From: Prochloraceae cyanobacterium PL24a_bin.78
GTDB lineage: Bacteria; Cyanobacteriota; Cyanobacteriia; Cyanobacteriales; JANQIW01
Assembly: GCA_028281945.1 (NCBI GenBank)
Contig: JANQIW010000172.1
Coordinates: 1-64,000, forward strand
Direction of reading: 5' to 3'
Length of the DNA stretch: 64,000 bases
This document shows, one piece after another, positions 1-64,000 of the stretch; position 1 is the stretch's first letter; the number at the start of each line of letters is the position of its first letter. The notes beneath the pieces were generated by a model. It had not been told where the DNA came from. It worked only from the letters and a program-made list of their open reading frames with translations, and did no database searches. Position numbers and translations under genes: made by a program.

Positions 1-51
1 CATTAAAATAAAAACCTTTAATTATCAAATTAGTATTACTTAGAAATACAA

Positions 52-2151
52 TTATTCTTTTAACTCTTCCAATTCTTCAGGTAATTCAATATCCGGTAAA
101 GCCGAAGCCACACGAAAACCTCTAACATAACCCACATTATCCCTATTGCTACCGTAGCGAAGAGCAGAACGACAATGACGAGGACGACCAAACCAAGAAC
201 CTCCACGTACTACATAAAACAAAAGATGATTATTCTCACTAGCATCAACCCAAGCACTTCCATCAGTAGGGGCACCCTCATAATTATCATGCCATCGATC
301 AGCACACCATTCCCACACATTACCGTGCATATCATATAAACCAAAAGCATTAGGAGGAAAAATTCCCACTTGAGTAGTTTCCTTCCGATAAATCCCCTTC
401 GCCTCCTCTCGATAGAGATATTGGGCATCATAATTAGCCAAATCGCTAGTAATAGTTTCCCCAAAATAAAAAGGAGTGGTAGTGCCTGCGCGACAAGCAT
501 ATTCCCATTCCGCCTCAGATGGAAGTCGGCATTTCACAGCCATGGATTGGGAAACTTTGCGACAAAACTTCACACAATCAACCCAAGAGACATTTTCTAC
601 AGGGCGATTAAACCCTTTAAAATGGGAGGGATTTTCCCCCATAACACCATGCCATTGTGCTTGAGTTACAGGATATTTACCAATTAAAAAGGCAGGTACA
701 TCAACCCAGTGTTGAGGTTCTTCATCTCTATCTCTATCTTTTTCATCTTTAGGAGATCCCATAAGGAATTTACCAGCAGGAATATAAACAAATTCTAAGT
801 TAACTCCATTGCCAAGATGGTAAATAATACATTTAGCCTCCTTATTTTTTGTATTAATTATATCTCCTTGATCATTTACTTCAATTGTCTGAAAAGTGGA
901 AGTCTCAAAAGACATTTGAGGTTTTGGAGTAGGAGTAGGAGTTAGAGTTGGAGGTGAGGTTATGGTAGAAGTTGGGGTAGGTAAAACTAATATATCTGAA
1001 GGTTGAGAATAATATTTTTTCAAAAAATTACCAATGGCTAAAGTAGCAATTAAACCTCCTCCACCTAATCCCCCCCATTTAAGAAATTTTCTCCTACTAA
1101 TAGACGAAAGCTTATTATTTTTTGCTAGTTGAGTAATCTGACTTATCCTAGTAATCAGAGTTTTATTAAGATTTTGAGTTAAATGTTTATTAAAAAATTC
1201 AGTTAAATTTTGATTTTTCGACAGAGCTACAGTAGGCTTTGAAGGAAGAACAATATGAGTATGAAAAACGGGATTCTTGACATCTGGATTAGATTCTAGA
1301 TTAGATTTTGACATTTCTGGGAAAATTAAAGATAACCATTCCTCCATTGTCTGAGGGCGATTTTCAGGATATAATTCCATTCCCCACATAATTGCCTCAT
1401 TTACTTCAGAACTAATTTTAGGATTATCATCTCTAGGGCATAATTTTTCCCCTTTCTTACGAAAAACAGAAGGTACAATTTTTGCTCTAGTTAATGAATA
1501 ATATAAGGTAGCAGCTAGAGCATAAACATCTGTATAAGCACCTCTTTTCCCATATTTATCATATTGTTCTAGGGGAGCATATCCTTGAGTAAGAGAATTA
1601 GTATGAAATTCACTTTTATCTTGTACAAATTGCCTTGCTATGCCAAAATCAATTAAAATTGCTTCTTTCAAAGGCTCTCGTAACATAATATTAGCTGGTT
1701 TCACATCTCTATGTAAATATCCTTTATAATGAAGAAAATTTAAAGCTTCTCCTATTTCTTTAATATATTTTAAAGCTTCTGCTTCTGATAAATTTTGATT
1801 ATATTTCTCATAATAATCCTCAACATATTGAAATAGTGTAGGTCCTTGAATATATTCCATTTCCATACACCATAAATTTTCCATCAAAAATATATCTTTT
1901 ACCTTAATAATATTAGGATGCTCAAAACCTTTAAGTAAAAAAGCTTCTCGAACAAATTTCTCTTGATGGTAAGAAAAATCTACATCAACTTGCATATTAG
2001 GATTAAGAGTTTTGATAGCCACCAATTCACATTCACCATTAATTGAGTGTTTGTTAGCCTTATAGGTAATACCAAATCCACCACAACCTAAGAGGGATTC
2101 AATAGTATATTTGCCTTCTTGTAAGATATCTCCTTGTTTCCAGTGTTTCAT
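52..2151 (-). CDS. Ser/Thr protein kinase - transmembrane - FGE/SUMF1-fold fusion protein
   Basis: The protein has 699 residues. The N-terminal Hanks-type kinase (about 1-280) has the glycine loop LGCGGFG, ATP-binding K47, HRDVKPAN with HRD at 147-149, and DFG at 168-170. A linker follows, then an internal SRRKFLK motif (352-358) and a hydrophobic segment (about 359-377) that look like a twin-arginine signal anchor. A Pro/Thr-rich stretch (388-411) leads to an FGE-sulfatase/C-type-lectin-like domain (about 440-682). The C-terminus carries a hypervariable 32-residue block, then an acidic tail. If the middle segment spans the membrane, the kinase is cytoplasmic and the FGE domain faces the lumen or periplasm. 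The FGE domain is probably a ligand-binding module rather than a true sulfatase activator (inference). It is the first of four paralogues in the first 12 kb. Confidence 0.9.
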   Translation of the reverse strand: MKHWKQGDILQEGKYTIESLLGCGGFGITYKANKHSINGECELVAIKTLNPNMQVDVDFSYHQEKFVREAFLLKGFEHPNIIKVKDIFLMENLWCMEMEYIQGPTLFQYVEDYYEKYNQNLSEAEALKYIKEIGEALNFLHYKGYLHRDVKPANIMLREPLKEAILIDFGIARQFVQDKSEFHTNSLTQGYAPLEQYDKYGKRGAYTDVYALAATLYYSLTRAKIVPSVFRKKGEKLCPRDDNPKISSEVNEAIMWGMELYPENRPQTMEEWLSLIFPEMSKSNLESNPDVKNPVFHTHIVLPSKPTVALSKNQNLTEFFNKHLTQNLNKTLITRISQITQLAKNNKLSSISRRKFLKWGGLGGGGLIATLAIGNFLKKYYSQPSDILVLPTPTSTITSPPTLTPTPTPKPQMSFETSTFQTIEVNDQGDIINTKNKEAKCIIYHLGNGVNLEFVYIPAGKFLMGSPKDEKDRDRDEEPQHWVDVPAFLIGKYPVTQAQWHGVMGENPSHFKGFNRPVENVSWVDCVKFCRKVSQSMAVKCRLPSEAEWEYACRAGTTTPFYFGETITSDLANYDAQYLYREEAKGIYRKETTQVGIFPPNAFGLYDMHGNVWEWCADRWHDNYEGAPTDGSAWVDASENNHLLFYVVRGGSWFGRPRHCRSALRYGSNRDNVGYVRGFRVASALPDIELPEELEELKE
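112..207 (-). other. Candidate DGR-type variable region of the first kinase-FGE gene
   Basis: Codons 649-680 encode fixed anchors (RGGSW, P, CRS, R, R, GFR) separated by positions that differ in all four paralogues of this window. The block is 96 bp, the same length in each copy. This matches the pattern of DGR variable regions in C-type-lectin/FGE-fold proteins. No template repeat or reverse transcriptase is in the window, so the assignment is inferred from pattern only. Confidence 0.45.
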
Positions 2152-2403
2152 AGTTATTGTAAAATGTTAATTTTATTATACCAATGGATAAACCATTATC
2201 AAATTTTAGGGGTTTTGAGCTTAAATTATATATTATTTGTGAATATTTACCTAAGATAAAACTTATTATAAGGTAATATAGCTTAAAAAAAAGAGTTAAA
2301 ATTGCTACATCTTAACTAAAATCAACTGAGTAAAAAGGGATAAAATTCAAGATTCTTCAGACAAAAATCACTTGCTTATTGATTATTGATTAAGATGTAA
2401 GAG

Positions 2404-4401
2404 TTAACTTTTCAAAGGTAGACAGGCACGAAAACCCACAAAAGAAGTGCGGTTATTGCGACTCAAGCCATCTCGGTTACCAGAGCGGCAGAATCTTGGA
2501 GAACTAATCCAAGAGCCTCCCCTTGCTACAAGGGTACGAAAATTATTCTCACTATCATCAACCCAAGCACTTCCATCAGTAGGAGCACCCTCATAACTAT
2601 TATGGTAAGTATCAGCACACCATTCCCAAACATTGCCATGAAGATCATTTAATCCAAATCCATTAGCAGGAAATATCCCTACATCAGTAGTTTCGCCACG
2701 AGAAATCCCTTTAGGTTCATTAGCATAGACAGATTGTCCATAATAATTAGCTAAATCTGTAGTAATAGTTTCCCCAAAATAAAATGGGGTTGTTGTTCCA
2801 GCACGACAAGCATATTCCCATTGTGCTTCAGAGGGAAGTTGACATTGTTTTAGGATAATTTTAGAAACTTTTTCACAAAATGCTACAGAATCATCCCAAG
2901 AGACTTTTTCTACAGGACGATTTGCCCCTTTGAAGAAAGAAGGATTATCACCCATAACTTCCTCCCATTGTGCTTGAGTTACAGGATATTTACCCATAAA
3001 AAAGGAAGGTACATATACTACGTGTTGAGGACTTTGACTTTTATGATATCCTTTCTCGGTTGGTGGATTGCCCATGAGAAATCTACCTCCGGGGATATAG
3101 ACAAATTCTATAGTAATGCCATTACCAAGATGATAAGTTCGATATTGAGCTTCTTTATTTTCACGTTTGATAATCTCTCCCTTGTTGTTAACCTGAACTG
3201 TCTCAAAATTGAAATTTTCTAAAGAGAGTTGAAAAGTTAAAAGTGGAGAGGTTGAGGTTGAAGTTGGAGGTGATATTGGTGTTGGAGATGGGTTTGGTGT
3301 TGGTGTTACAGTTTGAGGTATTTTTAAGGATTGAGAAGAATTTTTATGTAAGGTATTGCCTATAAATAAGGTAGTAATTAAACCAGCTACACTCAAGCCA
3401 CCCCATTTGAGAAATTTTCTCCTATTAATATCATAACTTTGAGGTTTTTGAGGAGTTTCTGGTGCAGCTAAAATAATTGTTGGAGGTAAATAATTTGCTT
3501 CATTTCCTAGATCTTCTGTTTGAGCAAGAGTTCTAGTTAAAGGAGTGGGAATAAGAGTTGGAGTTCTTGTGGATAATAAATCCAACCATTCTTTCATCGT
3601 CTGAGGACGATTTTCTGGATATAATTCCATTCCTTTCATAATTGCATCATTAATATAATTCCTAATATTAGGATTATGTTGTTTAGGAGGAATTAGAACA
3701 GTACCTTTCTTTCGAAATTTAGCTGGCATAATATTAGCTGCTGTGAGTAATTGATATAAAGTCGCAGCTAAAGCATATACATCTGTGTATGCACCTCTTT
3801 TAGCATTTTTCTTATATTGTTCAATAGGGGCATATTCTTCATTAATAATACTAGTATGAACAGCAGTTTCATCTTGGACGAATTCTCTAGCACTACCAAA
3901 ATCAATTAGAACTGCTTCTTGTGTCCCTTCTCTTAACATAATATTATAAGGATTAATATCTCGATGGATAAATCCTTCTTCATGCACCTCTATTAAAGCC
4001 TCTCCTATTTGTTTAATATAATTTAAAGCTTCCTCTTCTGGCAAACCTTGTTTATGAATTTTACGATATTTTTTTAGATGTTCACCTAAAGTTTCTCCTT
4101 CAATATATTCCATATCTATACACCACAAGTCTTTTTCTCGGAAAAGTTTGTTGATTTTAACGATATGGGGATGTTTAAATGCCTTAAGCTTAAATGCTTC
4201 GTCGACAAAATTTTCCTGATGTTTGAGAAAATCAGGACGATTTTGAATAGCGCGATTTAGAGTTTTGATGACAACAAATTCAGTTTCATTTTTTCGGTAT
4301 TTGGTTGCTTTGTAAGTAATTCCAAAATCTCCACTACCGAGTATTTTTTCTATGATATATTTGCCGTCTTGTAATTTATCTCCCTTTTGCCAATATTTCA
4401 T
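2404..4401 (-). CDS. Ser/Thr kinase-like - transmembrane - FGE/SUMF1-fold fusion protein
   Basis: The protein has 665 residues when started at the ATG giving MKYWQKGD, which matches the N-termini of its paralogues. An in-frame ATG 28 codons upstream has no homologous sequence and is not used. The kinase domain (1-275) has GSGDFG, K46 and DFG at 167-169, but the catalytic loop reads HRDINPYN, so the usual catalytic-loop lysine is Asn150 and activity may be reduced. An internal NRRKFLK motif (326-332) plus a hydrophobic stretch to about 350 resembles a Tat-type anchor. A Pro/Thr/Ser-rich linker then leads to the FGE-fold domain (about 410-658). It is tandem with the flanking paralogues and probably arose by duplication. 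Confidence 0.9.
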   Translation of the reverse strand: MKYWQKGDKLQDGKYIIEKILGSGDFGITYKATKYRKNETEFVVIKTLNRAIQNRPDFLKHQENFVDEAFKLKAFKHPHIVKINKLFREKDLWCIDMEYIEGETLGEHLKKYRKIHKQGLPEEEALNYIKQIGEALIEVHEEGFIHRDINPYNIMLREGTQEAVLIDFGSAREFVQDETAVHTSIINEEYAPIEQYKKNAKRGAYTDVYALAATLYQLLTAANIMPAKFRKKGTVLIPPKQHNPNIRNYINDAIMKGMELYPENRPQTMKEWLDLLSTRTPTLIPTPLTRTLAQTEDLGNEANYLPPTIILAAPETPQKPQSYDINRRKFLKWGGLSVAGLITTLFIGNTLHKNSSQSLKIPQTVTPTPNPSPTPISPPTSTSTSPLLTFQLSLENFNFETVQVNNKGEIIKRENKEAQYRTYHLGNGITIEFVYIPGGRFLMGNPPTEKGYHKSQSPQHVVYVPSFFMGKYPVTQAQWEEVMGDNPSFFKGANRPVEKVSWDDSVAFCEKVSKIILKQCQLPSEAQWEYACRAGTTTPFYFGETITTDLANYYGQSVYANEPKGISRGETTDVGIFPANGFGLNDLHGNVWEWCADTYHNSYEGAPTDGSAWVDDSENNFRTLVARGGSWISSPRFCRSGNRDGLSRNNRTSFVGFRACLPLKS
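2428..2523 (-). other. Candidate DGR-type variable region of the second kinase-FGE gene
   Basis: Codons 627-658 (counted from the start at 4401) hold the same anchors as in the other three copies: RGGSW, P, CRS, R, R, GFR. The intervening residues are different. Synonymous positions also differ from the paralogues, so the copies are not recent products of one template. The DGR assignment is inferred from pattern. Confidence 0.45.
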
Positions 4402-4611
4402 GGTTACTATCGAAATTTTGTGGCTATATTTAACAATGGAAAATGGATAATTAATTTTTAATAAACGAGAAGTTTTAAATTTCAATAATATCTTAATTTT
4501 TTATCCTTACTCCTATCTTTTTATTATAGCTTTTTTTTCAAGCTATAACTTTAAATATTCATAATATATTTATCGTCTCTAAATTATGTTTAAATATTTA
4601 TGTCCAAATTT

Positions 4612-6543
4612 TTACTCAATATAAATTACCCTAAATCCAATATCAATATAACAAAAATCACGCCTCATCCAATATCTACTACCCGATCGACAAAGCCATG
4701 GTTGTGAAGTCCAAGAACCGCCTCGCAGTACATTACGAATGTAATTAATATCATCTTGGTTGAACCAAATCCTACCATCATCTGGAGATGTTTCATAATT
4801 ATCATGCCAATTATCCGCACACCATTCCCAAACATTACCATGCATATCGTACAATCCGAAATCATTTGGAGGAAATATGCCTACATCACTCGTCTCTCTA
4901 CGGTAAATTCCTTGAAATTTATTACCATTATAGTTATTTATATAGTAGTTGCTTAGATTACTTAGGATAGTTTCTCCAAAATTAAATGGAGTTGTTGTTC
5001 CGGCGCGACAAGCATATTCCCATTTAGATTCCGATGGAAGGTGGCATTCTTGGTAAATTATATCTGATAATTTATTACAAAAATCCGTAGCATCATTCCA
5101 AGACACTGTTTCTACGGGACGTTCAAGATGTTGAAATAGAGAAGGATTATTTCCCATAACTACCATCCATTGTGCTTGAGTTACAGGATATTTACTCATC
5201 CAAAAAGAAGGAATATCTACCCAATGTTGAGGGCCTTCATTAGTCTTGCGGTATTTTTCATGCTGAGGAGTACCCATTAATAATCTTCCACTTGGGATAC
5301 AAACAAAATCTATTTCTACTTCATCACCTAATTTATAACTAATATATTTAGTTTGTCTATTTTTATGTTTGATTATTTTTCCTTCAGTATTTATTTTAAT
5401 TGTTTGAAAGTTAAAAATACCACTGTATGATTGAGAAGATGTAGAGGTTAAATTGAAAGGAGTTGTCACTTTAATGGTGGGAGTTTCTGAATTTATTAAT
5501 TTAATGTTAGAAAACTCAGAAATTACAGATTCAATATTGGGAGGTTTAGTAGTTGGAGATTCAAAATTGACATCTTGAATAATTGGAGGTTGAATATCGG
5601 TAGATAAATCTTGTGGAGTAGTATCAGAATCAATAAAAAGATTAGTTTCTTCGTCAGTGATTTGATTATTGCCATCTGTTTCTCTAAAATGGGGAGTTAT
5701 GGATGGTAATAAATCTAACCATTCTGCCATTGTCTGAGGGCGATTTTCAGGTAATAATTCCATCCCTTTAAGAATAGCATGATTAACTTCATCACTAATC
5801 TGAGAATTGAATTTCTTCGGCTCCTGCAAAGAAACTCCTAATTTACGATAATCAGCTGGGATTACTTTAACTACCGTTAGTAAATAATATAAAGTAGCCG
5901 CTAAAGCATAAACATCTGTATAAGCACCTCTTTTGCTATGTCTCTCATATTGTTCGATAGGAGCGTATCCTTGGGTTATATCATTGGTGTGACTAGAACT
6001 TTTATCTTGCACGAATTCTCTAGCGATGCCAAAATCAATTAAAACTGCTTCTTTTGTCTCTTTTCGTAACATTATATTTTGAGGTTTAATATCGCGATGT
6101 AAAAAACCTTGGTTATGAACATAAATTAAAGCTTCTCCAATTTGTTTTATATAAATTAAAGCTTCATTTTCTGGTAAACCTTTATTGTATAGATTATTAT
6201 AGTTATTTGTATATTCAGATAAATTTGGACCTTTAATATATTCCATATCAATAAACCACATCTCTTCTTCGGAAAAAATATTGTTTATCTTAACAATATG
6301 AGGATGTTGAAATCCCTGAAGCAAAAAGGCTTCTTTTACAAAACTTTCCTGAAATTTAAACAATTCTGTGTTGGATAAATTTTGTATTTGAGGATTAAGA
6401 GTTTTTAAAGCTACCAATTCTGTTTTGTCATTTTCTAAATATTTAATTGCTTTATAAGTAATGGCAAAACCTCCAGTACCTAGTATTTTTTCGATAATGT
6501 ATCTGCCCTTTTGTAGTCTATCTCCTTGATTCCAGTATTTCAT
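4612..6543 (-). CDS. Ser/Thr protein kinase - FGE/SUMF1-fold fusion protein, no membrane segment
   Basis: The protein has 643 residues. The kinase domain (1-280) has LGTGGFA, K47, HRDIKPQN (HRD at 149-151) and DFG at 170-172, so it is probably active. The linker (about 281-385) is Thr/Ser/Pro/Ile-rich and, unlike the two genes downstream, has no twin-arginine motif or hydrophobic anchor, so this form is probably soluble. The FGE-fold domain (about 400-640) contains GKYPVTQAQW-like, NVWEWCAD and RGGSW...GFR signatures. The ATG start is consistent with the paralogues. It ends five residues after the GFR anchor. Confidence 0.9.
   Translation of the reverse strand: MKYWNQGDRLQKGRYIIEKILGTGGFAITYKAIKYLENDKTELVALKTLNPQIQNLSNTELFKFQESFVKEAFLLQGFQHPHIVKINNIFSEEEMWFIDMEYIKGPNLSEYTNNYNNLYNKGLPENEALIYIKQIGEALIYVHNQGFLHRDIKPQNIMLRKETKEAVLIDFGIAREFVQDKSSSHTNDITQGYAPIEQYERHSKRGAYTDVYALAATLYYLLTVVKVIPADYRKLGVSLQEPKKFNSQISDEVNHAILKGMELLPENRPQTMAEWLDLLPSITPHFRETDGNNQITDEETNLFIDSDTTPQDLSTDIQPPIIQDVNFESPTTKPPNIESVISEFSNIKLINSETPTIKVTTPFNLTSTSSQSYSGIFNFQTIKINTEGKIIKHKNRQTKYISYKLGDEVEIDFVCIPSGRLLMGTPQHEKYRKTNEGPQHWVDIPSFWMSKYPVTQAQWMVVMGNNPSLFQHLERPVETVSWNDATDFCNKLSDIIYQECHLPSESKWEYACRAGTTTPFNFGETILSNLSNYYINNYNGNKFQGIYRRETSDVGIFPPNDFGLYDMHGNVWEWCADNWHDNYETSPDDGRIWFNQDDINYIRNVLRGGSWTSQPWLCRSGSRYWMRRDFCYIDIGFRVIYIE
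4630..4725 (-). other. Candidate DGR-type variable region of the third kinase-FGE gene
   Basis: Codons 607-638 carry RGGSW, P, CRS, R, R and GFR anchors with variable residues between them, in exact register with the other three copies. The variable residues here are notably aromatic (W, Y, W, F, Y), as is typical of binding surfaces in diversified lectin folds. No retroelement machinery is visible nearby. Confidence 0.45.
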
Positions 6544-6726
6544 TGTTACTCTATAAATGGTAACGATAATATTCTAATTATAACTATTAATCGAGAAAAT
6601 TCAACGATTAATCTATTCTCTCAACTCATTTATTAATCAGAAAAAATATTTATGACAATTGCTTAAAACTAAATCTTAATGTCTGAAGAGTAAAAAGTTT
6701 TTAATGTTTTAAAAAATCTTCCTATT

Positions 6727-7338
6727 TTAAAGAGAAATATTTATTTTAATTGCTGCTGCTAAAATACCTAAAATTTTTGATATATCGTTTAAATAATATT
6801 CAGTTAAATCGATTTTAAGGGTTTTATTTTCTAGAGTTAAAAAACGCCAATTGGTCCCAGAAGTTATTACACCTAGTATTTGTAAAATAGAATTTTCTTC
6901 TTGTTGATTAAAAATTTGAACGGCAATCATTTCCGCAATACATTGACTAATTCCTGCTGTTAAATCCTCTTTTTTAGCCTCTACTATTGCTACAATTGGA
7001 GCTTTAATTAATAGTAATTCTTCCGAAGCCGTAATTAAAAAATCACAGTTTCCATTTAATCCTTTTTCAGGTTTAACATTTAAACTGATTCCAGAAAAAA
7101 AGCAAATTTTTTGCTTAAATTGTCTTCTTAATTCAATTAAAATTGGCACAATAATTAATTCAGATCTAGATTTTTCTGTATTACTTCCTAATGCTAAGGG
7201 AATATTTTCTGCTAGAATTTCTGTTAAAAAATCACTGGGAATTAAAGGAGAGATTTCAGGGAAAAGATTCGATTTTTCAACTAATTTCAAGTCAAAGTTT
7301 TTTAAAACATCTCTTAAGGTAAAGTCACTATAAGACAT
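6727..7338 (-). CDS. Small PD-(D/E)XK nuclease-like protein
   Basis: This 203-residue protein has no close named family that I can assign. Residues fit a PD-(D/E)XK fold: E60 in a helix, D99 in NGNCDF, E120-A-K122 in IVEAKKED and Q132 in the following helix. This resembles the N-terminal nuclease domain of type I restriction R subunits, but there is no helicase part, so a complete restriction enzyme is unlikely. A truncated homologue sharing the MSYS(D/E)F start lies at 28.6-28.9 kb, which marks a small dispersed family. It stands alone, between a kinase-FGE gene and divergently oriented recQ. Function is not established. Confidence 0.7.
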   Translation of the reverse strand: MSYSDFTLRDVLKNFDLKLVEKSNLFPEISPLIPSDFLTEILAENIPLALGSNTEKSRSELIIVPILIELRRQFKQKICFFSGISLNVKPEKGLNGNCDFLITASEELLLIKAPIVAIVEAKKEDLTAGISQCIAEMIAVQIFNQQEENSILQILGVITSGTNWRFLTLENKTLKIDLTEYYLNDISKILGILAAAIKINISL

Positions 7339-7582
7339 TATTATTATCCTCTAACTAGATTTTTTATTATTATTAAATCCGTAATTAAAAATAAAAATTC
7401 TCTATTCTTAATTCATTATAAAAATTTCAGATTATTCAACTTCAAAAATAAATTGTTTTTTGATATGCTAGGAGAATATAGTAACTTTAATTACTGCGTC
7501 TAAATACTTGCTCATGGGAGCATAATAACAAACAAAAATAAATTGTAATTTTAAATTAAAACTAAACCTTAGTAATTTTATC

Positions 7583-9712
7583 ATGTACCAATTAAAAAGC
7601 TTAGAACAAGCATTAAAAGATTTTTTCGGATATGATAGCTTTCGTCCGGGGCAACGTAAAATTATCGAAGAAGCACTACAAAATAGAGATTTATTGATTA
7701 TTATGCCAACTGGAGGAGGTAAATCCCTTTGTTTTCAATTGCCAGCTCTTCTTAAACCAGGCTTAACTATTGTGGTATCTCCTTTGATTTCTTTAATGCA
7801 AGATCAAGTAGATACTCTCATTGACAACGGTGTAGGGGCAACATTTCTCAATAGTACCCTCAGTATACCAGAGTTACGGCATCGAGAATCCCTGATTCTT
7901 TCTGGAAAAATTAAATTATTATATGTGGCACCTGAAAGATTGGTTTCCCAGAAATTTAGCCTATTCCTTGAGAGAATTTTCCATGAAATTGGCATCAATA
8001 GTTTCGCCATAGATGAAGCACATTGTATCTCTCAATGGGGTCACGATTTTCGTCCTGAATATCGCCAAATGAGACAAATTAGGGACAAATATCCTTCTAT
8101 TCCTATTTTTGCTTTGACAGCTACTGCTACTAAACGAGTGCAACAAGATATTATTGATCAATTAACTCTTAATAATCCCGGAATCCATATCTCCAGTTTT
8201 AATCGCCCCAATTTATATTATGAAGTTCAAGAAAAAGAACATAATACTTATAAACAATTATTAAAAGTAATTCGTCAACAAAAAAATCGATCGGGAATTA
8301 TCTATTGTTTAAGTCGTGATAGTGTAGATGAAATCGCTTCAAAACTACAAAAAAATAAGATTAAAGCTTTACCATATCATGCAGGAATGACTCATGAAGA
8401 AAGAGCTTTAAATCAAAATAGATTTATCCGAGATGATGTTCAAATTATGGTGGCTACTGTTGCTTTTGGTATGGGTATAGATAAACCTGATGTTCGCTTT
8501 GTCATACATTACGATTTACCTCGCAATTTAGAAAGTTATTATCAAGAATCTGGAAGAGCAGGAAGAGATGGTGAGAGTGCTAATTGTATTTTATTTTTTG
8601 GTTATAACGATCGCAGAAAAATAGAATTTTTAATTAATCAAAAAGAAAATCCTAATGAAAAATTAATTGCCAATCAACAATTGCGTCAAGTAGTGGAATA
8701 TGCCGAAGGTAGCGAATGTCGCAGGACAATTCAATTGAATTATTTTGGGGAAAGATTCCCCGGAAATTGTCAAAATTGTGATAATTGTATCGATCCCAAA
8801 CCAATAGAAGATTGGACAATTGAAGCACAAAAATTTTTATCTTGTGTAGCTAGATGTCAAGAAAGATTTGGCATGATTCATCTTATTAATGTCTTAAGAG
8901 GTACTAAAAATAAAAAAATAGAAAAATATGGACATCATTTATTATCAACTTATGGGATTGGTAGTAAAGTAACTACCGAGCAATGGAAAATGTTAGTCAG
9001 ATCTTTATTACATCAAGGATTAGTTGATGAAAGTAATGATGGTTATAGAGTATTAAAATTAAATAAATATAGTTGGGAAATCTTAACCAAAAAACGCGAA
9101 GTTAAAATTGCAGTTAATCGTACTACTATCGATCGAATTATTGGGGAATATAATCCCAAAATGGCAGAAATAGAGCTACTTTTAGAAAAACTAATACGAT
9201 TGCGCAAAAATATAGCAGATCAAAATTCCGTCGCTCCTTACGTTATTTTCTCCGATTCTAGTCTTAAAATCATGGCACAAATTAAGCCTCAAACTCAAGA
9301 AGATTTTGCCAAAATCTCCGGAGTAAATGATTATAAACTCCAACAATATGGCCATCGATTTGTATCAGAAATTCGGGACTTTTGTCAACAGCAAAAACCA
9401 CCGGAACCTTTGCCTAAAACTACTGAAATGAAAACCCTTCAATATTATCAACAAGACTTATCAATCGAAGAAATTGCCCAAAAAAGAGGATTAAAGACAA
9501 ATACAATTATCGATCACCTAGCTAATTTAATAGAAATGAAACAACCAATCAATCTAGATAAGCTAGTAATACCAGTCAAACAACAAATCATTATCCAAGC
9601 AATAAAAGTTGTAGGAGAAAAATCTCTCAAAACCTTAAAAGAATATTTAGGAAAAAATTATAGCTATGATGAGATTAAGTTAGTTAGGGCTTGGTGTCAA
9701 AGAGAAAAATAA
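7583..9712 (+). CDS. recQ: ATP-dependent DNA helicase RecQ
   Basis: The protein has 709 residues and full RecQ architecture. The helicase core has Walker A PTGGGKS (42-48), DEAH at 144-147 and the SGRAGRDG motif VI. A zinc-binding region has C-x-x-C clusters (CQNCDNC), followed by an RQC winged helix. An HRDC-type segment reads PYVIFSDSSL...GV..YKL..YG, and a C-terminal helix-turn-helix extension contains SIEEIAQKRG. It unwinds DNA 3'-5' in recombination and fork repair. It is monocistronic, with kinase-FGE genes on both sides. The ATG start is preceded by A/T-rich sequence with no strong ribosome site. Confidence 0.97.
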   Translation: MYQLKSLEQALKDFFGYDSFRPGQRKIIEEALQNRDLLIIMPTGGGKSLCFQLPALLKPGLTIVVSPLISLMQDQVDTLIDNGVGATFLNSTLSIPELRHRESLILSGKIKLLYVAPERLVSQKFSLFLERIFHEIGINSFAIDEAHCISQWGHDFRPEYRQMRQIRDKYPSIPIFALTATATKRVQQDIIDQLTLNNPGIHISSFNRPNLYYEVQEKEHNTYKQLLKVIRQQKNRSGIIYCLSRDSVDEIASKLQKNKIKALPYHAGMTHEERALNQNRFIRDDVQIMVATVAFGMGIDKPDVRFVIHYDLPRNLESYYQESGRAGRDGESANCILFFGYNDRRKIEFLINQKENPNEKLIANQQLRQVVEYAEGSECRRTIQLNYFGERFPGNCQNCDNCIDPKPIEDWTIEAQKFLSCVARCQERFGMIHLINVLRGTKNKKIEKYGHHLLSTYGIGSKVTTEQWKMLVRSLLHQGLVDESNDGYRVLKLNKYSWEILTKKREVKIAVNRTTIDRIIGEYNPKMAEIELLLEKLIRLRKNIADQNSVAPYVIFSDSSLKIMAQIKPQTQEDFAKISGVNDYKLQQYGHRFVSEIRDFCQQQKPPEPLPKTTEMKTLQYYQQDLSIEEIAQKRGLKTNTIIDHLANLIEMKQPINLDKLVIPVKQQIIIQAIKVVGEKSLKTLKEYLGKNYSYDEIKLVRAWCQREK

Positions 9713-9876
9713 GATAAAATATATCTAATTATACTGAATAATAATTAAATTAAAATTAAATTAAAAGAGATTGCATTCAATTAGTAAATACCTAAAAAGT
9801 AACAAAAACGACTGAATTAATATAATATTAACAATTCATCAAATCTTACTATATATTACTACTAAATACAATAAAA

Positions 9877-11550
9877 ATGAAATACAAGCAACCAGGAGAT
9901 CAACTACAAAACGGCCGATACACCTACACCATAGAAAAAATGTTAGGGAGAGGCGGTTTTGGAGTAACCTATAAAGCAATTAAGCAAATAGGAAATAATT
10001 ATCGGCAATTAGTTGCCATTAAAACTCTCAATCCTAATATTCAAGCTTTACCAGAAAAAGAATACTTTAAACATCAAGAAAATTTTCTCAAAGAAGCATT
10101 TAAACTTAAAGGATTTAACCATCGCCATATTGTCAAAGTTAATGATATTTTTCAAGAAGGAAACTTTTGGTATATGGATATGGAGTATATCCAAGGACAA
10201 CATTTAGGAGAATATCTAGAATATTACCACTCTAAATATAATCAAAAATTATCAGAATTAGAAGCTTTAAGTTATATTAAACAGATAGGAGAGGCTTTAA
10301 TTCATGTTCATAAAAATGGTATACTTCATAGAGATGTGAAACCAGATAATATCATGTTATGGGAGAATTCTAAACGAGCAGTTTTAATTGATTTTGGTAT
10401 CGCTAGAGAATTTGTACAAAATGAAACAAGAACTCATACTAATGTGAAAACAGAAGGATTTGCCCCTATTGAACAATATCATATCCAAAGTAAAAGAGGT
10501 GCTTATACGGATATCTATGCTTTAGCTGCTACTTTATATCATATGTTAACCATGATGAAAGTAATACCTGCGGAATATCGTGAACAAGGAATTTCTCTAC
10601 AACCCCCAAAACATTTTAATCCTGAAATTAGCGATCATGTTAATGATGCGATTATGAAAGGAATGGAATTATATCCCGAAAATCGCCCTCAGACAATGGC
10701 AGAATGGTTAGAATTATTATTTCCACCAAAACGGCAAATCCCCCTTAAGACTTTTTCTTTTCAGATATTTACTGTTAATAATAAAGGAGAAATTATCAAT
10801 TGTCAAAATAAAGAAGCTCAATATATTAATGATGTTTTAGGAGTTGATAGTTTAGGCAATGAGATTAATTTGGAGTTAGTCTATATCCCAAGTGGTAGAT
10901 TTATGATGGGCACTCCTGGAATCGATCGGGAAAGCCCGCAACATTGGGTAGATTTGTCTGCTTTTTTTATGTCTAAATATCCAATTACTCAAATTCAATG
11001 GGAATTGATTATGGGTAATAATCCCTCCCGTTTTAAAGGACCTAATCGTCCTGTGGAATGTGTTTCATGGGAGGATTGTGTTAGCTTTTGCGAAAAAGTA
11101 TCTAAAATTATTGGAAAAGAATGCACTTTACCATCAGAAGCTCAATGGGAATATGCTTGTCGTGCAGGCACTACAACAGCACATTTTTTAGCAGAAACCG
11201 TAGCTGTTGGAATTACCTCTGATGGAGATTATATCTATCAAAATCAGCCCAAAGGAATTTGTCGAGGAGCCACTACTGAAGTGGGAATTTTTCCTGCCAA
11301 TGGATTTGGATTGTATGATATGTATGGCAATGTTTGGGAATGGTGTGCCGATAGTTGGCATTATAGTTACGAGGGTGCCCCTTCTGATGGCAAAGCTTGG
11401 ATCGATAATGGTTATACTTTTAAACAACAAGTAGTTAGAGGTGCTTCTATGCGCTGTGATACTAAAACTTGTCGTTCTGCCGATCGAGAGGGCCGTAGGC
11501 GTAATAAGGGTTATGAATTTTTGGGTTTCCGGATGGCCTGGGTTCCTTAA
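9877..11550 (+). CDS. Ser/Thr protein kinase - FGE/SUMF1-fold fusion protein, short-linker form
   Basis: This is a 557-residue paralogue of the three minus-strand genes. The kinase (1-282) has GRGGFG, K49, HRDVKPDN (HRD at 151-153) and DFG at 172-174. The FGE-fold domain follows almost directly (about 292-552), with only a short proline-containing joint and no membrane segment. The RGGSW anchor has become RGASM here. The domain order and the 32-residue terminal block are otherwise the same. Opposite orientation and separation by recQ suggest the duplication was followed by rearrangement. The substrate is unknown. Confidence 0.9.
   Translation: MKYKQPGDQLQNGRYTYTIEKMLGRGGFGVTYKAIKQIGNNYRQLVAIKTLNPNIQALPEKEYFKHQENFLKEAFKLKGFNHRHIVKVNDIFQEGNFWYMDMEYIQGQHLGEYLEYYHSKYNQKLSELEALSYIKQIGEALIHVHKNGILHRDVKPDNIMLWENSKRAVLIDFGIAREFVQNETRTHTNVKTEGFAPIEQYHIQSKRGAYTDIYALAATLYHMLTMMKVIPAEYREQGISLQPPKHFNPEISDHVNDAIMKGMELYPENRPQTMAEWLELLFPPKRQIPLKTFSFQIFTVNNKGEIINCQNKEAQYINDVLGVDSLGNEINLELVYIPSGRFMMGTPGIDRESPQHWVDLSAFFMSKYPITQIQWELIMGNNPSRFKGPNRPVECVSWEDCVSFCEKVSKIIGKECTLPSEAQWEYACRAGTTTAHFLAETVAVGITSDGDYIYQNQPKGICRGATTEVGIFPANGFGLYDMYGNVWEWCADSWHYSYEGAPSDGKAWIDNGYTFKQQVVRGASMRCDTKTCRSADREGRRRNKGYEFLGFRMAWVP
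11437..11532 (+). other. Candidate DGR-type variable region of the fourth kinase-FGE gene
   Basis: Codons 521-552 align without gaps to the terminal blocks of the other three genes. CRS, R, R and GFR anchors are kept, but RGGSW reads RGASM and the proline is replaced, so this copy is the most divergent. If a DGR acted here, it no longer does so with the same template. Confidence 0.35.
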
Positions 11551-11743
11551 TTAAATAACTTTAATCTAGTAACTCCATAAGTTAAATTAAGCAATAACTA
11601 ATAAATAATATTTTTTTGATTAGATTTATTCTTTATTTTAAATTTTATTCTTAGTTTTTATATTTTTATATGTTTCATTAAAAATATTTTTTATTTTTTT
11701 AACCTAAAAATAATCTTTAAAAATTAATAATACAAAATAAATT

Positions 11744-14041
11744 TTATGATTCAATGACTTCTGGTTTTTTATTTCGATCAAGTTTTAAAATCAAGACACC
11801 GAGAGGAGGGAGACAAAGATCCAGAGAATAAGGACGATTGTGAAACCACCAATCAACAGTCCACTTACCCCCAAGATTCCCCATATTGCTACCACCATAA
11901 GGGCGAGCATCACTATTAAACAATTCAGTATAAAAACCTGATTCAGGCACACCAATACGGTAATGACTGTGAGGTTGAGGCGTAAAATTACAAACTACCA
12001 CCACAAAATCTTCTAAATCCTTACTTCTACGAATAAATGAAACAATACTATGACGATTATCATTACAATCAATCCATTCAAAACCCTTCTTATCAAAATC
12101 CTGATTATAAAGGGCAGGTTCTTTTTTGTATAAATTATTCAGATCTGTAAAAAATTTTCCTAGTTTTTCGTGACGTTCGTATTGTAAAAGATGCCATTCA
12201 ATGTCAGTACCCACATTCCATTCACTCCATTGACCTAATTCCATGCTCATAAACATAGTTTTCTTACCGGGATGACAAAACATATAACTAAATAGACAAC
12301 GAACATTAGCAAATTTCTGCCATTCATCCCCAGACATTTTCCCTAAAATACTACTTTTACCATGAACTACTTCATCATGAGATAGTACCAACATATAATT
12401 TTCATTATAATGATACCACATACTAAAAGTAATGTTATTTTGATGATACTGACGATTCCAGAAGTCCATATGAAAATAATCTAAAATATCGTGCATCCAA
12501 CCCAGATTCCATTTTAGATTAAATCCTAAACCTCCCACATAAGTAGGCCAAGAAACCATCGGCCAAGTAGTTGACTCTTCAGCTATAGAAAGTATTCCTG
12601 GATAATAATTAAAAATTACACTATTAAGATGACGCAAAAAATCAGCAGCTTCAAAATTTTCTCTGCCACCGTATTCATTGGGAATCCATTCTCCTTCTTT
12701 GCGGCCATAATCTAGATACAACATGGAAGCTACTGCATCCACTCTAATGCCATCTATATGATATTTATCTAACCAAAAAAGTGCATTAGAAATTAGAAAA
12801 TTACATACTTCTTTAGAACTATAGTTAAATACTAAAGTACCCCATTCCTTTTGTTCTCCTCTACGAGGATCTTCATATTCATAAAGACAAGTACCATCGA
12901 AATAAGCTAAACCATATTTATCTTTAGCAAAATGGGCAGGAACCCAATCCATTATCACTCCAATTCCATTTTGATGACATTTATCGATCAAATACATCAA
13001 ATCCTCTGGATTCCCATAGCGAGAGGTAGGTCCATAGTAACTTATGACTTGATATCCCCAAGATCCTTCATAAGGATGTTCGACAATTGGCAATAATTCT
13101 ATATGAGTATAGCCTAATTTTTTAACATAATCAATTAGTTTATCTGCTAATTCATAGTAACTCAAAAATCTAGCATCTGGTTTCCAATCAGAAAGAGGTT
13201 TAGATTCTATTTCTCCACTCAAAAGAGGAGTTTTATCATCCACAGAACCATGTAACCAAGATCCTAAATGTACTTCATATATAGATATTGGTTGATCTAG
13301 TGGCTCAGTCTTTCTGCGTTTTTCTAACCAATCACTATCTTCCCATTTGTATTTATCCAAATCTACAATAACAGAAACTGGATAGGGTAATAGTTGATGT
13401 TGAAATCCATAAGGATCGATTTTATCATAGATATGGCCTTGTTGATTTTTGATTTCGTATTTATATATTGTCCCTTCACCAATTTCTGGAATAAATAAAT
13501 CCCAAATACTATCTTGAAGTTTTCGCATTTGATGGAATCTACCATCCCAGTTATTAAAATCTCCTAAAACCGAAACATTTCGAGCATTGGGTGCCCAAAC
13601 TGCAAAGAATACTCCTTTAATGCCATTAATTTCTGTAATATGTGCGCCTAATTTTTCGTAAATACGGTAATGATTTCCTTCAGCAAATAGATGTAAGTCT
13701 AATTCTGTTATCTGGGAGTAATGAAAAGAATAGGGATCGTAAATTATTTTTTCTGTTTCCTCTTGAAGAATTTTCAGTTGGTAATTCACTAATTCAGGAA
13801 TTTCAATCCTACATTCAAAAAAATGAGGGTGGTATAAAGATGACATAGAGCATTCTTTTTTCCTGTTTTTTTCATAATAGATCACGGATACAGAGGTTAC
13901 TTCAGGTAAATAAGTCCTGACAATCCAACTTTTTTGTCCATTTTTGTTTTCTTCTAAATGAGAACCAAGAACTGAAAAGGGATCATTATGGAGATTATTA
14001 ATAATTTTATAGACTTCTTCTTGAGAAATATTGCTAACCAT
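11744..14041 (-). CDS. glgB: 1,4-alpha-glucan branching enzyme
   Basis: This 765-residue protein is full length for the GH13 branching enzymes of cyanobacteria. Two N-terminal beta-sandwich (CBM48-type) regions precede the (beta/alpha)8 catalytic domain. Visible motifs are EHPYEGSWGYQ, GIRVDAVASML with the nucleophile Asp, IAEEST with the acid/base Glu, and LSHDEVVHGK. It forms alpha-1,6 branches in glycogen or semi-amylopectin in the cytoplasm. It is monocistronic. malQ, which acts on the same polymer, is elsewhere in this window at 53 kb. Confidence 0.97.
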   Translation of the reverse strand: MVSNISQEEVYKIINNLHNDPFSVLGSHLEENKNGQKSWIVRTYLPEVTSVSVIYYEKNRKKECSMSSLYHPHFFECRIEIPELVNYQLKILQEETEKIIYDPYSFHYSQITELDLHLFAEGNHYRIYEKLGAHITEINGIKGVFFAVWAPNARNVSVLGDFNNWDGRFHQMRKLQDSIWDLFIPEIGEGTIYKYEIKNQQGHIYDKIDPYGFQHQLLPYPVSVIVDLDKYKWEDSDWLEKRRKTEPLDQPISIYEVHLGSWLHGSVDDKTPLLSGEIESKPLSDWKPDARFLSYYELADKLIDYVKKLGYTHIELLPIVEHPYEGSWGYQVISYYGPTSRYGNPEDLMYLIDKCHQNGIGVIMDWVPAHFAKDKYGLAYFDGTCLYEYEDPRRGEQKEWGTLVFNYSSKEVCNFLISNALFWLDKYHIDGIRVDAVASMLYLDYGRKEGEWIPNEYGGRENFEAADFLRHLNSVIFNYYPGILSIAEESTTWPMVSWPTYVGGLGFNLKWNLGWMHDILDYFHMDFWNRQYHQNNITFSMWYHYNENYMLVLSHDEVVHGKSSILGKMSGDEWQKFANVRCLFSYMFCHPGKKTMFMSMELGQWSEWNVGTDIEWHLLQYERHEKLGKFFTDLNNLYKKEPALYNQDFDKKGFEWIDCNDNRHSIVSFIRRSKDLEDFVVVVCNFTPQPHSHYRIGVPESGFYTELFNSDARPYGGSNMGNLGGKWTVDWWFHNRPYSLDLCLPPLGVLILKLDRNKKPEVIES

Positions 14042-14101
14042 TTAAATTTTTTTTTATAGATTAATTTCTAAACATTTTCATCACAATTAATTATAGACTT
14101 A

Positions 14102-14404
14102 TTACAGGAAAGGAATAAAAGTATTTAATAGCTTAAATAATTGCAAAAGAAAAATAACGTCTTTAACTTCAGGAGATAAATTAGGGGGTAAATTGCTTTG
14201 GGCTATTTGTGTTTGCAATATGGCATATTCACTTGCACTTAAAGGTTTATTATCAAAAGGCGATCGAGCTTCAGTGATTATTTGAGAGCGCAAAACCTCT
14301 TCAGGAGTATCTTCTGGGGGCGGTAAAGCCATCACATCATCTCTGATAGGCAATAATCCTAATAAAATAAATAGGAATCCAATTACTAAATTTCCAACTT
14401 TCAT
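14102..14404 (-). CDS. Small exported protein of unknown function
   Basis: This 100-residue product starts at the ATG of MKVGNLVIG, preceded by AGAGG four bases upstream. A TTG start eight codons earlier is possible but has no supporting site. Residues about 5-25 form a hydrophobic signal-like segment, followed by DDVMALPPPEDTPEE, which suggests export and cleavage near MALP. The rest is helical with a hydrophobic tail. Short proline-rich proteins of this kind with PPPEDTPEEVLR are common hypotheticals in cyanobacteria. No function is assigned. Confidence 0.7.
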   Translation of the reverse strand: MKVGNLVIGFLFILLGLLPIRDDVMALPPPEDTPEEVLRSQIITEARSPFDNKPLSASEYAILQTQIAQSNLPPNLSPEVKDVIFLLQLFKLLNTFIPFL

Positions 14405-14633
14405 AAAACCTCTTAAACCATGAGTCAAATTTTTGAAGATATTTATATATCAAGGAACTTTTACTAAGAATTTTTAAAATAATTGCTTTTTTTACCAATA
14501 ATTAGGAAATCAAACTAAAGATATCTTCTTTAAGAGATATTTTACTAATAGATATAATTTATCTGATGAACTATATTAATACTAAAACATAGTATTAACA
14601 TTTTAAATCAATTTTTATCAAGTTTTAATTATT

Positions 14634-15326
14634 TTAATTCTCCTTTACTATAGATTTTGATTCTAAACCTGGAGGGAGATTTTCCCCACAGAGTTCATGA
14701 ATCTGAATAATCCTTTCAAATAACCAAGGATAATTCTGACGATATTCGGGAATTCGTGCTAAAGGAGAAAGAAGAGCCGCACCACTCAAATCAGCAACAC
14801 TGAGACTATCTCCTACTAAAAAAGGTTGTTGTTTCCAAATAGATAGTACTTCAAATGCTGTTTGTAAACGTTTTTTTGCCAATTCAACTGCGGCAGAATT
14901 TATGGAATATTGCATTCTTACTACCTTAATTACTAACTGACTTGAGAGACTCGGATCGAGATTTTTGCCTTCATTAGCACGGAATTGATAATAAACAAAA
15001 CGAGTTGCTGTGCCAATACTTTCATCTAACCAATCTTCTAATAACCAAGCCTTAGTTTTTTCCTCTGGATTAGAGGGAATGATACTAGGAGATGGAGTAT
15101 ATTCTTGAAGATATTTAAAGATATTTGTAGAATCTGCAATACATTTTGGTTGGCCTTCTTCTTGTGGTAATAAAATGGGCAATGTTGTCAAACCATTTAA
15201 GGGTTTAACCTTAAAAATATGTAATCCAGGAGTTAGATTTTCTACCTGATAATTTATTTTTTTATAACCCAGTGCTAGTCGTGCTTTTCGACAATAGTGA
15301 GAAGTGCTAAATTGCAATAGCAGCAT
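14634..15326 (-). CDS. Glutathione S-transferase family protein
   Basis: The protein has 230 residues. The N-terminal thioredoxin-like domain begins MLLLQFSTSHYCRKAR, with a Ser-x-x-x-Cys type active-site region, and contains the cis-proline strand TLPIL and an ADST glutathione-binding turn. The C-terminal part is an all-helical GST domain including PFLVGDSLSVADLSGAALL, the N-capping box region typical of the family. It probably conjugates or reduces with glutathione in the cytoplasm. The physiological substrate cannot be read from sequence. Confidence 0.88.
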   Translation of the reverse strand: MLLLQFSTSHYCRKARLALGYKKINYQVENLTPGLHIFKVKPLNGLTTLPILLPQEEGQPKCIADSTNIFKYLQEYTPSPSIIPSNPEEKTKAWLLEDWLDESIGTATRFVYYQFRANEGKNLDPSLSSQLVIKVVRMQYSINSAAVELAKKRLQTAFEVLSIWKQQPFLVGDSLSVADLSGAALLSPLARIPEYRQNYPWLFERIIQIHELCGENLPPGLESKSIVKEN

Positions 15327-15613
15327 TTACTTGTATTTTCTAGCAGTTAGTATTAATTAATTTATTATTGTATCACATCTTTATTTTTGAGTTTATTTTT
15401 AGTTTGATTTAATAAACATTGCCAAAGTTTATTGTCGTTTTGTTAAATTAATTGTAATTTGTGCTAGTTATGAAAAATAATAGTAAAAAAAGAGATTAAT
15501 TGATATTTCTTAAGTTTAGCCTATTTAGAAAGGGAGCTATTAAAATTAGCAAAATAATCTTTAATTTCTCTAGTTAATACTTTTAAAAATATAAACATTA
15601 AAAAAAATATAAA

Positions 15614-16333
15614 ATGAATCATCAACATATCTGTCCATTTTGTTCTTCCTTGTTATTGTCTCACATTCGATCGGGAAAACTCTATTGGTTTTGTCCTCAT
15701 TGCTATCAAGAAATACCTTATGGAATAGAGAATAATAATTATCAAAAAACCCTCATAGTTAAGGAAGAAGAAAAAAAAATAGAGGGAAAAAGAAACCATG
15801 GGTTGAGAAATTCTCTACCTCCAGAAATGCTTTTAGATCAAGTAACTAAATTAGCATCTCGCCGCTATTTTGAAGAATATCTCCAAAGTCAATGGCAAAG
15901 AATGGTAAAAGAACAAGAACATATTTCACTAATGATTTTAGCTCTAGAATTAAGTAAAAGTTTACAATATTCCGGAGATAAAGAATTATTTGAGACATAT
16001 CTTAAACAGTTTGCCAATATTATAGTTTCAGTAGCAAAACGTCCCAGCGATTTAGTAGCTCGTTATGAGTCAGAAAAATTTATGGTACTTTTACCATATA
16101 CCCACGGAAGTGTTGCCTTACATTTAGCTGATGAAATTGAACGAAAATTTATAGATTTAAAAATTTCTTCTGACAAACATCAACATCAAATTCTTAGCTA
16201 TCGTTTAGGAGTGGCAAGCGTTAATCCTAATCCCCAACTTTCCCCTGAAAGCTTAATTCAAACCGCTTTTTCTGCTCTTTCTCAAGCAACTGTCAAAGGT
16301 GACGACTTAGTAATATTTTATGCTACAATATGA
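15614..16333 (+). CDS. Zinc-ribbon protein with degenerate GGDEF domain
   Basis: The protein has 239 residues. Cys7, Cys10, Cys27 and Cys30 form a C-x2-C...C-x2-C zinc ribbon. After a charged linker, residues about 72-237 follow the GGDEF fold (LLDQVTKLASRRYF, then ARYESEKFMVLLP). The signature is ESEKF instead of GGDEF (152-156), and the metal-binding Asp of the first strand is not visible, so diguanylate cyclase activity is unlikely. It is first in a plus-strand run with phoH 46 bp downstream. It may be a structural or nucleotide-binding regulator (inference). Confidence 0.85.
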   Translation: MNHQHICPFCSSLLLSHIRSGKLYWFCPHCYQEIPYGIENNNYQKTLIVKEEEKKIEGKRNHGLRNSLPPEMLLDQVTKLASRRYFEEYLQSQWQRMVKEQEHISLMILALELSKSLQYSGDKELFETYLKQFANIIVSVAKRPSDLVARYESEKFMVLLPYTHGSVALHLADEIERKFIDLKISSDKHQHQILSYRLGVASVNPNPQLSPESLIQTAFSALSQATVKGDDLVIFYATI

Positions 16334-16379
16334 TGAACACTAAATTTAAATTAAAATTTCCCAGATCAAATAAATCTTG

Positions 16380-17336
16380 ATGAATGAAGGATCCTTAACA
16401 ATTCAATTACCAAATGCTGAAAGCGCCATCGCCTTAGCAGGAGAAAATGAAATCAATCTTAAATTTATCTCCCGTCAAACTGGAGCACAATTAGTACTTA
16501 GAGGACAAGATTTACTAATTTTTGGTAAACCTAAGCCTGTAGAACGATGTCAGAATTTAATTCGATCCCTTAAACCATATTGGATTAAAGCAAAAACCAT
16601 ATCTCAACCTGATATTCTCACAGCATTTCAAGCATTAGATACGGGAAGAGTAGACGAATACCAAGATTTACAAGGAGAAATTCTTGCGTCTACTAGAAGA
16701 GGTGAAGAGATTCGAGCGAAAACTTTCCGTCAACGTCAATATATTAAAGCTATACAAAAACACGATGTTACCTTTTGTATCGGGCCTGCGGGGACTGGAA
16801 AAACTTTTTTGGCGGCAGTTTTAGCGGTAGATGCTTTACTAAAAAATCAATACGATCGTCTCATTTTAACCCGCCCAGCGGTAGAAGCAGGAGAAAAATT
16901 AGGCTTTTTACCAGGAGATTTACAACAAAAAGTCAACCCCTTTTTACGGCCTTTATATGATGCCCTTTACCAATTTATTGAACCCAGCAAAATACCAGAT
17001 TTAATGGAAAAAGGTAGAATAGAAGTAGCTCCTCTAGCCTATATGAGGGGGCGTACCCTTAATAATGCTTTTATTATTGTTGATGAAGCACAAAATACTA
17101 CTCCAGCTCAACTGAAAATGGTTTTAACAAGGTTAGGTTTTTCTTCCAAAATGATTGTCACGGGAGATATTACTCAAACTGACTTACCCCACTATCAACA
17201 ATCAGGATTAACAGTAGCTAGCAAAATCCTTAAATCAGTAGAAGGAATAGCTTTTTGTCAATTTACCCAAGCCGATGTGGTGCGTCATCCCCTAGTGCAA
17301 AGAATAGTTGCAGCTTATGAACAAGTTGAAAAATAA
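16380..17336 (+). CDS. phoH: PhoH-family ATPase
   Basis: The protein has 318 residues from the ATG at 16380. A TTG directly before it is in frame but less likely. An N-terminal KH-like RNA-binding segment is followed by a P-loop ATPase domain with GPAGTGKT, a Walker B ending VDEAQN and a downstream GDITQTDLP motif, all typical of PhoH. The family is linked to RNA metabolism and phosphate stress, with nuclease/helicase-like roles proposed. It sits between the degenerate-GGDEF gene and the MotA-like gene with short gaps, so co-transcription is likely. Confidence 0.95.
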   Translation: MNEGSLTIQLPNAESAIALAGENEINLKFISRQTGAQLVLRGQDLLIFGKPKPVERCQNLIRSLKPYWIKAKTISQPDILTAFQALDTGRVDEYQDLQGEILASTRRGEEIRAKTFRQRQYIKAIQKHDVTFCIGPAGTGKTFLAAVLAVDALLKNQYDRLILTRPAVEAGEKLGFLPGDLQQKVNPFLRPLYDALYQFIEPSKIPDLMEKGRIEVAPLAYMRGRTLNNAFIIVDEAQNTTPAQLKMVLTRLGFSSKMIVTGDITQTDLPHYQQSGLTVASKILKSVEGIAFCQFTQADVVRHPLVQRIVAAYEQVEK

Positions 17337-17369
17337 ATCATCACCATAAATCATCACCATAAATCATCA
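17335..17369 (+). repeat. Short tandem repeat, 13-bp unit
   Basis: The unit aaatcatcaccat occurs twice perfectly plus a nine-base partial copy, starting inside the phoH stop codon and ending just before the next gene. It is probably replication slippage. No regulatory role is evident. Confidence 0.85.
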
Positions 17370-17379
17370 AAATATTATT

Positions 17380-18468
17380 ATGCTTGAATTCTTTGGGCTT
17401 TTACCAAGTTATCTAATTTTTTTCAGTATCTTTTTGATAATTTTACCTACTTTTGTCTCTATTTTATTACGTTTTTTTCTGGCTCAACATTTAAGTTTTT
17501 TAGCTCTTAAAACTAGAAGAATCTTAAGTGGAAATAGACAAGGGCAAGAACCTAGAATTATCACCAATTTAGAGCAAAGATTGCAACAGGGAACGATAAA
17601 TATTGAACAAATTAATACCACCGCTTTAATAGAAAATATTTATAGTCAAGAAAAGTTTTCCTTTTTAGGATTAAATTTACGTTGTGAACAAATTGAAACA
17701 TTAACTAGAACTTTACCTAATCTATTATTGGGTTTTGGACTATTAGGAACTTTTTTAGGAATTACCATCAATTTAGCAAATTTAAGTCAAACTATTAGTC
17801 AAGTTGATGTTAGTGATGTTCAAAGTTTAATTGCAGAATTAAATCAACCGCTTCAAGGTATGGGTATTGCTTTTGTTACTAGTTTAATTGCCGTTGCTGC
17901 TAGTTCTTTATTAACTATAATTAATTTTACTTGGAATACTAATTTAGCTAAATCTAGTGTTATTAATTCCCTAGAAGATTATGTTGATAATATTTATTTG
18001 CCACAATTGCCAACCTATCATCCTGTTAAAGAAGGCATTGATAATTTAGTAGGAGAATTTAGGATATTTATTAATAATTTAGAACAAGCAATTACTGAAT
18101 CTTTAGCCTCTCCTGTGGAAGTAATGGTAGCAGAAAATAAAAGAGTAGCCAATTTAGCTGAGGAAGTATATAGTAGTTTAAGAGATTCATCAGCTAGCAT
18201 CGAACAAAGTGCAGGGGATTTAAGAAAAGCAGCAAATACCATTCAACAAAGTAGATTTGCCGAGAAATTATCATCAGCAATAGAAGATTTAGCTATTTCT
18301 CAAAATCAATTTTCCCAATCATCTTTAGTGCTAAAAAAATCCACTCAATCTATTGAAAATACTCTACAAACTATGCAAGCTTCCATGCAAAAAATGTTAG
18401 AAGTAGGGGAACAAATTAGCTTTATTAATCAAAAATTTATGCTCAAAATTAGGGACAATAATGAGTAA
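17380..18468 (+). CDS. MotA/TolQ/ExbB-family proton channel subunit (ZorA-like)
   Basis: The protein has 362 residues. Hydrophobic segments lie at about 6-30, 112-132 (LLLGFGLLGTFLGI) and 163-187, with the last two forming the MotA/TolQ/ExbB core. A long helical C-terminal tail (about 210-360) is rich in Q, S and E, like the cytoplasmic tail of ZorA. It overlaps the next gene by 8 bp, which encodes the matching MotB/OmpA partner, so the two form an inner-membrane ion-driven motor. Without ZorC/D/E genes this is not a complete Zorya system; a housekeeping envelope role is possible. Confidence 0.85.
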   Translation: MLEFFGLLPSYLIFFSIFLIILPTFVSILLRFFLAQHLSFLALKTRRILSGNRQGQEPRIITNLEQRLQQGTINIEQINTTALIENIYSQEKFSFLGLNLRCEQIETLTRTLPNLLLGFGLLGTFLGITINLANLSQTISQVDVSDVQSLIAELNQPLQGMGIAFVTSLIAVAASSLLTIINFTWNTNLAKSSVINSLEDYVDNIYLPQLPTYHPVKEGIDNLVGEFRIFINNLEQAITESLASPVEVMVAENKRVANLAEEVYSSLRDSSASIEQSAGDLRKAANTIQQSRFAEKLSSAIEDLAISQNQFSQSSLVLKKSTQSIENTLQTMQASMQKMLEVGEQISFINQKFMLKIRDNNE

Positions 18469-19354
18469 ACGTTTTAAAAGAAGAAAAGAAGAAGTAGAAG
18501 AATTTAATATTTGGCCATCCTTTACCGATTTGATGTCTAATGCCGTAATGATTCTTACTTTATTTTTATTTCTAGCATTATTTAGGGCGGTTTTTTTAAA
18601 ATATGTTGCCCAAGAAACTGAAGAAACTTTGAGCGAAAATGTAACAGTTTTACAGCAACAAATCGGCAATTTAAAAAGTCAATTATCCCAAAGTAATCAA
18701 GAATTAACTGAAGCAAAAGGTGAAGTAAGAAGATTAAATAGAGTTACCAATGAATTAAATCAATATGCTGAATCAAGAAATGAAATAATTGCAGAATTGG
18801 AAACCCAAATACTTCAATTAGAAGATGAATCAACGGAGTTAGAAGAGCAAATTGTTAACTTAAAATTAGCACCTCCAGTGTTAGTAATTCAAGATTCGGG
18901 AGAGTATCGTTTTCAATCCGGTAGTGCCCAATTACCACAACAATTAAGTCTTTATATTGAACAAGAATTAGTACCAAAAATTGAGAATATTGCTAGAGAA
19001 AGAGATATTTATGTTATAGAAATTATTGGCCATACAGATGGTCAAATTATTAATGGTAATAGCAATTTAGATGCCAATTTAGAAGAGGTGGCAAAAGGTC
19101 AAAAATCTGTTAGTATTTTAAGACCAGGATCAAATGCTGATTTGGGTTTATTAAGGGCTTTAGAAGTTATTAAAAAGCTTCAGGAAGTTCAAACAAGAGG
19201 GCGTTTACAAGGGTTAGAATTTCGGGCTTATTCTGCTGCACAATTATTTTTACCATCGGGAGGTTTTGCTTCGGCAAATCGTCAACCAGATGCTACTCGA
19301 AGACGTATTGAAATTCGTTTCTCTCCTCTAGGTCAGGCGGAAACTATTCGATAA
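18461..19354 (+). CDS. MotB/OmpA-family peptidoglycan-binding motor subunit (ZorB-like)
   Basis: The protein has 297 residues. A short cytoplasmic N-terminus precedes PSFTDLMSNAVMILT, a membrane helix (about 21-46) with Asp23 in the position of the proton-carrying Asp of MotB/ZorB proteins. A coiled coil (about 50-137) leads to an OmpA-like domain with IIGHTDG (188-194) and RRRIEIRF near the C-terminus. It should anchor the stator to peptidoglycan. It starts inside the end of the MotA-like gene, which implies translational coupling. Confidence 0.88.
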   Translation: MSKRFKRRKEEVEEFNIWPSFTDLMSNAVMILTLFLFLALFRAVFLKYVAQETEETLSENVTVLQQQIGNLKSQLSQSNQELTEAKGEVRRLNRVTNELNQYAESRNEIIAELETQILQLEDESTELEEQIVNLKLAPPVLVIQDSGEYRFQSGSAQLPQQLSLYIEQELVPKIENIARERDIYVIEIIGHTDGQIINGNSNLDANLEEVAKGQKSVSILRPGSNADLGLLRALEVIKKLQEVQTRGRLQGLEFRAYSAAQLFLPSGGFASANRQPDATRRRIEIRFSPLGQAETIR

Positions 19355-19403
19355 TTTGTCGATATTTTTTTATAAATACTGATAGTTAATCCTCAAAAAA
19401 TTC

Positions 19404-20003
19404 ATGACGCAAATTAATGATCGAACTATAAAAATTCAAGGAGCAAAGATTCATTATAAAGAGGTTTTGGAGACAGCACCAAAGACAATTTTATTTTTAC
19501 ATGGTGGAAATTTTAGCTCTCAAACTTGGCAAGATTTAGGCACATTAGATTTAATGGCCACATCAGGATACCATGTTGTTGCTGTTGATTTACCGGGATA
19601 TGGTGAATCTGAAATGTGTTCCCTTCCTCGTCATAAATTTTTATTAGAATTGATGGCAGCTTTGGATTTAAAATCCCCTGTAGTTATTTCTCCTTCTATG
19701 AGTGGTGGTTTTAGTTTGCCACTAGTTGCTCAAAATTTCTACAAATTAAGTGGTTTTGTGGCAGTTGCTCCGGTAGCTATTGGTCAATTTATTCAACAGT
19801 TGCAAGGAATTCCTTTGCCAACTCTGGCTATTTGGGGGAGTAATGATTCTATAGTGCCAGTTTCTCAGGCAGATTTACTCATAAAAGCTATGCCTAATGC
19901 TCGTAAGATGATTTTGGAAAATGCTGGTCATGCTTGTTATATGCGAGCAACTGAAGATTTTCATGAAAACCTGCTTCATTTTCTAGAAACTATTTTTAAC
20001 TAG
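19404..20003 (+). CDS. Alpha/beta-fold hydrolase
   Basis: The 199-residue protein is compact and lacks a large cap domain. The oxyanion strand ILFLHGG and the DLPGYGES motif are followed by the nucleophile elbow SMSGG, where the first Gly of GxSxG is Ser. The acid is probably Asp in GSNDSIVP and the base His in NAGHACY. It resembles CIB/CCG1-interacting-factor-B type hydrolases. It is 49 bp after the MotB-like gene and is probably the last gene of that operon. The substrate is unknown. Confidence 0.88.
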   Translation: MTQINDRTIKIQGAKIHYKEVLETAPKTILFLHGGNFSSQTWQDLGTLDLMATSGYHVVAVDLPGYGESEMCSLPRHKFLLELMAALDLKSPVVISPSMSGGFSLPLVAQNFYKLSGFVAVAPVAIGQFIQQLQGIPLPTLAIWGSNDSIVPVSQADLLIKAMPNARKMILENAGHACYMRATEDFHENLLHFLETIFN

Positions 20004-20160
20004 CACTTTTACTAGCCTATATTTCGGATTATTGTTAGCAATACAACTATTAATAATCCTAATGCTAGATAAGATAAAGTCTTTTTGTAGTTTGTATTCA
20101 TTAGTTTTTAATTCGATGATTTTGAATTGATTAGAAGAAATTTAATCATGGAAAAAATAA

Positions 20161-21678
20161 TTAATCTAGCTTTGATTCTATACTACTTATATCTTCAGAA
20201 TTCATTAAAGCTATGCCCATAATACTATCTCCACCTTTTGCTTTAGATAAACGCATTGCTAATGAAACTTCCCGTAATGTTTTAGCATATCCTATGGTAG
20301 CAGTTAATCCTGTTTTATCTTTATAGATTTTTTGTAGTTTATTAAGTAAGCTAACTTGATAACGAGCTTTGAAAAGAATATTATCACCTTCAGCAAAAAT
20401 TACACTACTATGATCTTTTGTTTCTTTATAGATAAGTTTTCTTAATTCTTCAATGGTTTTATATATATTTTGGCTTCTTTGTCTCACTATTTCTTCACTA
20501 GATTGCTTAAATCCTATATCTAAATAATCACCAGTAGAATCACCATCAAATCCAAAGTAAAAAATTGTTTTATCTTCTTCATGAGGAGTGTCAAGCTCTT
20601 TAACTTTAATAATTTCACCATTTCGATTTCGGAAAGCATTTATTGCTTTAGTTGTAAATTGTAAAAATGCAAATGCTAATTGAGAAGATAAGCGAGATTG
20701 AATATCTAATATTTCTTTAGAATAATTATTTTTTTTTGAAGGATGAGCCATCTCATTTCTTACTGAAGTAATTAATTTCGTAAGAAATCCTAATGTTTCT
20801 GCATTAATAAAATATTTTGGATGTCTAGAAAAAAATTGGTGAATCTGATCTAATTTAGGTCCAAGGGTTAAATTCTCCCAAGATTTGTTTTGATTTGAGA
20901 TCAAAGTTAAAACAATATTTGCAACTTCTTCAATGCCAGCACAAGAAGCAAAAATCGAATGACGATAACTATAAGATTCCTCAGTAGCTTCACCAATCAA
21001 ACGAGAATGAACTCCGGATAAAAGTGATTCTCGAAGATGTTCAAAATCAAAATCATTAGGTGATAAAGGTTTCAAACTTTTAATAAGTTCATCAATTATT
21101 GAATGATAACGTAGAATTTCTACATAATTGAATTTGCCAAAAAAATCAAATTCTCTTATTGGTGGGAACTTGCGATATTCTATCTTTAGATTACATTTTT
21201 TTAACTGATGGTAAAATAAATTACGTTGTTTATTGTCTGTAAAAGAGATTTCTAATGAATATACATTTTTTATATCTAGTACATAGGCAAAAACAGCTAA
21301 TATAGATTTGAGTGCTGAAATACCACTGGTTACATCAATATAGTATTGTGCATTGTCTAAAGGATTAACAATTGTTCGTAATTGCTCTGCAAGATCTTCA
21401 AATCTATCACTATTGGAATCTTCTATCTTTGTTACATGGTGTACTAAAGTAGTTGAAGAAATCTTATAATAATTTAAAGCTTCTTGCCAAGATGTTGAAG
21501 TGCTTAAAGCGTGTAATGATTCTTCAGTATGAAAAATATGTACTTGACGAAAAGTTAAATCTTCTTTTTTGCTATCCTCTTGAGCTTGAATAGTAGCTCT
21601 AATAATAGCATTTATCATTGTAGGAACATTTTTACTTCCGGGTAAAATCAACTTAAAATATTCTCGATCAAATTTCAT
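20161..21678 (-). CDS. CARF-like - HEPN - minimal CRISPR polymerase (mCpol) fusion protein
   Basis: The protein has 505 residues, and I read three parts. Residues 1-165 are Rossmann-like with FKLILPGSKN at strand 1 and YYIDVTSGISALKSI (112-126), close to the D-x-TGG-x-K motif of CARF domains that bind cyclic oligonucleotides. Residues about 185-350 are helical and contain SVRNEMAH with R307-N-x3-H312, the R-x4-H signature of HEPN RNases. Residues about 370-492 form a palm domain: YFGFDGDSTGDYLD (D378, D380), FAEGDN (430-433, replacing GGDD), TIGYAKT and AKGGDS, as in Cas10/GGDEF-type mCpol nucleotide cyclases. AAGG precedes the ATG. It is convergent with the hydrolase and divergent from dndC. 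A self-regulated signalling RNase is inferred. Confidence 0.72.
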   Translation of the reverse strand: MKFDREYFKLILPGSKNVPTMINAIIRATIQAQEDSKKEDLTFRQVHIFHTEESLHALSTSTSWQEALNYYKISSTTLVHHVTKIEDSNSDRFEDLAEQLRTIVNPLDNAQYYIDVTSGISALKSILAVFAYVLDIKNVYSLEISFTDNKQRNLFYHQLKKCNLKIEYRKFPPIREFDFFGKFNYVEILRYHSIIDELIKSLKPLSPNDFDFEHLRESLLSGVHSRLIGEATEESYSYRHSIFASCAGIEEVANIVLTLISNQNKSWENLTLGPKLDQIHQFFSRHPKYFINAETLGFLTKLITSVRNEMAHPSKKNNYSKEILDIQSRLSSQLAFAFLQFTTKAINAFRNRNGEIIKVKELDTPHEEDKTIFYFGFDGDSTGDYLDIGFKQSSEEIVRQRSQNIYKTIEELRKLIYKETKDHSSVIFAEGDNILFKARYQVSLLNKLQKIYKDKTGLTATIGYAKTLREVSLAMRLSKAKGGDSIMGIALMNSEDISSIESKLD

Positions 21679-22084
21679 TTCTACCTTTTTATCTACTCAT
21701 TATGTTTTTTACTAGACTCAATCAATTCTTTAAGTCTATAACTAGTTAAAATTCTCTGTCTAATACAATTATCCTAGTTTATTAGAAACTATTTAGTTTA
21801 GTAATTACTGCTTTAAATTTATCAAAACTACAGCAACATTAAATGTTAAATTTATCTAGTAAAAATATTTAGTAAAAAATTAATTCTAGACAGTATCTTT
21901 TTCGAGAATCTTTGCTAAAATAAAATTCTGCCACAAATTCCCACGTGATTACTCCAGTACCTATGAAAGTTATTATCTTAATTAAAAAGATTTAAACAAG
22001 ATAAATAATTATTTAATTTCTATATAAAACTAGTATTAATACTATAAAAAAACTAAAAATAATAAAATATTAGGAGAAAAAAAC
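21679..22084. promoter_or_regulatory. Divergent promoter region between the mCpol gene and dndC
   Basis: This 406-bp A/T-rich stretch holds no open frame of note. It must contain the promoters of both divergent genes. AGGAG lies eight bases before the dndC ATG. No convincing operator palindrome, tRNA or MITE copy was seen. Confidence 0.5.
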
Positions 22085-23626
22085 ATGATAGGAAAGCAAA
22101 TATCCATATTCCCACCTCGCACAGTAGAAGAATTAGTAGAAGATATAGCCAAACTCAACCTAGAAATTCAAGAATTATACTGTGAAAATGATATCCCTTG
22201 GGTGATAGGGTATTCTGGAGGAAAAGATAGTACCGCAGTTTTACAACTGATTTGGAATGCTATTAAGCAGCTTCCTGAAGAAAAACGCCAAAAAAAGATT
22301 TATGTGCTAACTACCGATACAAGAGTGGAAAATCCTATTGTAGCAGCTTGGGTGAGTAAATCTATAGCTCAAATAAATAAAGCAGCAGCAGAACAAACCA
22401 TGCCCATGGAAGCACATTTAATCTATCCAGAAACTAAGGAAAGCTTTTGGACGTGCCTAATTGGCAAAGGTTATCCCGCCCCCAGGAGAGGATTTCGCTG
22501 GTGTACAGATAGAATGAAAATAAATCCCGCCAATGCCTTTATTAGGGAAAGAATTAAAATACATGGGGAAACAATTATCGCATTAGGGATTCGTAAGGCT
22601 GAAAGTACTGCTAGGGCACAACGGATGGAAAAGCACCAAAAAGGGAGATGGCGTGAAAGACTTAGCGTAAATTCCCGCTTACCAAATTCATTAATATATA
22701 GTGTAATCGAAGACTGGCGTACTGATGAAGTTTGGATGTATCTCTTGCAATGGGAAAATCCTTGGGGATACACTAACAAAGAGTTATTGAATATGTATCA
22801 AGGTGCTACAGCAGATAACGAATGCCCTTTAGTCATTGATACTTCTACCCCAAGTTGTGGGGATTCACGTTTTGGCTGTTGGGTTTGCACAATGGTTAGT
22901 AAGGATAAATCCATGGAAGCCATGATTCAAAATGACGATGAAAAAGACTGGTTACAGCCTTTATTGGATATTCGCAATGAATTAGATATAGAAAACGATC
23001 GAGATCGTAGAGATTTCCGTCGAATCTATGGAACAGTAGATTTATTTGAAAAAAATGTAGATGGAAAAACTACTATTGAAAATATTCCAGGTCCTTATAC
23101 TAAATATTGGCGAGAATATTGGTTAAGAAAAGTATTGGAAGCACAAGTGAAAGTTCGTCAAACTGCACCGGAAGAAATGAGGGATATTACTTTAATTACC
23201 CATGAAGAATTAAGCGAAATTAGAAGTATTTGGTTAGAACAAAAACACGAATTTGATGATAGTTTGCCTCGTATTTATAAAGAAGTAACGGGAGAAGAAT
23301 TTATTGATATTCGCGTCGGTGCCGGTAATAATCTTTTAGGTAGTGACGAATGGGATATATTAGAAGAAATTTGTGACGAAGATACTATGCTGTTAGAATT
23401 GATGGCTAAACTGTTAGATACTGAGCGTCAATATTATACAAAATCTCGCAGAATTGGTATCTATGATGCCCTAGAAAAATGTTTTGAAACAAGCTCTCGA
23501 TCGAAGGAAGAAGCCTTAGAAAATGCCCGTCTCAAAAGAGATTTAAAAAATGCTGTAAGTGAAGGAGATGCTGGTAAAGTAAAACAATTAACTTGGGGAA
23601 ATATTAAATTTCCAAAAGAAAATTAG
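22085..23626 (+). CDS. dndC: DNA phosphorothioation sulfurtransferase DndC
   Basis: The protein has 513 residues. It belongs to the PAPS-reductase/ATP-pyrophosphatase fold, with the PP-loop SGGKDST at 44-50. Conserved cysteines C140 (RWCTDR) and C247, C258, C265 and C268 (SCGDSRFGCWVC) fit the Fe-S-binding residues expected of DndC. It activates the DNA backbone for oxygen-to-sulfur exchange together with DndD and DndE. AGGAG precedes the start. It is first in a dndC-D-E run. No dndA or dndB is nearby, so a housekeeping cysteine desulfurase would have to supply sulfur (known in other hosts). Confidence 0.96.
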   Translation: MIGKQISIFPPRTVEELVEDIAKLNLEIQELYCENDIPWVIGYSGGKDSTAVLQLIWNAIKQLPEEKRQKKIYVLTTDTRVENPIVAAWVSKSIAQINKAAAEQTMPMEAHLIYPETKESFWTCLIGKGYPAPRRGFRWCTDRMKINPANAFIRERIKIHGETIIALGIRKAESTARAQRMEKHQKGRWRERLSVNSRLPNSLIYSVIEDWRTDEVWMYLLQWENPWGYTNKELLNMYQGATADNECPLVIDTSTPSCGDSRFGCWVCTMVSKDKSMEAMIQNDDEKDWLQPLLDIRNELDIENDRDRRDFRRIYGTVDLFEKNVDGKTTIENIPGPYTKYWREYWLRKVLEAQVKVRQTAPEEMRDITLITHEELSEIRSIWLEQKHEFDDSLPRIYKEVTGEEFIDIRVGAGNNLLGSDEWDILEEICDEDTMLLELMAKLLDTERQYYTKSRRIGIYDALEKCFETSSRSKEEALENARLKRDLKNAVSEGDAGKVKQLTWGNIKFPKEN

Positions 23627-23631
23627 TATCA

Positions 23632-23692
23632 ACAAAATTACTGTAAAAAAACTGTAAAACAAATTAGTGTAAAACAAAATTAGTGTAAAGAA
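23632..23692 (+). repeat. Imperfect tandem repeats between dndC and dndD
   Basis: Three to four imperfect copies of acaaaattagtgtaaa-like units lie in the 128-bp spacer between dndC and dndD. They could be slippage products. They enlarge the spacer and may separate translation of the two genes, but no hairpin terminator is seen. Confidence 0.7.
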
Positions 23693-23754
23693 ATTATCAA
23701 TTTTCCATTGGTATCATATCATAATCAAAGTAATAATTAATATTTCAAAACCAG

Positions 23755-25743
23755 ATGATTTTTCTTGAATTAGTATTGCAAAATTTTGGACCATATTATG
23801 GCAGACATATTGTTAATCTTAATCCCGAAATAGATAGTAACTTTCGCCCAATTATTCTTTTTGGCGGTATGAATGGTGGGGGAAAAACTACTTTAATAGA
23901 TGCTATTCGTCTGAGTCTTTATGGCCATAGGGCACAATGTTCAACTCGTGGGAATTTAAGCTACAGTCAATTTCTTCTACAATCTATTAATAATCAAACA
24001 AAACCTGATGAAATTACCTCTATAGAATTAGCTTTTAAACATATTAGAAATAACCAAAATATTGAATATAGAATTACTCGCCAATGGAGTAAAAATCAAA
24101 AAGATGTTAAAGATAAATTGAAAGTTACTGAAGATAATAGTATCGATTGGGTAGATAATAATATTAATAATACTTGGGATGAATATATTGAAAGTATTTT
24201 ACCAATTGGTATTTCTAATCTTTTCCTTTTTGATGGTGAAGAAGTTAAAGAATTAGCTGAACAAGATACTCTTACTCAATCTGTAATAGAAGCAATTAAG
24301 TCTTTATTAGGTTTAGAATTGACAGAAATATTATCAAGTGATTTGGATGTTTTAGCTAATCGCAAACGCAAAGCCATAGCCACTAATTCTCAGTTAGCTA
24401 AATTGGAAGAAATTGAAGCAATTATTGCTAAGTTAAATAAAGAAAAACAAAAGGCTGAAAAACAATTAAATACCCTATCAAAAGATAAGAAAAAAGCAGA
24501 TAAACATCGTGATAAAGTTCGGGAAAAGTTTAAATCGGAAGGAAGTAAAATTGCTAAAGCTAAATCAGAATTAGAGAATAAATTAGAAACTTTAAAAAAT
24601 TCCACTTCATCAATAAATGAAGAATTCCAAACTTTAGCTGCTGGTTTTTTGCCCTTAGCTTTAATTTCTCCTCTCTTAAAACAAGCCGAAATTCAAGGGG
24701 TAGAAGAATTAAAATGTCAGCAAGCAAAAATGGCTCTTAATATTATGCAATCTCGCGATCGCAGATTACTAAATTATCTAAGCAAAATCTCTTTAAATCC
24801 AGAAAAAATCAATAAAATCGAGTATTTTTTGGAGCAAGAAAATCAAGAATTAACTCAAAAAGCATCCCAACAATCTCTATGGTTAGGAATAGATAGTCAA
24901 ACCTTAAATCAGTTTAGAAATATACTTAATAATCAACTCCCAAAAAAGCAAGAAATAGTTCAAGAAAAACTTCAAGAAGTACAAAAAATAGAAGAAAATA
25001 TCCAATTCACTATGGATGAAATAGCGGTAGCAGATTCACCAGAAGAATATAATAAATTAGAAGAAGAATTTAATCATGCCACCCAAGAATCTATTAAATT
25101 AGAAAAGTCTTATCTAGAAGCAAAAAAAGAATTAGAAGCAATTAATCGGCAATTAATAGAATCTAAAAAAGAATTAGAAAGCTATAGCAAAGAAGCAATT
25201 GATCGACAAAATGACCAACATATTATTAATTCCATCGATAAAGTAAAAAGCAAACTAAAAGAATTCAAACATAAATTAGCTCTCAAAAAAATTAGTAAAT
25301 TAGAAAAAAGTGTCACCCAAAAATTTAGATATTTACTCCACAAATCCGATTTAGTCAATCGAGTAGAAATAGATACTAATAATTTCAAAATATCAATTTA
25401 CGATTCTAATACTACAGAAATCCCAAAACATCGACTTTCAGCAGGAGAAAAACAACTACTTGCCATCGCGCTTTTATGGGGATTAGCAGAAGTATCAGAT
25501 TGCAATTTACCTATCACCATAGATACACCATTAGGAAGATTAGATTCCTCCCATCGAAACAATTTAATCGAGCGTTATTTTCCCCAAGCTTCCCACCAAG
25601 TTATCTTACTTTCTACTGATACTGAAATCGAAAAAACTGAAATAGAAAAGTTAAGAAAACAAGAAACAATTGCCAGAGAATATCTGCTAAAATACGATGG
25701 CAAAAAAAGTCAAACAACTATTGTTCCCGGTTATTTTTGGTAA
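23755..25743 (+). CDS. dndD: DNA phosphorothioation SMC-like ATPase DndD
   Basis: The protein has 662 residues. The N-terminal ABC/SMC head has FGGMNGGGKTTLIDA (Walker A about 38-50). A long coiled coil (about 215-540) is interrupted by a hinge-like segment. The C-terminal head has the signature LSAGEKQLLAIAL and a Walker B region ITIDTPLGRLD. DndD couples ATP hydrolysis to DNA nicking or access during phosphorothioate insertion. The ATG start is supported by family-typical MIFLELVLQNFGPY. A single GCGATCGC (HIP1) octamer is at 24755-24762. Confidence 0.96.
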   Translation: MIFLELVLQNFGPYYGRHIVNLNPEIDSNFRPIILFGGMNGGGKTTLIDAIRLSLYGHRAQCSTRGNLSYSQFLLQSINNQTKPDEITSIELAFKHIRNNQNIEYRITRQWSKNQKDVKDKLKVTEDNSIDWVDNNINNTWDEYIESILPIGISNLFLFDGEEVKELAEQDTLTQSVIEAIKSLLGLELTEILSSDLDVLANRKRKAIATNSQLAKLEEIEAIIAKLNKEKQKAEKQLNTLSKDKKKADKHRDKVREKFKSEGSKIAKAKSELENKLETLKNSTSSINEEFQTLAAGFLPLALISPLLKQAEIQGVEELKCQQAKMALNIMQSRDRRLLNYLSKISLNPEKINKIEYFLEQENQELTQKASQQSLWLGIDSQTLNQFRNILNNQLPKKQEIVQEKLQEVQKIEENIQFTMDEIAVADSPEEYNKLEEEFNHATQESIKLEKSYLEAKKELEAINRQLIESKKELESYSKEAIDRQNDQHIINSIDKVKSKLKEFKHKLALKKISKLEKSVTQKFRYLLHKSDLVNRVEIDTNNFKISIYDSNTTEIPKHRLSAGEKQLLAIALLWGLAEVSDCNLPITIDTPLGRLDSSHRNNLIERYFPQASHQVILLSTDTEIEKTEIEKLRKQETIAREYLLKYDGKKSQTTIVPGYFW

Positions 25744-25790
25744 TCAAAAAGATACTAACTATCAAAAAAATAGAACTAAAAAATACAATT

Positions 25791-26213
25791 ATGGAAGCAC
25801 CACTCGATCGAATTAGAATCTCACAAAAAGCAAAAGATCAACTTATCAGACTCAAACGTTATACTAAAATAGAACAATGGAATATACTTTGTCGATGGGC
25901 ATTTTGCCTCTCATTAGCAGATGAAAGCAAAACATCTCACACACCAATTCAAGAATATAGTAACGTAGAAATGAGTTGGCGAATTTTTGGAGGAGAATTA
26001 TCAGACATACTAATAATTGCCTTAAAACAAAGATGTCATAATGATGGTTTAGAGACAGACAAAGAAACCCTAGCTAATCAATTTAGGATTCATTTACACC
26101 GAGGAATTGGCTATTTAGCAGGAAATCCCAACATCAAAAAAATTGAAGATTTAATAGCAATAAACTTTCAAGAATTAGACACTTTAACTAATGACGAGAT
26201 TGAAAACGAGTAA
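25791..26213 (+). CDS. dndE: DNA phosphorothioation protein DndE
   Basis: The protein has 140 residues from the ATG at 25791 (MEAPLDRIRISQKAK). A TTG at 25737 overlapping dndD is in frame but gives non-family residues. The sequence shows the DndE pattern of basic N-terminal helices, LCRWAFCLSLAD, and a C-terminal HRGIGYLAGNPNI motif. DndE forms an oligomer that binds nicked DNA in the modification complex. The 3' end overlaps the convergent DUF2062 gene by 26 bp, so no restriction genes (dndFGH) follow. Confidence 0.94.
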   Translation: MEAPLDRIRISQKAKDQLIRLKRYTKIEQWNILCRWAFCLSLADESKTSHTPIQEYSNVEMSWRIFGGELSDILIIALKQRCHNDGLETDKETLANQFRIHLHRGIGYLAGNPNIKKIEDLIAINFQELDTLTNDEIENE

Positions 26214-26751
26214 TCAAATATTTAGACAAAAAATAAGTCACAAAACCAGCCAAAAGTCCCATAAAAATAGAACCAATAAATAAAGTAATTACAAAGATAA
26301 AACCTAACTCCATCATTTTAGACCAAGATTGCCAATTAAGTTGAAAATCTAAATCAGAAAGAGGTAATTCAGTGCCTTTTAAAAACAGCTTACCCACTTT
26401 AAAATTAAACCAATAAATGGGAACATAAGTAAGAGGATTACTAATCCAAGTAGCAGCAAAAGCAGCAAATTTATTACCTTTAAGATAAACGGCAAAAACC
26501 AAAGCTAAAATCATTTGCAATCCAAATAAAGGGATAAATCCAGAAAACACTCCAACTGCTAAACCCCTAGCAATAACTGGAGGTGTTTCTCGCAATCTCA
26601 ATAAGCGAATCAAAAAATAACGAACTTGTCTTATTAACCAAAACCTTTTAGCTTTTCTAGAAATTCTAGAAGTAGAAGAAGTATGTTTTTTACTTTTATC
26701 TAGCACTGTTGTAGAATGATAAAATTGACAATTTTGAGAATTTTTAACCAT
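26188..26751 (-). CDS. DUF2062 membrane protein
   Basis: The protein has 187 residues. After a basic cytoplasmic N-terminus (RISRKAKRFW) it has three hydrophobic segments: about 61-90 (GLAVGVFSGFIPLFGLQ), 95-118 and 150-178. TPPVIARGLAVGVFSGFIPLFG and ISNPLTYVPIY are hallmarks of DUF2062. The function is unknown; the family is common in cyanobacteria. It converges on dndE and sits back to back with mnmE. Confidence 0.9.
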   Translation of the reverse strand: MVKNSQNCQFYHSTTVLDKSKKHTSSTSRISRKAKRFWLIRQVRYFLIRLLRLRETPPVIARGLAVGVFSGFIPLFGLQMILALVFAVYLKGNKFAAFAATWISNPLTYVPIYWFNFKVGKLFLKGTELPLSDLDFQLNWQSWSKMMELGFIFVITLFIGSIFMGLLAGFVTYFLSKYLITRFQSRH

Positions 26752-27017
26752 TATAAAAATATTTATTAAACTTTATCTTATTAACCTCACCCTATATAAT
26801 ATCATTTATTTTTTAAATTGGAAAACAAGATAAGCATAGATAATTCATTGATTAAGATAATTGACTTTAACAAAAAGCTCTTATTCTGGGATTTTAAACC
26901 ATAATTATTGATAAATAAATCAACCCAAACTACTATCAATATTAATCAAGATTTAACTTAGCTTTAAAAATAAATTAATTAGATATTAATTAAATATTAA
27001 TCAACCAAAATAACTAG

Positions 27018-28400
27018 ATGGCCAAACCAATTTTCCAACAAGAAACCATAGCCGCAATAGCCAGTGCCGTTGTGCCCCAACAAGGTAGTATTGGTGTAGT
27101 AAGATTATCAGGGGTAAAAGCCATGGAAATCGCCAAAACCCTATTTCATCCCCCCGGAAAACAACCATGGCAAACTCATCGCATTCTCTATGGCTATATC
27201 CAACATCCTCAAACTCAACAACTGGTAGATGAAGCATTGTTACTGATTATGCTTTCCCCTCGCTCTTATACCCGTGAAGATGTGGTGGAATTTCACTGTC
27301 ATGGCGGAATTATTCCTGTACAAGAAGTGCTACAGCTATGTTTAGAATGTGGTGCAAGGTTAGCCAAACCAGGGGAATTTACCTTGAGAGCGTTTCTTAA
27401 TGGTCGCATAGATTTAACCCAAGCAGAAAGCATTACGGATTTGGTAGGTGCGAAATCTTCTCAGGCTTCTGCTATGGCTTTAGCGGGAATTAGTGGGAAA
27501 CTGGCTCAACCAATTCGTGAATTGAGGACTACTTGTTTAGATATTTTAGCTGAGGTGGAAGCGAGAATCGATTTTGAAGATGATTTACCTCCTTTAGACG
27601 AATTAGAAATCCAAAAAAATCTAGAGTTAGTATTAGCAAAAGTTCGAGATATTTTATTAACAAAAGACCGAGGGGAATTACTTCGTAGTGGTTTAAAAAT
27701 TGCCATTGTTGGTCGTCCAAATGTGGGTAAATCTAGTTTATTAAATGCTTGGAGTAAATCCGATCGAGCCATTGTTACTGAACTTCCAGGCACGACTCGC
27801 GACTTGGTAGAATCCCAATTAGTAGTCAGAGGAATTCCTATCCAACTAATAGATACCGCAGGGATTAGAGACACAACTGATAGGGTAGAAAAAATCGGTG
27901 TTCAACGATCGCAAAAGGCAGCCAATCAAGCGGATTTAGTATTATTAACAATTGACGCTGAAACAGGTTGGAATGGCGAAGACGAAACCATATATCAACA
28001 AGTAAAAAATCGTCCTTTAATTTTAGTAATTAATAAAGTCGATCTCGCCTCACCAGAAGCAGTTAAATATCCTTTAGAAATCAAAAAAATAGTCACCACA
28101 GCAGCAATATCCCATCAAGGAATAGAAGAATTAGAAGAAGCAATCTTAGAATCAATAGAAACAGAAAATCTTCAAGCAGCCGACTTAGAAATTGCCATTA
28201 ATCAAAGACAATCTGCCGCTTTAATTCGTGCCAAAATAGCTTTAGAACAAGTACAAGAGACTATTAATAATCAATTACCATTAGATTTTTGGACCATAGA
28301 TTTAAGAAGTGCCATTTCTGCTTTAGGGGAAATCACAGGAGAAGAAATTACTGAATCAGTTTTAGATCGAATTTTTAGTAAATTTTGTATTGGGAAATAA
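27018..28400 (+). CDS. mnmE: tRNA uridine-5-carboxymethylaminomethyl modification GTPase MnmE
   Basis: The 460-residue protein is full length. The N-terminal folate-binding domain includes [20 protein letters not shown] domain is inserted in the helical region: G1 GRPNVGKSS (232-240), G3 DTAG, G4 NKVD. The terminal CIGK motif carries the catalytic Cys. With MnmG it modifies U34 of several tRNAs. It is monocistronic and starts with the conserved [10 protein letters not shown] region. Confidence 0.98.
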
Positions 28401-28482
28401 TCCAAATTTCTGAGGATTTATTAATAATTATTTATTGATTAATTTCAGAAGAATTATTAAAAATTGTTTGAAAAGGATAAGC

Positions 28483-28638
28483 TAATATGGTTTTATCCAT
28501 TAAGTATGACATACAATGGTTAGGGGGAGACAAGGGAGACAAGGGGGACAAGGAGGACAAGGAAGATGGGTTTTGGGTTTGGTATCAGTAGTCCAAGAAG
28601 AGCTTTAACTCTATCATGGTTTTTAAAATTTGGTATAA
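28483..28638 (-). mobile_element. MITE-like repeat copy at a truncated gene
   Basis: Read on the minus strand, this copy has the family end ATGATAGAGTTAAAG, a CT-rich centre (G-rich GGGGACAAGG units on the plus strand) and a far end ATGGATAAAACC. It matches the copy at 58.5 kb closely at both ends. It stops six bases from the stop codon of the truncated nuclease-like gene. Confidence 0.8.
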
Positions 28639-28643
28639 GAATA

Positions 28644-28946
28644 TTAATCGCAATATCCATTCAAACCAGATGAAGGCTCAATATTAAATTCTATCCCAGA
28701 AAAAAAACCGACTTTAGAATCAAAAATCCTTCTAATTTCTAATAAAATTGGCGCAATAATTAATTCCGATCGAGCTTTTTCAGTATTAATAGCATTAGCC
28801 AGAGGTAAATACTCATTCAAAGTAGTACTAAGGTATTGACTAGGTTGAATTTCCTCGATCTGAGTAAATAAAGATCGATCTTCATCAAAAGTTAAATTAA
28901 AACTACTTTTAAGCTTGGTCAAATTAGTAAATTCGCTGTATGACAT
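28644..28946 (-). pseudogene. Truncated PD-(D/E)XK-like gene, homologue of the 6.7-kb gene
   Basis: This 100-codon frame begins MSYSEFTNLTKL and aligns end to end with the first half of the 203-residue protein at 6727-7338, sharing EKARSEL, FFSGI and GLNG-x-CD. It stops exactly after the presumed active-site Asp and so lacks the E-x-K strand. A MITE-like element begins six bases downstream. Beyond the element the same strand reads AYPFQTIFNNSSEINQ and then a stop, which may be the residual C-terminus. It is probably non-functional. Confidence 0.75.
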
Positions 28947-29383
28947 AATTATAATTTGATATTAAATAATTTAAAATCTAATTTAATTCATAATTGTAAA
29001 GATAATTAACAGATAAATTTTCCTCAAAAAATTAAAATAAAAATGGAATCAAACACTATCAAAAGCAACTTAAAAAATTAGAAACTCCATGAAATATAGA
29101 TTATACTAAAAGATCGAATTTACCAGAAGGGAAGCAAATACTTCAATAGTAGCAAGGAAAAATCTTTTTTTCAGGAGTGAATACCATAACCACAAGATAA
29201 GATGTTAGCATATCTGGAGTAAACCATTCTTAGAAAAGGAGTAAAGAGCAAATAAAAAGATAACTACGTATTATAACTGATAGCAATATTGAAAAAAGTC
29301 TTGATAGGATATCAAAAAAAATGTTTAACTACGATGGGAATAATTATCAAATAATCATCAAATAAGATAAAAAAGGAAAAAAA
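28947..29383. other. Intergenic region upstream of the TolC-like gene
   Basis: This 437-bp A/T-rich stretch contains no convincing reading frame, RNA gene or MITE copy. It should hold the promoter of the outer-membrane channel gene. The A-rich leader aaaaaggaaaaaaa precedes the ATG. Confidence 0.5.
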
Positions 29384-30895
29384 ATGATGCTAAGAAATCT
29401 TTATTTAATAGCAGTTAGTACCAGTTTAATCCTATCTCTAGGAGCCGTAAGCTCTTGGGCACAAGACTTATCCCACCAAAAGAGAGAAGAAGGGAAATCA
29501 TTACTAACTCAAGAAACCCTCGATCCACCAAATACAGGGGAAAAAATCGATGCTGAAGATATAGAATTCAATGCCGACCCCTTAGTATTTCCTACTAAAC
29601 CAGAAGAGGTATCAGAACAAAAATTACTAGAAATAAGCCTTCAACAAGCGGTAGAAATAGCTCTAGGTAAAAATAGAAACTTAGAGGCAGCTAGACTTAC
29701 CAGAAAACGATCGCAACAAGAATTAAAAGAAGCCATTGCAGCCAGATTTCCAACTCTAACTACTCAATTCGATTTCCTAAACACAGAATCCGCCATACAA
29801 GAAGCAAATAACATTGAATTTGCCGATTTTGAATTCGGAAATTTAACCCCCACTGTAGATGGTACTGTTACAGGAACAATCAGGGTAGATTATGATGTCT
29901 ACACAGGAGGATTAAGATCCTCGGATATACGTAGAGCTAAAAGACAATTGGAATTTAACCAATTAGATGTAGAAAGAATAGCTGAAGACACTCGCTTGAC
30001 AGTAACTTCTAACTATTATGATTTACAAAATGCTACAGCCCAAGTAGAAATTGAAACAGCAAGTGTGGACGATGCGGCTCAAACTTTACGAGACGCACAA
30101 TTACTAGAACAAGCTGGATTAGGCACGAAATTTGATGTTCTAAGAGCTGAAGTAGAATTAGCTAATGCTCAACAAACTCTCTCTCAAGCAGTATCAGAAT
30201 TACGTCGTACTAGAAGACAGTTAGCACAAACCTTAAGCTTGCCTCAAAATATTCAACTTGCAGCAGCAGATGAAATAGAGGCGGCAGGGCAATGGGATTT
30301 TTCTTTGGAAGAAAGTATTGTTCTTGCTTACAAAAATAGAGTAGAACTGGAACAATTTTTACTACAAAGAGAAATCGATGATGCTCAAAAAGAAATGTCT
30401 TTATCAGCTATTAGACCTCAAATTAGTGTATTTGCAGATTTTAATTTCTTTGATGAATTTGATAATGGCGTTAGACCCACGGATGGTTATACTTTAGGTG
30501 GAACCATCAGTTGGCAAATCTTTGATGGTGGTATTGCTTCTGCTGTTGCGGATCAAGAAGAAACAGATATCGAACTTGCTGAAACTAATTTCGCCACTCA
30601 ACGCAATCAAATCCGTTTTGAAGTGGAAACTGCCTTTTTTGATCTAACTGCTAACCAAAATAATATTAGAACCGCTGAAAAAGCTGTAGAAACTGCTCAA
30701 GAAAGTTTGCGATTGGCTAGATTGCGTTTCCAAGCAGGTGTGGGAACTCAAACTGATGTGATTGAGGCACAAACAGAGTTAACAACAGCAAGAGGTAATT
30801 TTTTAACCGCTATTATTGGTTACAATCAGGCATTGAATCAATTACAACGTGCAGTTAGTAATTTACCAGATAATCGGTTATTTGAACAACCTTAA
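29384..30895 (+). CDS. TolC-family outer membrane efflux protein
   Basis: The protein has 503 residues. A signal peptide (about 1-26, ending SSWAQ) is followed by a short acidic/proline region and two tandem OEP domains (about 86-275 and 290-490) of long amphipathic helices with the LQQAVEIALGKNRNLEAAR and TDVIEAQTELTTARGN signatures. It forms a trimeric channel through the outer membrane for type I secretion or RND/ABC efflux. No adaptor or pump gene is adjacent, so it probably serves several systems. Confidence 0.93.
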   Translation: MMLRNLYLIAVSTSLILSLGAVSSWAQDLSHQKREEGKSLLTQETLDPPNTGEKIDAEDIEFNADPLVFPTKPEEVSEQKLLEISLQQAVEIALGKNRNLEAARLTRKRSQQELKEAIAARFPTLTTQFDFLNTESAIQEANNIEFADFEFGNLTPTVDGTVTGTIRVDYDVYTGGLRSSDIRRAKRQLEFNQLDVERIAEDTRLTVTSNYYDLQNATAQVEIETASVDDAAQTLRDAQLLEQAGLGTKFDVLRAEVELANAQQTLSQAVSELRRTRRQLAQTLSLPQNIQLAAADEIEAAGQWDFSLEESIVLAYKNRVELEQFLLQREIDDAQKEMSLSAIRPQISVFADFNFFDEFDNGVRPTDGYTLGGTISWQIFDGGIASAVADQEETDIELAETNFATQRNQIRFEVETAFFDLTANQNNIRTAEKAVETAQESLRLARLRFQAGVGTQTDVIEAQTELTTARGNFLTAIIGYNQALNQLQRAVSNLPDNRLFEQP

Positions 30896-30904
30896 TTTTT
30901 TTTC

Positions 30905-30940
30905 GGGGCAAAGTTTTTATTCTTTGTCCCAATTGATTTT
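30905..30940 (+). terminator. Probable terminator after the TolC-like gene
   Basis: A 9-bp stem (ggggcaaag pairing with ctttgtccc, one G-U) with an 8-base loop is followed by aattgattttatt. It lies 10 bases after the stop codon. The T-run is broken, so it may be weak. Confidence 0.6.
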
Positions 30941-31073
30941 ATTAATACTGAGAAATTAATACTGAAAAAGTATCATCAATTATTGATTAATACACCTAGA
31001 TTCTTTTAACTCAAAAATAATAATTGATGGAAAAAATAATTTTTATTGTAACATAAACTAAATTAATCTTTTC

Positions 31074-31217
31074 TATATTTATCATTAAAATAATATATAG
31101 AGTTGGAAAATATTAAATCTATGATAACTAAAATTTTATTCTTCCCATTGTTCTAATTCTTTCTATTCTCCCCATTCTTCCCAAGAAAGTGTCTATAAGG
31201 ATTGAAAGAAAACAATA
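31074..31217 (+). mobile_element. Degenerate MITE-like repeat copy
   Basis: The series TAGAGTTGGAAAATATTAAA, then a pyrimidine-rich core with CTTCCCATT/CTCCCCATTC, then GTCTATAAGG and a GAAAACAATAT end matches the family order. It ends directly at the stop codon of tldD on the opposite strand. Confidence 0.65.
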
Positions 31218-32708
31218 TTAGGCAACTCTACCGATTTGAATATCTCTAACTCTTACTGGTACACAACTATGAGTCATCTGAGCAATTTGCATGGGTTCTC
31301 CTTTTCCACACATATTCGTACCAGATTGTCTGACTTCAGAAGCAGGCCCTATAGCATCTACACTATTCCAAAAATCTGTAGTCATTGAATGATAAGTCAC
31401 ATTTTTTAACATACCTACAACTTTACCATTCTCTACTTTCCAAAAAGCATCTCCACCAAATTGAAAATTTCGACGCTGTTGATCAATGGAAAAACTACCT
31501 ACACCATCAATTAAAATTCCGTCTTTGGTATCAGCAATCATTTCTTCTAAAGTAGCGGTATGACTGCCACCAGAGGGCCCTGCTTCTAAACCTAGATTAG
31601 GTATTCTTACCATGGGCACGCTAGACCAACTATCGGCATATGCACTGCCATTACTGCTACTGCGCCCTAATCGATAGGCTGTTTCTCGATCTGTTAAATA
31701 ATCTACCAAAACACCATCTTTTACTATGTACCATTTTTGTGCTGGTACTCCTTCGTCATCGTAACCCATTGTACTACGTCCTTGCCCTTGAGTGCGATCG
31801 GCTACAAAATTAATCCAAGGTGCGCCATATTGAAGTTTATTGAGCTTATCGGTGGTAGCAAAACTGGTGCCGGCAAAATTGGCTTCATAACCATATACCC
31901 GATCTAATTCTGTGGGATGCCCTACGGATTCATGGATTGTCAACCAAACATTTGTGGGCTTTAAAATTAGATTACTACGAATATTACTTGGACATTCAGG
32001 GGCGTTGAGTTTCTCTATTGCTTCATTTGCAACTCGATCGACATTACTTAATAAATCTTCAGCATCAATATGTTCATAACCCATATTCAGAGGAGGACGA
32101 TCATAGCTACGATTTTGGGAATCCCCATTGCCTATGGCTGTACAACCATATCCGGGAAAAGAACGATAAATAGTTTGTTGAATTAAAGAACCAATTGTAG
32201 AAGCAAAGGTTTTATCTTCAAGAGTAAATGTCAAAAATGAATAAGCTTTTTTAATTCCTTTATTATCATAAGATAATAATTTTTTATTAATATTTAACAA
32301 CAAATCTGTTTTTTCTTTCAGAGAAATATCAAAAGGATTTATTTTTATAGGAGTTATATAAGTATCTTCATAAGCTTCAACTGGAACTAATCTGACTGGT
32401 TCATTTTGAGTTAAGTAAGAACCTTTAGCAATATCTACTGCTAGAGCTACTATTCTGGCAATTTCTTCAGGTGTTTTGTGACAACTAGCAGCAAATCCCC
32501 ATGCTCCATTCAATAATACCCTTACGCCAAAACCAGAGCTAATATTATCTGAAAGATTTTGACAAGAACGATCGCGTGCTATTAATCTTTGAGTTCGATA
32601 ATTACATATGCGGATATCTCCGTATTCACAACCAGCTTTGGAGATTAAATCTGTAGCAAGACGAGCAAGTTCGGTTGTATTTGTAAGTTTATTAGGTGTT
32701 TGTACCAT
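31218..32708 (-). CDS. tldD: Metalloprotease TldD
   Basis: The protein has 496 residues. It shows the TldD/PmbA fold with the zinc motif TIHESVGHPTELD (HExxxH), which identifies the catalytic TldD rather than the PmbA/TldE subunit. Further conserved segments are YDDEGVPAQKW and GPSGGSHTATLEEM. The TldD/TldE complex degrades unfolded peptides and processes some ribosomal peptides. The partner gene is not in this window. The stop codon abuts a MITE-like element, but the conserved core is intact. Confidence 0.95.
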   Translation of the reverse strand: MVQTPNKLTNTTELARLATDLISKAGCEYGDIRICNYRTQRLIARDRSCQNLSDNISSGFGVRVLLNGAWGFAASCHKTPEEIARIVALAVDIAKGSYLTQNEPVRLVPVEAYEDTYITPIKINPFDISLKEKTDLLLNINKKLLSYDNKGIKKAYSFLTFTLEDKTFASTIGSLIQQTIYRSFPGYGCTAIGNGDSQNRSYDRPPLNMGYEHIDAEDLLSNVDRVANEAIEKLNAPECPSNIRSNLILKPTNVWLTIHESVGHPTELDRVYGYEANFAGTSFATTDKLNKLQYGAPWINFVADRTQGQGRSTMGYDDEGVPAQKWYIVKDGVLVDYLTDRETAYRLGRSSSNGSAYADSWSSVPMVRIPNLGLEAGPSGGSHTATLEEMIADTKDGILIDGVGSFSIDQQRRNFQFGGDAFWKVENGKVVGMLKNVTYHSMTTDFWNSVDAIGPASEVRQSGTNMCGKGEPMQIAQMTHSCVPVRVRDIQIGRVA

Positions 32709-33031
32709 AAATCTATTGTCAAAAATTAATCAATAACTTTATTTTATATTTTTAATAGGTCAAAATTCTCTGTAAATTTAACTAATTTAAGTATAGACTT
32801 ACATAGTAATGTTCTTTAGTACTATTAAGTATAACTATTTCCAATGATTTGAAAAAAGTTCATGAAAGCTTCATTTTTTTTCTGCTTTAGCAAGCTAATA
32901 ATCTTCTATGATTATTGAATTAAAACAATGTTAGATTTTTTTGTAAAAACTAAAAGGTTTTTGTAGATCTTGACATTGATAAAAAAAGATTTAATAAAGC
33001 AATAATATTTATTATACCATATTTTTTGTTT
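32709..33031. other. Divergent intergenic region between tldD and the AAA-like gene
   Basis: This 323-bp A/T-rich stretch has no frame of note. It must hold the promoters of both divergent genes. No known operator or RNA was recognised. Confidence 0.4.
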
Positions 33032-34129
33032 ATGTCTCACGAATTCCCTAGTGGTCCAGTTCCCTTAAACTCAGAATTATATATAGAACGCTCAAATATT
33101 GAACCACAAGCTTTTGAAGAAGTTGTTAAACCAGGAAGTTTAATTAGAATTAAAGCTTCAATGAAAATGGGAAAGAAGTCCCTTCTCATCAGAATTATTG
33201 ACTATGCCAAAGAACATCTATATTATAAAATTGTTGATTTAGATTTTCAAGAAGCAGGTGAGATAAACTTATCAGATCCTAATAAATTTTTAAGGTGGTT
33301 TTGTAAAAGAATCGCTAATCAATTACAAATTTTACCTAATTTAGATGAATATTGGGATGAAGATGTAGGACCTATTTTAAGTTGTACCACCTACTTTGAA
33401 GAATATTTATTAGATCTAATAAATGAACCTATAGTTTTAGCAATAAATCAATTGCATATCATTTTTTCCTATGATAAAACAGCTCAATCTTTTTTGCCAT
33501 TATTAAGATGTTTACATGAAAAAGCACGAATATATGAAAATTTTGCAAAGCTTCGTATAGTTGTAACTTACTCAACCAATGATTATGTAAACCTTAGTGT
33601 AAATCAATCTCCATTAAATTTAGGATTACCTCTTTCTCTACCAGAATTTACTAAAAAAGAAGTAGAAGATTTAGTAGATAGACATGGATTAGAATGGGCA
33701 GATGAAGATAAAGCAATAAGACTTACTGAGCGATTAATGGAATTGGTAGGTGGCCATCCTTATTTGATTCGGCTTGCTCTTTATCGTTTGGTTGAATCTT
33801 CTGAATCTTTAACTCAAGAACAAATCTTAGAAAAGTTTGATCAACTCTTAGAAAATGCCCCAACTCAAAGTGGAATTTATAGTGATCATCTAAGATATTT
33901 ATTCAATCAATTAGAAGAAAAATCTGAATTGAAAAATGCCTTTAGAGAAGTTCTTATTCATAGCAAAGTACAACTAAAACCAATTATTGCTTATAAATTA
34001 GAGAGTCTAGGGATTATAAAACTAGAAGGGAATTATTCAAAAATTGCTTGTGAGTTACATAGAATTTATTTTGTTAATCAATATCTAAGAGACAATTATC
34101 TCGAAAAATCCCATGATGAATCTGATTAA
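33032..34129 (+). CDS. AAA-like domain protein (AAA_35 type), probably truncated
   Basis: The protein has 365 residues from the ATG at 33032; a TTG two codons earlier is in frame but less likely. MSHEFPSGPVPLNSELYIER is the usual start of cyanobacterial AAA-like proteins. The P-loop is KASMKMGKKS (41-50), a variant of the common PRQMGKSS. GGHPYLIRLALY and a winged-helix region complete the STAND-like module. These modules normally carry a C-terminal output domain, and here a decayed GGDEF sequence follows the stop codon within 15 bp. The protein is probably a residual sensor part. Confidence 0.85.
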   Translation: MSHEFPSGPVPLNSELYIERSNIEPQAFEEVVKPGSLIRIKASMKMGKKSLLIRIIDYAKEHLYYKIVDLDFQEAGEINLSDPNKFLRWFCKRIANQLQILPNLDEYWDEDVGPILSCTTYFEEYLLDLINEPIVLAINQLHIIFSYDKTAQSFLPLLRCLHEKARIYENFAKLRIVVTYSTNDYVNLSVNQSPLNLGLPLSLPEFTKKEVEDLVDRHGLEWADEDKAIRLTERLMELVGGHPYLIRLALYRLVESSESLTQEQILEKFDQLLENAPTQSGIYSDHLRYLFNQLEEKSELKNAFREVLIHSKVQLKPIIAYKLESLGIIKLEGNYSKIACELHRIYFVNQYLRDNYLEKSHDESD

Positions 34130-34143
34130 AAAAGCTTAAATCT

Positions 34144-34365
34144 AAAACCATTGCTGATTTAAATAAAAATAATTTGGCTCAGTCATTAAAAAAATTTAAT
34201 GGCTGTTTAGAATAGAAATGGAATGAAGCTATCAAAAATAATAGCTATTTATATTTGCTTTATTGTGATATAGATGATTCTCCAAATTATAATAATACCT
34301 AGGAAAAGAAGATAGGAGAGATGGCTTTATCTCAAATTTTTCATAAAGTATTGGTCAAAAATTGA
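34144..34365 (+). pseudogene. Decayed GGDEF-domain remnant
   Basis: One plus-strand frame, shifted relative to the AAA gene, reads IADLNKNNLAQSL, then a TAG stop, then KWNEAIKNNSYLYLLYCDID, then a second TAG, then EKKIGEMALSQIFHKVL. This follows the order of a GGDEF domain start (A-D-x-D-G-L-T, W-x-x-A-x-R, L-x-C-D-I-D-x-F-K-x-Y-N-D-T, A-G-D-x-x-L-x-x-I). It was probably the output domain of the preceding AAA gene, lost through a frameshift and stop codons. Confidence 0.65.
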
Positions 34366-34402
34366 AAGATGTACACATTAAAATATTAATAGTACTATAA
34401 CT

Positions 34403-35410
34403 TCATTTTTGTAAAAAACCTAAAGCATTTTTAACCCGTAAAAGAGTTTGGTTTGCGACAGTTTCTGCCTTTTGACAACCTTCACGTAAGACAGAATCTA
34501 AATAACCTTTATCATTAACTATAGCTTGATATCGATCTTGAATAGGTTTAAGTGCTTCAATAGTAGCCTCAGTTAGTATTGGTTTGAATTGTCCCCACCC
34601 CATATTTTCACATTCTTTAGCAGTTTCTTCTAAGCTTTTGCCAGAAAATAAGCTATAAAGAGTGAGAAGATTAGTACATTCAGGACGATTTTCTACATCG
34701 AATGTCAAACCTTTGATTGGATCTGTCTTACAACGTTTAATTTTTTTCTGAATCAATTCTTGAGAATCTAACAAATTAATTCTACTCATATCTGAAGGAT
34801 CGGATTTTGACATTTTACTAGTGCCATCCGTTAAGCTCATCACTCTTGCACCTTCTTTACGAATTAAAGGATTAGGTAATTTTAATACAGGAATATCTGG
34901 ACTACCGAATTTATCATTTATTCTAATTGCAATATCGCGAGTTAATTCTAAATGTTGTTTTTGATCTTCTCCTACCGGCACTCGATCGGCATCATATAAC
35001 AAAATATCAGCAGCCATTAATACGGGATAATCTAATAAACCAACACTCACATTTTCACCTTGTTTAACTGCTTTTTCTTTAAACTGAATCATTCTTTCTA
35101 ACCAGTTAAGAGGAGTGATACAATTGAGCAGCCATGTTAATTCAGTATGGGCAGTCACATGAGATTGGACAAAAATAGTAGAATATTCTAAATCTATACC
35201 ACAAGCTAAATAGAGAGCGGCGGTATTATAAGTATTATTAGCTAAAATTTTAGGATCGTGTGGTACTGTGATAGCGTGTAAATCTACAACACAAAAGAAA
35301 TTATCATAATTACTTTGATCTTCTACCCAATTACGAATTGCCCCTAAATAATTGCCGATATGTAAATTGCCTGTAGGTTGTACTCCTGATAAAACTCTCT
35401 GTTTACTCAT
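34403..35410 (-). CDS. trpS: Tryptophanyl-tRNA synthetase
   Basis: The 335-residue protein is normal for bacterial TrpRS. It has the class I motif GNLHIGNYLG near the N-terminus, the KMSKS loop (TSKMSKSDPS) and the conserved PVGEDQKQHLELTRDIA. It charges tRNA-Trp in the cytoplasm. It is monocistronic, with degraded sequences on both sides. Confidence 0.98.
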   Translation of the reverse strand: MSKQRVLSGVQPTGNLHIGNYLGAIRNWVEDQSNYDNFFCVVDLHAITVPHDPKILANNTYNTAALYLACGIDLEYSTIFVQSHVTAHTELTWLLNCITPLNWLERMIQFKEKAVKQGENVSVGLLDYPVLMAADILLYDADRVPVGEDQKQHLELTRDIAIRINDKFGSPDIPVLKLPNPLIRKEGARVMSLTDGTSKMSKSDPSDMSRINLLDSQELIQKKIKRCKTDPIKGLTFDVENRPECTNLLTLYSLFSGKSLEETAKECENMGWGQFKPILTEATIEALKPIQDRYQAIVNDKGYLDSVLREGCQKAETVANQTLLRVKNALGFLQK

Positions 35411-35455
35411 TGAGATTATATTTTATGTTACTCTGAAATTTTTACTATAAATTGA

Positions 35456-35605
35456 TTATATCGAAATGATTGTAGCCATGTTGGTTGGAATGCAGACGAT
35501 CGTAATCTTGTTGCTATAAAATTCTACCATAGATTAGGGGCACAAATAATCAAACAAGAGAATCATAGATATTATTTCCAATGGAATGGAGAGAAAATAT
35601 GCTAA
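35456..35605 (+). pseudogene. C-terminal remnant of a GNAT acetyltransferase
   Basis: The plus-strand frame DCSHVGWNADDRNLVAIKFY continues with HRLGA and ends in a TAA stop. The W-N-x5-A-I-x-F-Y-x-R-L-G-A pattern is the C-terminal CoA-side signature of GNAT enzymes. A stop lies just upstream and there is no N-terminal half, so this is a fragment only. Confidence 0.6.
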
Positions 35606-35655
35606 GATCAATCTGATTATCAATATACTAAAATCAAAAAACAGAGCAAAACTTC

Positions 35656-35865
35656 ATGAAAATTAGTGCCCGTAACAATTTAAAAGGAACAGTTAAAAAA
35701 ATAGAAACAGGATCTCTTAACACTGTAATTACATTAGAAATTGCACCTGGAGTAGAAATAAGTGGAACAATTACCAAAGAATCCGCTGAAAGTTTAGGCT
35801 TAACAGAAGGAAAAGAAGCCTATGCAATATTTAAAGCTAGTAGTGTTTTATTTGCTGCTGATTAA
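35656..35865 (+). CDS. mop: Molybdenum-pterin/molybdate-binding protein (Mop/molbindin)
   Basis: The 69-residue protein is a single TOBE/Mop domain: MKISARNNLKG starts it, ITLEI and GTITKESAESLGL lie in the middle, and AIFKASSVLFA ends it. Mop proteins assemble as oligomers that store molybdate or buffer it for cofactor synthesis. It is convergent with narB, which needs a molybdopterin cofactor, so a supporting role in nitrate reduction is likely (inference). Confidence 0.93.
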   Translation: MKISARNNLKGTVKKIETGSLNTVITLEIAPGVEISGTITKESAESLGLTEGKEAYAIFKASSVLFAAD

Positions 35866-35931
35866 TAGGCATAAATTAATTTCTTTAAATAAGAAATATA
35901 CTAATCTAATTTAAATTTAAAATAATAAAAC

Positions 35932-38238
35932 TCAGAGACTAAGAGAAGAAAGGATTTGTAATTGATTCCCTGATTCTCTAGTTTCATCCAGTAAATTATC
36001 AAGATTATCAATAGGAAATAACTTAACAGCACAAGCTTTTAACTCTGGTTGTATAGATATAGGGCAAGATTGGGAATGAGTGAGAGAATTAGCTTCAGCA
36101 TTGTTAGCCCAAAGCGCACCCCAATGCATAGGAATAAAGACAGTTCCCTTAGCAATAGCCGATGTCACTTTTGCAGGTAAACAAGCATTCCCTCGACGGG
36201 ATTCTATTTTCACTAATTTCCCATCAGAAATCCCTAATCTTTCAGCATCTTGAGGATGAATTTCTAGGAAAGGATGAGGGTGCATTTTATTTGTTTTCTC
36301 AATTCTTCCCGTGCGAGTCATAGTATGCCAATGGCCATAAAGCCTTCCAGTCGTTAAAATAAAAGGATAATCGGGATTTATGGGTTCAGCTAAACCACGA
36401 GAATGATAAGCAGCAAATTTTGCCCTACCATCAGCAGTATGGAAATGCCAATCTATATATAAACGATTCCCTTTAAAAGTAGATTCTTTAGTTTTGTTTT
36501 GCTGGAATAAGGAAGAAATAATCCCAGAAGAAGGCTGTTTATCTTGCTTCTTAATATTTATATATTTAGCATCTTCCCAAGAAAAAGGCCATTGAATGGG
36601 ACCCAATTCTTGTAATTTCTGATGACTTATCCCAGAAAGATCGCAAGGGCGGCCTTTTGTCAATTGAGCAAATTCATGATAAACAGCGGCAGAATTCCCA
36701 AAATCAAACTGTTTCTCAAAACCTAAACGCTTACCAACTTCAGCAAAAATCTCCCAATCAGCCTTAGCTTCACCAGGAGGCAATCGAAAAGCTGGGCAAT
36801 ATGTAACTACTCTTTCAGAATTAGTCATAACTCCTGATTTTTCGCTCCACTGAGCCGCCGGTAGCAATATATGAGCATATGCAGCCGTTTCAGTAGGATA
36901 ATAAGCATCTTGATAAACAGTCAAAGGAGATTTTAATAAGGCAGCCTTAGTTCGCTCCAAATCAGGCATACTTACAGCAGGATTAGTAGCGGCAATCCAT
37001 AACAAACCAACATCTCCGGTTTCTAAGCCTCTAATCATACTCCAAGCATCTCTTCCGGGGTTAGGAGATATACTTCCTGATTGTAATCCCCAATATTTTT
37101 CTAATTCTACTCGATGTTCAGAATTTTTCACTAAACGATAACCTGGAAGAATATGTGCTAAACCTCCTGCCTCTCTTCCCCCCATAGCGTTTGGTTGCCC
37201 TGTTAGGGAAAATGGCCCTGCACCTGGTTTACCAATATTGGCAGTCATCAAATGTAAATTAATTAGGGTTCTTACTTTTGCTGTCCCTTCAGATGATTGA
37301 TTTATTCCCATTGACCAGAGGGAAAGAACTTTATCTGATTCTGCCCAATAACGAGCAGTTTTTTCTAAATCATCTATACTGATTCCACATCTGGTACTAA
37401 CAACTTCTGGCGTATAAAACTGAATTACTTTAACATAATCAGAAAAGCCTTGAGTACATTCATCTATGAAAAAAGTATTAATTTTCATCCAGCGTAAAAG
37501 TAAATGGGCAATTCCGTTAAGCAAATCAATATCTGTACCTGGTTTAATAGCTAGATGTAAATCTGCTGCTTGAGCAGTTTGTGTTTTTCGGGGATCCACC
37601 ACCACCATCTTTACTTTAGAATTTTTCTTGTGGTGAGCGCGCAAACGGTTAAAAACAATGGGATGACATTCTGCCGTATTAGTGCCGATTAAAAAAGCAA
37701 AATCTGTTTCTTCGAGATCATCATAGCAACAAGGAGGCCCATCGGAACCAAAGCTTTGGATATAGCCTGCTACGGCTGAAGACATACAAAGACGGGAGTT
37801 AGCATCAAAGTTATTAGTGCCAAGGCATCCTTTGAGTAATTTTTGAGCGATGTAATAATCTTCAGTTTGGAATTGACCTGAGCCATACATACAAATGGAT
37901 TCTGGGCCTTTTTCTTTAAGTTGGGTTTGAATGTGATTGACGATGCGATTGTATGCTTCATCCCAACTGACTTGACGAAAGCTATCTGAGAGGGAATCCC
38001 GCATCATGGGATATTCCAGTCGATTTTTTTGTAGAGATTCAGTAACAGTTGCTCCCTTCACGCATACTTTGCCTTTACTGGAAGGGTGATTTTTATCTCC
38101 CACGACTTTCCAAATGGGATTGGATTGACTATTTTCATTGGTTGCCCGCCTTTTTGCTGCTGGGGGAGATACTTCTAATCCACAACCTACTCCACAATAA
38201 GGGCAAAGTGTTTTGATTGGGGTATCCATGTAATCCAT
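35932..38238 (-). CDS. narB: Assimilatory ferredoxin-nitrate reductase
   Basis: The protein has 768 residues. The N-terminal [4Fe-4S] site is CPYCGVGC (C12, C15, C19) with a fourth Cys in GKVCVKG. Molybdo-bis-PGD domains follow, including [36 protein letters not shown] and the C-terminal [24 protein letters not shown] region. It reduces nitrate to nitrite with ferredoxin in the cytoplasm. A second ATG three codons in is an alternative start. A MITE-like element lies 60 bp upstream, and an NtcA-type site lies on its far side. Confidence 0.97.
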
Positions 38239-38298
38239 ATATTATTTCCTCTTATTTAGTATTTTTTATAGCATTTTGTAAATATTTCTTTCTTTCTA

Positions 38299-38510
38299 AT
38301 ACCAATTTTCTAAAATAATGATAGAGTTGAGAAATCTTAAATTTAGGATAATTAACCCTTTTTAAGTAAAAAGATGGATGAGATACTCAATTCTCCCTAT
38401 TCTTCCCATTCTCCTTACTCTTCCTATTCTCCCATGTCACCATGTCACCATCTCCCATCTTCCCATTCTCCTGATCAATATCTATCATTAATTAAAGAAA
38501 AACGATATAA
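38299..38510 (+). mobile_element. MITE-like repeat copy in the narB upstream region
   Basis: The left end ATACCAATTTTCTAAAATAA and the right end AAAGAAAAACGATATAAG are related as imperfect terminal inverted repeats, each with an inner TGATAGA/TCTATCA. The core is a run of TTCTCCC/TTCCCATT pyrimidine repeats. It is the longest copy in the window (about 212 bp) and lies between narB and a GTA-N8-TAC site. Confidence 0.85.
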
Positions 38511-38550
38511 GACTTGGCTTTAATAGTTACTTTCTTTTTTGTTGCTAATT

Positions 38551-38564
38551 GTAAATTTAACTAC
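38551..38564 (-). promoter_or_regulatory. NtcA-type binding site, probably for narB
   Basis: GTAAATTTAACTAC is an exact GTA-N8-TAC palindrome. A TATTAA box lies 25 bases further on the minus strand. narB is the nitrogen gene it would serve, although the MITE now separates the two. It could instead face the plus-strand AIM24 gene. Confidence 0.55.
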
Positions 38565-38837
38565 AGATTTCTGTTTAGTTATCATTTTTTGCATAATATC
38601 TATGTTTTTTTGACATTTAAAATTTAACTGTAAATAAATCTAACTTTTCAAATAAAAAATTTTTCTAGCTCTAAAAAAGTTAGTTAAAAACTCAATTTTT
38701 TATTGTCAATTATTAAGGTCAATTTTCTATGATAATAGAGCTTCTTTTCCAAGATTTAAATTGAATTTAATAGGCTAAATTTTTTGATAAAATAAAGACA
38801 AAATTAATACCAAAATATAAGAAGTCAAGGAGGAAAA

Positions 38838-39551
38838 ATGGCAGACGTAATTGACTACAAAATCTATGGAAATGATTTGCAATTAGTAGAAATAGAATTG
38901 GATCCCCAAGAAGGTGTTCAAGCAGAAGTGGGAACCATGACTTATATGGAAGATGGCATAGAAATGCAAACAGGTATGGGAGGAAAGGGGTTTGGAGGAG
39001 GTTTATTTGGTGGCTTAAAACGGATGGTAACTGGTGAAAGTTTCTTTATTACTACTTTTGCTAACAATGGTAGTCGTAAATCCAGAGTTGGTTTTGCTGC
39101 GACTTCAGCAGGGCAAATTATTCCTTTAGATTTAGCAGCACTAGGAGGAGAATTTATTTGTCAAAAAGATGCTTTTCTTTGTGCAGCTAATGGTATCAAT
39201 ATTGAAGTGGCTTTTACTAAAAGAATTGGAGCTGGTTTTTTTGGTGGAGAAGGTTTTATCTTACAAAGGTTAAGAGGTGATGGCATGGCTTTTGTACACG
39301 CAGGAGGCGCAATTATTGAAAAAAATCTCCAAATAGGAGAGAATTTACGGGTTGATACTGGGTGTTTAGTAGCTTTTGCTCCTTCTGTGAATTATGATAT
39401 CCAGCTTGTAGGTGGAATTAAAAATATGTTGTTTGGTGGGGAAGGGTTATTTTTAGCTGTATTACAAGGTCCTGGGAAGGTATATTTACAAAGTTTACCT
39501 TTTTCTCGTTTTGCTGATCGTATTCTTTCTTTTATACCACCTAGTTCATAA
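38838..39551 (+). CDS. AIM24 / TIGR00266-family protein
   Basis: This 237-residue protein is a glycine-rich beta-helix-like protein with the family features [21 protein letters not shown] and [14 protein letters not shown]. There is no signal peptide or membrane segment. AAGGAGG lies 5 bases before the ATG. Bacterial members have no firm biochemical role; the yeast relative affects mitochondrial architecture. It is monocistronic. Confidence 0.92.
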
Positions 39552-40025
39552 GGTAATAGCATATCAATTATATCTTTCATATAACAACTAAGCAATTTGA
39601 TTTTCAAACTAATTAAATAATAATAAAATTATGCTAGATTTATCTTATACACTTACAAAAAAAATCCTTATAAGCAGAGATTAACTGATTCATAAATTCA
39701 ACCCCTAAAATCAAAAATAGGGAAAATATCTGAAAAATTCTGTTATCAAGAAACTGGTAAGTTCTCTAGCTTAAATACCTTATAATTGTCATAAGATTTC
39801 CGTAAATAGAGTATTAAGAAAAAACTCAAAAACAGAAAAAGCAAAATGTAGTATAGTTAATGCTTATATATTTTTAATAATTCTGCCTTGATTAATTAGT
39901 GCCAAGTTATCTTAAAATTATTATTTCCTCAACAAATCCTGATTACGGCTTTTACCACCCAATTTCAAAACCCTCATAAGTTAAAATTTAAATTCAAGGA
40001 TAATCAAGAAACCAAAATAGAAATA
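39552..40025. other. Intergenic region upstream of clpR
   Basis: This 474-bp A/T-rich stretch has no reading frame or RNA that I recognise. It should hold the clpR-clpP3 promoter. Confidence 0.4.
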
Positions 40026-40709
40026 ATGAGATCGCCAATTAAAGCAGTTCAGAGTTCATACTACGGAGAGGCTTCTTTTCGTACACCACCACCAGACTTA
40101 GAATCCCTCCTCTTAAAAGAGAGAATCGTATATTTAGGGATGCCTCTAATTTCCTCAGATGATATTAAACGTCAAGTAGGGATGGATGTAACACAAGTAA
40201 TTATTGCCCAATTGCTCTACTTACAATTTGACGATCCCGAAAAGCCCATATTTTTCTATATCAACTCTACAGGAACATCTTGGTATACCGGAGATGCCAT
40301 TGGTTTTGAAACAGAAGCCTTTGCCATTTGTGATACCCTAAGTTACATTAAACCACCAGTACATACTATTTGTATCGGACAAGCAATGGGCACTGCTGCT
40401 ATGATTCTTTCCGCTGGTACTAAAGGATGTCGAGCCAGTCTTCCTCATGCGACCATCGTACTTAACCAAGCTAAGAGTGGTGCAAGAGGACAAGCTACAG
40501 ATATTCAAATTCGAGCAAAAGAAGTTATAGCTAACAAAACAACCATATTAGAAATTCTTTCTAAAAATACTGGTCAATCTCCAGAAAAAATTGCTAAAGA
40601 TACAGACCGTACTTTTTATCTAACTCCTGAAGAAGCTAAAGAATATGGTTTAATCGATCGAGTTTTAGAAAATCAAGAATTAGCAAAAACCCTTACTGGT
40701 GTAAGATAA
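40026..40709 (+). CDS. clpR: ClpR, catalytically inactive ClpP-like subunit
   Basis: The protein has 227 residues. It aligns with ClpP throughout, but the nucleophile segment reads CIGQAMGTAAMIL where ClpP has [11 protein letters not shown], and the His segment reads TIVLNQ instead of IMIHQ. The catalytic Ser and His are therefore both lost, while TDRTFYL keeps the Asp region. This is the pattern of cyanobacterial and plastid ClpR. It forms a mixed ring with ClpP3, encoded 45 bp downstream in the same operon. Confidence 0.95.
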   Translation: MRSPIKAVQSSYYGEASFRTPPPDLESLLLKERIVYLGMPLISSDDIKRQVGMDVTQVIIAQLLYLQFDDPEKPIFFYINSTGTSWYTGDAIGFETEAFAICDTLSYIKPPVHTICIGQAMGTAAMILSAGTKGCRASLPHATIVLNQAKSGARGQATDIQIRAKEVIANKTTILEILSKNTGQSPEKIAKDTDRTFYLTPEEAKEYGLIDRVLENQELAKTLTGVR

Positions 40710-40754
40710 TTAGAATTTTTTTGTTCAAATTTATAAGGAAGAAAAGTAAAAATC

Positions 40755-41351
40755 ATGCCTATTGGAGTTCCTAGTGTTCCCTATCGCCTTCCAGGTAGTC
40801 AGTATGAGCGATGGATTGATATTTATAGCCGTTTGAGTCAGGAAAGAATTATTTTTCTTGGTCAAGAAGTTACAGATGGATTAGCAAATCGAATTGTGGC
40901 ATTTTTGTTATATCTAGATTCAGAAGATCCGGGAAAACCTATTTATTTATATATAAATTCTCCAGGAGGATCTGTGACAGCTGGGATGGCCATTTATGAT
41001 ACCATGCAGTACATTAAATCCGATGTGGTTACTATTTGCGTGGGATTGGCAGCTTCTATGGGAGCATTTTTGTTATCTGCTGGCTCCCCTGAAAAACGTT
41101 TGGCTTTACCTCACTCTCGGATTATGATTCACCAACCCATGGGGGGTGCAAGAGGTCAAGCTTCTGATATTGAAATTGAAGCGAAGGAAATTCTTCGTAC
41201 TCGTCAACTTCTTAATGAAATTTTAGCGAACCGTACTGGTAAATCTATTGAAAAAATAGCCAAAGATAGCGATCGAGATTTTTTCATGTCTGCTGAAGAA
41301 GCTAAAGAATATGGTCTTATTGATAAAGTTATCGTAGATCATTCTATGTAA
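40755..41351 (+). CDS. clpP3: ATP-dependent Clp protease proteolytic subunit ClpP3
   Basis: The protein has 198 residues. The catalytic triad is present: Ser in GLAASMGAF, His in RIMIHQP and Asp in DSDRDFF. It follows clpR closely with GGAAGAAAAG before the ATG. In cyanobacteria the ClpP3/ClpR core works with ClpC in essential protein turnover (known for Synechococcus). The number 3 is assigned from the clpR neighbourhood. A terminator follows. Confidence 0.95.
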
Positions 41352-41375
41352 TGTAATTTAATTAAATTCTAGAGC

Positions 41376-41408
41376 GAGCATTTTTTGATTTTTTAAATGC
41401 TCTTTTTT
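41376..41408 (+). terminator. Rho-independent terminator after clpP3
   Basis: The 8-bp stem GAGCATTT/AAATGCTC with an A/T loop is followed by six T. It lies 25 bases after the clpP3 stop and ends before the J-domain gene, supporting the later ATG as that gene's start. Confidence 0.88.
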
Positions 41409-41439
41409 ATTGAAAACTAACTTAGAAAGCTTAAAGTTT

Positions 41440-41946
41440 ATGAATCTTACCGATTGTTATCAATTTTTAGGTATAAGTACAAAGGCAAATTTAGAGGAAA
41501 TTAAAGCTGCTTATCGACGTTTAGCTCTGAAATATCACCCTGATCGCAATCCGAATAATTCAAAAGCTCATGATTTGTTTATAAATTTAAATAATGCTTA
41601 TAATAAAATACTGAATTCAAATCCAGAATCACTTTCTATTTCTAGTCAAGAGCAGGAAGAAGAAATTTTAAAGTGGAATTATTATCAAGATTTACAGAAG
41701 TTATTGCAAGAAGGAAGAATAGTTAGAGCCATCGCTCTTGTAGAAGCTTTAGCACATCGCTTACCTAAAGATTTAGAAGTACGTCAATGGCAAGCAATCA
41801 CTTATCAGGAATGGGGCAAAATCCTGATTAATAGCGGCCAAATTGATAAAGGTAAAATATATCTTCAAAAAGCCCTTAAAACTGATCCTCATAATCTTTC
41901 TCTCCTAGCAACTATTAGAAACGAGCTTGCCAAAATTAATCGATAA
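41440..41946 (+). CDS. J-domain protein
   Basis: The protein has 168 residues from the ATG at 41440; an upstream TTG frame would begin in the terminator. The N-terminal J domain (about 3-65) contains [11 protein letters not shown], the HPD motif in [11 protein letters not shown] and a helix IV. The remainder (about 85-165) is helical, with a TPR-like pair ([20 protein letters not shown]). It should stimulate a DnaK partner. There are no Gly/Phe or zinc-finger regions, so it is a class C type. Confidence 0.92.
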
Positions 41947-42529
41947 TTTCTACATCAAAAAGCCTCAAAAATAGAAGAAGTTAAATCATTCTACTCTCAA
42001 AGCTTGATATTATACTACTCAAAATGAAAAATTCGATCAAAGTTTTTTAATGTTACTAAAGGAAGGAATGGACATCTTAAAAAGTAAGACATATATTAAA
42101 ACTATGGGAAGATATCAAGTCAAATTATTTTGATTGATCAACCATAAAAATTTTCCCTAATAATAATTATATCAAAAAATCTTGAACAAGAATTTAGGAA
42201 AATTCAGGTTTGAAATAATGTATAATTCAGGAAAATTCTGGAAATCTCATTTTTCGCATAATTGTGATAGAGATAAAGAATTGGGAGAATTGGCAGATGG
42301 AGAAGAGTAGGAAAAATCAATTTTGCTTTATTATCCTAAATTTAAGATTTTTCAACTTTATCAACCTTAAAAACTATCTTGATATAAGAAGATTCACAAG
42401 GTCAAAACTGCTCTCTGATTGAATTTCAGATAAAATTATTAACACCAAGATAACATCAATATTTTTTCGAGAACATATTCTTAATTGTCCCATTAAGATT
42501 GTGCAATGGTTGTGGAAAAAGAAGATATT
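41947..42529. other. Intergenic region with one MITE-like copy
   Basis: Apart from the MITE-like element at 42248-42388, this 583-bp stretch has only short frames. None has a credible start and family match. Confidence 0.45.
42248..42388 (-). mobile_element. MITE-like repeat copy
   Basis: Read on the minus strand it begins CTTATATCAAGATAG, has AAATCTTAAATTTAGGATAA, a CT-rich core and the end CTCTATCACAATTATGCG. The order matches the 38.3-kb copy. Confidence 0.8.
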
Positions 42530-43192
42530 TTAGAGTTTAAGAGCTAAAGTTAATCCATCAGCAATGGGCACTAAACTAATATTTACTCGGGAATCCTGAT
42601 ACAATTTTCCATTGAATTCTCGAATTGCTTTAGTTCGATTATCTTGTATATTATCATCCGCTACTTTGCCACCCCAAAAAACATTATCTATAGCAATTAA
42701 TCCACCAATTCGTAATAACTTAAGAGCACGTTCATAATAATTAAAATAATTACTTTTATCAGCATCAATAAAGACAAAATCAAAAGTTTCCTCCAAACCT
42801 TCACCGATGAATTTATCTAAAGTTTCTAAAGCAGGGGCAAGATGAAGCTCAATTTTGCCATCAACACCAGCTTCAACCCAATAACGACGAGCAATGGCAG
42901 TATATTCAGAATTAATATCACAAGCAATAATTTTTCCTTCAGGAGGTAAAGCTAAAGCCATAGCTAAACTACTATAACCAGTAAAAACACCAATTTCTAA
43001 AATCTTTTTTGCCCCCATTAATTGGATTAATAAACCCATAAATTGACCTTGTTCTGGAGCAATTTGCATTATACCCATGGGATGGTTTTTATTTTCCTGG
43101 CGTAACTTAGTTAAAATTTCTGGTTCTCTAACAGAAATAGACTGAAAATATTGATATAATTTTCCATCAAGTCCTTTAGTTTGATTTGCCAT
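42530..43192 (-). CDS. SAM-dependent O-methyltransferase (CCoAOMT-like)
   Basis: The protein has 220 residues. A class I methyltransferase fold is shown by KKILEIGVFTGYSSLAMAL (motif I), IACDINSEYTAIARRY (ribose-binding acidic residue), FIDADKSNYFNYYE and AIDNVFWGGKV (metal-binding region). These are hallmarks of the caffeoyl-CoA O-methyltransferase family, which methylates catechol groups with a divalent metal. It is monocistronic. The substrate is unknown. Confidence 0.94.
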   Translation of the reverse strand: MANQTKGLDGKLYQYFQSISVREPEILTKLRQENKNHPMGIMQIAPEQGQFMGLLIQLMGAKKILEIGVFTGYSSLAMALALPPEGKIIACDINSEYTAIARRYWVEAGVDGKIELHLAPALETLDKFIGEGLEETFDFVFIDADKSNYFNYYERALKLLRIGGLIAIDNVFWGGKVADDNIQDNRTKAIREFNGKLYQDSRVNISLVPIADGLTLALKL

Positions 43193-43345
43193 ATTGTTAA
43201 TAGTTAATATTCAAAGATTAATTATTAATTATCTCTAAAGAATTGTCAAATCTCCAATATTAATTACCATTATGATTTAGCTAATGAGTCATTATGCAAT
43301 AAAAACATTGTGATCATTTTTTAAAAGAATAATTACTAATCATTT

Positions 43346-43359
43346 GTAGTTCAAAGTAC
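43346..43359 (+). promoter_or_regulatory. NtcA-type binding site upstream of nirA
   Basis: GTAGTTCAAAGTAC is an exact GTA-N8-TAC match. A TATTAA/TATTAT box lies about 19-22 bases downstream, the spacing of class II NtcA promoters. It is 138 bases before the nirA ATG. Confidence 0.82.
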
Positions 43360-43496
43360 ATTATCTTAGTCATAAAGATATTATTAAATTAAATAGGTAG
43401 CAAATTCGACATTTAATCTTAGGAACAGAAAATCAAGTAATTCATAGGTAATTATAACAAAAACCATGAAATAAAAAGTTTTACGAGGATAAATTA

Positions 43497-45041
43497 ATGG
43501 TTCAATCACCCAACAAAGAACAAACAAAACTCAATAAATTTGAGAAAATAAAAGCAGAAAAAGATGGATTATCAGTGAAAGAAGAGTTAGAAAAATTTGC
43601 TAAAATTGGCTGGGAAGCCATGGAAAAGACGGATTTAGAACATCGTCTTAAATGGTTAGGAATATTTTATCGTCCTGTAACTCCGGGAAAATTTATGCTC
43701 AGAATGCGTACGCCTAATGGCATTTTAACTAGTACTCAAATGAGAGTATTAGCTGAAATTGTGCAACGTTATGGTGATGATGGCAATGCTGATATTACTA
43801 CTAGACAAAATATTCAGTTACGTGGAATTCGCTTAGAAGATATTCCACATATATTTGAACGTTTAAAAAATGCTGGAATGACATCTATGCAGTCAGGCAT
43901 GGATAATGTGCGTAATATAACCGGTTCTCCTGTTGCTGGTATCGATGGTAATGAATTAATTGATACTAGGGAATTAGTTAAAAAAGTCCAAGATATGATT
44001 ACCAATAATGGGGAAGGTAATTATCAATTCACTAATTTACCTCGTAAATTTAATATCGCTATTGAAGGCGGGCGTGATAATTCAGTTCACGCAGAAATAA
44101 ATGATTTAGCATTTGTCCCAGCTTATAAGGAAGGAAAGTTAGGATTTAATGTCTTAGTAGGAGGTTTTTTCTCTGCTAAACGATGTGATGCTGCTATACC
44201 TCTCAATGCTTGGGTGCCTCCCAATGATGATGTAGTAGAATTATCTAAGGCTATCTTAAGTGTATATCGAGATTACGGTTTGCGCGCTAATCGTCAGAAA
44301 TCCCGTCTGATGTGGTTGATTGATGAATGGGGAATAGCTAAATTTCGATCGACAGTAGAAGGAGAATTTGGCAAAGCTTTAGCCACTGCCGCTGCTGATG
44401 ATGAAATAGATTGGGATAAGCGAGATTGTCTAGGGATTCATCCCCAAAAGCAAACTGGATTGAATTATGCTGGTTTGCATATACCTGTAGGGAGATTGTA
44501 TGCTAAAGAAATGTTTGATTTGGCGCGTTTGGCAGAAGTTTATGGAGATTCGGAAATTCGCTTTACTGTAGAGCAAAATGTCATTATTCCTCATATTAAA
44601 GATGAAAATATAGACACTTTTTTAACTGAATCTTTATTAGAGAAATTTACTATCGCTCCCAAACCTTTACAAAAAGCTCTAGTTTCTTGTACTGGTGCTC
44701 AATTTTGTAACTTTGCTTTAGTAGAAACTAAGAATCGTGCATTGGATTTAGCAAAAAATTTAGATAAAACTCTAGAATTATCCCAAGCTGTTAGAATTCA
44801 TTGGACAGGTTGCCCCAATTCATGTGGTCAACCACAAGTGGCAGATATTGGTTTGATGGGTACTAAGGTTCGTAAAAATGGACAAACAGTAGAAGGTGTG
44901 GATCTTTATATGGGAGGTAAAGTAGGTAAAGATGCACGTCTTGGAACGTGTGTTAAAAAAGGAATCCCTTGTGATGAACTTCCAGAAGTATTAAGTAAAA
45001 TTTTAATTGAAGATTTTGGAGCTAAATCTAAATTAAATTGA
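43497..45041 (+). CDS. nirA: Ferredoxin-nitrite reductase
   Basis: The protein has 514 residues. It is a siroheme/[4Fe-4S] enzyme with cysteine ligands in CTGAQFC and TGCPNSCGQ, and siroheme-contacting TTRQNIQLRG and ADITTRQN segments. It reduces nitrite to ammonium with six electrons from ferredoxin. No C-terminal ferredoxin extension is present. It sits upstream of nrtP, but a terminator and a second NtcA-type site lie between, so the two have separate promoters. Confidence 0.97.
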   Translation: MVQSPNKEQTKLNKFEKIKAEKDGLSVKEELEKFAKIGWEAMEKTDLEHRLKWLGIFYRPVTPGKFMLRMRTPNGILTSTQMRVLAEIVQRYGDDGNADITTRQNIQLRGIRLEDIPHIFERLKNAGMTSMQSGMDNVRNITGSPVAGIDGNELIDTRELVKKVQDMITNNGEGNYQFTNLPRKFNIAIEGGRDNSVHAEINDLAFVPAYKEGKLGFNVLVGGFFSAKRCDAAIPLNAWVPPNDDVVELSKAILSVYRDYGLRANRQKSRLMWLIDEWGIAKFRSTVEGEFGKALATAAADDEIDWDKRDCLGIHPQKQTGLNYAGLHIPVGRLYAKEMFDLARLAEVYGDSEIRFTVEQNVIIPHIKDENIDTFLTESLLEKFTIAPKPLQKALVSCTGAQFCNFALVETKNRALDLAKNLDKTLELSQAVRIHWTGCPNSCGQPQVADIGLMGTKVRKNGQTVEGVDLYMGGKVGKDARLGTCVKKGIPCDELPEVLSKILIEDFGAKSKLN

Positions 45042-45222
45042 TTACTTTATTATTTATATTATTTATACAAGAAAGATAGATTTAATAGTTAAAAAATAAT
45101 TTATTTAAGATAGCTTAGGTTTAAATTATAGATCTAAAGCTAATTAATAACCCTAACGAATGGTGGAAAACCAGAAGAAAACATTAATTTTGATTTAAAT
45201 CTATCAATCTAATTAAATTTTT

Positions 45223-45244
45223 GCCCTATCAAAGGGCTTTTTTT
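45223..45244 (+). terminator. Rho-independent terminator downstream of nirA
   Basis: A GCCCT/AGGGC stem with the loop ATCAA is followed by seven T. It lies about 180 bases after the nirA stop and before the nrtP promoter. Confidence 0.85.
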
Positions 45245-45538
45245 ATAAATATTAGACCATCTAATCAAAAAAAGAATAATTGAAATGTATTTAACGCATT
45301 TTGCAAAAAAAAAGTAACTAAATATACCAAATTTTCTAAAAAAAAATGCAATCTTTGTAACTAACAAAATCAAGAGAAATGATAAATTCAAATGTTTTTT
45401 GATCTGACTTTCTGATAAGAAAAAAAGACGGATTTTCAAATCCTAGAAAAGCAAACAATTCCTACATATCTAAACATATTTAGATTGAAAAAAAAGCAAA
45501 ATAGTATTAACAAGATCAATCAACTTGAAATTTCTTTT

Positions 45539-45552
45539 GTAAGTTCTAATAC
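45539..45552 (+). promoter_or_regulatory. NtcA-type binding site upstream of nrtP
   Basis: GTAAGTTCTAATAC is an exact GTA-N8-TAC match 107 bases before the nrtP start. A TATGAT box follows 27 bases later, slightly further than the usual 22-23. Confidence 0.78.
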
Positions 45553-45658
45553 ACAGGTAAATATATCTTGTGTTTTTGCTATGATAAATTCCTTAGAAAA
45601 CCAGTAATAACTAATAGTTGAAATTAAAAATTAAAAAATACCCAGAAGGAGGTTTTAA

Positions 45659-47224
45659 ATGCTCGGTAAAATGTGGTCATTAAATGGAAGATACAAAATT
45701 CTACACTTAACATGGTTTGCTTTCTTTTTATCATTTGTAGTTTGGTTTAACCTAGCACCTTTAGCCACCCAAGTCAAAGAAGATTTTGGATTAGAAGTAG
45801 GACAAATTAGAACCATTGCCATTTGTAATGTAGCTTTAACAGTACCTGCGAGAATTATTATTGGTATGTTATTAGACAAATTTGGTCCTAGAAAAACCTA
45901 TTCAATCTTGCTGATGTATGCAGCAATTCCTTGTCTAGCATTTGCCCTTGCGCAAAATTTTAGTCAGCTAGTAATTAGCCGGTTAGCATTAAGTATTGTT
46001 GGGGCAGGATTTGTGATTGGAATTCGCATGGTAGCTGAATGGTTTCCCCCCAAAGAGATTGGTTTAGCAGAAGGAATTTATGGAGGTTGGGGTAATTTTG
46101 GTTCAGCAGCATCGGCATTTACTTTACCTACAATTGGTGCATTTTTTGCCTTTGGAGGTGGAGGTTTAAATTGGAGAATTTGTATTGCTGGCACCGGAAT
46201 TATTGCCGCTCTTTATGGAATTTTTTATTACTTTAATGTTCAAGATACACCACCTGGAAAAGTATATCGCAAACCAAAAAGTGCTAGAGGATTAGAAGTA
46301 ACTACCGTCAAAGATTTCTGGTTTTTAATGTTAATGAATTTGCCTTTATCAGGAATTTTAATGGTATTAGCTTGGCGTTTGAAAAAGGTAGGTTTTTATG
46401 ATGGAAATACACTTTATATTGTCTGGGCTGCTTTGATAGGTTTATATTTATTCCAAGCTTACAATTGTTGGACAGTGAATAAAGATTTACTCTCTGGCAA
46501 AAAACGTTATACTCCTGACGATCGTTATACTTTCTCTCAAGTAGCAATTTTAGAATTGACTTATGTAGTTAATTTCGGCTCTGAATTAGCAGTTGTATCC
46601 ATGCTTCCGGGCTTCTTTGAAGGAACTTTTTCTCTTAGTAAAGCCGCAGCAGGAGCCATTGCCGCTAGTTACGCATTTATGAATTTGATGTCCCGCCCTG
46701 GAGGAGGATTGATTTCTGATAAATTGGGTAGTCGGAAGAATACTATGGCAGTGCTGACTTTTTGTATGGGAATTGGCTATTTGATGATGAGTACTGTTAG
46801 CAGTAATTGGTGGCTTCCTGGAGCGGTGTTATTAACCATGGCTTGTTCTTTCTTTGTGCAAGCTGGAGAAGGTTCTACATTTGCTATTGTTCCTTTAATT
46901 AAGCGTCGTGTTACTGGGCAAATTGCAGGTAATGTGGGGGCTTATGGCAATGTAGGTGCTGTGGCTTATCTAACGATTTTTAGTCTATTACCGGAATGGA
47001 TTGCTGGTGGTGGTGAGGTGACACCAGGTGTTATAAGCCAAGCTAATTCATCCTTTTTCCAAATTATGGGAATTGCTTCTCTAATTGTTGCTTTCTTATG
47101 TTGGTTCATACTTAAAGAACCTAAAGGATCTTTCTCAGAGTTTCATGAGGGGGAAGAGGAAGAAACTACTTTGGAAGTGCAATCTAAAGAAATGGGGGAT
47201 TTTTTACCAGATAGTAATGTTTAA
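45659..47224 (+). CDS. nrtP: Nitrate/nitrite permease, NNP family (MFS)
   Basis: The protein has 521 residues with about twelve membrane helices. MFS signatures include GMLLDKFGPRKTYS after the second helix and SRPGGGLISDKLGSRKN in the second half, and the NNP nitrate signature region is AGEGSTFAIVPLIKRRVTGQIAGNVGA (shown here in part). A strong AGGAGG precedes the ATG. An extended central loop and an acidic C-terminal tail fit the cyanobacterial NrtP type rather than the NrtABCD transporter. It is under an NtcA-type site. Confidence 0.95.
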   Translation: MLGKMWSLNGRYKILHLTWFAFFLSFVVWFNLAPLATQVKEDFGLEVGQIRTIAICNVALTVPARIIIGMLLDKFGPRKTYSILLMYAAIPCLAFALAQNFSQLVISRLALSIVGAGFVIGIRMVAEWFPPKEIGLAEGIYGGWGNFGSAASAFTLPTIGAFFAFGGGGLNWRICIAGTGIIAALYGIFYYFNVQDTPPGKVYRKPKSARGLEVTTVKDFWFLMLMNLPLSGILMVLAWRLKKVGFYDGNTLYIVWAALIGLYLFQAYNCWTVNKDLLSGKKRYTPDDRYTFSQVAILELTYVVNFGSELAVVSMLPGFFEGTFSLSKAAAGAIAASYAFMNLMSRPGGGLISDKLGSRKNTMAVLTFCMGIGYLMMSTVSSNWWLPGAVLLTMACSFFVQAGEGSTFAIVPLIKRRVTGQIAGNVGAYGNVGAVAYLTIFSLLPEWIAGGGEVTPGVISQANSSFFQIMGIASLIVAFLCWFILKEPKGSFSEFHEGEEEETTLEVQSKEMGDFLPDSNV

Positions 47225-47379
47225 TTAATATATGTATAGATTTTAATATTTAGGATTTTTTATAGTTCACTACTAAGATTTTGGGACTGAAAGTCAAATT
47301 ATAATCTATTCTTCATTTAATAATCAAAATATTCTCCAAAAAGTTCTAACAGGAAACTTGATGGAGAATTAATAATGTT

Positions 47380-48306
47380 TTATTCAGGAAGATCAACTGC
47401 TCCATTCTCCTTAAGAAAATATGCTTGTTTTGAAGATAAACCAATAGCATCTGTAAAAATAGCTCCTTCAACTAAAGATTGAGTAAAATCAACTCCGTTT
47501 AATTCGGTTTTTTCTAGATTGGCATAGCGCAAATCTGCGCCTTTAAAATTAGCTTGATCTAATTTAGCTCCTCTTAAATTGCTTTGATGTAAGGATGCTT
47601 CTGTAAAATCTGCTTTAGTAAAATTGGATTTAATTAAGATGGTAAATTCTAAATTAGCTTTATTAAGTAATGCACAAGTAAAATCAGACTTAGTAAAATT
47701 ACCACTTGTGGCGATGGCTTTAGTAAAATCTGTTCCCATAAAATTGGAATCATTGCCTTGAGCTTCTTCTAAAATTGCTTTTTTAAATAAACAATGACTG
47801 AGATCGCTAAAATTCAAATTAGCTTTTTTCAAATTGGTGCCATTAAATTGAGCTTTGCTTAATTCTCCCCCTTGAAGATTTGCTTCTTGGAGATCTGCTT
47901 CTCTAAACATGGAATTTTTGCCACTAATGCCTCTTAAATCTGCATTTTTCAAGTTAGCAAAAGAGAGATCTGCATGATCTAAAATTGCTTGATAAAAGTT
48001 TGCTTTTGGGGCAAAGATTTCTCCTAGAAAAGACTTATCTAAGACTGCTCCTGTTAATTTAGCGTCAGTTAAAATTGCTTCATGCATAGAAATCCCAGAC
48101 ATGACAGCATGAATTAGACTTGCTTCTGTAAAGTTGGTTTGTTTGCAGGATGCCTTAGAAAGATTGGCTCTGCGTAAAAAAGCAAGAGCAAAATTGCCTC
48201 CATCAAGGGAGGCACTGCGAAGGTCAACTTTATTAAGTTTGGCTTGGAAGAAGGATGTTCCCATTTCTAGTTGAGAAATGACTTGTTTAGAGGTTAGTAA
48301 TGCCAT
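47380..48306 (-). CDS. Pentapeptide-repeat protein
   Basis: The 308-residue protein is built almost entirely from A(D/N)Lxx-type pentapeptides, for example ANLKNADLRG and ADLQEANLQG, from about residue 20 to 285. These form a right-handed quadrilateral beta helix. There is no signal peptide, so it is cytoplasmic as read. No partner gene gives a function, and this class is numerous in cyanobacteria. Confidence 0.93.
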   Translation of the reverse strand: MALLTSKQVISQLEMGTSFFQAKLNKVDLRSASLDGGNFALAFLRRANLSKASCKQTNFTEASLIHAVMSGISMHEAILTDAKLTGAVLDKSFLGEIFAPKANFYQAILDHADLSFANLKNADLRGISGKNSMFREADLQEANLQGGELSKAQFNGTNLKKANLNFSDLSHCLFKKAILEEAQGNDSNFMGTDFTKAIATSGNFTKSDFTCALLNKANLEFTILIKSNFTKADFTEASLHQSNLRGAKLDQANFKGADLRYANLEKTELNGVDFTQSLVEGAIFTDAIGLSSKQAYFLKENGAVDLPE

Positions 48307-48599
48307 GAAGTTTTGATCCTCAAAGGGTTTGGTTTTTAGTGTAATTAATTTCTTTTATTGACTTTATAGTATCCAATGTAACAGATTTTTTGAATTTAGT
48401 ATGACCTAGTACATTTTTTTTAATATAATTATAAATATAATATTAAAATATTAACCAACGAAATTATCTGTCATGGCATCACTTCTCGATGAAATCATTT
48501 TACCAAAATCTTAATAAGAAAGAAGATAATTAAAAAAATCTAATCTATATGTTTATCTTAAGATTAGATTTACTAATTTTAATTGATTTTAAGTAGTGT

Positions 48600-49046
48600 T
48601 TAAGCAACTTTTAAGAAAATTATTCCTTTGTCTTCCTTTACTTCTAATTTATCTAATGGAAAACGAGCCGGTCCATTTAAAACTTGACCTTCAGAATTAA
48701 ATTTAGATCTATGACAGGGACAAACTAAATTTCCATCAGTTTTATCCCATTCTACGGAACAACCTTCATGGGTACAAATGGAATTAAAAGCTATGATATC
48801 ACTGTTTTCAGGATTGCGAAATATAATGGCATCATGTGAGTCTTTAATAATTTGTCCTTTTCGATCTAATTGTTGAATGCTTCCAATAGGTATAAATCCC
48901 TCTGGAGTAGGGGTATTATCTAGAGGAAAGTTAGGATTTTGTGAAATGGTTTGAGATTCATCAAAGCTAGAAGCTGCTATGGCAATTGGTAAGTTACTGG
49001 CAATCGCTCCTAATCCTACCCAAGTTATAAATTTACGACGATTCAT
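48600..49046 (-). CDS. Rieske [2Fe-2S] protein with Tat signal
   Basis: The protein has 148 residues. MNRRKFITWVGLGAIASNLPIA is a Tat-type signal region with twin Arg at 3-4. The Rieske cluster site is CTHEGC...CPCHRS, and the following NGPARFPLDK loop completes the fold. It is shorter than PetC of the cytochrome b6f complex and resembles stand-alone cyanobacterial Rieske proteins, so it may carry electrons in the lumen or periplasm. The partner is unknown. Confidence 0.9.
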   Translation of the reverse strand: MNRRKFITWVGLGAIASNLPIAIAASSFDESQTISQNPNFPLDNTPTPEGFIPIGSIQQLDRKGQIIKDSHDAIIFRNPENSDIIAFNSICTHEGCSVEWDKTDGNLVCPCHRSKFNSEGQVLNGPARFPLDKLEVKEDKGIIFLKVA

Positions 49047-49178
49047 GTTTTTACTCCTTTATTTTTTTGATAGAGATTTTTTTTACTTATAGAAAAACAG
49101 AGAAAATTTTGACTAGATTTAATAGACAAACTATTTATAAGGAATTTCTCTCTATTTTATTGATTGGTTTTTGATTGT

Positions 49179-49500
49179 TTAGATGGGATTGGATTCAAAT
49201 TTGTTCCCTATTAGAACTAAAATTTTAATTGATAAAGGATTGAATACAGAAGAATTATTAATCACTTCTAAGATTTGGTTGATCTTTTCTATTTTTTTAC
49301 CTTCAATTTCTACTATAATCTTCTTTTTAAGAAGACAAGCTTTTGGTACATAACTATTTGAATTGGTTTAAATCACTAATATTCTATTTTCTGGAAATTT
49401 AAAATAGGAATTACGATTCGATTGATGAATTTTGACAACTTCAGAAGCTAATTCTGGTGTCAGTCATCCTATATAAATTCCTACATGAAGTCATTTTGTT
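49179..49500 (-). pseudogene. Decayed gene of unknown family with in-frame stops
   Basis: One minus-strand frame reads LHVGIYIG, stop, LTPELASEVVKIHQSNRNSY and onward to a second stop, then NSYVPKACLLKKKIIVEIEG and further to FESNPI and a final stop. Internal stops (at 49368, 49464 and 49491) all fall in the same frame. Composition is protein-like, so I read it as a pseudogene. I do not recognise the parent family. The rest of the 777-bp gap (49047-49823) shows nothing else. Confidence 0.5.
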
Positions 49501-49823
49501 ATTTTTTAATTATTTTTAGATTTCAAAACGATCGTATCATAATGGTGGTCAATTTTATTAATAACGATAGAGTTTCTTGAATTATTTTTTAAGTATACTA
49601 TATTGCAAAAAAATCAACAAAAGTTTTAGTATAGTATTTTAATTTAAAGTGTTAATAAAAATATTATCATAGAGTGGGAAGATATTTTAAGTAAATAAAA
49701 GTTTTTTATTGTCAAACTATTTCTAGAGAAATTAATAACTATTAAAAGTTAAAATTAATCCTTGAAAATCAATTTGGAAATTCAATTGAGAATTTAAAAT
49801 CAAATAAGTAATAGTTAAAAATC

Positions 49824-50606
49824 ATGAAAAGATATTTATTAGTTTTAAAATTATTTTGGACAACAGCAATGGCTGCTGAATTAGAATATCGACTAAATTT
49901 TGTGATAGCAGCAATTAGTAGTTTAGTTAATTTAATTGGCAGTATTTTTAGTTTATTTTTATTTTATCGTACTGGTTATACTTTTGAAGGTTGGGATTGG
50001 TTAGAAGCCATAATTATCTTAGGAATGTTTACTTTATTACAAGGTTTTTCAGCTACATTTTTAATCCCAAATCTTAACAAAATTGTTGAACAAGTTGAAC
50101 TCGGTACCTTAGATTTTGTCTTACTTAAACCTATTAGTAGTCAATTTTGGGTTTCTACTAGAATTATATCTCCTTGGGGATTTCCAGATATTATTTTTGG
50201 GATTTTAATTATTGCTTATGCCGGGATAAATTTAAATTTGAAATGGACAAATTATCTGCAAGGGATTGTGCCAATTATCTTTGGTTTAATAATCTTATAT
50301 AGTATTTGGTTTATGCTTGGAACCATGAGTATTTGGTTTGTCAAAGTATTTAATATTACCGAAGTTTTAAGAGGTTTATTAGAAGCAGGGCGTTATCCTA
50401 AAGTTGCTTATCCTGCTGCTTATAGATTTTTCTTTACTTTTGTTGTACCAGTAACTTTTCTTACTACCATACCCGCAGAAACTATTTTAGGTAGAAGCAA
50501 TTTTTATTGGATTATTGGTGCAGGTTTTTTAGCAGTTTTATTGTTTTTTATTGCCTATTTTTTTTGGAAATTTGCCCTAAGATTCTATACCAGTGCTTCT
50601 AGTTAA
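49824..50606 (+). CDS. ABC-2 type transporter permease (DUF990-like)
   Basis: The protein has 260 residues with six predicted membrane helices, beginning KLFWTTAMAAELEYRLNF. The segment VELGTLDFVLLKPISSQFWVS is typical of ABC-2 permeases of the COG3694/COG4587 type. These usually act as a pair with a second permease and an ATPase. Neither is adjacent here, so the partners are elsewhere. The transported substrate is unknown. Confidence 0.88.
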   Translation: MKRYLLVLKLFWTTAMAAELEYRLNFVIAAISSLVNLIGSIFSLFLFYRTGYTFEGWDWLEAIIILGMFTLLQGFSATFLIPNLNKIVEQVELGTLDFVLLKPISSQFWVSTRIISPWGFPDIIFGILIIAYAGINLNLKWTNYLQGIVPIIFGLIILYSIWFMLGTMSIWFVKVFNITEVLRGLLEAGRYPKVAYPAAYRFFFTFVVPVTFLTTIPAETILGRSNFYWIIGAGFLAVLLFFIAYFFWKFALRFYTSASS

Positions 50607-50631
50607 TTTTATTGAGAATTAACGGTTAAAA

Positions 50632-50979
50632 TTAACCAATTATCTTATAAAGAATAGAATTAACTAAACTCAAAGCTAAGGAACCAATAAAGGCACTTAT
50701 TAAACCCCAACGTAATCTAAATCCTTCTACTAAAGCTGCTGCTAAACCAAAGATAACGGCATTAATTATGAGGGAAAACAAACCAAAAGTAATAAGAGTT
50801 AAAGGTAAAGCTAAAACTTCAAAAACAGGCCTAACTACTGCATTTAAAAGCCCAAAAATAATGGCAGAAATTACAGCTTTGCCAACACTATCAATTTCCA
50901 CTCCAGTAGGCAATTTAGATACGATTAACAAACCAACAGAGGTAACAACCAATGCCATAATTAAACTCATAATATCCAT
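50632..50979 (-). CDS. Phage-holin-superfamily IV-like small membrane protein
   Basis: The protein has 115 residues and four hydrophobic helices. The GLLNAVVRPVFEVLALPLTLITFG motif (seen in part as VRPVFEVLALPLT) defines the DUF360/holin IV family of small four-helix bacterial membrane proteins. Despite the name, chromosomal members are not linked to phage. It is convergent with the ABC permease. Confidence 0.9.
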   Translation of the reverse strand: MDIMSLIMALVVTSVGLLIVSKLPTGVEIDSVGKAVISAIIFGLLNAVVRPVFEVLALPLTLITFGLFSLIINAVIFGLAAALVEGFRLRWGLISAFIGSLALSLVNSILYKIIG

Positions 50980-51146
50980 AATTTATTCCTCTCTTGTAAA
51001 GATTTTTGATAGTTTAATTTACTTCTATTATACCACAAAATCTAATTTCTTTGTTGCTAATTGTAAAGATAGTTTAAATAGATTTATGGAATTAACTATG
51101 AAGTTAAATTTAGATAACAATATAAAAAAAACTACATTTAAAACTA

Positions 51147-52238
51147 TTAAACATTGAATCTAAATAACATAACATCTCCTTCTTGAACCACATATTCTTT
51201 ACCTTCCGATCGCATTAAGCCCTTTTCTTTAGCAACATTCATACTACCTGATGTGACTAAATCGTGATAAGCGATGGTTTCTGCCCGAATAAAACCCCTT
51301 TCAAAATCCGTATGAATAACGCCTGCTGCCTGAGGTGCTTTCATTCCTGCGGTAATTGTCCAGGCTTTAGTTTCTGTTTCCCCTGTGGTAAAATAAGTAC
51401 GTAAGCCTAAAAGTTCATAGGTAGCCTTAATTAGAGATTTCAAACCTCCTTCACTTACCCCAAGAGATTCAAGAAAATCCCCCCTCTCTTCTTCTGGCAA
51501 TTCGATTAATTCAGATTCCACTTGGGCCGATACTTTGACAAGTTTAGCCTTTTCAGCAGAGGCAACTTGTTTCACTTGTTTAACCCAATCATTCCCACTA
51601 GCTAAATCATCTTCAGAGACATTAGCGGCATATATCATTAATTTACCACTCAACAAACCTAAATGTTTAACTGATTCTGCTTCTTCTTCTGTTAAATCCA
51701 ATGCTCTTACCGATTTACCTGCATCAAGATTTTTACTTAATTTTTCCAATACTTTTAATTCTTGTTCGTATTCCTTATTTTTTTTAACTTCTTTACGAAC
51801 TCTTTCTAATCTTTTTTCGATTTGAGCTAAATCAGATAAGATTAATTCTAAATTAATTACTTCAATATCCCTAACTGGATCAACTGATCCAGAAACGTGA
51901 ATAATATCATCGTCATCAAAACAACGAATAACATGAACGATAGCATCTACTTCTCGAATATTAGCTAAAAATTTATTTCCCAATCCTTCACCCTTACTCG
52001 CGCCTTTCACCAAACCAGCAATATCCACAAATTCAATTTGGGTAGGCACAATTTTCTGGGATTTAGAGATTTCTGCCAAGGCAGCCAAACGTTCATCTGG
52101 CACAGATACTACACCTACATTAGGTTCAATAGTACAAAAAGGAAAATTAGCGGCCTCCGCCTTAGCATTAGCAACTAGGGCGTTAAATAAGGTAGATTTG
52201 CCCACATTTGGTAATCCGACTATTCCGGCTTTTAGCAT
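51147..52238 (-). CDS. ychF: Redox-regulated ATPase/GTPase YchF
   Basis: The protein has 363 residues. It is an Obg-family P-loop protein with GLPNVGKSTLFNAL at the start, switch II DIAGLVKGASKGEGLGN, and NVSE in place of the usual NKxD motif, which explains the ATP preference of the family. A coiled coil follows, then a TGS domain ending GDVMLFRFNV. It interacts with ribosomes and responds to oxidative stress. The ATG start and full length agree with homologues. Confidence 0.97.
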   Translation of the reverse strand: MLKAGIVGLPNVGKSTLFNALVANAKAEAANFPFCTIEPNVGVVSVPDERLAALAEISKSQKIVPTQIEFVDIAGLVKGASKGEGLGNKFLANIREVDAIVHVIRCFDDDDIIHVSGSVDPVRDIEVINLELILSDLAQIEKRLERVRKEVKKNKEYEQELKVLEKLSKNLDAGKSVRALDLTEEEAESVKHLGLLSGKLMIYAANVSEDDLASGNDWVKQVKQVASAEKAKLVKVSAQVESELIELPEEERGDFLESLGVSEGGLKSLIKATYELLGLRTYFTTGETETKAWTITAGMKAPQAAGVIHTDFERGFIRAETIAYHDLVTSGSMNVAKEKGLMRSEGKEYVVQEGDVMLFRFNV

Positions 52239-52988
52239 GGTTATTAATACACTTCCATTGTTTTTAGAAACAAATATAATATTATATCTTCAAATTAATT
52301 ACTCTGGTTGATTTCATGGAGAATTTTGGCAAATACATACTTTTTCTTTTTTATCAATACAATTTTATATTTCTTTACTAACTGTTATCTTTCCCTCATC
52401 TCAATTAGTGAGATATACTATTTAATTTGGTTGCCTTAAACTTTTTATGATTTTCTCAAACCATTATCAACACTTAGTTTTAGCTTTTGCGATAAAATTT
52501 TAATTAAACCATGCCTGAGATTATATATTTTTTAGTATAGCTCATAATTGGTCAAATCTCCCCAAAACCCTAATTTATCAATCAATATTTTCCTCGTAAA
52601 GTTTTGTAAAGTTACCATGATTGATTTAAAAATCTAAAAGAAAAACCTATCACAATTAGTTTTGCTTATATTAATTGACTTTACTTATATTAATTGACTT
52701 TACCAAGATAATGTACTAAGAAAAATTAACAACCATGGTAGTTATGGAAAAATTCAAGCTGACAACATCTTGTTGTAATGGAAAGATAGATATTCATTGT
52801 TAATTAATTCACTATTGCCATAGCTTAAGAATCGCCTAAACTCGTATCAATTTAATGGAATGCTTCAGAAGTATTAGATGGAAATTTTTTGCCATGGATA
52901 ACCTTTTTAACTGGCAAAATTATTGATTGTCTATCACCACTTTAAGGTAAACTCCTTAATAAATTAAGACCTACAAATATTAATCAAT
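52239..52988. other. Long intergenic region upstream of malQ
   Basis: This 750-bp A/T-rich stretch between divergent ychF and malQ contains one perfect 19-bp tandem duplication (listed separately). Only short frames are present, such as a 22-codon one at 52735 with three Cys. No known RNA motif was seen. Confidence 0.45.
52665..52702 (+). repeat. Perfect 19-bp tandem duplication upstream of malQ
   Basis: cttatattaattgacttta occurs twice head to tail. Each unit contains TTGACT, so it could duplicate a -35-like element or an operator about 290 bp before malQ, or simply be slippage. Confidence 0.85.
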
Positions 52989-54497
52989 ATGACTTATCAA
53001 AGAAAAAGCGGTATCTTATTACATCCCACCTCTTTACCTAGTAATTTTGGCATTGGAGACTTAGGAAAACCCGCCTATGAATTTGTGGATTTTCTAAGTA
53101 AAAGTGGACAAAAAATCTGGCAAATATTACCATTAGGGCCTACAGGTTATGAACATTCTCCTTATACCATGAATTTTAGTGCATTTGCTGGCAATCCTTT
53201 GATGATTAGTTTGGAAATGTTAGCAGAAGAAGGGTTATTAAAACCAGATGAATTAATACCTCTTCAAGGAGAAAATATTAATCCCAATCGAGTTAATTTT
53301 GATCAAGTTATTCCCTACAAAACCAAGTATTTAAAACAAGCATATCAAGAATTTAAAAAGTCTTTACTTAACAATATAGAATTCGAGGAATTTGTTGAGA
53401 AATATGCTAATTGGTTAGAGGATTATTGTTTATTTATGGCAATATTTGAAGCTAACAATTACTTGCCTTGGAATCAATGGGAAAAATCTTTGGCTAGAAG
53501 AGAAAAAGATGCTCTTCAAAAACAAAGAGAAGAATTAAAAGAGAGTATTCTCTATCATAAATTTTTACAATATAAATTCTTCCAACAATGGACTAAATTA
53601 AGAAAATATACTAACGAAAAAGACATCCAAATTATTGGGGATGTTTCTATTTATGTTTGTCATAATAGCGCAGAAGTTTGGGGAAATCCAGACATATTTA
53701 AACTTAACCCAGAAACCTTAGAATCAGCATATATAGCAGGGGTGCCTCCGGATTTCTTTAGTGCAACTGGGCAAGTTTGGGGGAATCCTGTTTACAATTG
53801 GGAGGTTTTAGAAAAGACAGAATTTGCATGGTGGATTGAGCGTTTTCGAGCGACTTTAGAGTATGTTGATTTAGTTAGAATTGATCATTTTCGTGGCTTT
53901 GAAGCTTATTGGGAAATACCTGGTGGTGAGGAGACTGCTATTAATGGAAAATGGGTTAAGGCACCGGGGATGGAATTCTTTAAAACTATGGAAACAAAAT
54001 TGGGTAAGTTACCTGTATTAGCGGAAGATTTAGGGATAATAACTCCACCGGTTGAAGAGTTAAGAAATACTTTTGATTTTCCGGGAATGAAAATTTTACA
54101 ATTTGCTTTTGGGGATGATTCTAATAATCCTTATTTACCTCATAATTATATTCGCAATTGTTTAGTTTATACTGGCACTCATGATAACGATACTACTATT
54201 GGTTGGTGGGAAAAATCTGATGATAAACAAAAGGAATTTGTTGCTAAATATTTGGGTTATTCTTCTTTTGATGAGGTTAAAGCTATCAATTGGGATTTGA
54301 TTCGTTTGGCTTTAAATTCTGTAGCTGAAACTGCTATTCTTCCTCTTCAAGATATACTAGATTTGGATAATAATAGCAGAATGAATGATCCTAGTATTAC
54401 TCCTGGTAATTGGCGTTGGCGTTATCAAAGCAATGATTTATTGACTCCAGAATTGGCAGAGAAACTTTTACAATTAACTCGGATTTATAATCGTTAA
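52989..54497 (+). CDS. malQ: 4-alpha-glucanotransferase
   Basis: The protein has 502 residues. It is a GH77 enzyme starting RKSGILLHPTSLPSNFGIGDLG, with VDLVRIDHFRGF (nucleophile Asp), PVLAEDLG (acid/base Glu) and YTGTHDNDT (stabilising Asp) all intact. It transfers malto-oligosaccharide segments between alpha-glucan chains in the cytoplasm and acts in glycogen or starch turnover with GlgB. Confidence 0.97.
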   Translation: MTYQRKSGILLHPTSLPSNFGIGDLGKPAYEFVDFLSKSGQKIWQILPLGPTGYEHSPYTMNFSAFAGNPLMISLEMLAEEGLLKPDELIPLQGENINPNRVNFDQVIPYKTKYLKQAYQEFKKSLLNNIEFEEFVEKYANWLEDYCLFMAIFEANNYLPWNQWEKSLARREKDALQKQREELKESILYHKFLQYKFFQQWTKLRKYTNEKDIQIIGDVSIYVCHNSAEVWGNPDIFKLNPETLESAYIAGVPPDFFSATGQVWGNPVYNWEVLEKTEFAWWIERFRATLEYVDLVRIDHFRGFEAYWEIPGGEETAINGKWVKAPGMEFFKTMETKLGKLPVLAEDLGIITPPVEELRNTFDFPGMKILQFAFGDDSNNPYLPHNYIRNCLVYTGTHDNDTTIGWWEKSDDKQKEFVAKYLGYSSFDEVKAINWDLIRLALNSVAETAILPLQDILDLDNNSRMNDPSITPGNWRWRYQSNDLLTPELAEKLLQLTRIYNR

Positions 54498-54576
54498 TTT
54501 GGATATTTTGTAATAGTAGTTTTTGTTATCATCCTGATTCAATCAAAACGTAAACCTTCTTCAAATTAATCAAAAA

Positions 54577-55251
54577 ATGCCATTATACATTAGTAGCGAA
54601 GCTCATCAAAAATCTGTCTTAGTAGTTCATATTCCCAAAACCGCAGGGATTGCCATCAGGAAGGGTTTAAATCGCAATCAATATCGAATAACTCCTTTAG
54701 TAGGAAAATATTCATGGCTCAATCTACAACGTAAATTGAAGGGAATTCCACTCCCTGGAATGCACGGAAAAGCTAAGGATTATAAACAAATTCTTGGAGA
54801 AAAGAATTGGGAAAAACTATTTTCTTTTGCTTTTGTTAGAAATCCTTGGGATTTGATGGTATCAAGTTATTTTTATTGGCTTCAAATTGCTAAAACAAAG
54901 TCACAAGACAATATTCGACAACAGGCAGAAGAAATTCGTCGTTTGGGTAGTTTTTCTAATTTCATTAAGTCTCCCTACGGCAGTGAAATGATTAATGATG
55001 AGTATGGTAATATAATGGATTGGATTACCGATGGAGAAGGTCAAGTTATTGTTAAATATGTGGGTAAATTTGAAAATTTAGAAACAGATTGGGAAAATAT
55101 ATGTAAAATTCTAGATTTAAAAAATACAAATTTAGATCATCTTAACAAAAGCAAGCATTCACATTATCAAGATTACTATGATGAACAAACTAAAAAACTG
55201 ATTGGAAGTAGATTTGAATGGGTAATAGAACATTTCAAATATCAATTTTGA
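54577..55251 (+). CDS. Sulfotransferase family 2-like protein
   Basis: The protein has 224 residues. VLVVHIPKTAGIAIRKGL is the 5'-phosphosulfate-binding loop of membrane-type sulfotransferases (HS2ST/family 2), and FAFVRNPWDLMVSSYFYW is the 3'-phosphate-binding strand-helix. It would transfer sulfate from PAPS to a carbohydrate hydroxyl. No signal peptide is visible. It is 80 bp after malQ, and a second, unrelated-type sulfotransferase is at 60 kb. Confidence 0.9.
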   Translation: MPLYISSEAHQKSVLVVHIPKTAGIAIRKGLNRNQYRITPLVGKYSWLNLQRKLKGIPLPGMHGKAKDYKQILGEKNWEKLFSFAFVRNPWDLMVSSYFYWLQIAKTKSQDNIRQQAEEIRRLGSFSNFIKSPYGSEMINDEYGNIMDWITDGEGQVIVKYVGKFENLETDWENICKILDLKNTNLDHLNKSKHSHYQDYYDEQTKKLIGSRFEWVIEHFKYQF

Positions 55252-56316
55252 TCTATCTTTAGTTGTGTATTTAAAAACTATCCATACAAATATCTGGGCT
55301 TTCACCAGATTCTTTGCATTTCTCTAATAATGTCAATTTAGTAGATTTTTTCAGCACAAAACTTGGATAAAGTCTAGTAAAATAAGTAAAACTAATGTTT
55401 AATAGCTTTTCTCTTTTAAAATTAAAATCAAACTCTTAACTTAACAAAAGTTAACTATGAAAATAATTATCATTAAGTAACGAGCTTGCTTTATTTCAAC
55501 CTTTATGATATATATTTAAGAGTAAACATCTCAGGCTTGTCACGACTAAAAATTAACATTGTAAGCTACAACTCTCTATTTATAGAGTTTATAGAGAATC
55601 AAACCTGTCAAAAGATAGCAAATTTCAATGCAATGCGTCACCAATTTAGGTAACAGTTAGTAACAAACAATAAATAAACATTAAGTAGTATTGACAAATT
55701 AGTAATATTATGTACTGGGAAAATTTTCTTGATTTGCTATTTTTAGGTTATAAAACAAATAAGAAAAAAGATACTAATATTAAATTACTTTTATTAAAGA
55801 AAGCATGATGGAAGATTCAAAATCTACATTCCAATCAATTTTTATCCAAATTATATCTTATTATCTCGAAAATCTTGATTGAGATATCTAGGTTGGAAGT
55901 AGGATAATTTTGAAAAATATTTATAATATTTATATCAATATCAGATTTACACTAAATTTTAATAGTTTATCTATGTTTTCTATACCTTTAAGAAAGTATT
56001 GATTGTTTATATTCTAAATTTCTATTTAGAAAAGTCAAAACTTTAGCTTAATTTATATTAAAAAATATCGATTACTTAATATTCCATAGCCAAAAAAAAT
56101 ATTAGCAAAAGTTAATTAATAACCTCTTGAAATCTTTTATATGGAGAATATGGAGGAATAAAAATCAAGATAATAGTTAAAATTAAGTTAAATTGATCGA
56201 GTAATAATTATCTATAAAGAGGACAAAAAAGAGAATATAGCTGAGCAAATTTGATATTACATAGATCTTCTTGCTGATTGCATCGATCTTTTTCATTATT
56301 TACTTTTTACTTAAAA
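55252..56316. other. Long intergenic region
   Basis: This 1,065-bp A/T-rich stretch, the longest gene-free region here, contains only short frames, for example a 32-codon one at 55710 preceded by TTGACA. There is also a short palindrome ctctatttatagag near 55575. I see no tRNA, known small photosynthetic gene or MITE copy. Confidence 0.45.
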
Positions 56317-57786
56317 ATGAATTATCCATCTCAAAAACAGACACCAATAGTAGAAGCCTTAAAAAAAAGTGCCATAAATAAGAATGCACCCTTTTACACA
56401 CCAGGGCATAAAAAAGGGCAAGGAATATCTCAAATATTAGAAAACTTCTTAGGAAAATCAGTATTCAAAGCCGACTTACCAGAATTACCAGAATTAGATA
56501 ATCTATATGCACCAACAGGAATAATTCAACAAGCCCAACAACTAGCATCTCTAGCATTTGGCGCAGAAAAAACATGGTTTTTAGTCAATGGCTCAACTTG
56601 TGGAATAATTGCCGCCATTCTAGCCACTTGTAACCCCGGAGAAAAAATTATTCTCCCTAGAAATATACATATCTCCGCCATATCAGGATTGATCTTATCA
56701 GGAGCCATACCCATATTTATCAACCCCGAATATAACCAAGAGTTGGATATAGTAGGCAGCATTACCCCAGAAACCCTAGAAAAAACCTTAAAAAACCATC
56801 CAGATACCAAAGCCGTGATGATAGTCTACCCAACCTATCAAGGCATATGTGGAGATATTCAAGCCATAGCAAACATTACCCATCAATACAATATTCCTCT
56901 CTTAGTAGACGAAGCACATGGAGGGCATTTCCACTTTCATCCAGACTTACCAAAAGCCGCCTTAGCAGCAGATGCAGATTTAACTATACAATCCACCCAC
57001 AAAGTATTAGGTGCCATTACTCAAGCTTCCATGCTTCACCTACAAGGAAAGAGAATCTCACCTCAAAGGATCGATCGAGCAATACAATTAGTCCAATCTA
57101 CCAGCCCAAATTATTTACTCCTAGCCTCGTTAGATGCCGCCAGACAACAAATGGCAACCCAAGGGCAAGAATTATTAACCCACACCTTACAATTAGCATC
57201 TGATGCCAGAGAAGGAATCTCTTCTATTCCCCAAATCGATACCATTGAATTAGATAATCTCCAACTTCCAAAGCATAAACTCGATCGTACAAGGTTAACT
57301 ATCAACCTGAATAAACTAGGTATCGATGGTTTTCTCGCCGACGAAATCCTACACCAACAACTAGGAGTAACGGCAGAATTACCCTTGCAGCAAAACCTCA
57401 GCTTTATCATATCCATTGGCAACACCAAAACAGATATAGAAAAACTCATAATTGCCCTAAATACCCTAGCAAAAGAGCATTATCAAACCCATTCCACCAT
57501 CAAATCATTATCAGTATCATCTCCTCTGAAATTACCGCCAAGCAAGATTTCCCTATCCCCCAGGGAAGCATATTTTGCCCCGTCAAAAAATGTATCAATT
57601 GCCATAGCAAAGGGTAAAATAAGTGCAGAGACTATTTGCCCTTATCCACCAGGTATACCTGTGTTGATGCTGGGAGAAACCATTTCTACTGAAGCTATCG
57701 ACTATCTCCAACAAACCCTTCTCAAAGGGGGAATAATTACAGGTTGTAGCGATTCAACCCTTCAAACTTTAAAAATAATCATTTAA
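56317..57786 (+). CDS. Orn/Lys/Arg decarboxylase family protein
   Basis: The protein has 489 residues from the ATG giving MNYPSQKQTP; an upstream TTG 13 codons earlier is rejected. It belongs to the PLP fold-type I basic amino-acid decarboxylases: FYTPGHKKGQG, LVDEAHGGHFHFH and the PLP lysine in STHKVLG (K229). It lacks the N-terminal wing domain of inducible enterobacterial enzymes, as cyanobacterial members do. It makes a diamine or agmatine, and the exact substrate is uncertain. cbiT starts 12 bp downstream. Confidence 0.92.
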   Translation: MNYPSQKQTPIVEALKKSAINKNAPFYTPGHKKGQGISQILENFLGKSVFKADLPELPELDNLYAPTGIIQQAQQLASLAFGAEKTWFLVNGSTCGIIAAILATCNPGEKIILPRNIHISAISGLILSGAIPIFINPEYNQELDIVGSITPETLEKTLKNHPDTKAVMIVYPTYQGICGDIQAIANITHQYNIPLLVDEAHGGHFHFHPDLPKAALAADADLTIQSTHKVLGAITQASMLHLQGKRISPQRIDRAIQLVQSTSPNYLLLASLDAARQQMATQGQELLTHTLQLASDAREGISSIPQIDTIELDNLQLPKHKLDRTRLTINLNKLGIDGFLADEILHQQLGVTAELPLQQNLSFIISIGNTKTDIEKLIIALNTLAKEHYQTHSTIKSLSVSSPLKLPPSKISLSPREAYFAPSKNVSIAIAKGKISAETICPYPPGIPVLMLGETISTEAIDYLQQTLLKGGIITGCSDSTLQTLKIII

Positions 57787-57797
57787 TATATAAATAT

Positions 57798-58388
57798 ATG
57801 CTTTGGCCTTATAAAACCCCTGGTATCCCAGATAATTTATTTGAAACCCTTCCTGGTATTCCCCTTAGCAAAAGAGAAGTAAGACTTCTATTGATTTCTG
57901 CTTTAAAATTTCCAGAAAACTCAGTATTATGGGATATCGGCGCAGGCACTGGTACAATACCAGTAGAAATAGGATTACTCTGCCCTAATAGTAAAATTAT
58001 TGCCATCGAAAGAGATGAGGATGTGGCAAATTTAATTCTGCGTAACTGTCAAAAATTTGGTGTCAATAATGTAGAAATCAAACTAGGCAAAGCACCAGAA
58101 TGCCTTAAAGAAATTCAAGAATTACCTCATAGAATCTGTCTTGAAGGAGGAAGGCCTATTAAAGAAATTTTGAAAGAAGTTTGGCAATATCTTAATCATG
58201 ATGGAAGAATTGTTGCAACTGCAAGCTCTTTACAAAATCTTTACACTATTTCTGAAGGATTAGCAGAATTACAAGCTCGTAATATCGAAGTAGTTCAATC
58301 TGCTACCAATCGTTTAGAAACCAGAGGCATAAATCAAACCTTTGCTGCAGTGGATCCAATTTTTATTCTTAGTGGGGAGAAATTCTAG
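57798..58388 (+). CDS. cbiT: Precorrin-6B C5,15-methyltransferase subunit CbiT
   Basis: The protein has 196 residues. It begins MLWPYKTPGIPDNLFE and has the GIPLSKREVR motif and the SAM site WDIGAGTGTIPVEI, all characteristic of CbiT, the decarboxylating C15-methyltransferase of cobalamin synthesis. CbiE is not fused here and would be encoded elsewhere. Tight spacing with the decarboxylase suggests co-transcription. Confidence 0.94.
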   Translation: MLWPYKTPGIPDNLFETLPGIPLSKREVRLLLISALKFPENSVLWDIGAGTGTIPVEIGLLCPNSKIIAIERDEDVANLILRNCQKFGVNNVEIKLGKAPECLKEIQELPHRICLEGGRPIKEILKEVWQYLNHDGRIVATASSLQNLYTISEGLAELQARNIEVVQSATNRLETRGINQTFAAVDPIFILSGEKF

Positions 58389-58471
58389 TATCAAGCCAAC
58401 AAAGAAAATATTCTTTACACAAAAACAAGTTAATTTACAATTTGCACAAATACAAAGGCAAATCAAAGGGT

Positions 58472-58617
58472 TTATATCAATTTTCTAAAACTGTGATAGA
58501 GTTAAAGCTATCGAAAACCTACTGACTCTCAACGTAAAACCTATCTCCCTTGTCTCCCTTGTCTTCTTTGTCTCTCCATCACCAACGATGTCATACTAAT
58601 GGATAAAATGATATTAC
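58472..58617 (+). mobile_element. MITE-like repeat copy
   Basis: The left end TATATCAATTTTCTAAAACT, TGATAGAGTTAAAGC, a core of TCTCCCTTGT repeats, and the right end GGATAAAATGATATTA match the 28.5-kb copy closely when one of the two is inverted. It lies between cbiT and cdsA in a 367-bp gap. Confidence 0.85.
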
Positions 58618-58755
58618 CCCCTTCAGGTAAGTTTTTTGAAGTCAAATTTTCTAAATCATCAATTGTCAATTATCACATCTATTACGGTAGTTTGTCTTAA
58701 TGTAAATGCTACAATTAATCTAATCATAACTATTTCTTAAATTTAAAATAAAGCT

Positions 58756-59673
58756 ATGCAAGAATCAATATTAACTCAAAAAGGCAATGCCATGCCCTGG
58801 GCGCGTATCGGTAGCGCAATAGTAGCCATCGCCTTAGCTTTAGGCATGATTATTTTAGGGGGATGGTATTTCACTTTATGTTTTCAAGTAATTGTTTTTT
58901 TAGGACAATTAGAGTATTTTAACTTAGTTAGGGCAAAAGGAATCGCCCCAGCGGCAAAAACCACCCTCTTTGTTTCTCAATTATTGTTACTTAGTGCGGC
59001 ATTTATTCCTTCTTTAACTGATGCTGTTTTTTGTTTGGCAGGTGCTTTTATCTGTTTTTATCTACTGTTTCAGCCAAAATTAGCAACCATTGCTGATATC
59101 TCAACTTCAATTTTAGGCTTATTTTATATTGGTTATTTACCTAGCTACTGGATTAAATTAAGAGTAGCTTTAGATACTACTTCCCAAAATATTGGTAATA
59201 CTTTACCATTTAATGGTTATTGGCCTCAATCTTGGGCTAATCCTAATAATTTTCCAGATGCTTTGAAGGTGACTTTTTTAGCAATGGCTTGCATTTGGGC
59301 GGCAGATATAGGCGCTTATATTATGGGTAAATATTTTGGGCGCACTAAATTATCCCAAATTAGCCCGAAAAAAACTGTCGAAGGTGCTATTTTTGGTTTG
59401 ATTGGTAGCGTAATTATAGCTGAATTGGGGGCTTCTTATTTACATTGGCCAAGTTGGCCTATCGCTGGTATGATATTAGGATTACTTATTGGAATTGTTA
59501 GTTTATTGGGAGATTTAACTGAGTCTTTGATAAAAAGGGATGCTGGTGTGAAAGATTCTGGAAAACTTATTCCAGGGCATGGTGGAATTCTCGATCGAAC
59601 GGATAGTTATGTTTTTACTGCACCTTTAGTTTATTATTTTGTCACTTTATTTTTACCTTTATTACCAGGATAA
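58756..59673 (+). CDS. cdsA: Phosphatidate cytidylyltransferase (CDP-diacylglycerol synthase)
   Basis: The protein has 305 residues with about eight membrane helices. The family signature S-x-x-K-R-x4-K-D is present as ESLIKRDAGVKDSGKLIPGH, followed by GGILDRTDS. It makes CDP-diacylglycerol from phosphatidate and CTP for phosphatidylglycerol synthesis. It is monocistronic, flanked by MITE-like copies. Confidence 0.97.
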   Translation: MQESILTQKGNAMPWARIGSAIVAIALALGMIILGGWYFTLCFQVIVFLGQLEYFNLVRAKGIAPAAKTTLFVSQLLLLSAAFIPSLTDAVFCLAGAFICFYLLFQPKLATIADISTSILGLFYIGYLPSYWIKLRVALDTTSQNIGNTLPFNGYWPQSWANPNNFPDALKVTFLAMACIWAADIGAYIMGKYFGRTKLSQISPKKTVEGAIFGLIGSVIIAELGASYLHWPSWPIAGMILGLLIGIVSLLGDLTESLIKRDAGVKDSGKLIPGHGGILDRTDSYVFTAPLVYYFVTLFLPLLPG

Positions 59674-60174
59674 ATTTTGTCAATTAATAAAATTAAGATT
59701 GCAATAAGTCAAATTTATATATCGATAAATAAATTTTTAACTTTAAAAATATCTAAATTTGCTTTTACTTCTGTCACTTATTTTTGATAAAACTACTTAT
59801 ATCAATTTTCTAAAGTTGTGGAAGACTTCTTTCTTTTTGATTTAATAAAGTTTTTGAATTCTATACAACCTAGATCTTTCTCAACCTTTTGTAAAAATAA
59901 TATTATACCAATTTTCGCACAAGGTAAGGAATAGAGCAAAAGAAGTTAATTCTAAAATAATCTTCTTAAATTTATTATCTCAATTTTCTAAAATAATGAT
60001 ATAATTAAAAAATCTCAAATCTAGGATAATTAACCAAAATTTATTCCCCCATTCTCCCATTCTCCACGAAGATGTATATCACTATTAAAGAAAAACGATA
60101 TTCTCTTCCACCTCCTTCACTGTCTTTAATCTCCATGTCTATCAAAATTAAAAAAAATGATATTATAATGTCTT
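59674..60174. other. Intergenic region with MITE-like copies
   Basis: A solitary MITE end (TATATCAATTTTCTAAAGTT) lies at about 59798-59820, and a nearly complete copy follows at 59974-60101. No gene is visible. Confidence 0.6.
59974..60101 (+). mobile_element. MITE-like repeat copy
   Basis: It starts TATCTCAATTTTCTAAAATA, has AAATCTAGGATAATTAACC, a short CCCATTCTCCC core, and ends ACTATTAAAGAAAAACGATA. Both ends match the 38.3-kb copy. Confidence 0.85.
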
Positions 60175-61146
60175 ATGTTAGAAGTTTCTGATTTCAAGAA
60201 AATTTTTGTGGTGGGTTGTCCTCGATCGGGTACAACTTGGCTCACTAAAATGCTAGAAAAACACCCCCTTACTATTAGTTCTCAAGAAGAGTCACATACT
60301 TATAGCCTAATATACGAACCTTTCTCTTATTTACAGAAAATGAAACTCAATAAACGCTTGAAAAGATGGGAATGGATTATTAAATATTATGGCTTAATAC
60401 CAATTTTTACTGGAATCACTGAAGATGATTTATGGAAAGGAATTATTAGAGCACATCAGTTATGGAAAAGAAAATCAAAACTTGGATTATCTTGTTTAAT
60501 TGAAAAGAATGAATTAGAAGAATTAATAAAATCAGTTAGAAAGGAACCCTATGATAATCTGACTAAAGCAAAATTACTTATAGATAGAATCTTTACTCTT
60601 TATTTTGAAAAACAAGGTGGTGATTATAGTAATTATTTTTTAGAAAAAACACCCTTCCATATTAAATATGTAGATATTATTCTAGAATTGTATCCTGAAG
60701 CTAAAGCTATTGAAATCGTCAGAGATGGCCGTGATGTTTGTGCTTCATGGCAAGCTTTTGCGTTAAAAGAACGTTGGGCACGTAAAAGTACGCTTCAAAT
60801 AACTAAAATTTGGAATAAATGTATCGCACTTGGAAATAAATGCTATAAAAATCCTTCATTGAAAGATCGAATTTATCGCATCAGATACGAGGATTTGCGT
60901 AATGATACTCAAAATGAACTTGGCAAAGTATTTGATTTTATTGGACTTAGTTTTGATGAATTTACAATCAAATCCATAGTTGAAGCATTAAACATTAATA
61001 ACATCAAAGAAAAAGGAAAAGGAAAGCTTATTAATAAAGGTATAATTGGCAATTGGAAAACATCTTTAACAAAAGCAGATATTGCTGTTTGGAAGGAAAA
61101 TGAAGAAGCAAAAAATAATCTTATCTCATTGGGATATAGTTTATAA
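60175..61146 (+). CDS. Sulfotransferase family protein
   Basis: The protein has 323 residues. IFVVGCPRSGTTWLTKML is the PAPS 5'-phosphosulfate loop, and AIEIVRDGRDVCASW is the 3'-phosphate site of the Sulfotransfer_1/3 families. YRIRYEDLRNDTQNELGKVF is the conserved C-terminal segment. It probably sulfates an extracellular polysaccharide or a lipid (inference). It is flanked on both sides by MITE-like copies and is monocistronic. Confidence 0.92.
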   Translation: MLEVSDFKKIFVVGCPRSGTTWLTKMLEKHPLTISSQEESHTYSLIYEPFSYLQKMKLNKRLKRWEWIIKYYGLIPIFTGITEDDLWKGIIRAHQLWKRKSKLGLSCLIEKNELEELIKSVRKEPYDNLTKAKLLIDRIFTLYFEKQGGDYSNYFLEKTPFHIKYVDIILELYPEAKAIEIVRDGRDVCASWQAFALKERWARKSTLQITKIWNKCIALGNKCYKNPSLKDRIYRIRYEDLRNDTQNELGKVFDFIGLSFDEFTIKSIVEALNINNIKEKGKGKLINKGIIGNWKTSLTKADIAVWKENEEAKNNLISLGYSL

Positions 61147-61302
61147 GACTGAGATTGAAGCAAAATTTAAGCCAAAATATTACTAAAAATTCCTATTAAA
61201 AGTTTTTCATAAGTTAATAATTATTTTTACTTTAATTATTCAAATGTTAATCTGAAATGAATAAAATTGAAAGTGAATGGCTTCATTTAATAAATACAAG
61301 AG

Positions 61303-61432
61303 TAATATCAATTTTCTAAAATAATAATAGAGTTAAAAAACCCCAAATCTAGTATAATAAACTAAAATTTCTTCTCCCATTCACCTATTCTCCTCTCAAT
61401 GTCTATCACTATTATGCAAAAAACGATATAAG
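61303..61432 (+). mobile_element. MITE-like repeat copy
   Basis: AATATCAATTTTCTAAAATA, TAGAGTTAAAAAACC, a CT-rich core and a right end TCTATCACTATTATGC followed by AAAAAACGATATAAG follow the family order. It lies in the 391-bp gap between the sulfotransferase gene and lnt. Confidence 0.85.
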
Positions 61433-61537
61433 CTTTTGCTGTAATTACAAGGGATAAAAATTCAGGCAGAAATAGGAGAATATCAAATCCAACGTTTTCT
61501 ATTTAATTCTGCCTAGCTACTTAATAGTTAATAATTA

Positions 61538-63085
61538 TTAATTATTATTTTTTTTATATAAATTTTTTCTCCCAATGATAATTAAAAAACCACTTCCCAA
61601 CAATAATACAAATGTTAACCAATCACCCAACTTAACATATAAAGTTTGAGTTTGTAGTCGATAAATATAATTAGCATAAATCTCATAACTATTAATCCCA
61701 GACTTCCATAAAGTATCTCCACGAGGATTGACAATGGCAGAATAACCAGTATTAGTCGCCCTTGCCGCCCAACGATTGGTTTCAATGGCGCGCATTACAT
61801 CCTGGGCATGATGTTGAGCTGGCATAGCAGTGCTATAATGAGCATTATTAGAAGACGTTATGATAAACTCTCCCCCTTCCCTTGCTTGTCGCCAAAAATG
61901 CTGGGAAAAAGCAGATTCATAACAAATACCCACAATTGCTTTGCCAAAAGGTGTATCAAAAATTTGCCCTTGTTTGCCTTTGGCTAAATTTGCATCTAAC
62001 GGCGAAAGACGATCGATAAATTTTCCTAAAAAAGAGTAAAAAGGAATATATTCTCCTAAAGGCACAAGTTTAATTTTATCATATTGACTAAATATTTCAC
62101 CATTGTCTGTAATAGTAAATAAACTATTAGTTAAATCTTTTCCTTTATTTCCATAAGCACCAAGGAAAACAGGGATTTTTTCTTCTAAAATAGCTTGATA
62201 AAAAGAACTATTACTAACAATTTTATTGTAAAAGAAAGGTAAAGCAGTTTCAGGAGTAAGAATCACATCAATATTTTCTTCTGTAGCCAAAGCTTGATAA
62301 CCAGTAGTATAACCCTCAATGGCTTTTAACCAACCTGAATAATACAATTTAATTTCATTAGGAATATTCCCCTGAATAATACCAACTTTAATGGCATTTT
62401 TTTGAGGAGTTTCTATTGGAAGATGATAAAAATAACTCCCTAGAATATATAGGCTAGTAAAAGACAAAATTCCTAAACTCATCAAGAAATAAAAAGATTT
62501 TCTCCTAACATTAATTAAAGCCAAAATAGCCTCAGCAAATAAACCATTTATCATTACAATTGAAGCAGCTATGGTTGATGGGCCTGAAAATTTACTTAAT
62601 TGCAAAATTGCTAAATTATTTGGACTTTGGGTATAAGCTAAACCACTCCACCATAAATCAGTTTGACTCCATAAAAATTCTAAACCACACCAAAAACTTA
62701 CTCCAATAATTACCCTAAAAAAAGCATTTATTAACTTATTTTTAGTATCAAAACTAAATAAATTTTTTCCTACAACCCATATGGTAACTAATATTGCCCC
62801 CCAAATACTAATAAAAATCCAGCAGAAAAAAGCAATAGCTAAACTTGCTAACCAAGGCACCCCCATCCAAGTCATAGGATGAATACCAGTTATCCAAAAT
62901 AAAGCCAAACCATGATAACCAAATCCCCATGCTAAACCCAGCAAAATAGTTTTCAAAAAAGAAGATTTATCAGTTAAAATCCAAAGAGGAATAATAGCAA
63001 TCCAAGCTAAATACCAAGCATTAATAGGTGCCGGTGTTAATCCCATTAATATACCGCTAAATAAAGCAATTAATATCTGTATCAT
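61538..63085 (-). CDS. lnt: Apolipoprotein N-acyltransferase
   Basis: The protein has 515 residues. About seven N-terminal membrane helices are followed by a nitrilase-fold domain (about 225-480). The catalytic triad is visible: Glu in LTPETALPF, Lys in YDKIKLVPLGEY and Cys in VGICYESAF. It N-acylates the diacylglyceryl-cysteine of lipoproteins at the outer face of the cytoplasmic membrane. Full length. The last membrane helix precedes a lysine/asparagine tail. Confidence 0.96.
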   Translation of the reverse strand: MIQILIALFSGILMGLTPAPINAWYLAWIAIIPLWILTDKSSFLKTILLGLAWGFGYHGLALFWITGIHPMTWMGVPWLASLAIAFFCWIFISIWGAILVTIWVVGKNLFSFDTKNKLINAFFRVIIGVSFWCGLEFLWSQTDLWWSGLAYTQSPNNLAILQLSKFSGPSTIAASIVMINGLFAEAILALINVRRKSFYFLMSLGILSFTSLYILGSYFYHLPIETPQKNAIKVGIIQGNIPNEIKLYYSGWLKAIEGYTTGYQALATEENIDVILTPETALPFFYNKIVSNSSFYQAILEEKIPVFLGAYGNKGKDLTNSLFTITDNGEIFSQYDKIKLVPLGEYIPFYSFLGKFIDRLSPLDANLAKGKQGQIFDTPFGKAIVGICYESAFSQHFWRQAREGGEFIITSSNNAHYSTAMPAQHHAQDVMRAIETNRWAARATNTGYSAIVNPRGDTLWKSGINSYEIYANYIYRLQTQTLYVKLGDWLTFVLLLGSGFLIIIGRKNLYKKNNN

Positions 63086-63744
63086 TTTTAATTAATTAAT
63101 TCAACTTTACTATATCATTGTAGAACAAAGTTAGTTTGAAAATACTATTCTCTAATATCTACTAATATGATTTTTCTTTAAAAATAGTAGATATTGAGTT
63201 GGGATAATGGAGAAGATGGGGAGATGGAAAAGAATAACTAATGGATGGATAATTTAATTTATACCGTAATCTCTAAACTCTATCATTATTTTTGAAAATT
63301 AATATAAAATACAAAGATTTTCCATAAATCAACTTTAAAAACAGAATTTGGCATAATATAATCTTTAATATAATTTTTGAAAAAATACATTAACTCCTGA
63401 TGAAAAAAGGAAATTCACTAAGCTTTTTTATAGAGAATTACAAGAAAATATATTTTATTTTTTATAGTTAATTTATCTTAATTAGAAATAAATTATTAAT
63501 CATTGAGAAAATTTACTAAAGTAGTATTATTGATAATAAATTAATCCAGTATTAGATTTTTTTTCAGATAGAAATTGATTATAAAAATATCAAAAAATGA
63601 TCTATTCAGAAATTGACGAAATAAAATTCAACAAAGACTAAAATATGCTAGATATGGTATAGAATAATTATGATTGCCATGGATAGTCGTAATTATTAAT
63701 TATTAAGATCGCCATCAACTTTTTTATTATAATAAATAAAATCA
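63086..63744. other. Intergenic region upstream of the ProX-like gene
   Basis: This 659-bp divergent region contains one MITE-like copy at 63164-63306. The rest is A/T-rich with no frame of note. Confidence 0.5.
63164..63306 (-). mobile_element. MITE-like repeat copy
   Basis: On the minus strand it reads TTTTCAAAAATAATGATAGA, TTTAGAGATTACG, a core with CCATCTCCCCATC, and ends TTTTTAAAGAAAAATCATAT. It is the fourth copy within five kilobases. Confidence 0.75.
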
Positions 63745-64000
63745 ATGAAACTCAAAAATAAACAACTTTTATCAGGAATAATCGGAACGTTTTTGTTGAC
63801 AATTACCATTGCATGTGGACAAAATTCCTCAACAACAATAACTCCAACAGATTCCCAAATGCCGGGCAAAGGAATAGAAGTAAAAGCAGGAACTAGTATT
63901 TCCACATATGGACTTTTTACAACAGAAATTGTCAATATTGGTTTAGAAAAACTCGGTTATAAAACTGAACCAATCAAACAACTTAATATTCCAATCGCCC
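63745..64000 (+). CDS. Glycine betaine/proline ABC transporter substrate-binding protein (ProX-like), 5' part
   Basis: This is an incomplete gene; 85 codons are in the window and it runs off the end. MKLKNKQLLSG starts a lipoprotein signal peptide with the lipobox ITIACG. The mature part GIEVKAGTSISTYGLF, then EIVNIGLEKLGYKTEPIK, is the usual start of ProX/OpuAC-type periplasmic proteins binding quaternary ammonium osmolytes. Permease and ATPase genes would be expected downstream or elsewhere. Confidence 0.8.
   Translation, partial: MKLKNKQLLSGIIGTFLLTITIACGQNSSTTITPTDSQMPGKGIEVKAGTSISTYGLFTTEIVNIGLEKLGYKTEPIKQLNIPIA

Follow-up and report, generated by a model that had tools for sequence, protein, structure and literature searches.

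Whether a synthase, a sensor and an RNase carried by the same polypeptide can form a self-contained nucleotide-signaling circuit, and whether the signal turns the RNase on or off, are the questions raised by a gene present in the 64,000-nucleotide stretch of the Prochloraceae cyanobacterium PL24a_bin.78 analyzed here, which will be called the window. A chain combining these three functions is a compact system for deciding signal polarity: the paper on Panoptes leaves open whether mCpol signals inhibit or activate CARF/HEPN effectors (PMC12657218).

Gene structure and family assignment

The gene is located on the minus strand, where an intact frame of 505 codons runs from an ATG at 21678 to a stop at 20161 (Table 1); the same frame of the plus strand is interrupted by many stops. 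The interval, the order of the three signatures (CARF-like, HEPN and mCpol) and the residue numbers given in the original prediction were all found to be correct. The TIGY and AKGGDS motifs occur downstream of EGDN in the protein. The ordered motifs D-x-[TS]-x-G, R-x4-H, DGD and GD[DN] were present in only one of the 41 ORFs of the window measuring at least 150 aa, and were missing from all 20,000 shuffled versions of the protein sequence.

Table 1. Positions in the window of the CARF-HEPN-mCpol gene and of the domains and motifs it encodes
Feature	Positions	Strand	Basis
CARF-HEPN-mCpol protein, 505 aa, intact ORF	20161..21678	(-)	PDLC01967, residues 8-492 of 505
CARF-like domain, ~residues 1-165	21184..21678	(-)	PADLOC Csx1/Csm6, CARF1, CARF_TM matches
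CARF motif D115-V-T-S-G119	21322..21336	(-)	DLTNG/DLTGG/DLSNG in relatives
HEPN-like helical domain, ~residues 185-350	20629..21126	(-)	all-helical model; homology to split CARF-HEPN genes
HEPN motif R307-N-E-M-A-H312 (RNxxxH)	20743..20760	(-)	R, N, H invariant, 11 sequences
mCpol palm domain, ~residues 372-491	20206..20565	(-)	Pfam PF18182, NF033576, Foldseek to OptS
D378-G-D380, first metal-site aspartates	20539..20547	(-)	D378 aligns with OptS D6
E430-G-D432-N433 hairpin	20380..20391	(-)	D432 aligns with OptS D57

The PADLOC model CARF_HEPN_mCpol (PDLC01967) matches the protein end to end (profile positions 2-471 of 471, E=1.3e-186), and this match, together with the Pfam mCpol model and the OptS structures, supports the presence of the three domains in that order. 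The mCpol part was recognized by Pfam PF18182 (residues 374-488, E=4.3e-26) and, above its cut-off, by NCBIfam NF033576, and a search of the PDB sequences with the family profile gave as the only significant relatives the mCpol structures of Panoptes OptS (9mnr and 9nwn, E=4.7e-10). The CARF part matched the PADLOC models Csx1/Csm6 (E=3.6e-6), CARF1 (4.4e-6) and CARF_TM (6e-5 to 8e-5), and the NCBIfam Csm6 model at E=0.0015, which is under the cut-off of that model. No Pfam match above cut-off was obtained for the HEPN part; the corresponding region of the relatives gave weak, sub-threshold matches to DUF4145 and Abi_2, which we take to be HEPN-type families.

The novelty of this combination of domains, which was implied in the original prediction, does not hold: a categorically new architecture is ruled out by the existence of the exact three-domain model in PADLOC, and mCpol domains fused to HEPN RNases were reported in a 2025 Nature paper (PMC12657218). 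The protein is a real, intact and conserved member of a rare family that has already been catalogued, and no experimental work on any CARF_HEPN_mCpol member was found in the literature.

Predicted structure

The AlphaFold2 model of the whole chain, based on an alignment of five sequences only, is confident in the mCpol segment (pLDDT ~70-93), all-helical in the middle region with pLDDT values of ~47-77, and poor at the N-terminus, where alternating beta/alpha elements are seen in low-confidence models. With Foldseek, the mCpol segment matched OptS best (9pd0, rmsd 1.9 A, target TM 0.85); Csm1/Cas10 came next. When the CARF part was modeled separately from a shallow alignment, the pLDDT was 41 and Foldseek returned no match below E=0.9; no usable CARF signal was obtained with hhalign against a Csx1-like protein and the CARF-2TM partners described below. 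The structure prediction proposed as a check on the three domains therefore bore out the mCpol part, which has the OptS fold, and gave CARF and HEPN at low to moderate pLDDT with a shallow alignment. The identity of mCpol is secure in view of the Pfam match, the confident AlphaFold segment and the Foldseek match to OptS. The assignment of the N-terminal part as a putative CARF domain is supported by profile matches and invariant motifs, and that of the putative HEPN domain by the invariant RNxxxH, the helical prediction, the sub-threshold matches and the homology with stand-alone CARF-HEPN proteins.

Active-site residues and the EGDN hairpin

In a comparison between nine fused sequences, including that of the window, and the CARF-HEPN partners of two split systems showing 18-19% identity, the invariant residues included G14, N17, D115, G119, R307, N308 and H312. 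The residues D378, G379, D380, G431 and D432 are invariant across the fused set; conservation of the three aspartates in homologues had been proposed as a test of the palm domain. The catalytic residues of Kp OptS are Asp6 and Asp57 (PMC12657218). Since the phmmer alignment, from which the OptS numbering was counted, pairs DGDD of OptS with 378-DGDS and AADG with 430-EGDN, D378 and D432 are the equivalents of Asp6 and Asp57.

A further suggestion was that replacement of GGDD by EGDN might change what the enzyme makes. EGDN is common to a whole subclade including the window protein, the Microcoleus sequences and others, while the copies from Anabaena, Richelia and one more genome, which form the sister subclade, carry AGDD, and OptS itself carries AADG. 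Judging from these alignments, EGDN is a feature of the clade in which the essential aspartate is kept; since it is shared by the subclade and the equivalent of the catalytic D57 is retained, it gives no evidence for a changed product, and this proposal was dropped as unsupported. Residue S30 of OptS is reported to influence the choice of product (PMC12657218); its equivalent, S402, is an invariant serine, which gives no product prediction on its own.

Distribution and evolution of the family

Full or nearly full matches were identified in 11 of the 391 genomes of the order, including that of the window, two of which carry copies frameshifted (G640) or truncated (G591) inside mCpol; in five more genomes, the copies are broken by frameshifts, stops or deletions. 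The ten or so full-length or near-full-length relatives are all cyanobacterial and solitary and belong to one clade, the fused proteins forming a single mCpol clade with 99/99 support. Among 84,980 species genomes, a pattern-based scan with an alignment as the query yielded five loci, all of them cyanobacterial, and a scan with the single protein gave zero matches; the coverage was not exhaustive, members overlooked here having been found by the genome search of the order. No homologues were detected in the phage, plasmid and IMG/VR collections.

The same flanking gene is present in three near relatives within a single genus (G556, G591 and G603); otherwise, no conserved neighbor gene was seen at the relatives examined, which suggests that the chain is self-sufficient; none of the neighborhoods examined lies inside a cas operon. 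When the window protein was compared with the Microcoleus-type copies, the dN/dS ratios, which are approximate because dS is mostly ~1 or >1, ranged from about 0.1 to 0.35 per domain and were lowest in mCpol, showing that all three domains are under purifying selection.

Broken copies are numerous (L063 in G640, L061 in G591, L064 in G603, L065 in G514, L066 in G534, and those of G597 and G599), and in some of them an AT-rich insertion following TIGY recurs at one and the same point of mCpol. In G591, the end of mCpol was lost by an insertion at this point, and in G640 by a frameshift, the CARF-HEPN frame remaining open in both cases. In several other copies, the lesions begin in CARF. Reading the signal polarity from the broken copies was abandoned, the lesions being mixed in this way, with two copies broken in mCpol only.

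Two-gene versions and other mCpol partners

The same parts also occur as two genes. In one cyanobacterial locus (L047, G455), mCpol is encoded by a 124-aa gene that precedes a 365-aa CARF-HEPN gene; in another (L054, G467), a 338-aa CARF-HEPN gene overlaps by 4 nt a downstream 131-aa mCpol gene, which is the order found in the fusion. Both larger genes carry DL[ST]NG and RNxxxH, and hhalign of the fused-family profile against that of the split CARF-HEPN proteins gave E=5.5e-10 for an alignment spanning the last part of CARF plus the HEPN region.

Other cyanobacterial mCpols are paired with or fused to CARF-2TM proteins (L048, L049, L050, L052, L053 and L056). Two of these are single-chain mCpol-CARF-2TM fusions (L049, 7075-8535, and L050, 6196-7476), in which a predicted membrane segment stands in for HEPN, making them transmembrane analogs of the window protein. 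At two further loci (L055, 413-1397, and L057, 1867-2854), a short mCpol gene lies head to head with a divergent membrane-protein gene; the pair in L057 adjoins a CD-NTase gene and a patatin-like gene. These loci are probably cyanobacterial Panoptes systems, that in L057 lying beside CBASS. The effector of mCpol looks interchangeable across cyanobacterial loci, and this mixing and matching of partners points to a synthase with exchangeable effectors, in agreement with the survey in PMC12657218.

Genomic surroundings and co-occurrence

The original prediction saw no 2TM effector or Cas gene nearby. This is true of the immediate surroundings, where the flanking genes are unrelated and no partner gene, including any separate S-2TM-beta OptE, was found, but a type III-A Cas10 operon is present ~60-65 kb away on the same contig (L078, 1591-10288, i.e., ~80-88 kb on contig C20 of G000); its Cas6 has an extra C-terminal HTH-type stretch. 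The host genome also carries, on another contig, a III-B locus (L079, 2330-10316) encoding Cas10b together with a CARF protein that is Csx1-like, and an FHA-type ORF weakly matching the Cas10 palm Pfam model (L080, 8455-10572).

The gene adjoins divergent dndC, dndD and dndE genes (DNA phosphorothioation) located on the plus strand at 22085-26213; no dndB or dndFGH was seen alongside them. A functional coupling with dndCDE was rejected, the relatives examined having no dnd neighbors, as judged by eye from the ORFs.

CBASS was not found in the host genome and is not enriched among carriers (1/16 versus 41/391 genomes). Neither is Cas10 (12/16 versus 270/391, p=0.78), these counts including some false positives, since proteins other than Cas10, such as the FHA-type ORF of the host, are picked up by the Pfam model; four carriers showed no Cas10 match. 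The idea that the protein might guard CBASS or type III CRISPR was rejected in the absence of co-occurrence; the counts are small.

Proposed mechanism and alternatives

We give about an even chance to the proposal that the gene encodes a one-gene Panoptes-like abortive-infection module in which the ligand-bound state is more likely to be the off state. The mCpol domain would make a cyclic (oligo)nucleotide from NTPs, no dedicated infection sensor being present in the chain; this product would be bound by the protein's own CARF, either in cis or, in an oligomer, in trans, and the ligand-bound CARF would set the state of the HEPN RNase. Upon removal of the signal by a phage sponge or phosphodiesterase, the freed RNase would cut cellular RNA and the infection would be stopped. 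An off state is favored for the ligand-bound form because a bare mCpol should synthesize its product constitutively: no infection sensor was seen in the chain, and OptS makes inhibitory cyclic dinucleotides constitutively (PMC12657218; see also the companion report by Doherty et al., PMC12657230). The more specific claim that the polypeptide is a complete signal-guard, its own product keeping the RNase off until a signal-depleting phage protein releases the toxin, is made tentatively, as falling somewhat short of even. The guard reading is supported by the full-length PDLC01967 match, the structural match to OptS, the conserved catalytic positions, the lack of a conserved neighbor gene, the two-gene versions, the exchangeable effectors and the low dN/dS in all three domains. 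It is at odds with the lack of CBASS or Cas10 enrichment, which differs from Panoptes proper, with the low confidence of the AlphaFold models of CARF, and with the G591 and G640 copies, which, if loss of the signal frees an active HEPN, should be toxic unless they are misfolded, silent or assembly errors. To our knowledge, moreover, all the CARF proteins characterized so far are activated by their ligands.

This last argument is shared by the reverse scheme, in which mCpol would stay silent until a phage cue appears and its product would then bind CARF and switch HEPN on, as cOA turns on Csm6. Well-studied CARF-HEPN proteins are indeed ligand-activated, the profiles match Csx1/Csm6, and copies with a broken mCpol and an open CARF-HEPN frame are to be expected if toxicity requires mCpol; however, there is no further domain that might sense an infection, the mCpol resembles the constitutive OptS, and it is the domain with the lowest dN/dS of the three, which makes activation somewhat unlikely. 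It is improbable that the protein serves chiefly as a Csx1-like receptor for the cOA of the host type III CRISPR systems, mCpol tuning or inhibiting it via a second nucleotide. The presence of III-A and III-B Cas10 in the host and the precedent of Clover, where one effector responds to both activating and inhibiting nucleotides (PMC12265719), would fit such a role, but Cas10 co-occurs with the family at background level, the four carriers mentioned above have no Cas10 match, and the gene was never found within a cas operon; cross-talk with this cOA is possible but unsupported. Lastly, although experimental data on members were not found and several relatives have broken copies, we regard a non-defense regulator or a degenerate gene devoid of signaling function as improbable: the catalytic motifs are intact across 18-70% identity, dN/dS is low, and the patchy distribution of the gene is typical of defense genes.

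If the signal is inhibitory, as the guard reading predicts, the rule that the ligand activates CARF would be reversed and decoy signaling would extend beyond membrane effectors and CBASS. We know of no CARF domain with an inhibitory ligand and no HEPN RNase restrained by its own product, so these would be the first.

Comparison with known systems

The members described by PDLC01967 have the same domains in the same order, the window protein belonging to the EGDN and not to the AGDD subclade. The split mCpol and CARF-HEPN operons contain the same parts, with homologous CARF-HEPN proteins, but consist of two shorter genes and lie outside the fused mCpol clade. The mCpol and CARF-2TM pairs (partners CARF_m9--CARF_TM in PADLOC) likewise combine mCpol with a CARF sensor, but their output is a transmembrane segment and not HEPN. 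Co-occurrence with CBASS is a hallmark of Panoptes, whereas the carriers of CARF-HEPN-mCpol show no such linkage; Panoptes OptSE shares with the window protein the mCpol fold and the catalytic aspartates of OptS, but its effector is the separate 2TM-beta protein OptE, while that of the window protein would be the CARF-HEPN part in cis on the chain. Csm6 and Csx1, the ancillary RNases of type III CRISPR, have CARF and HEPN with Rx4H, as predicted for the window protein, which differs from them in having no cas neighbors and in carrying its own signal synthase.
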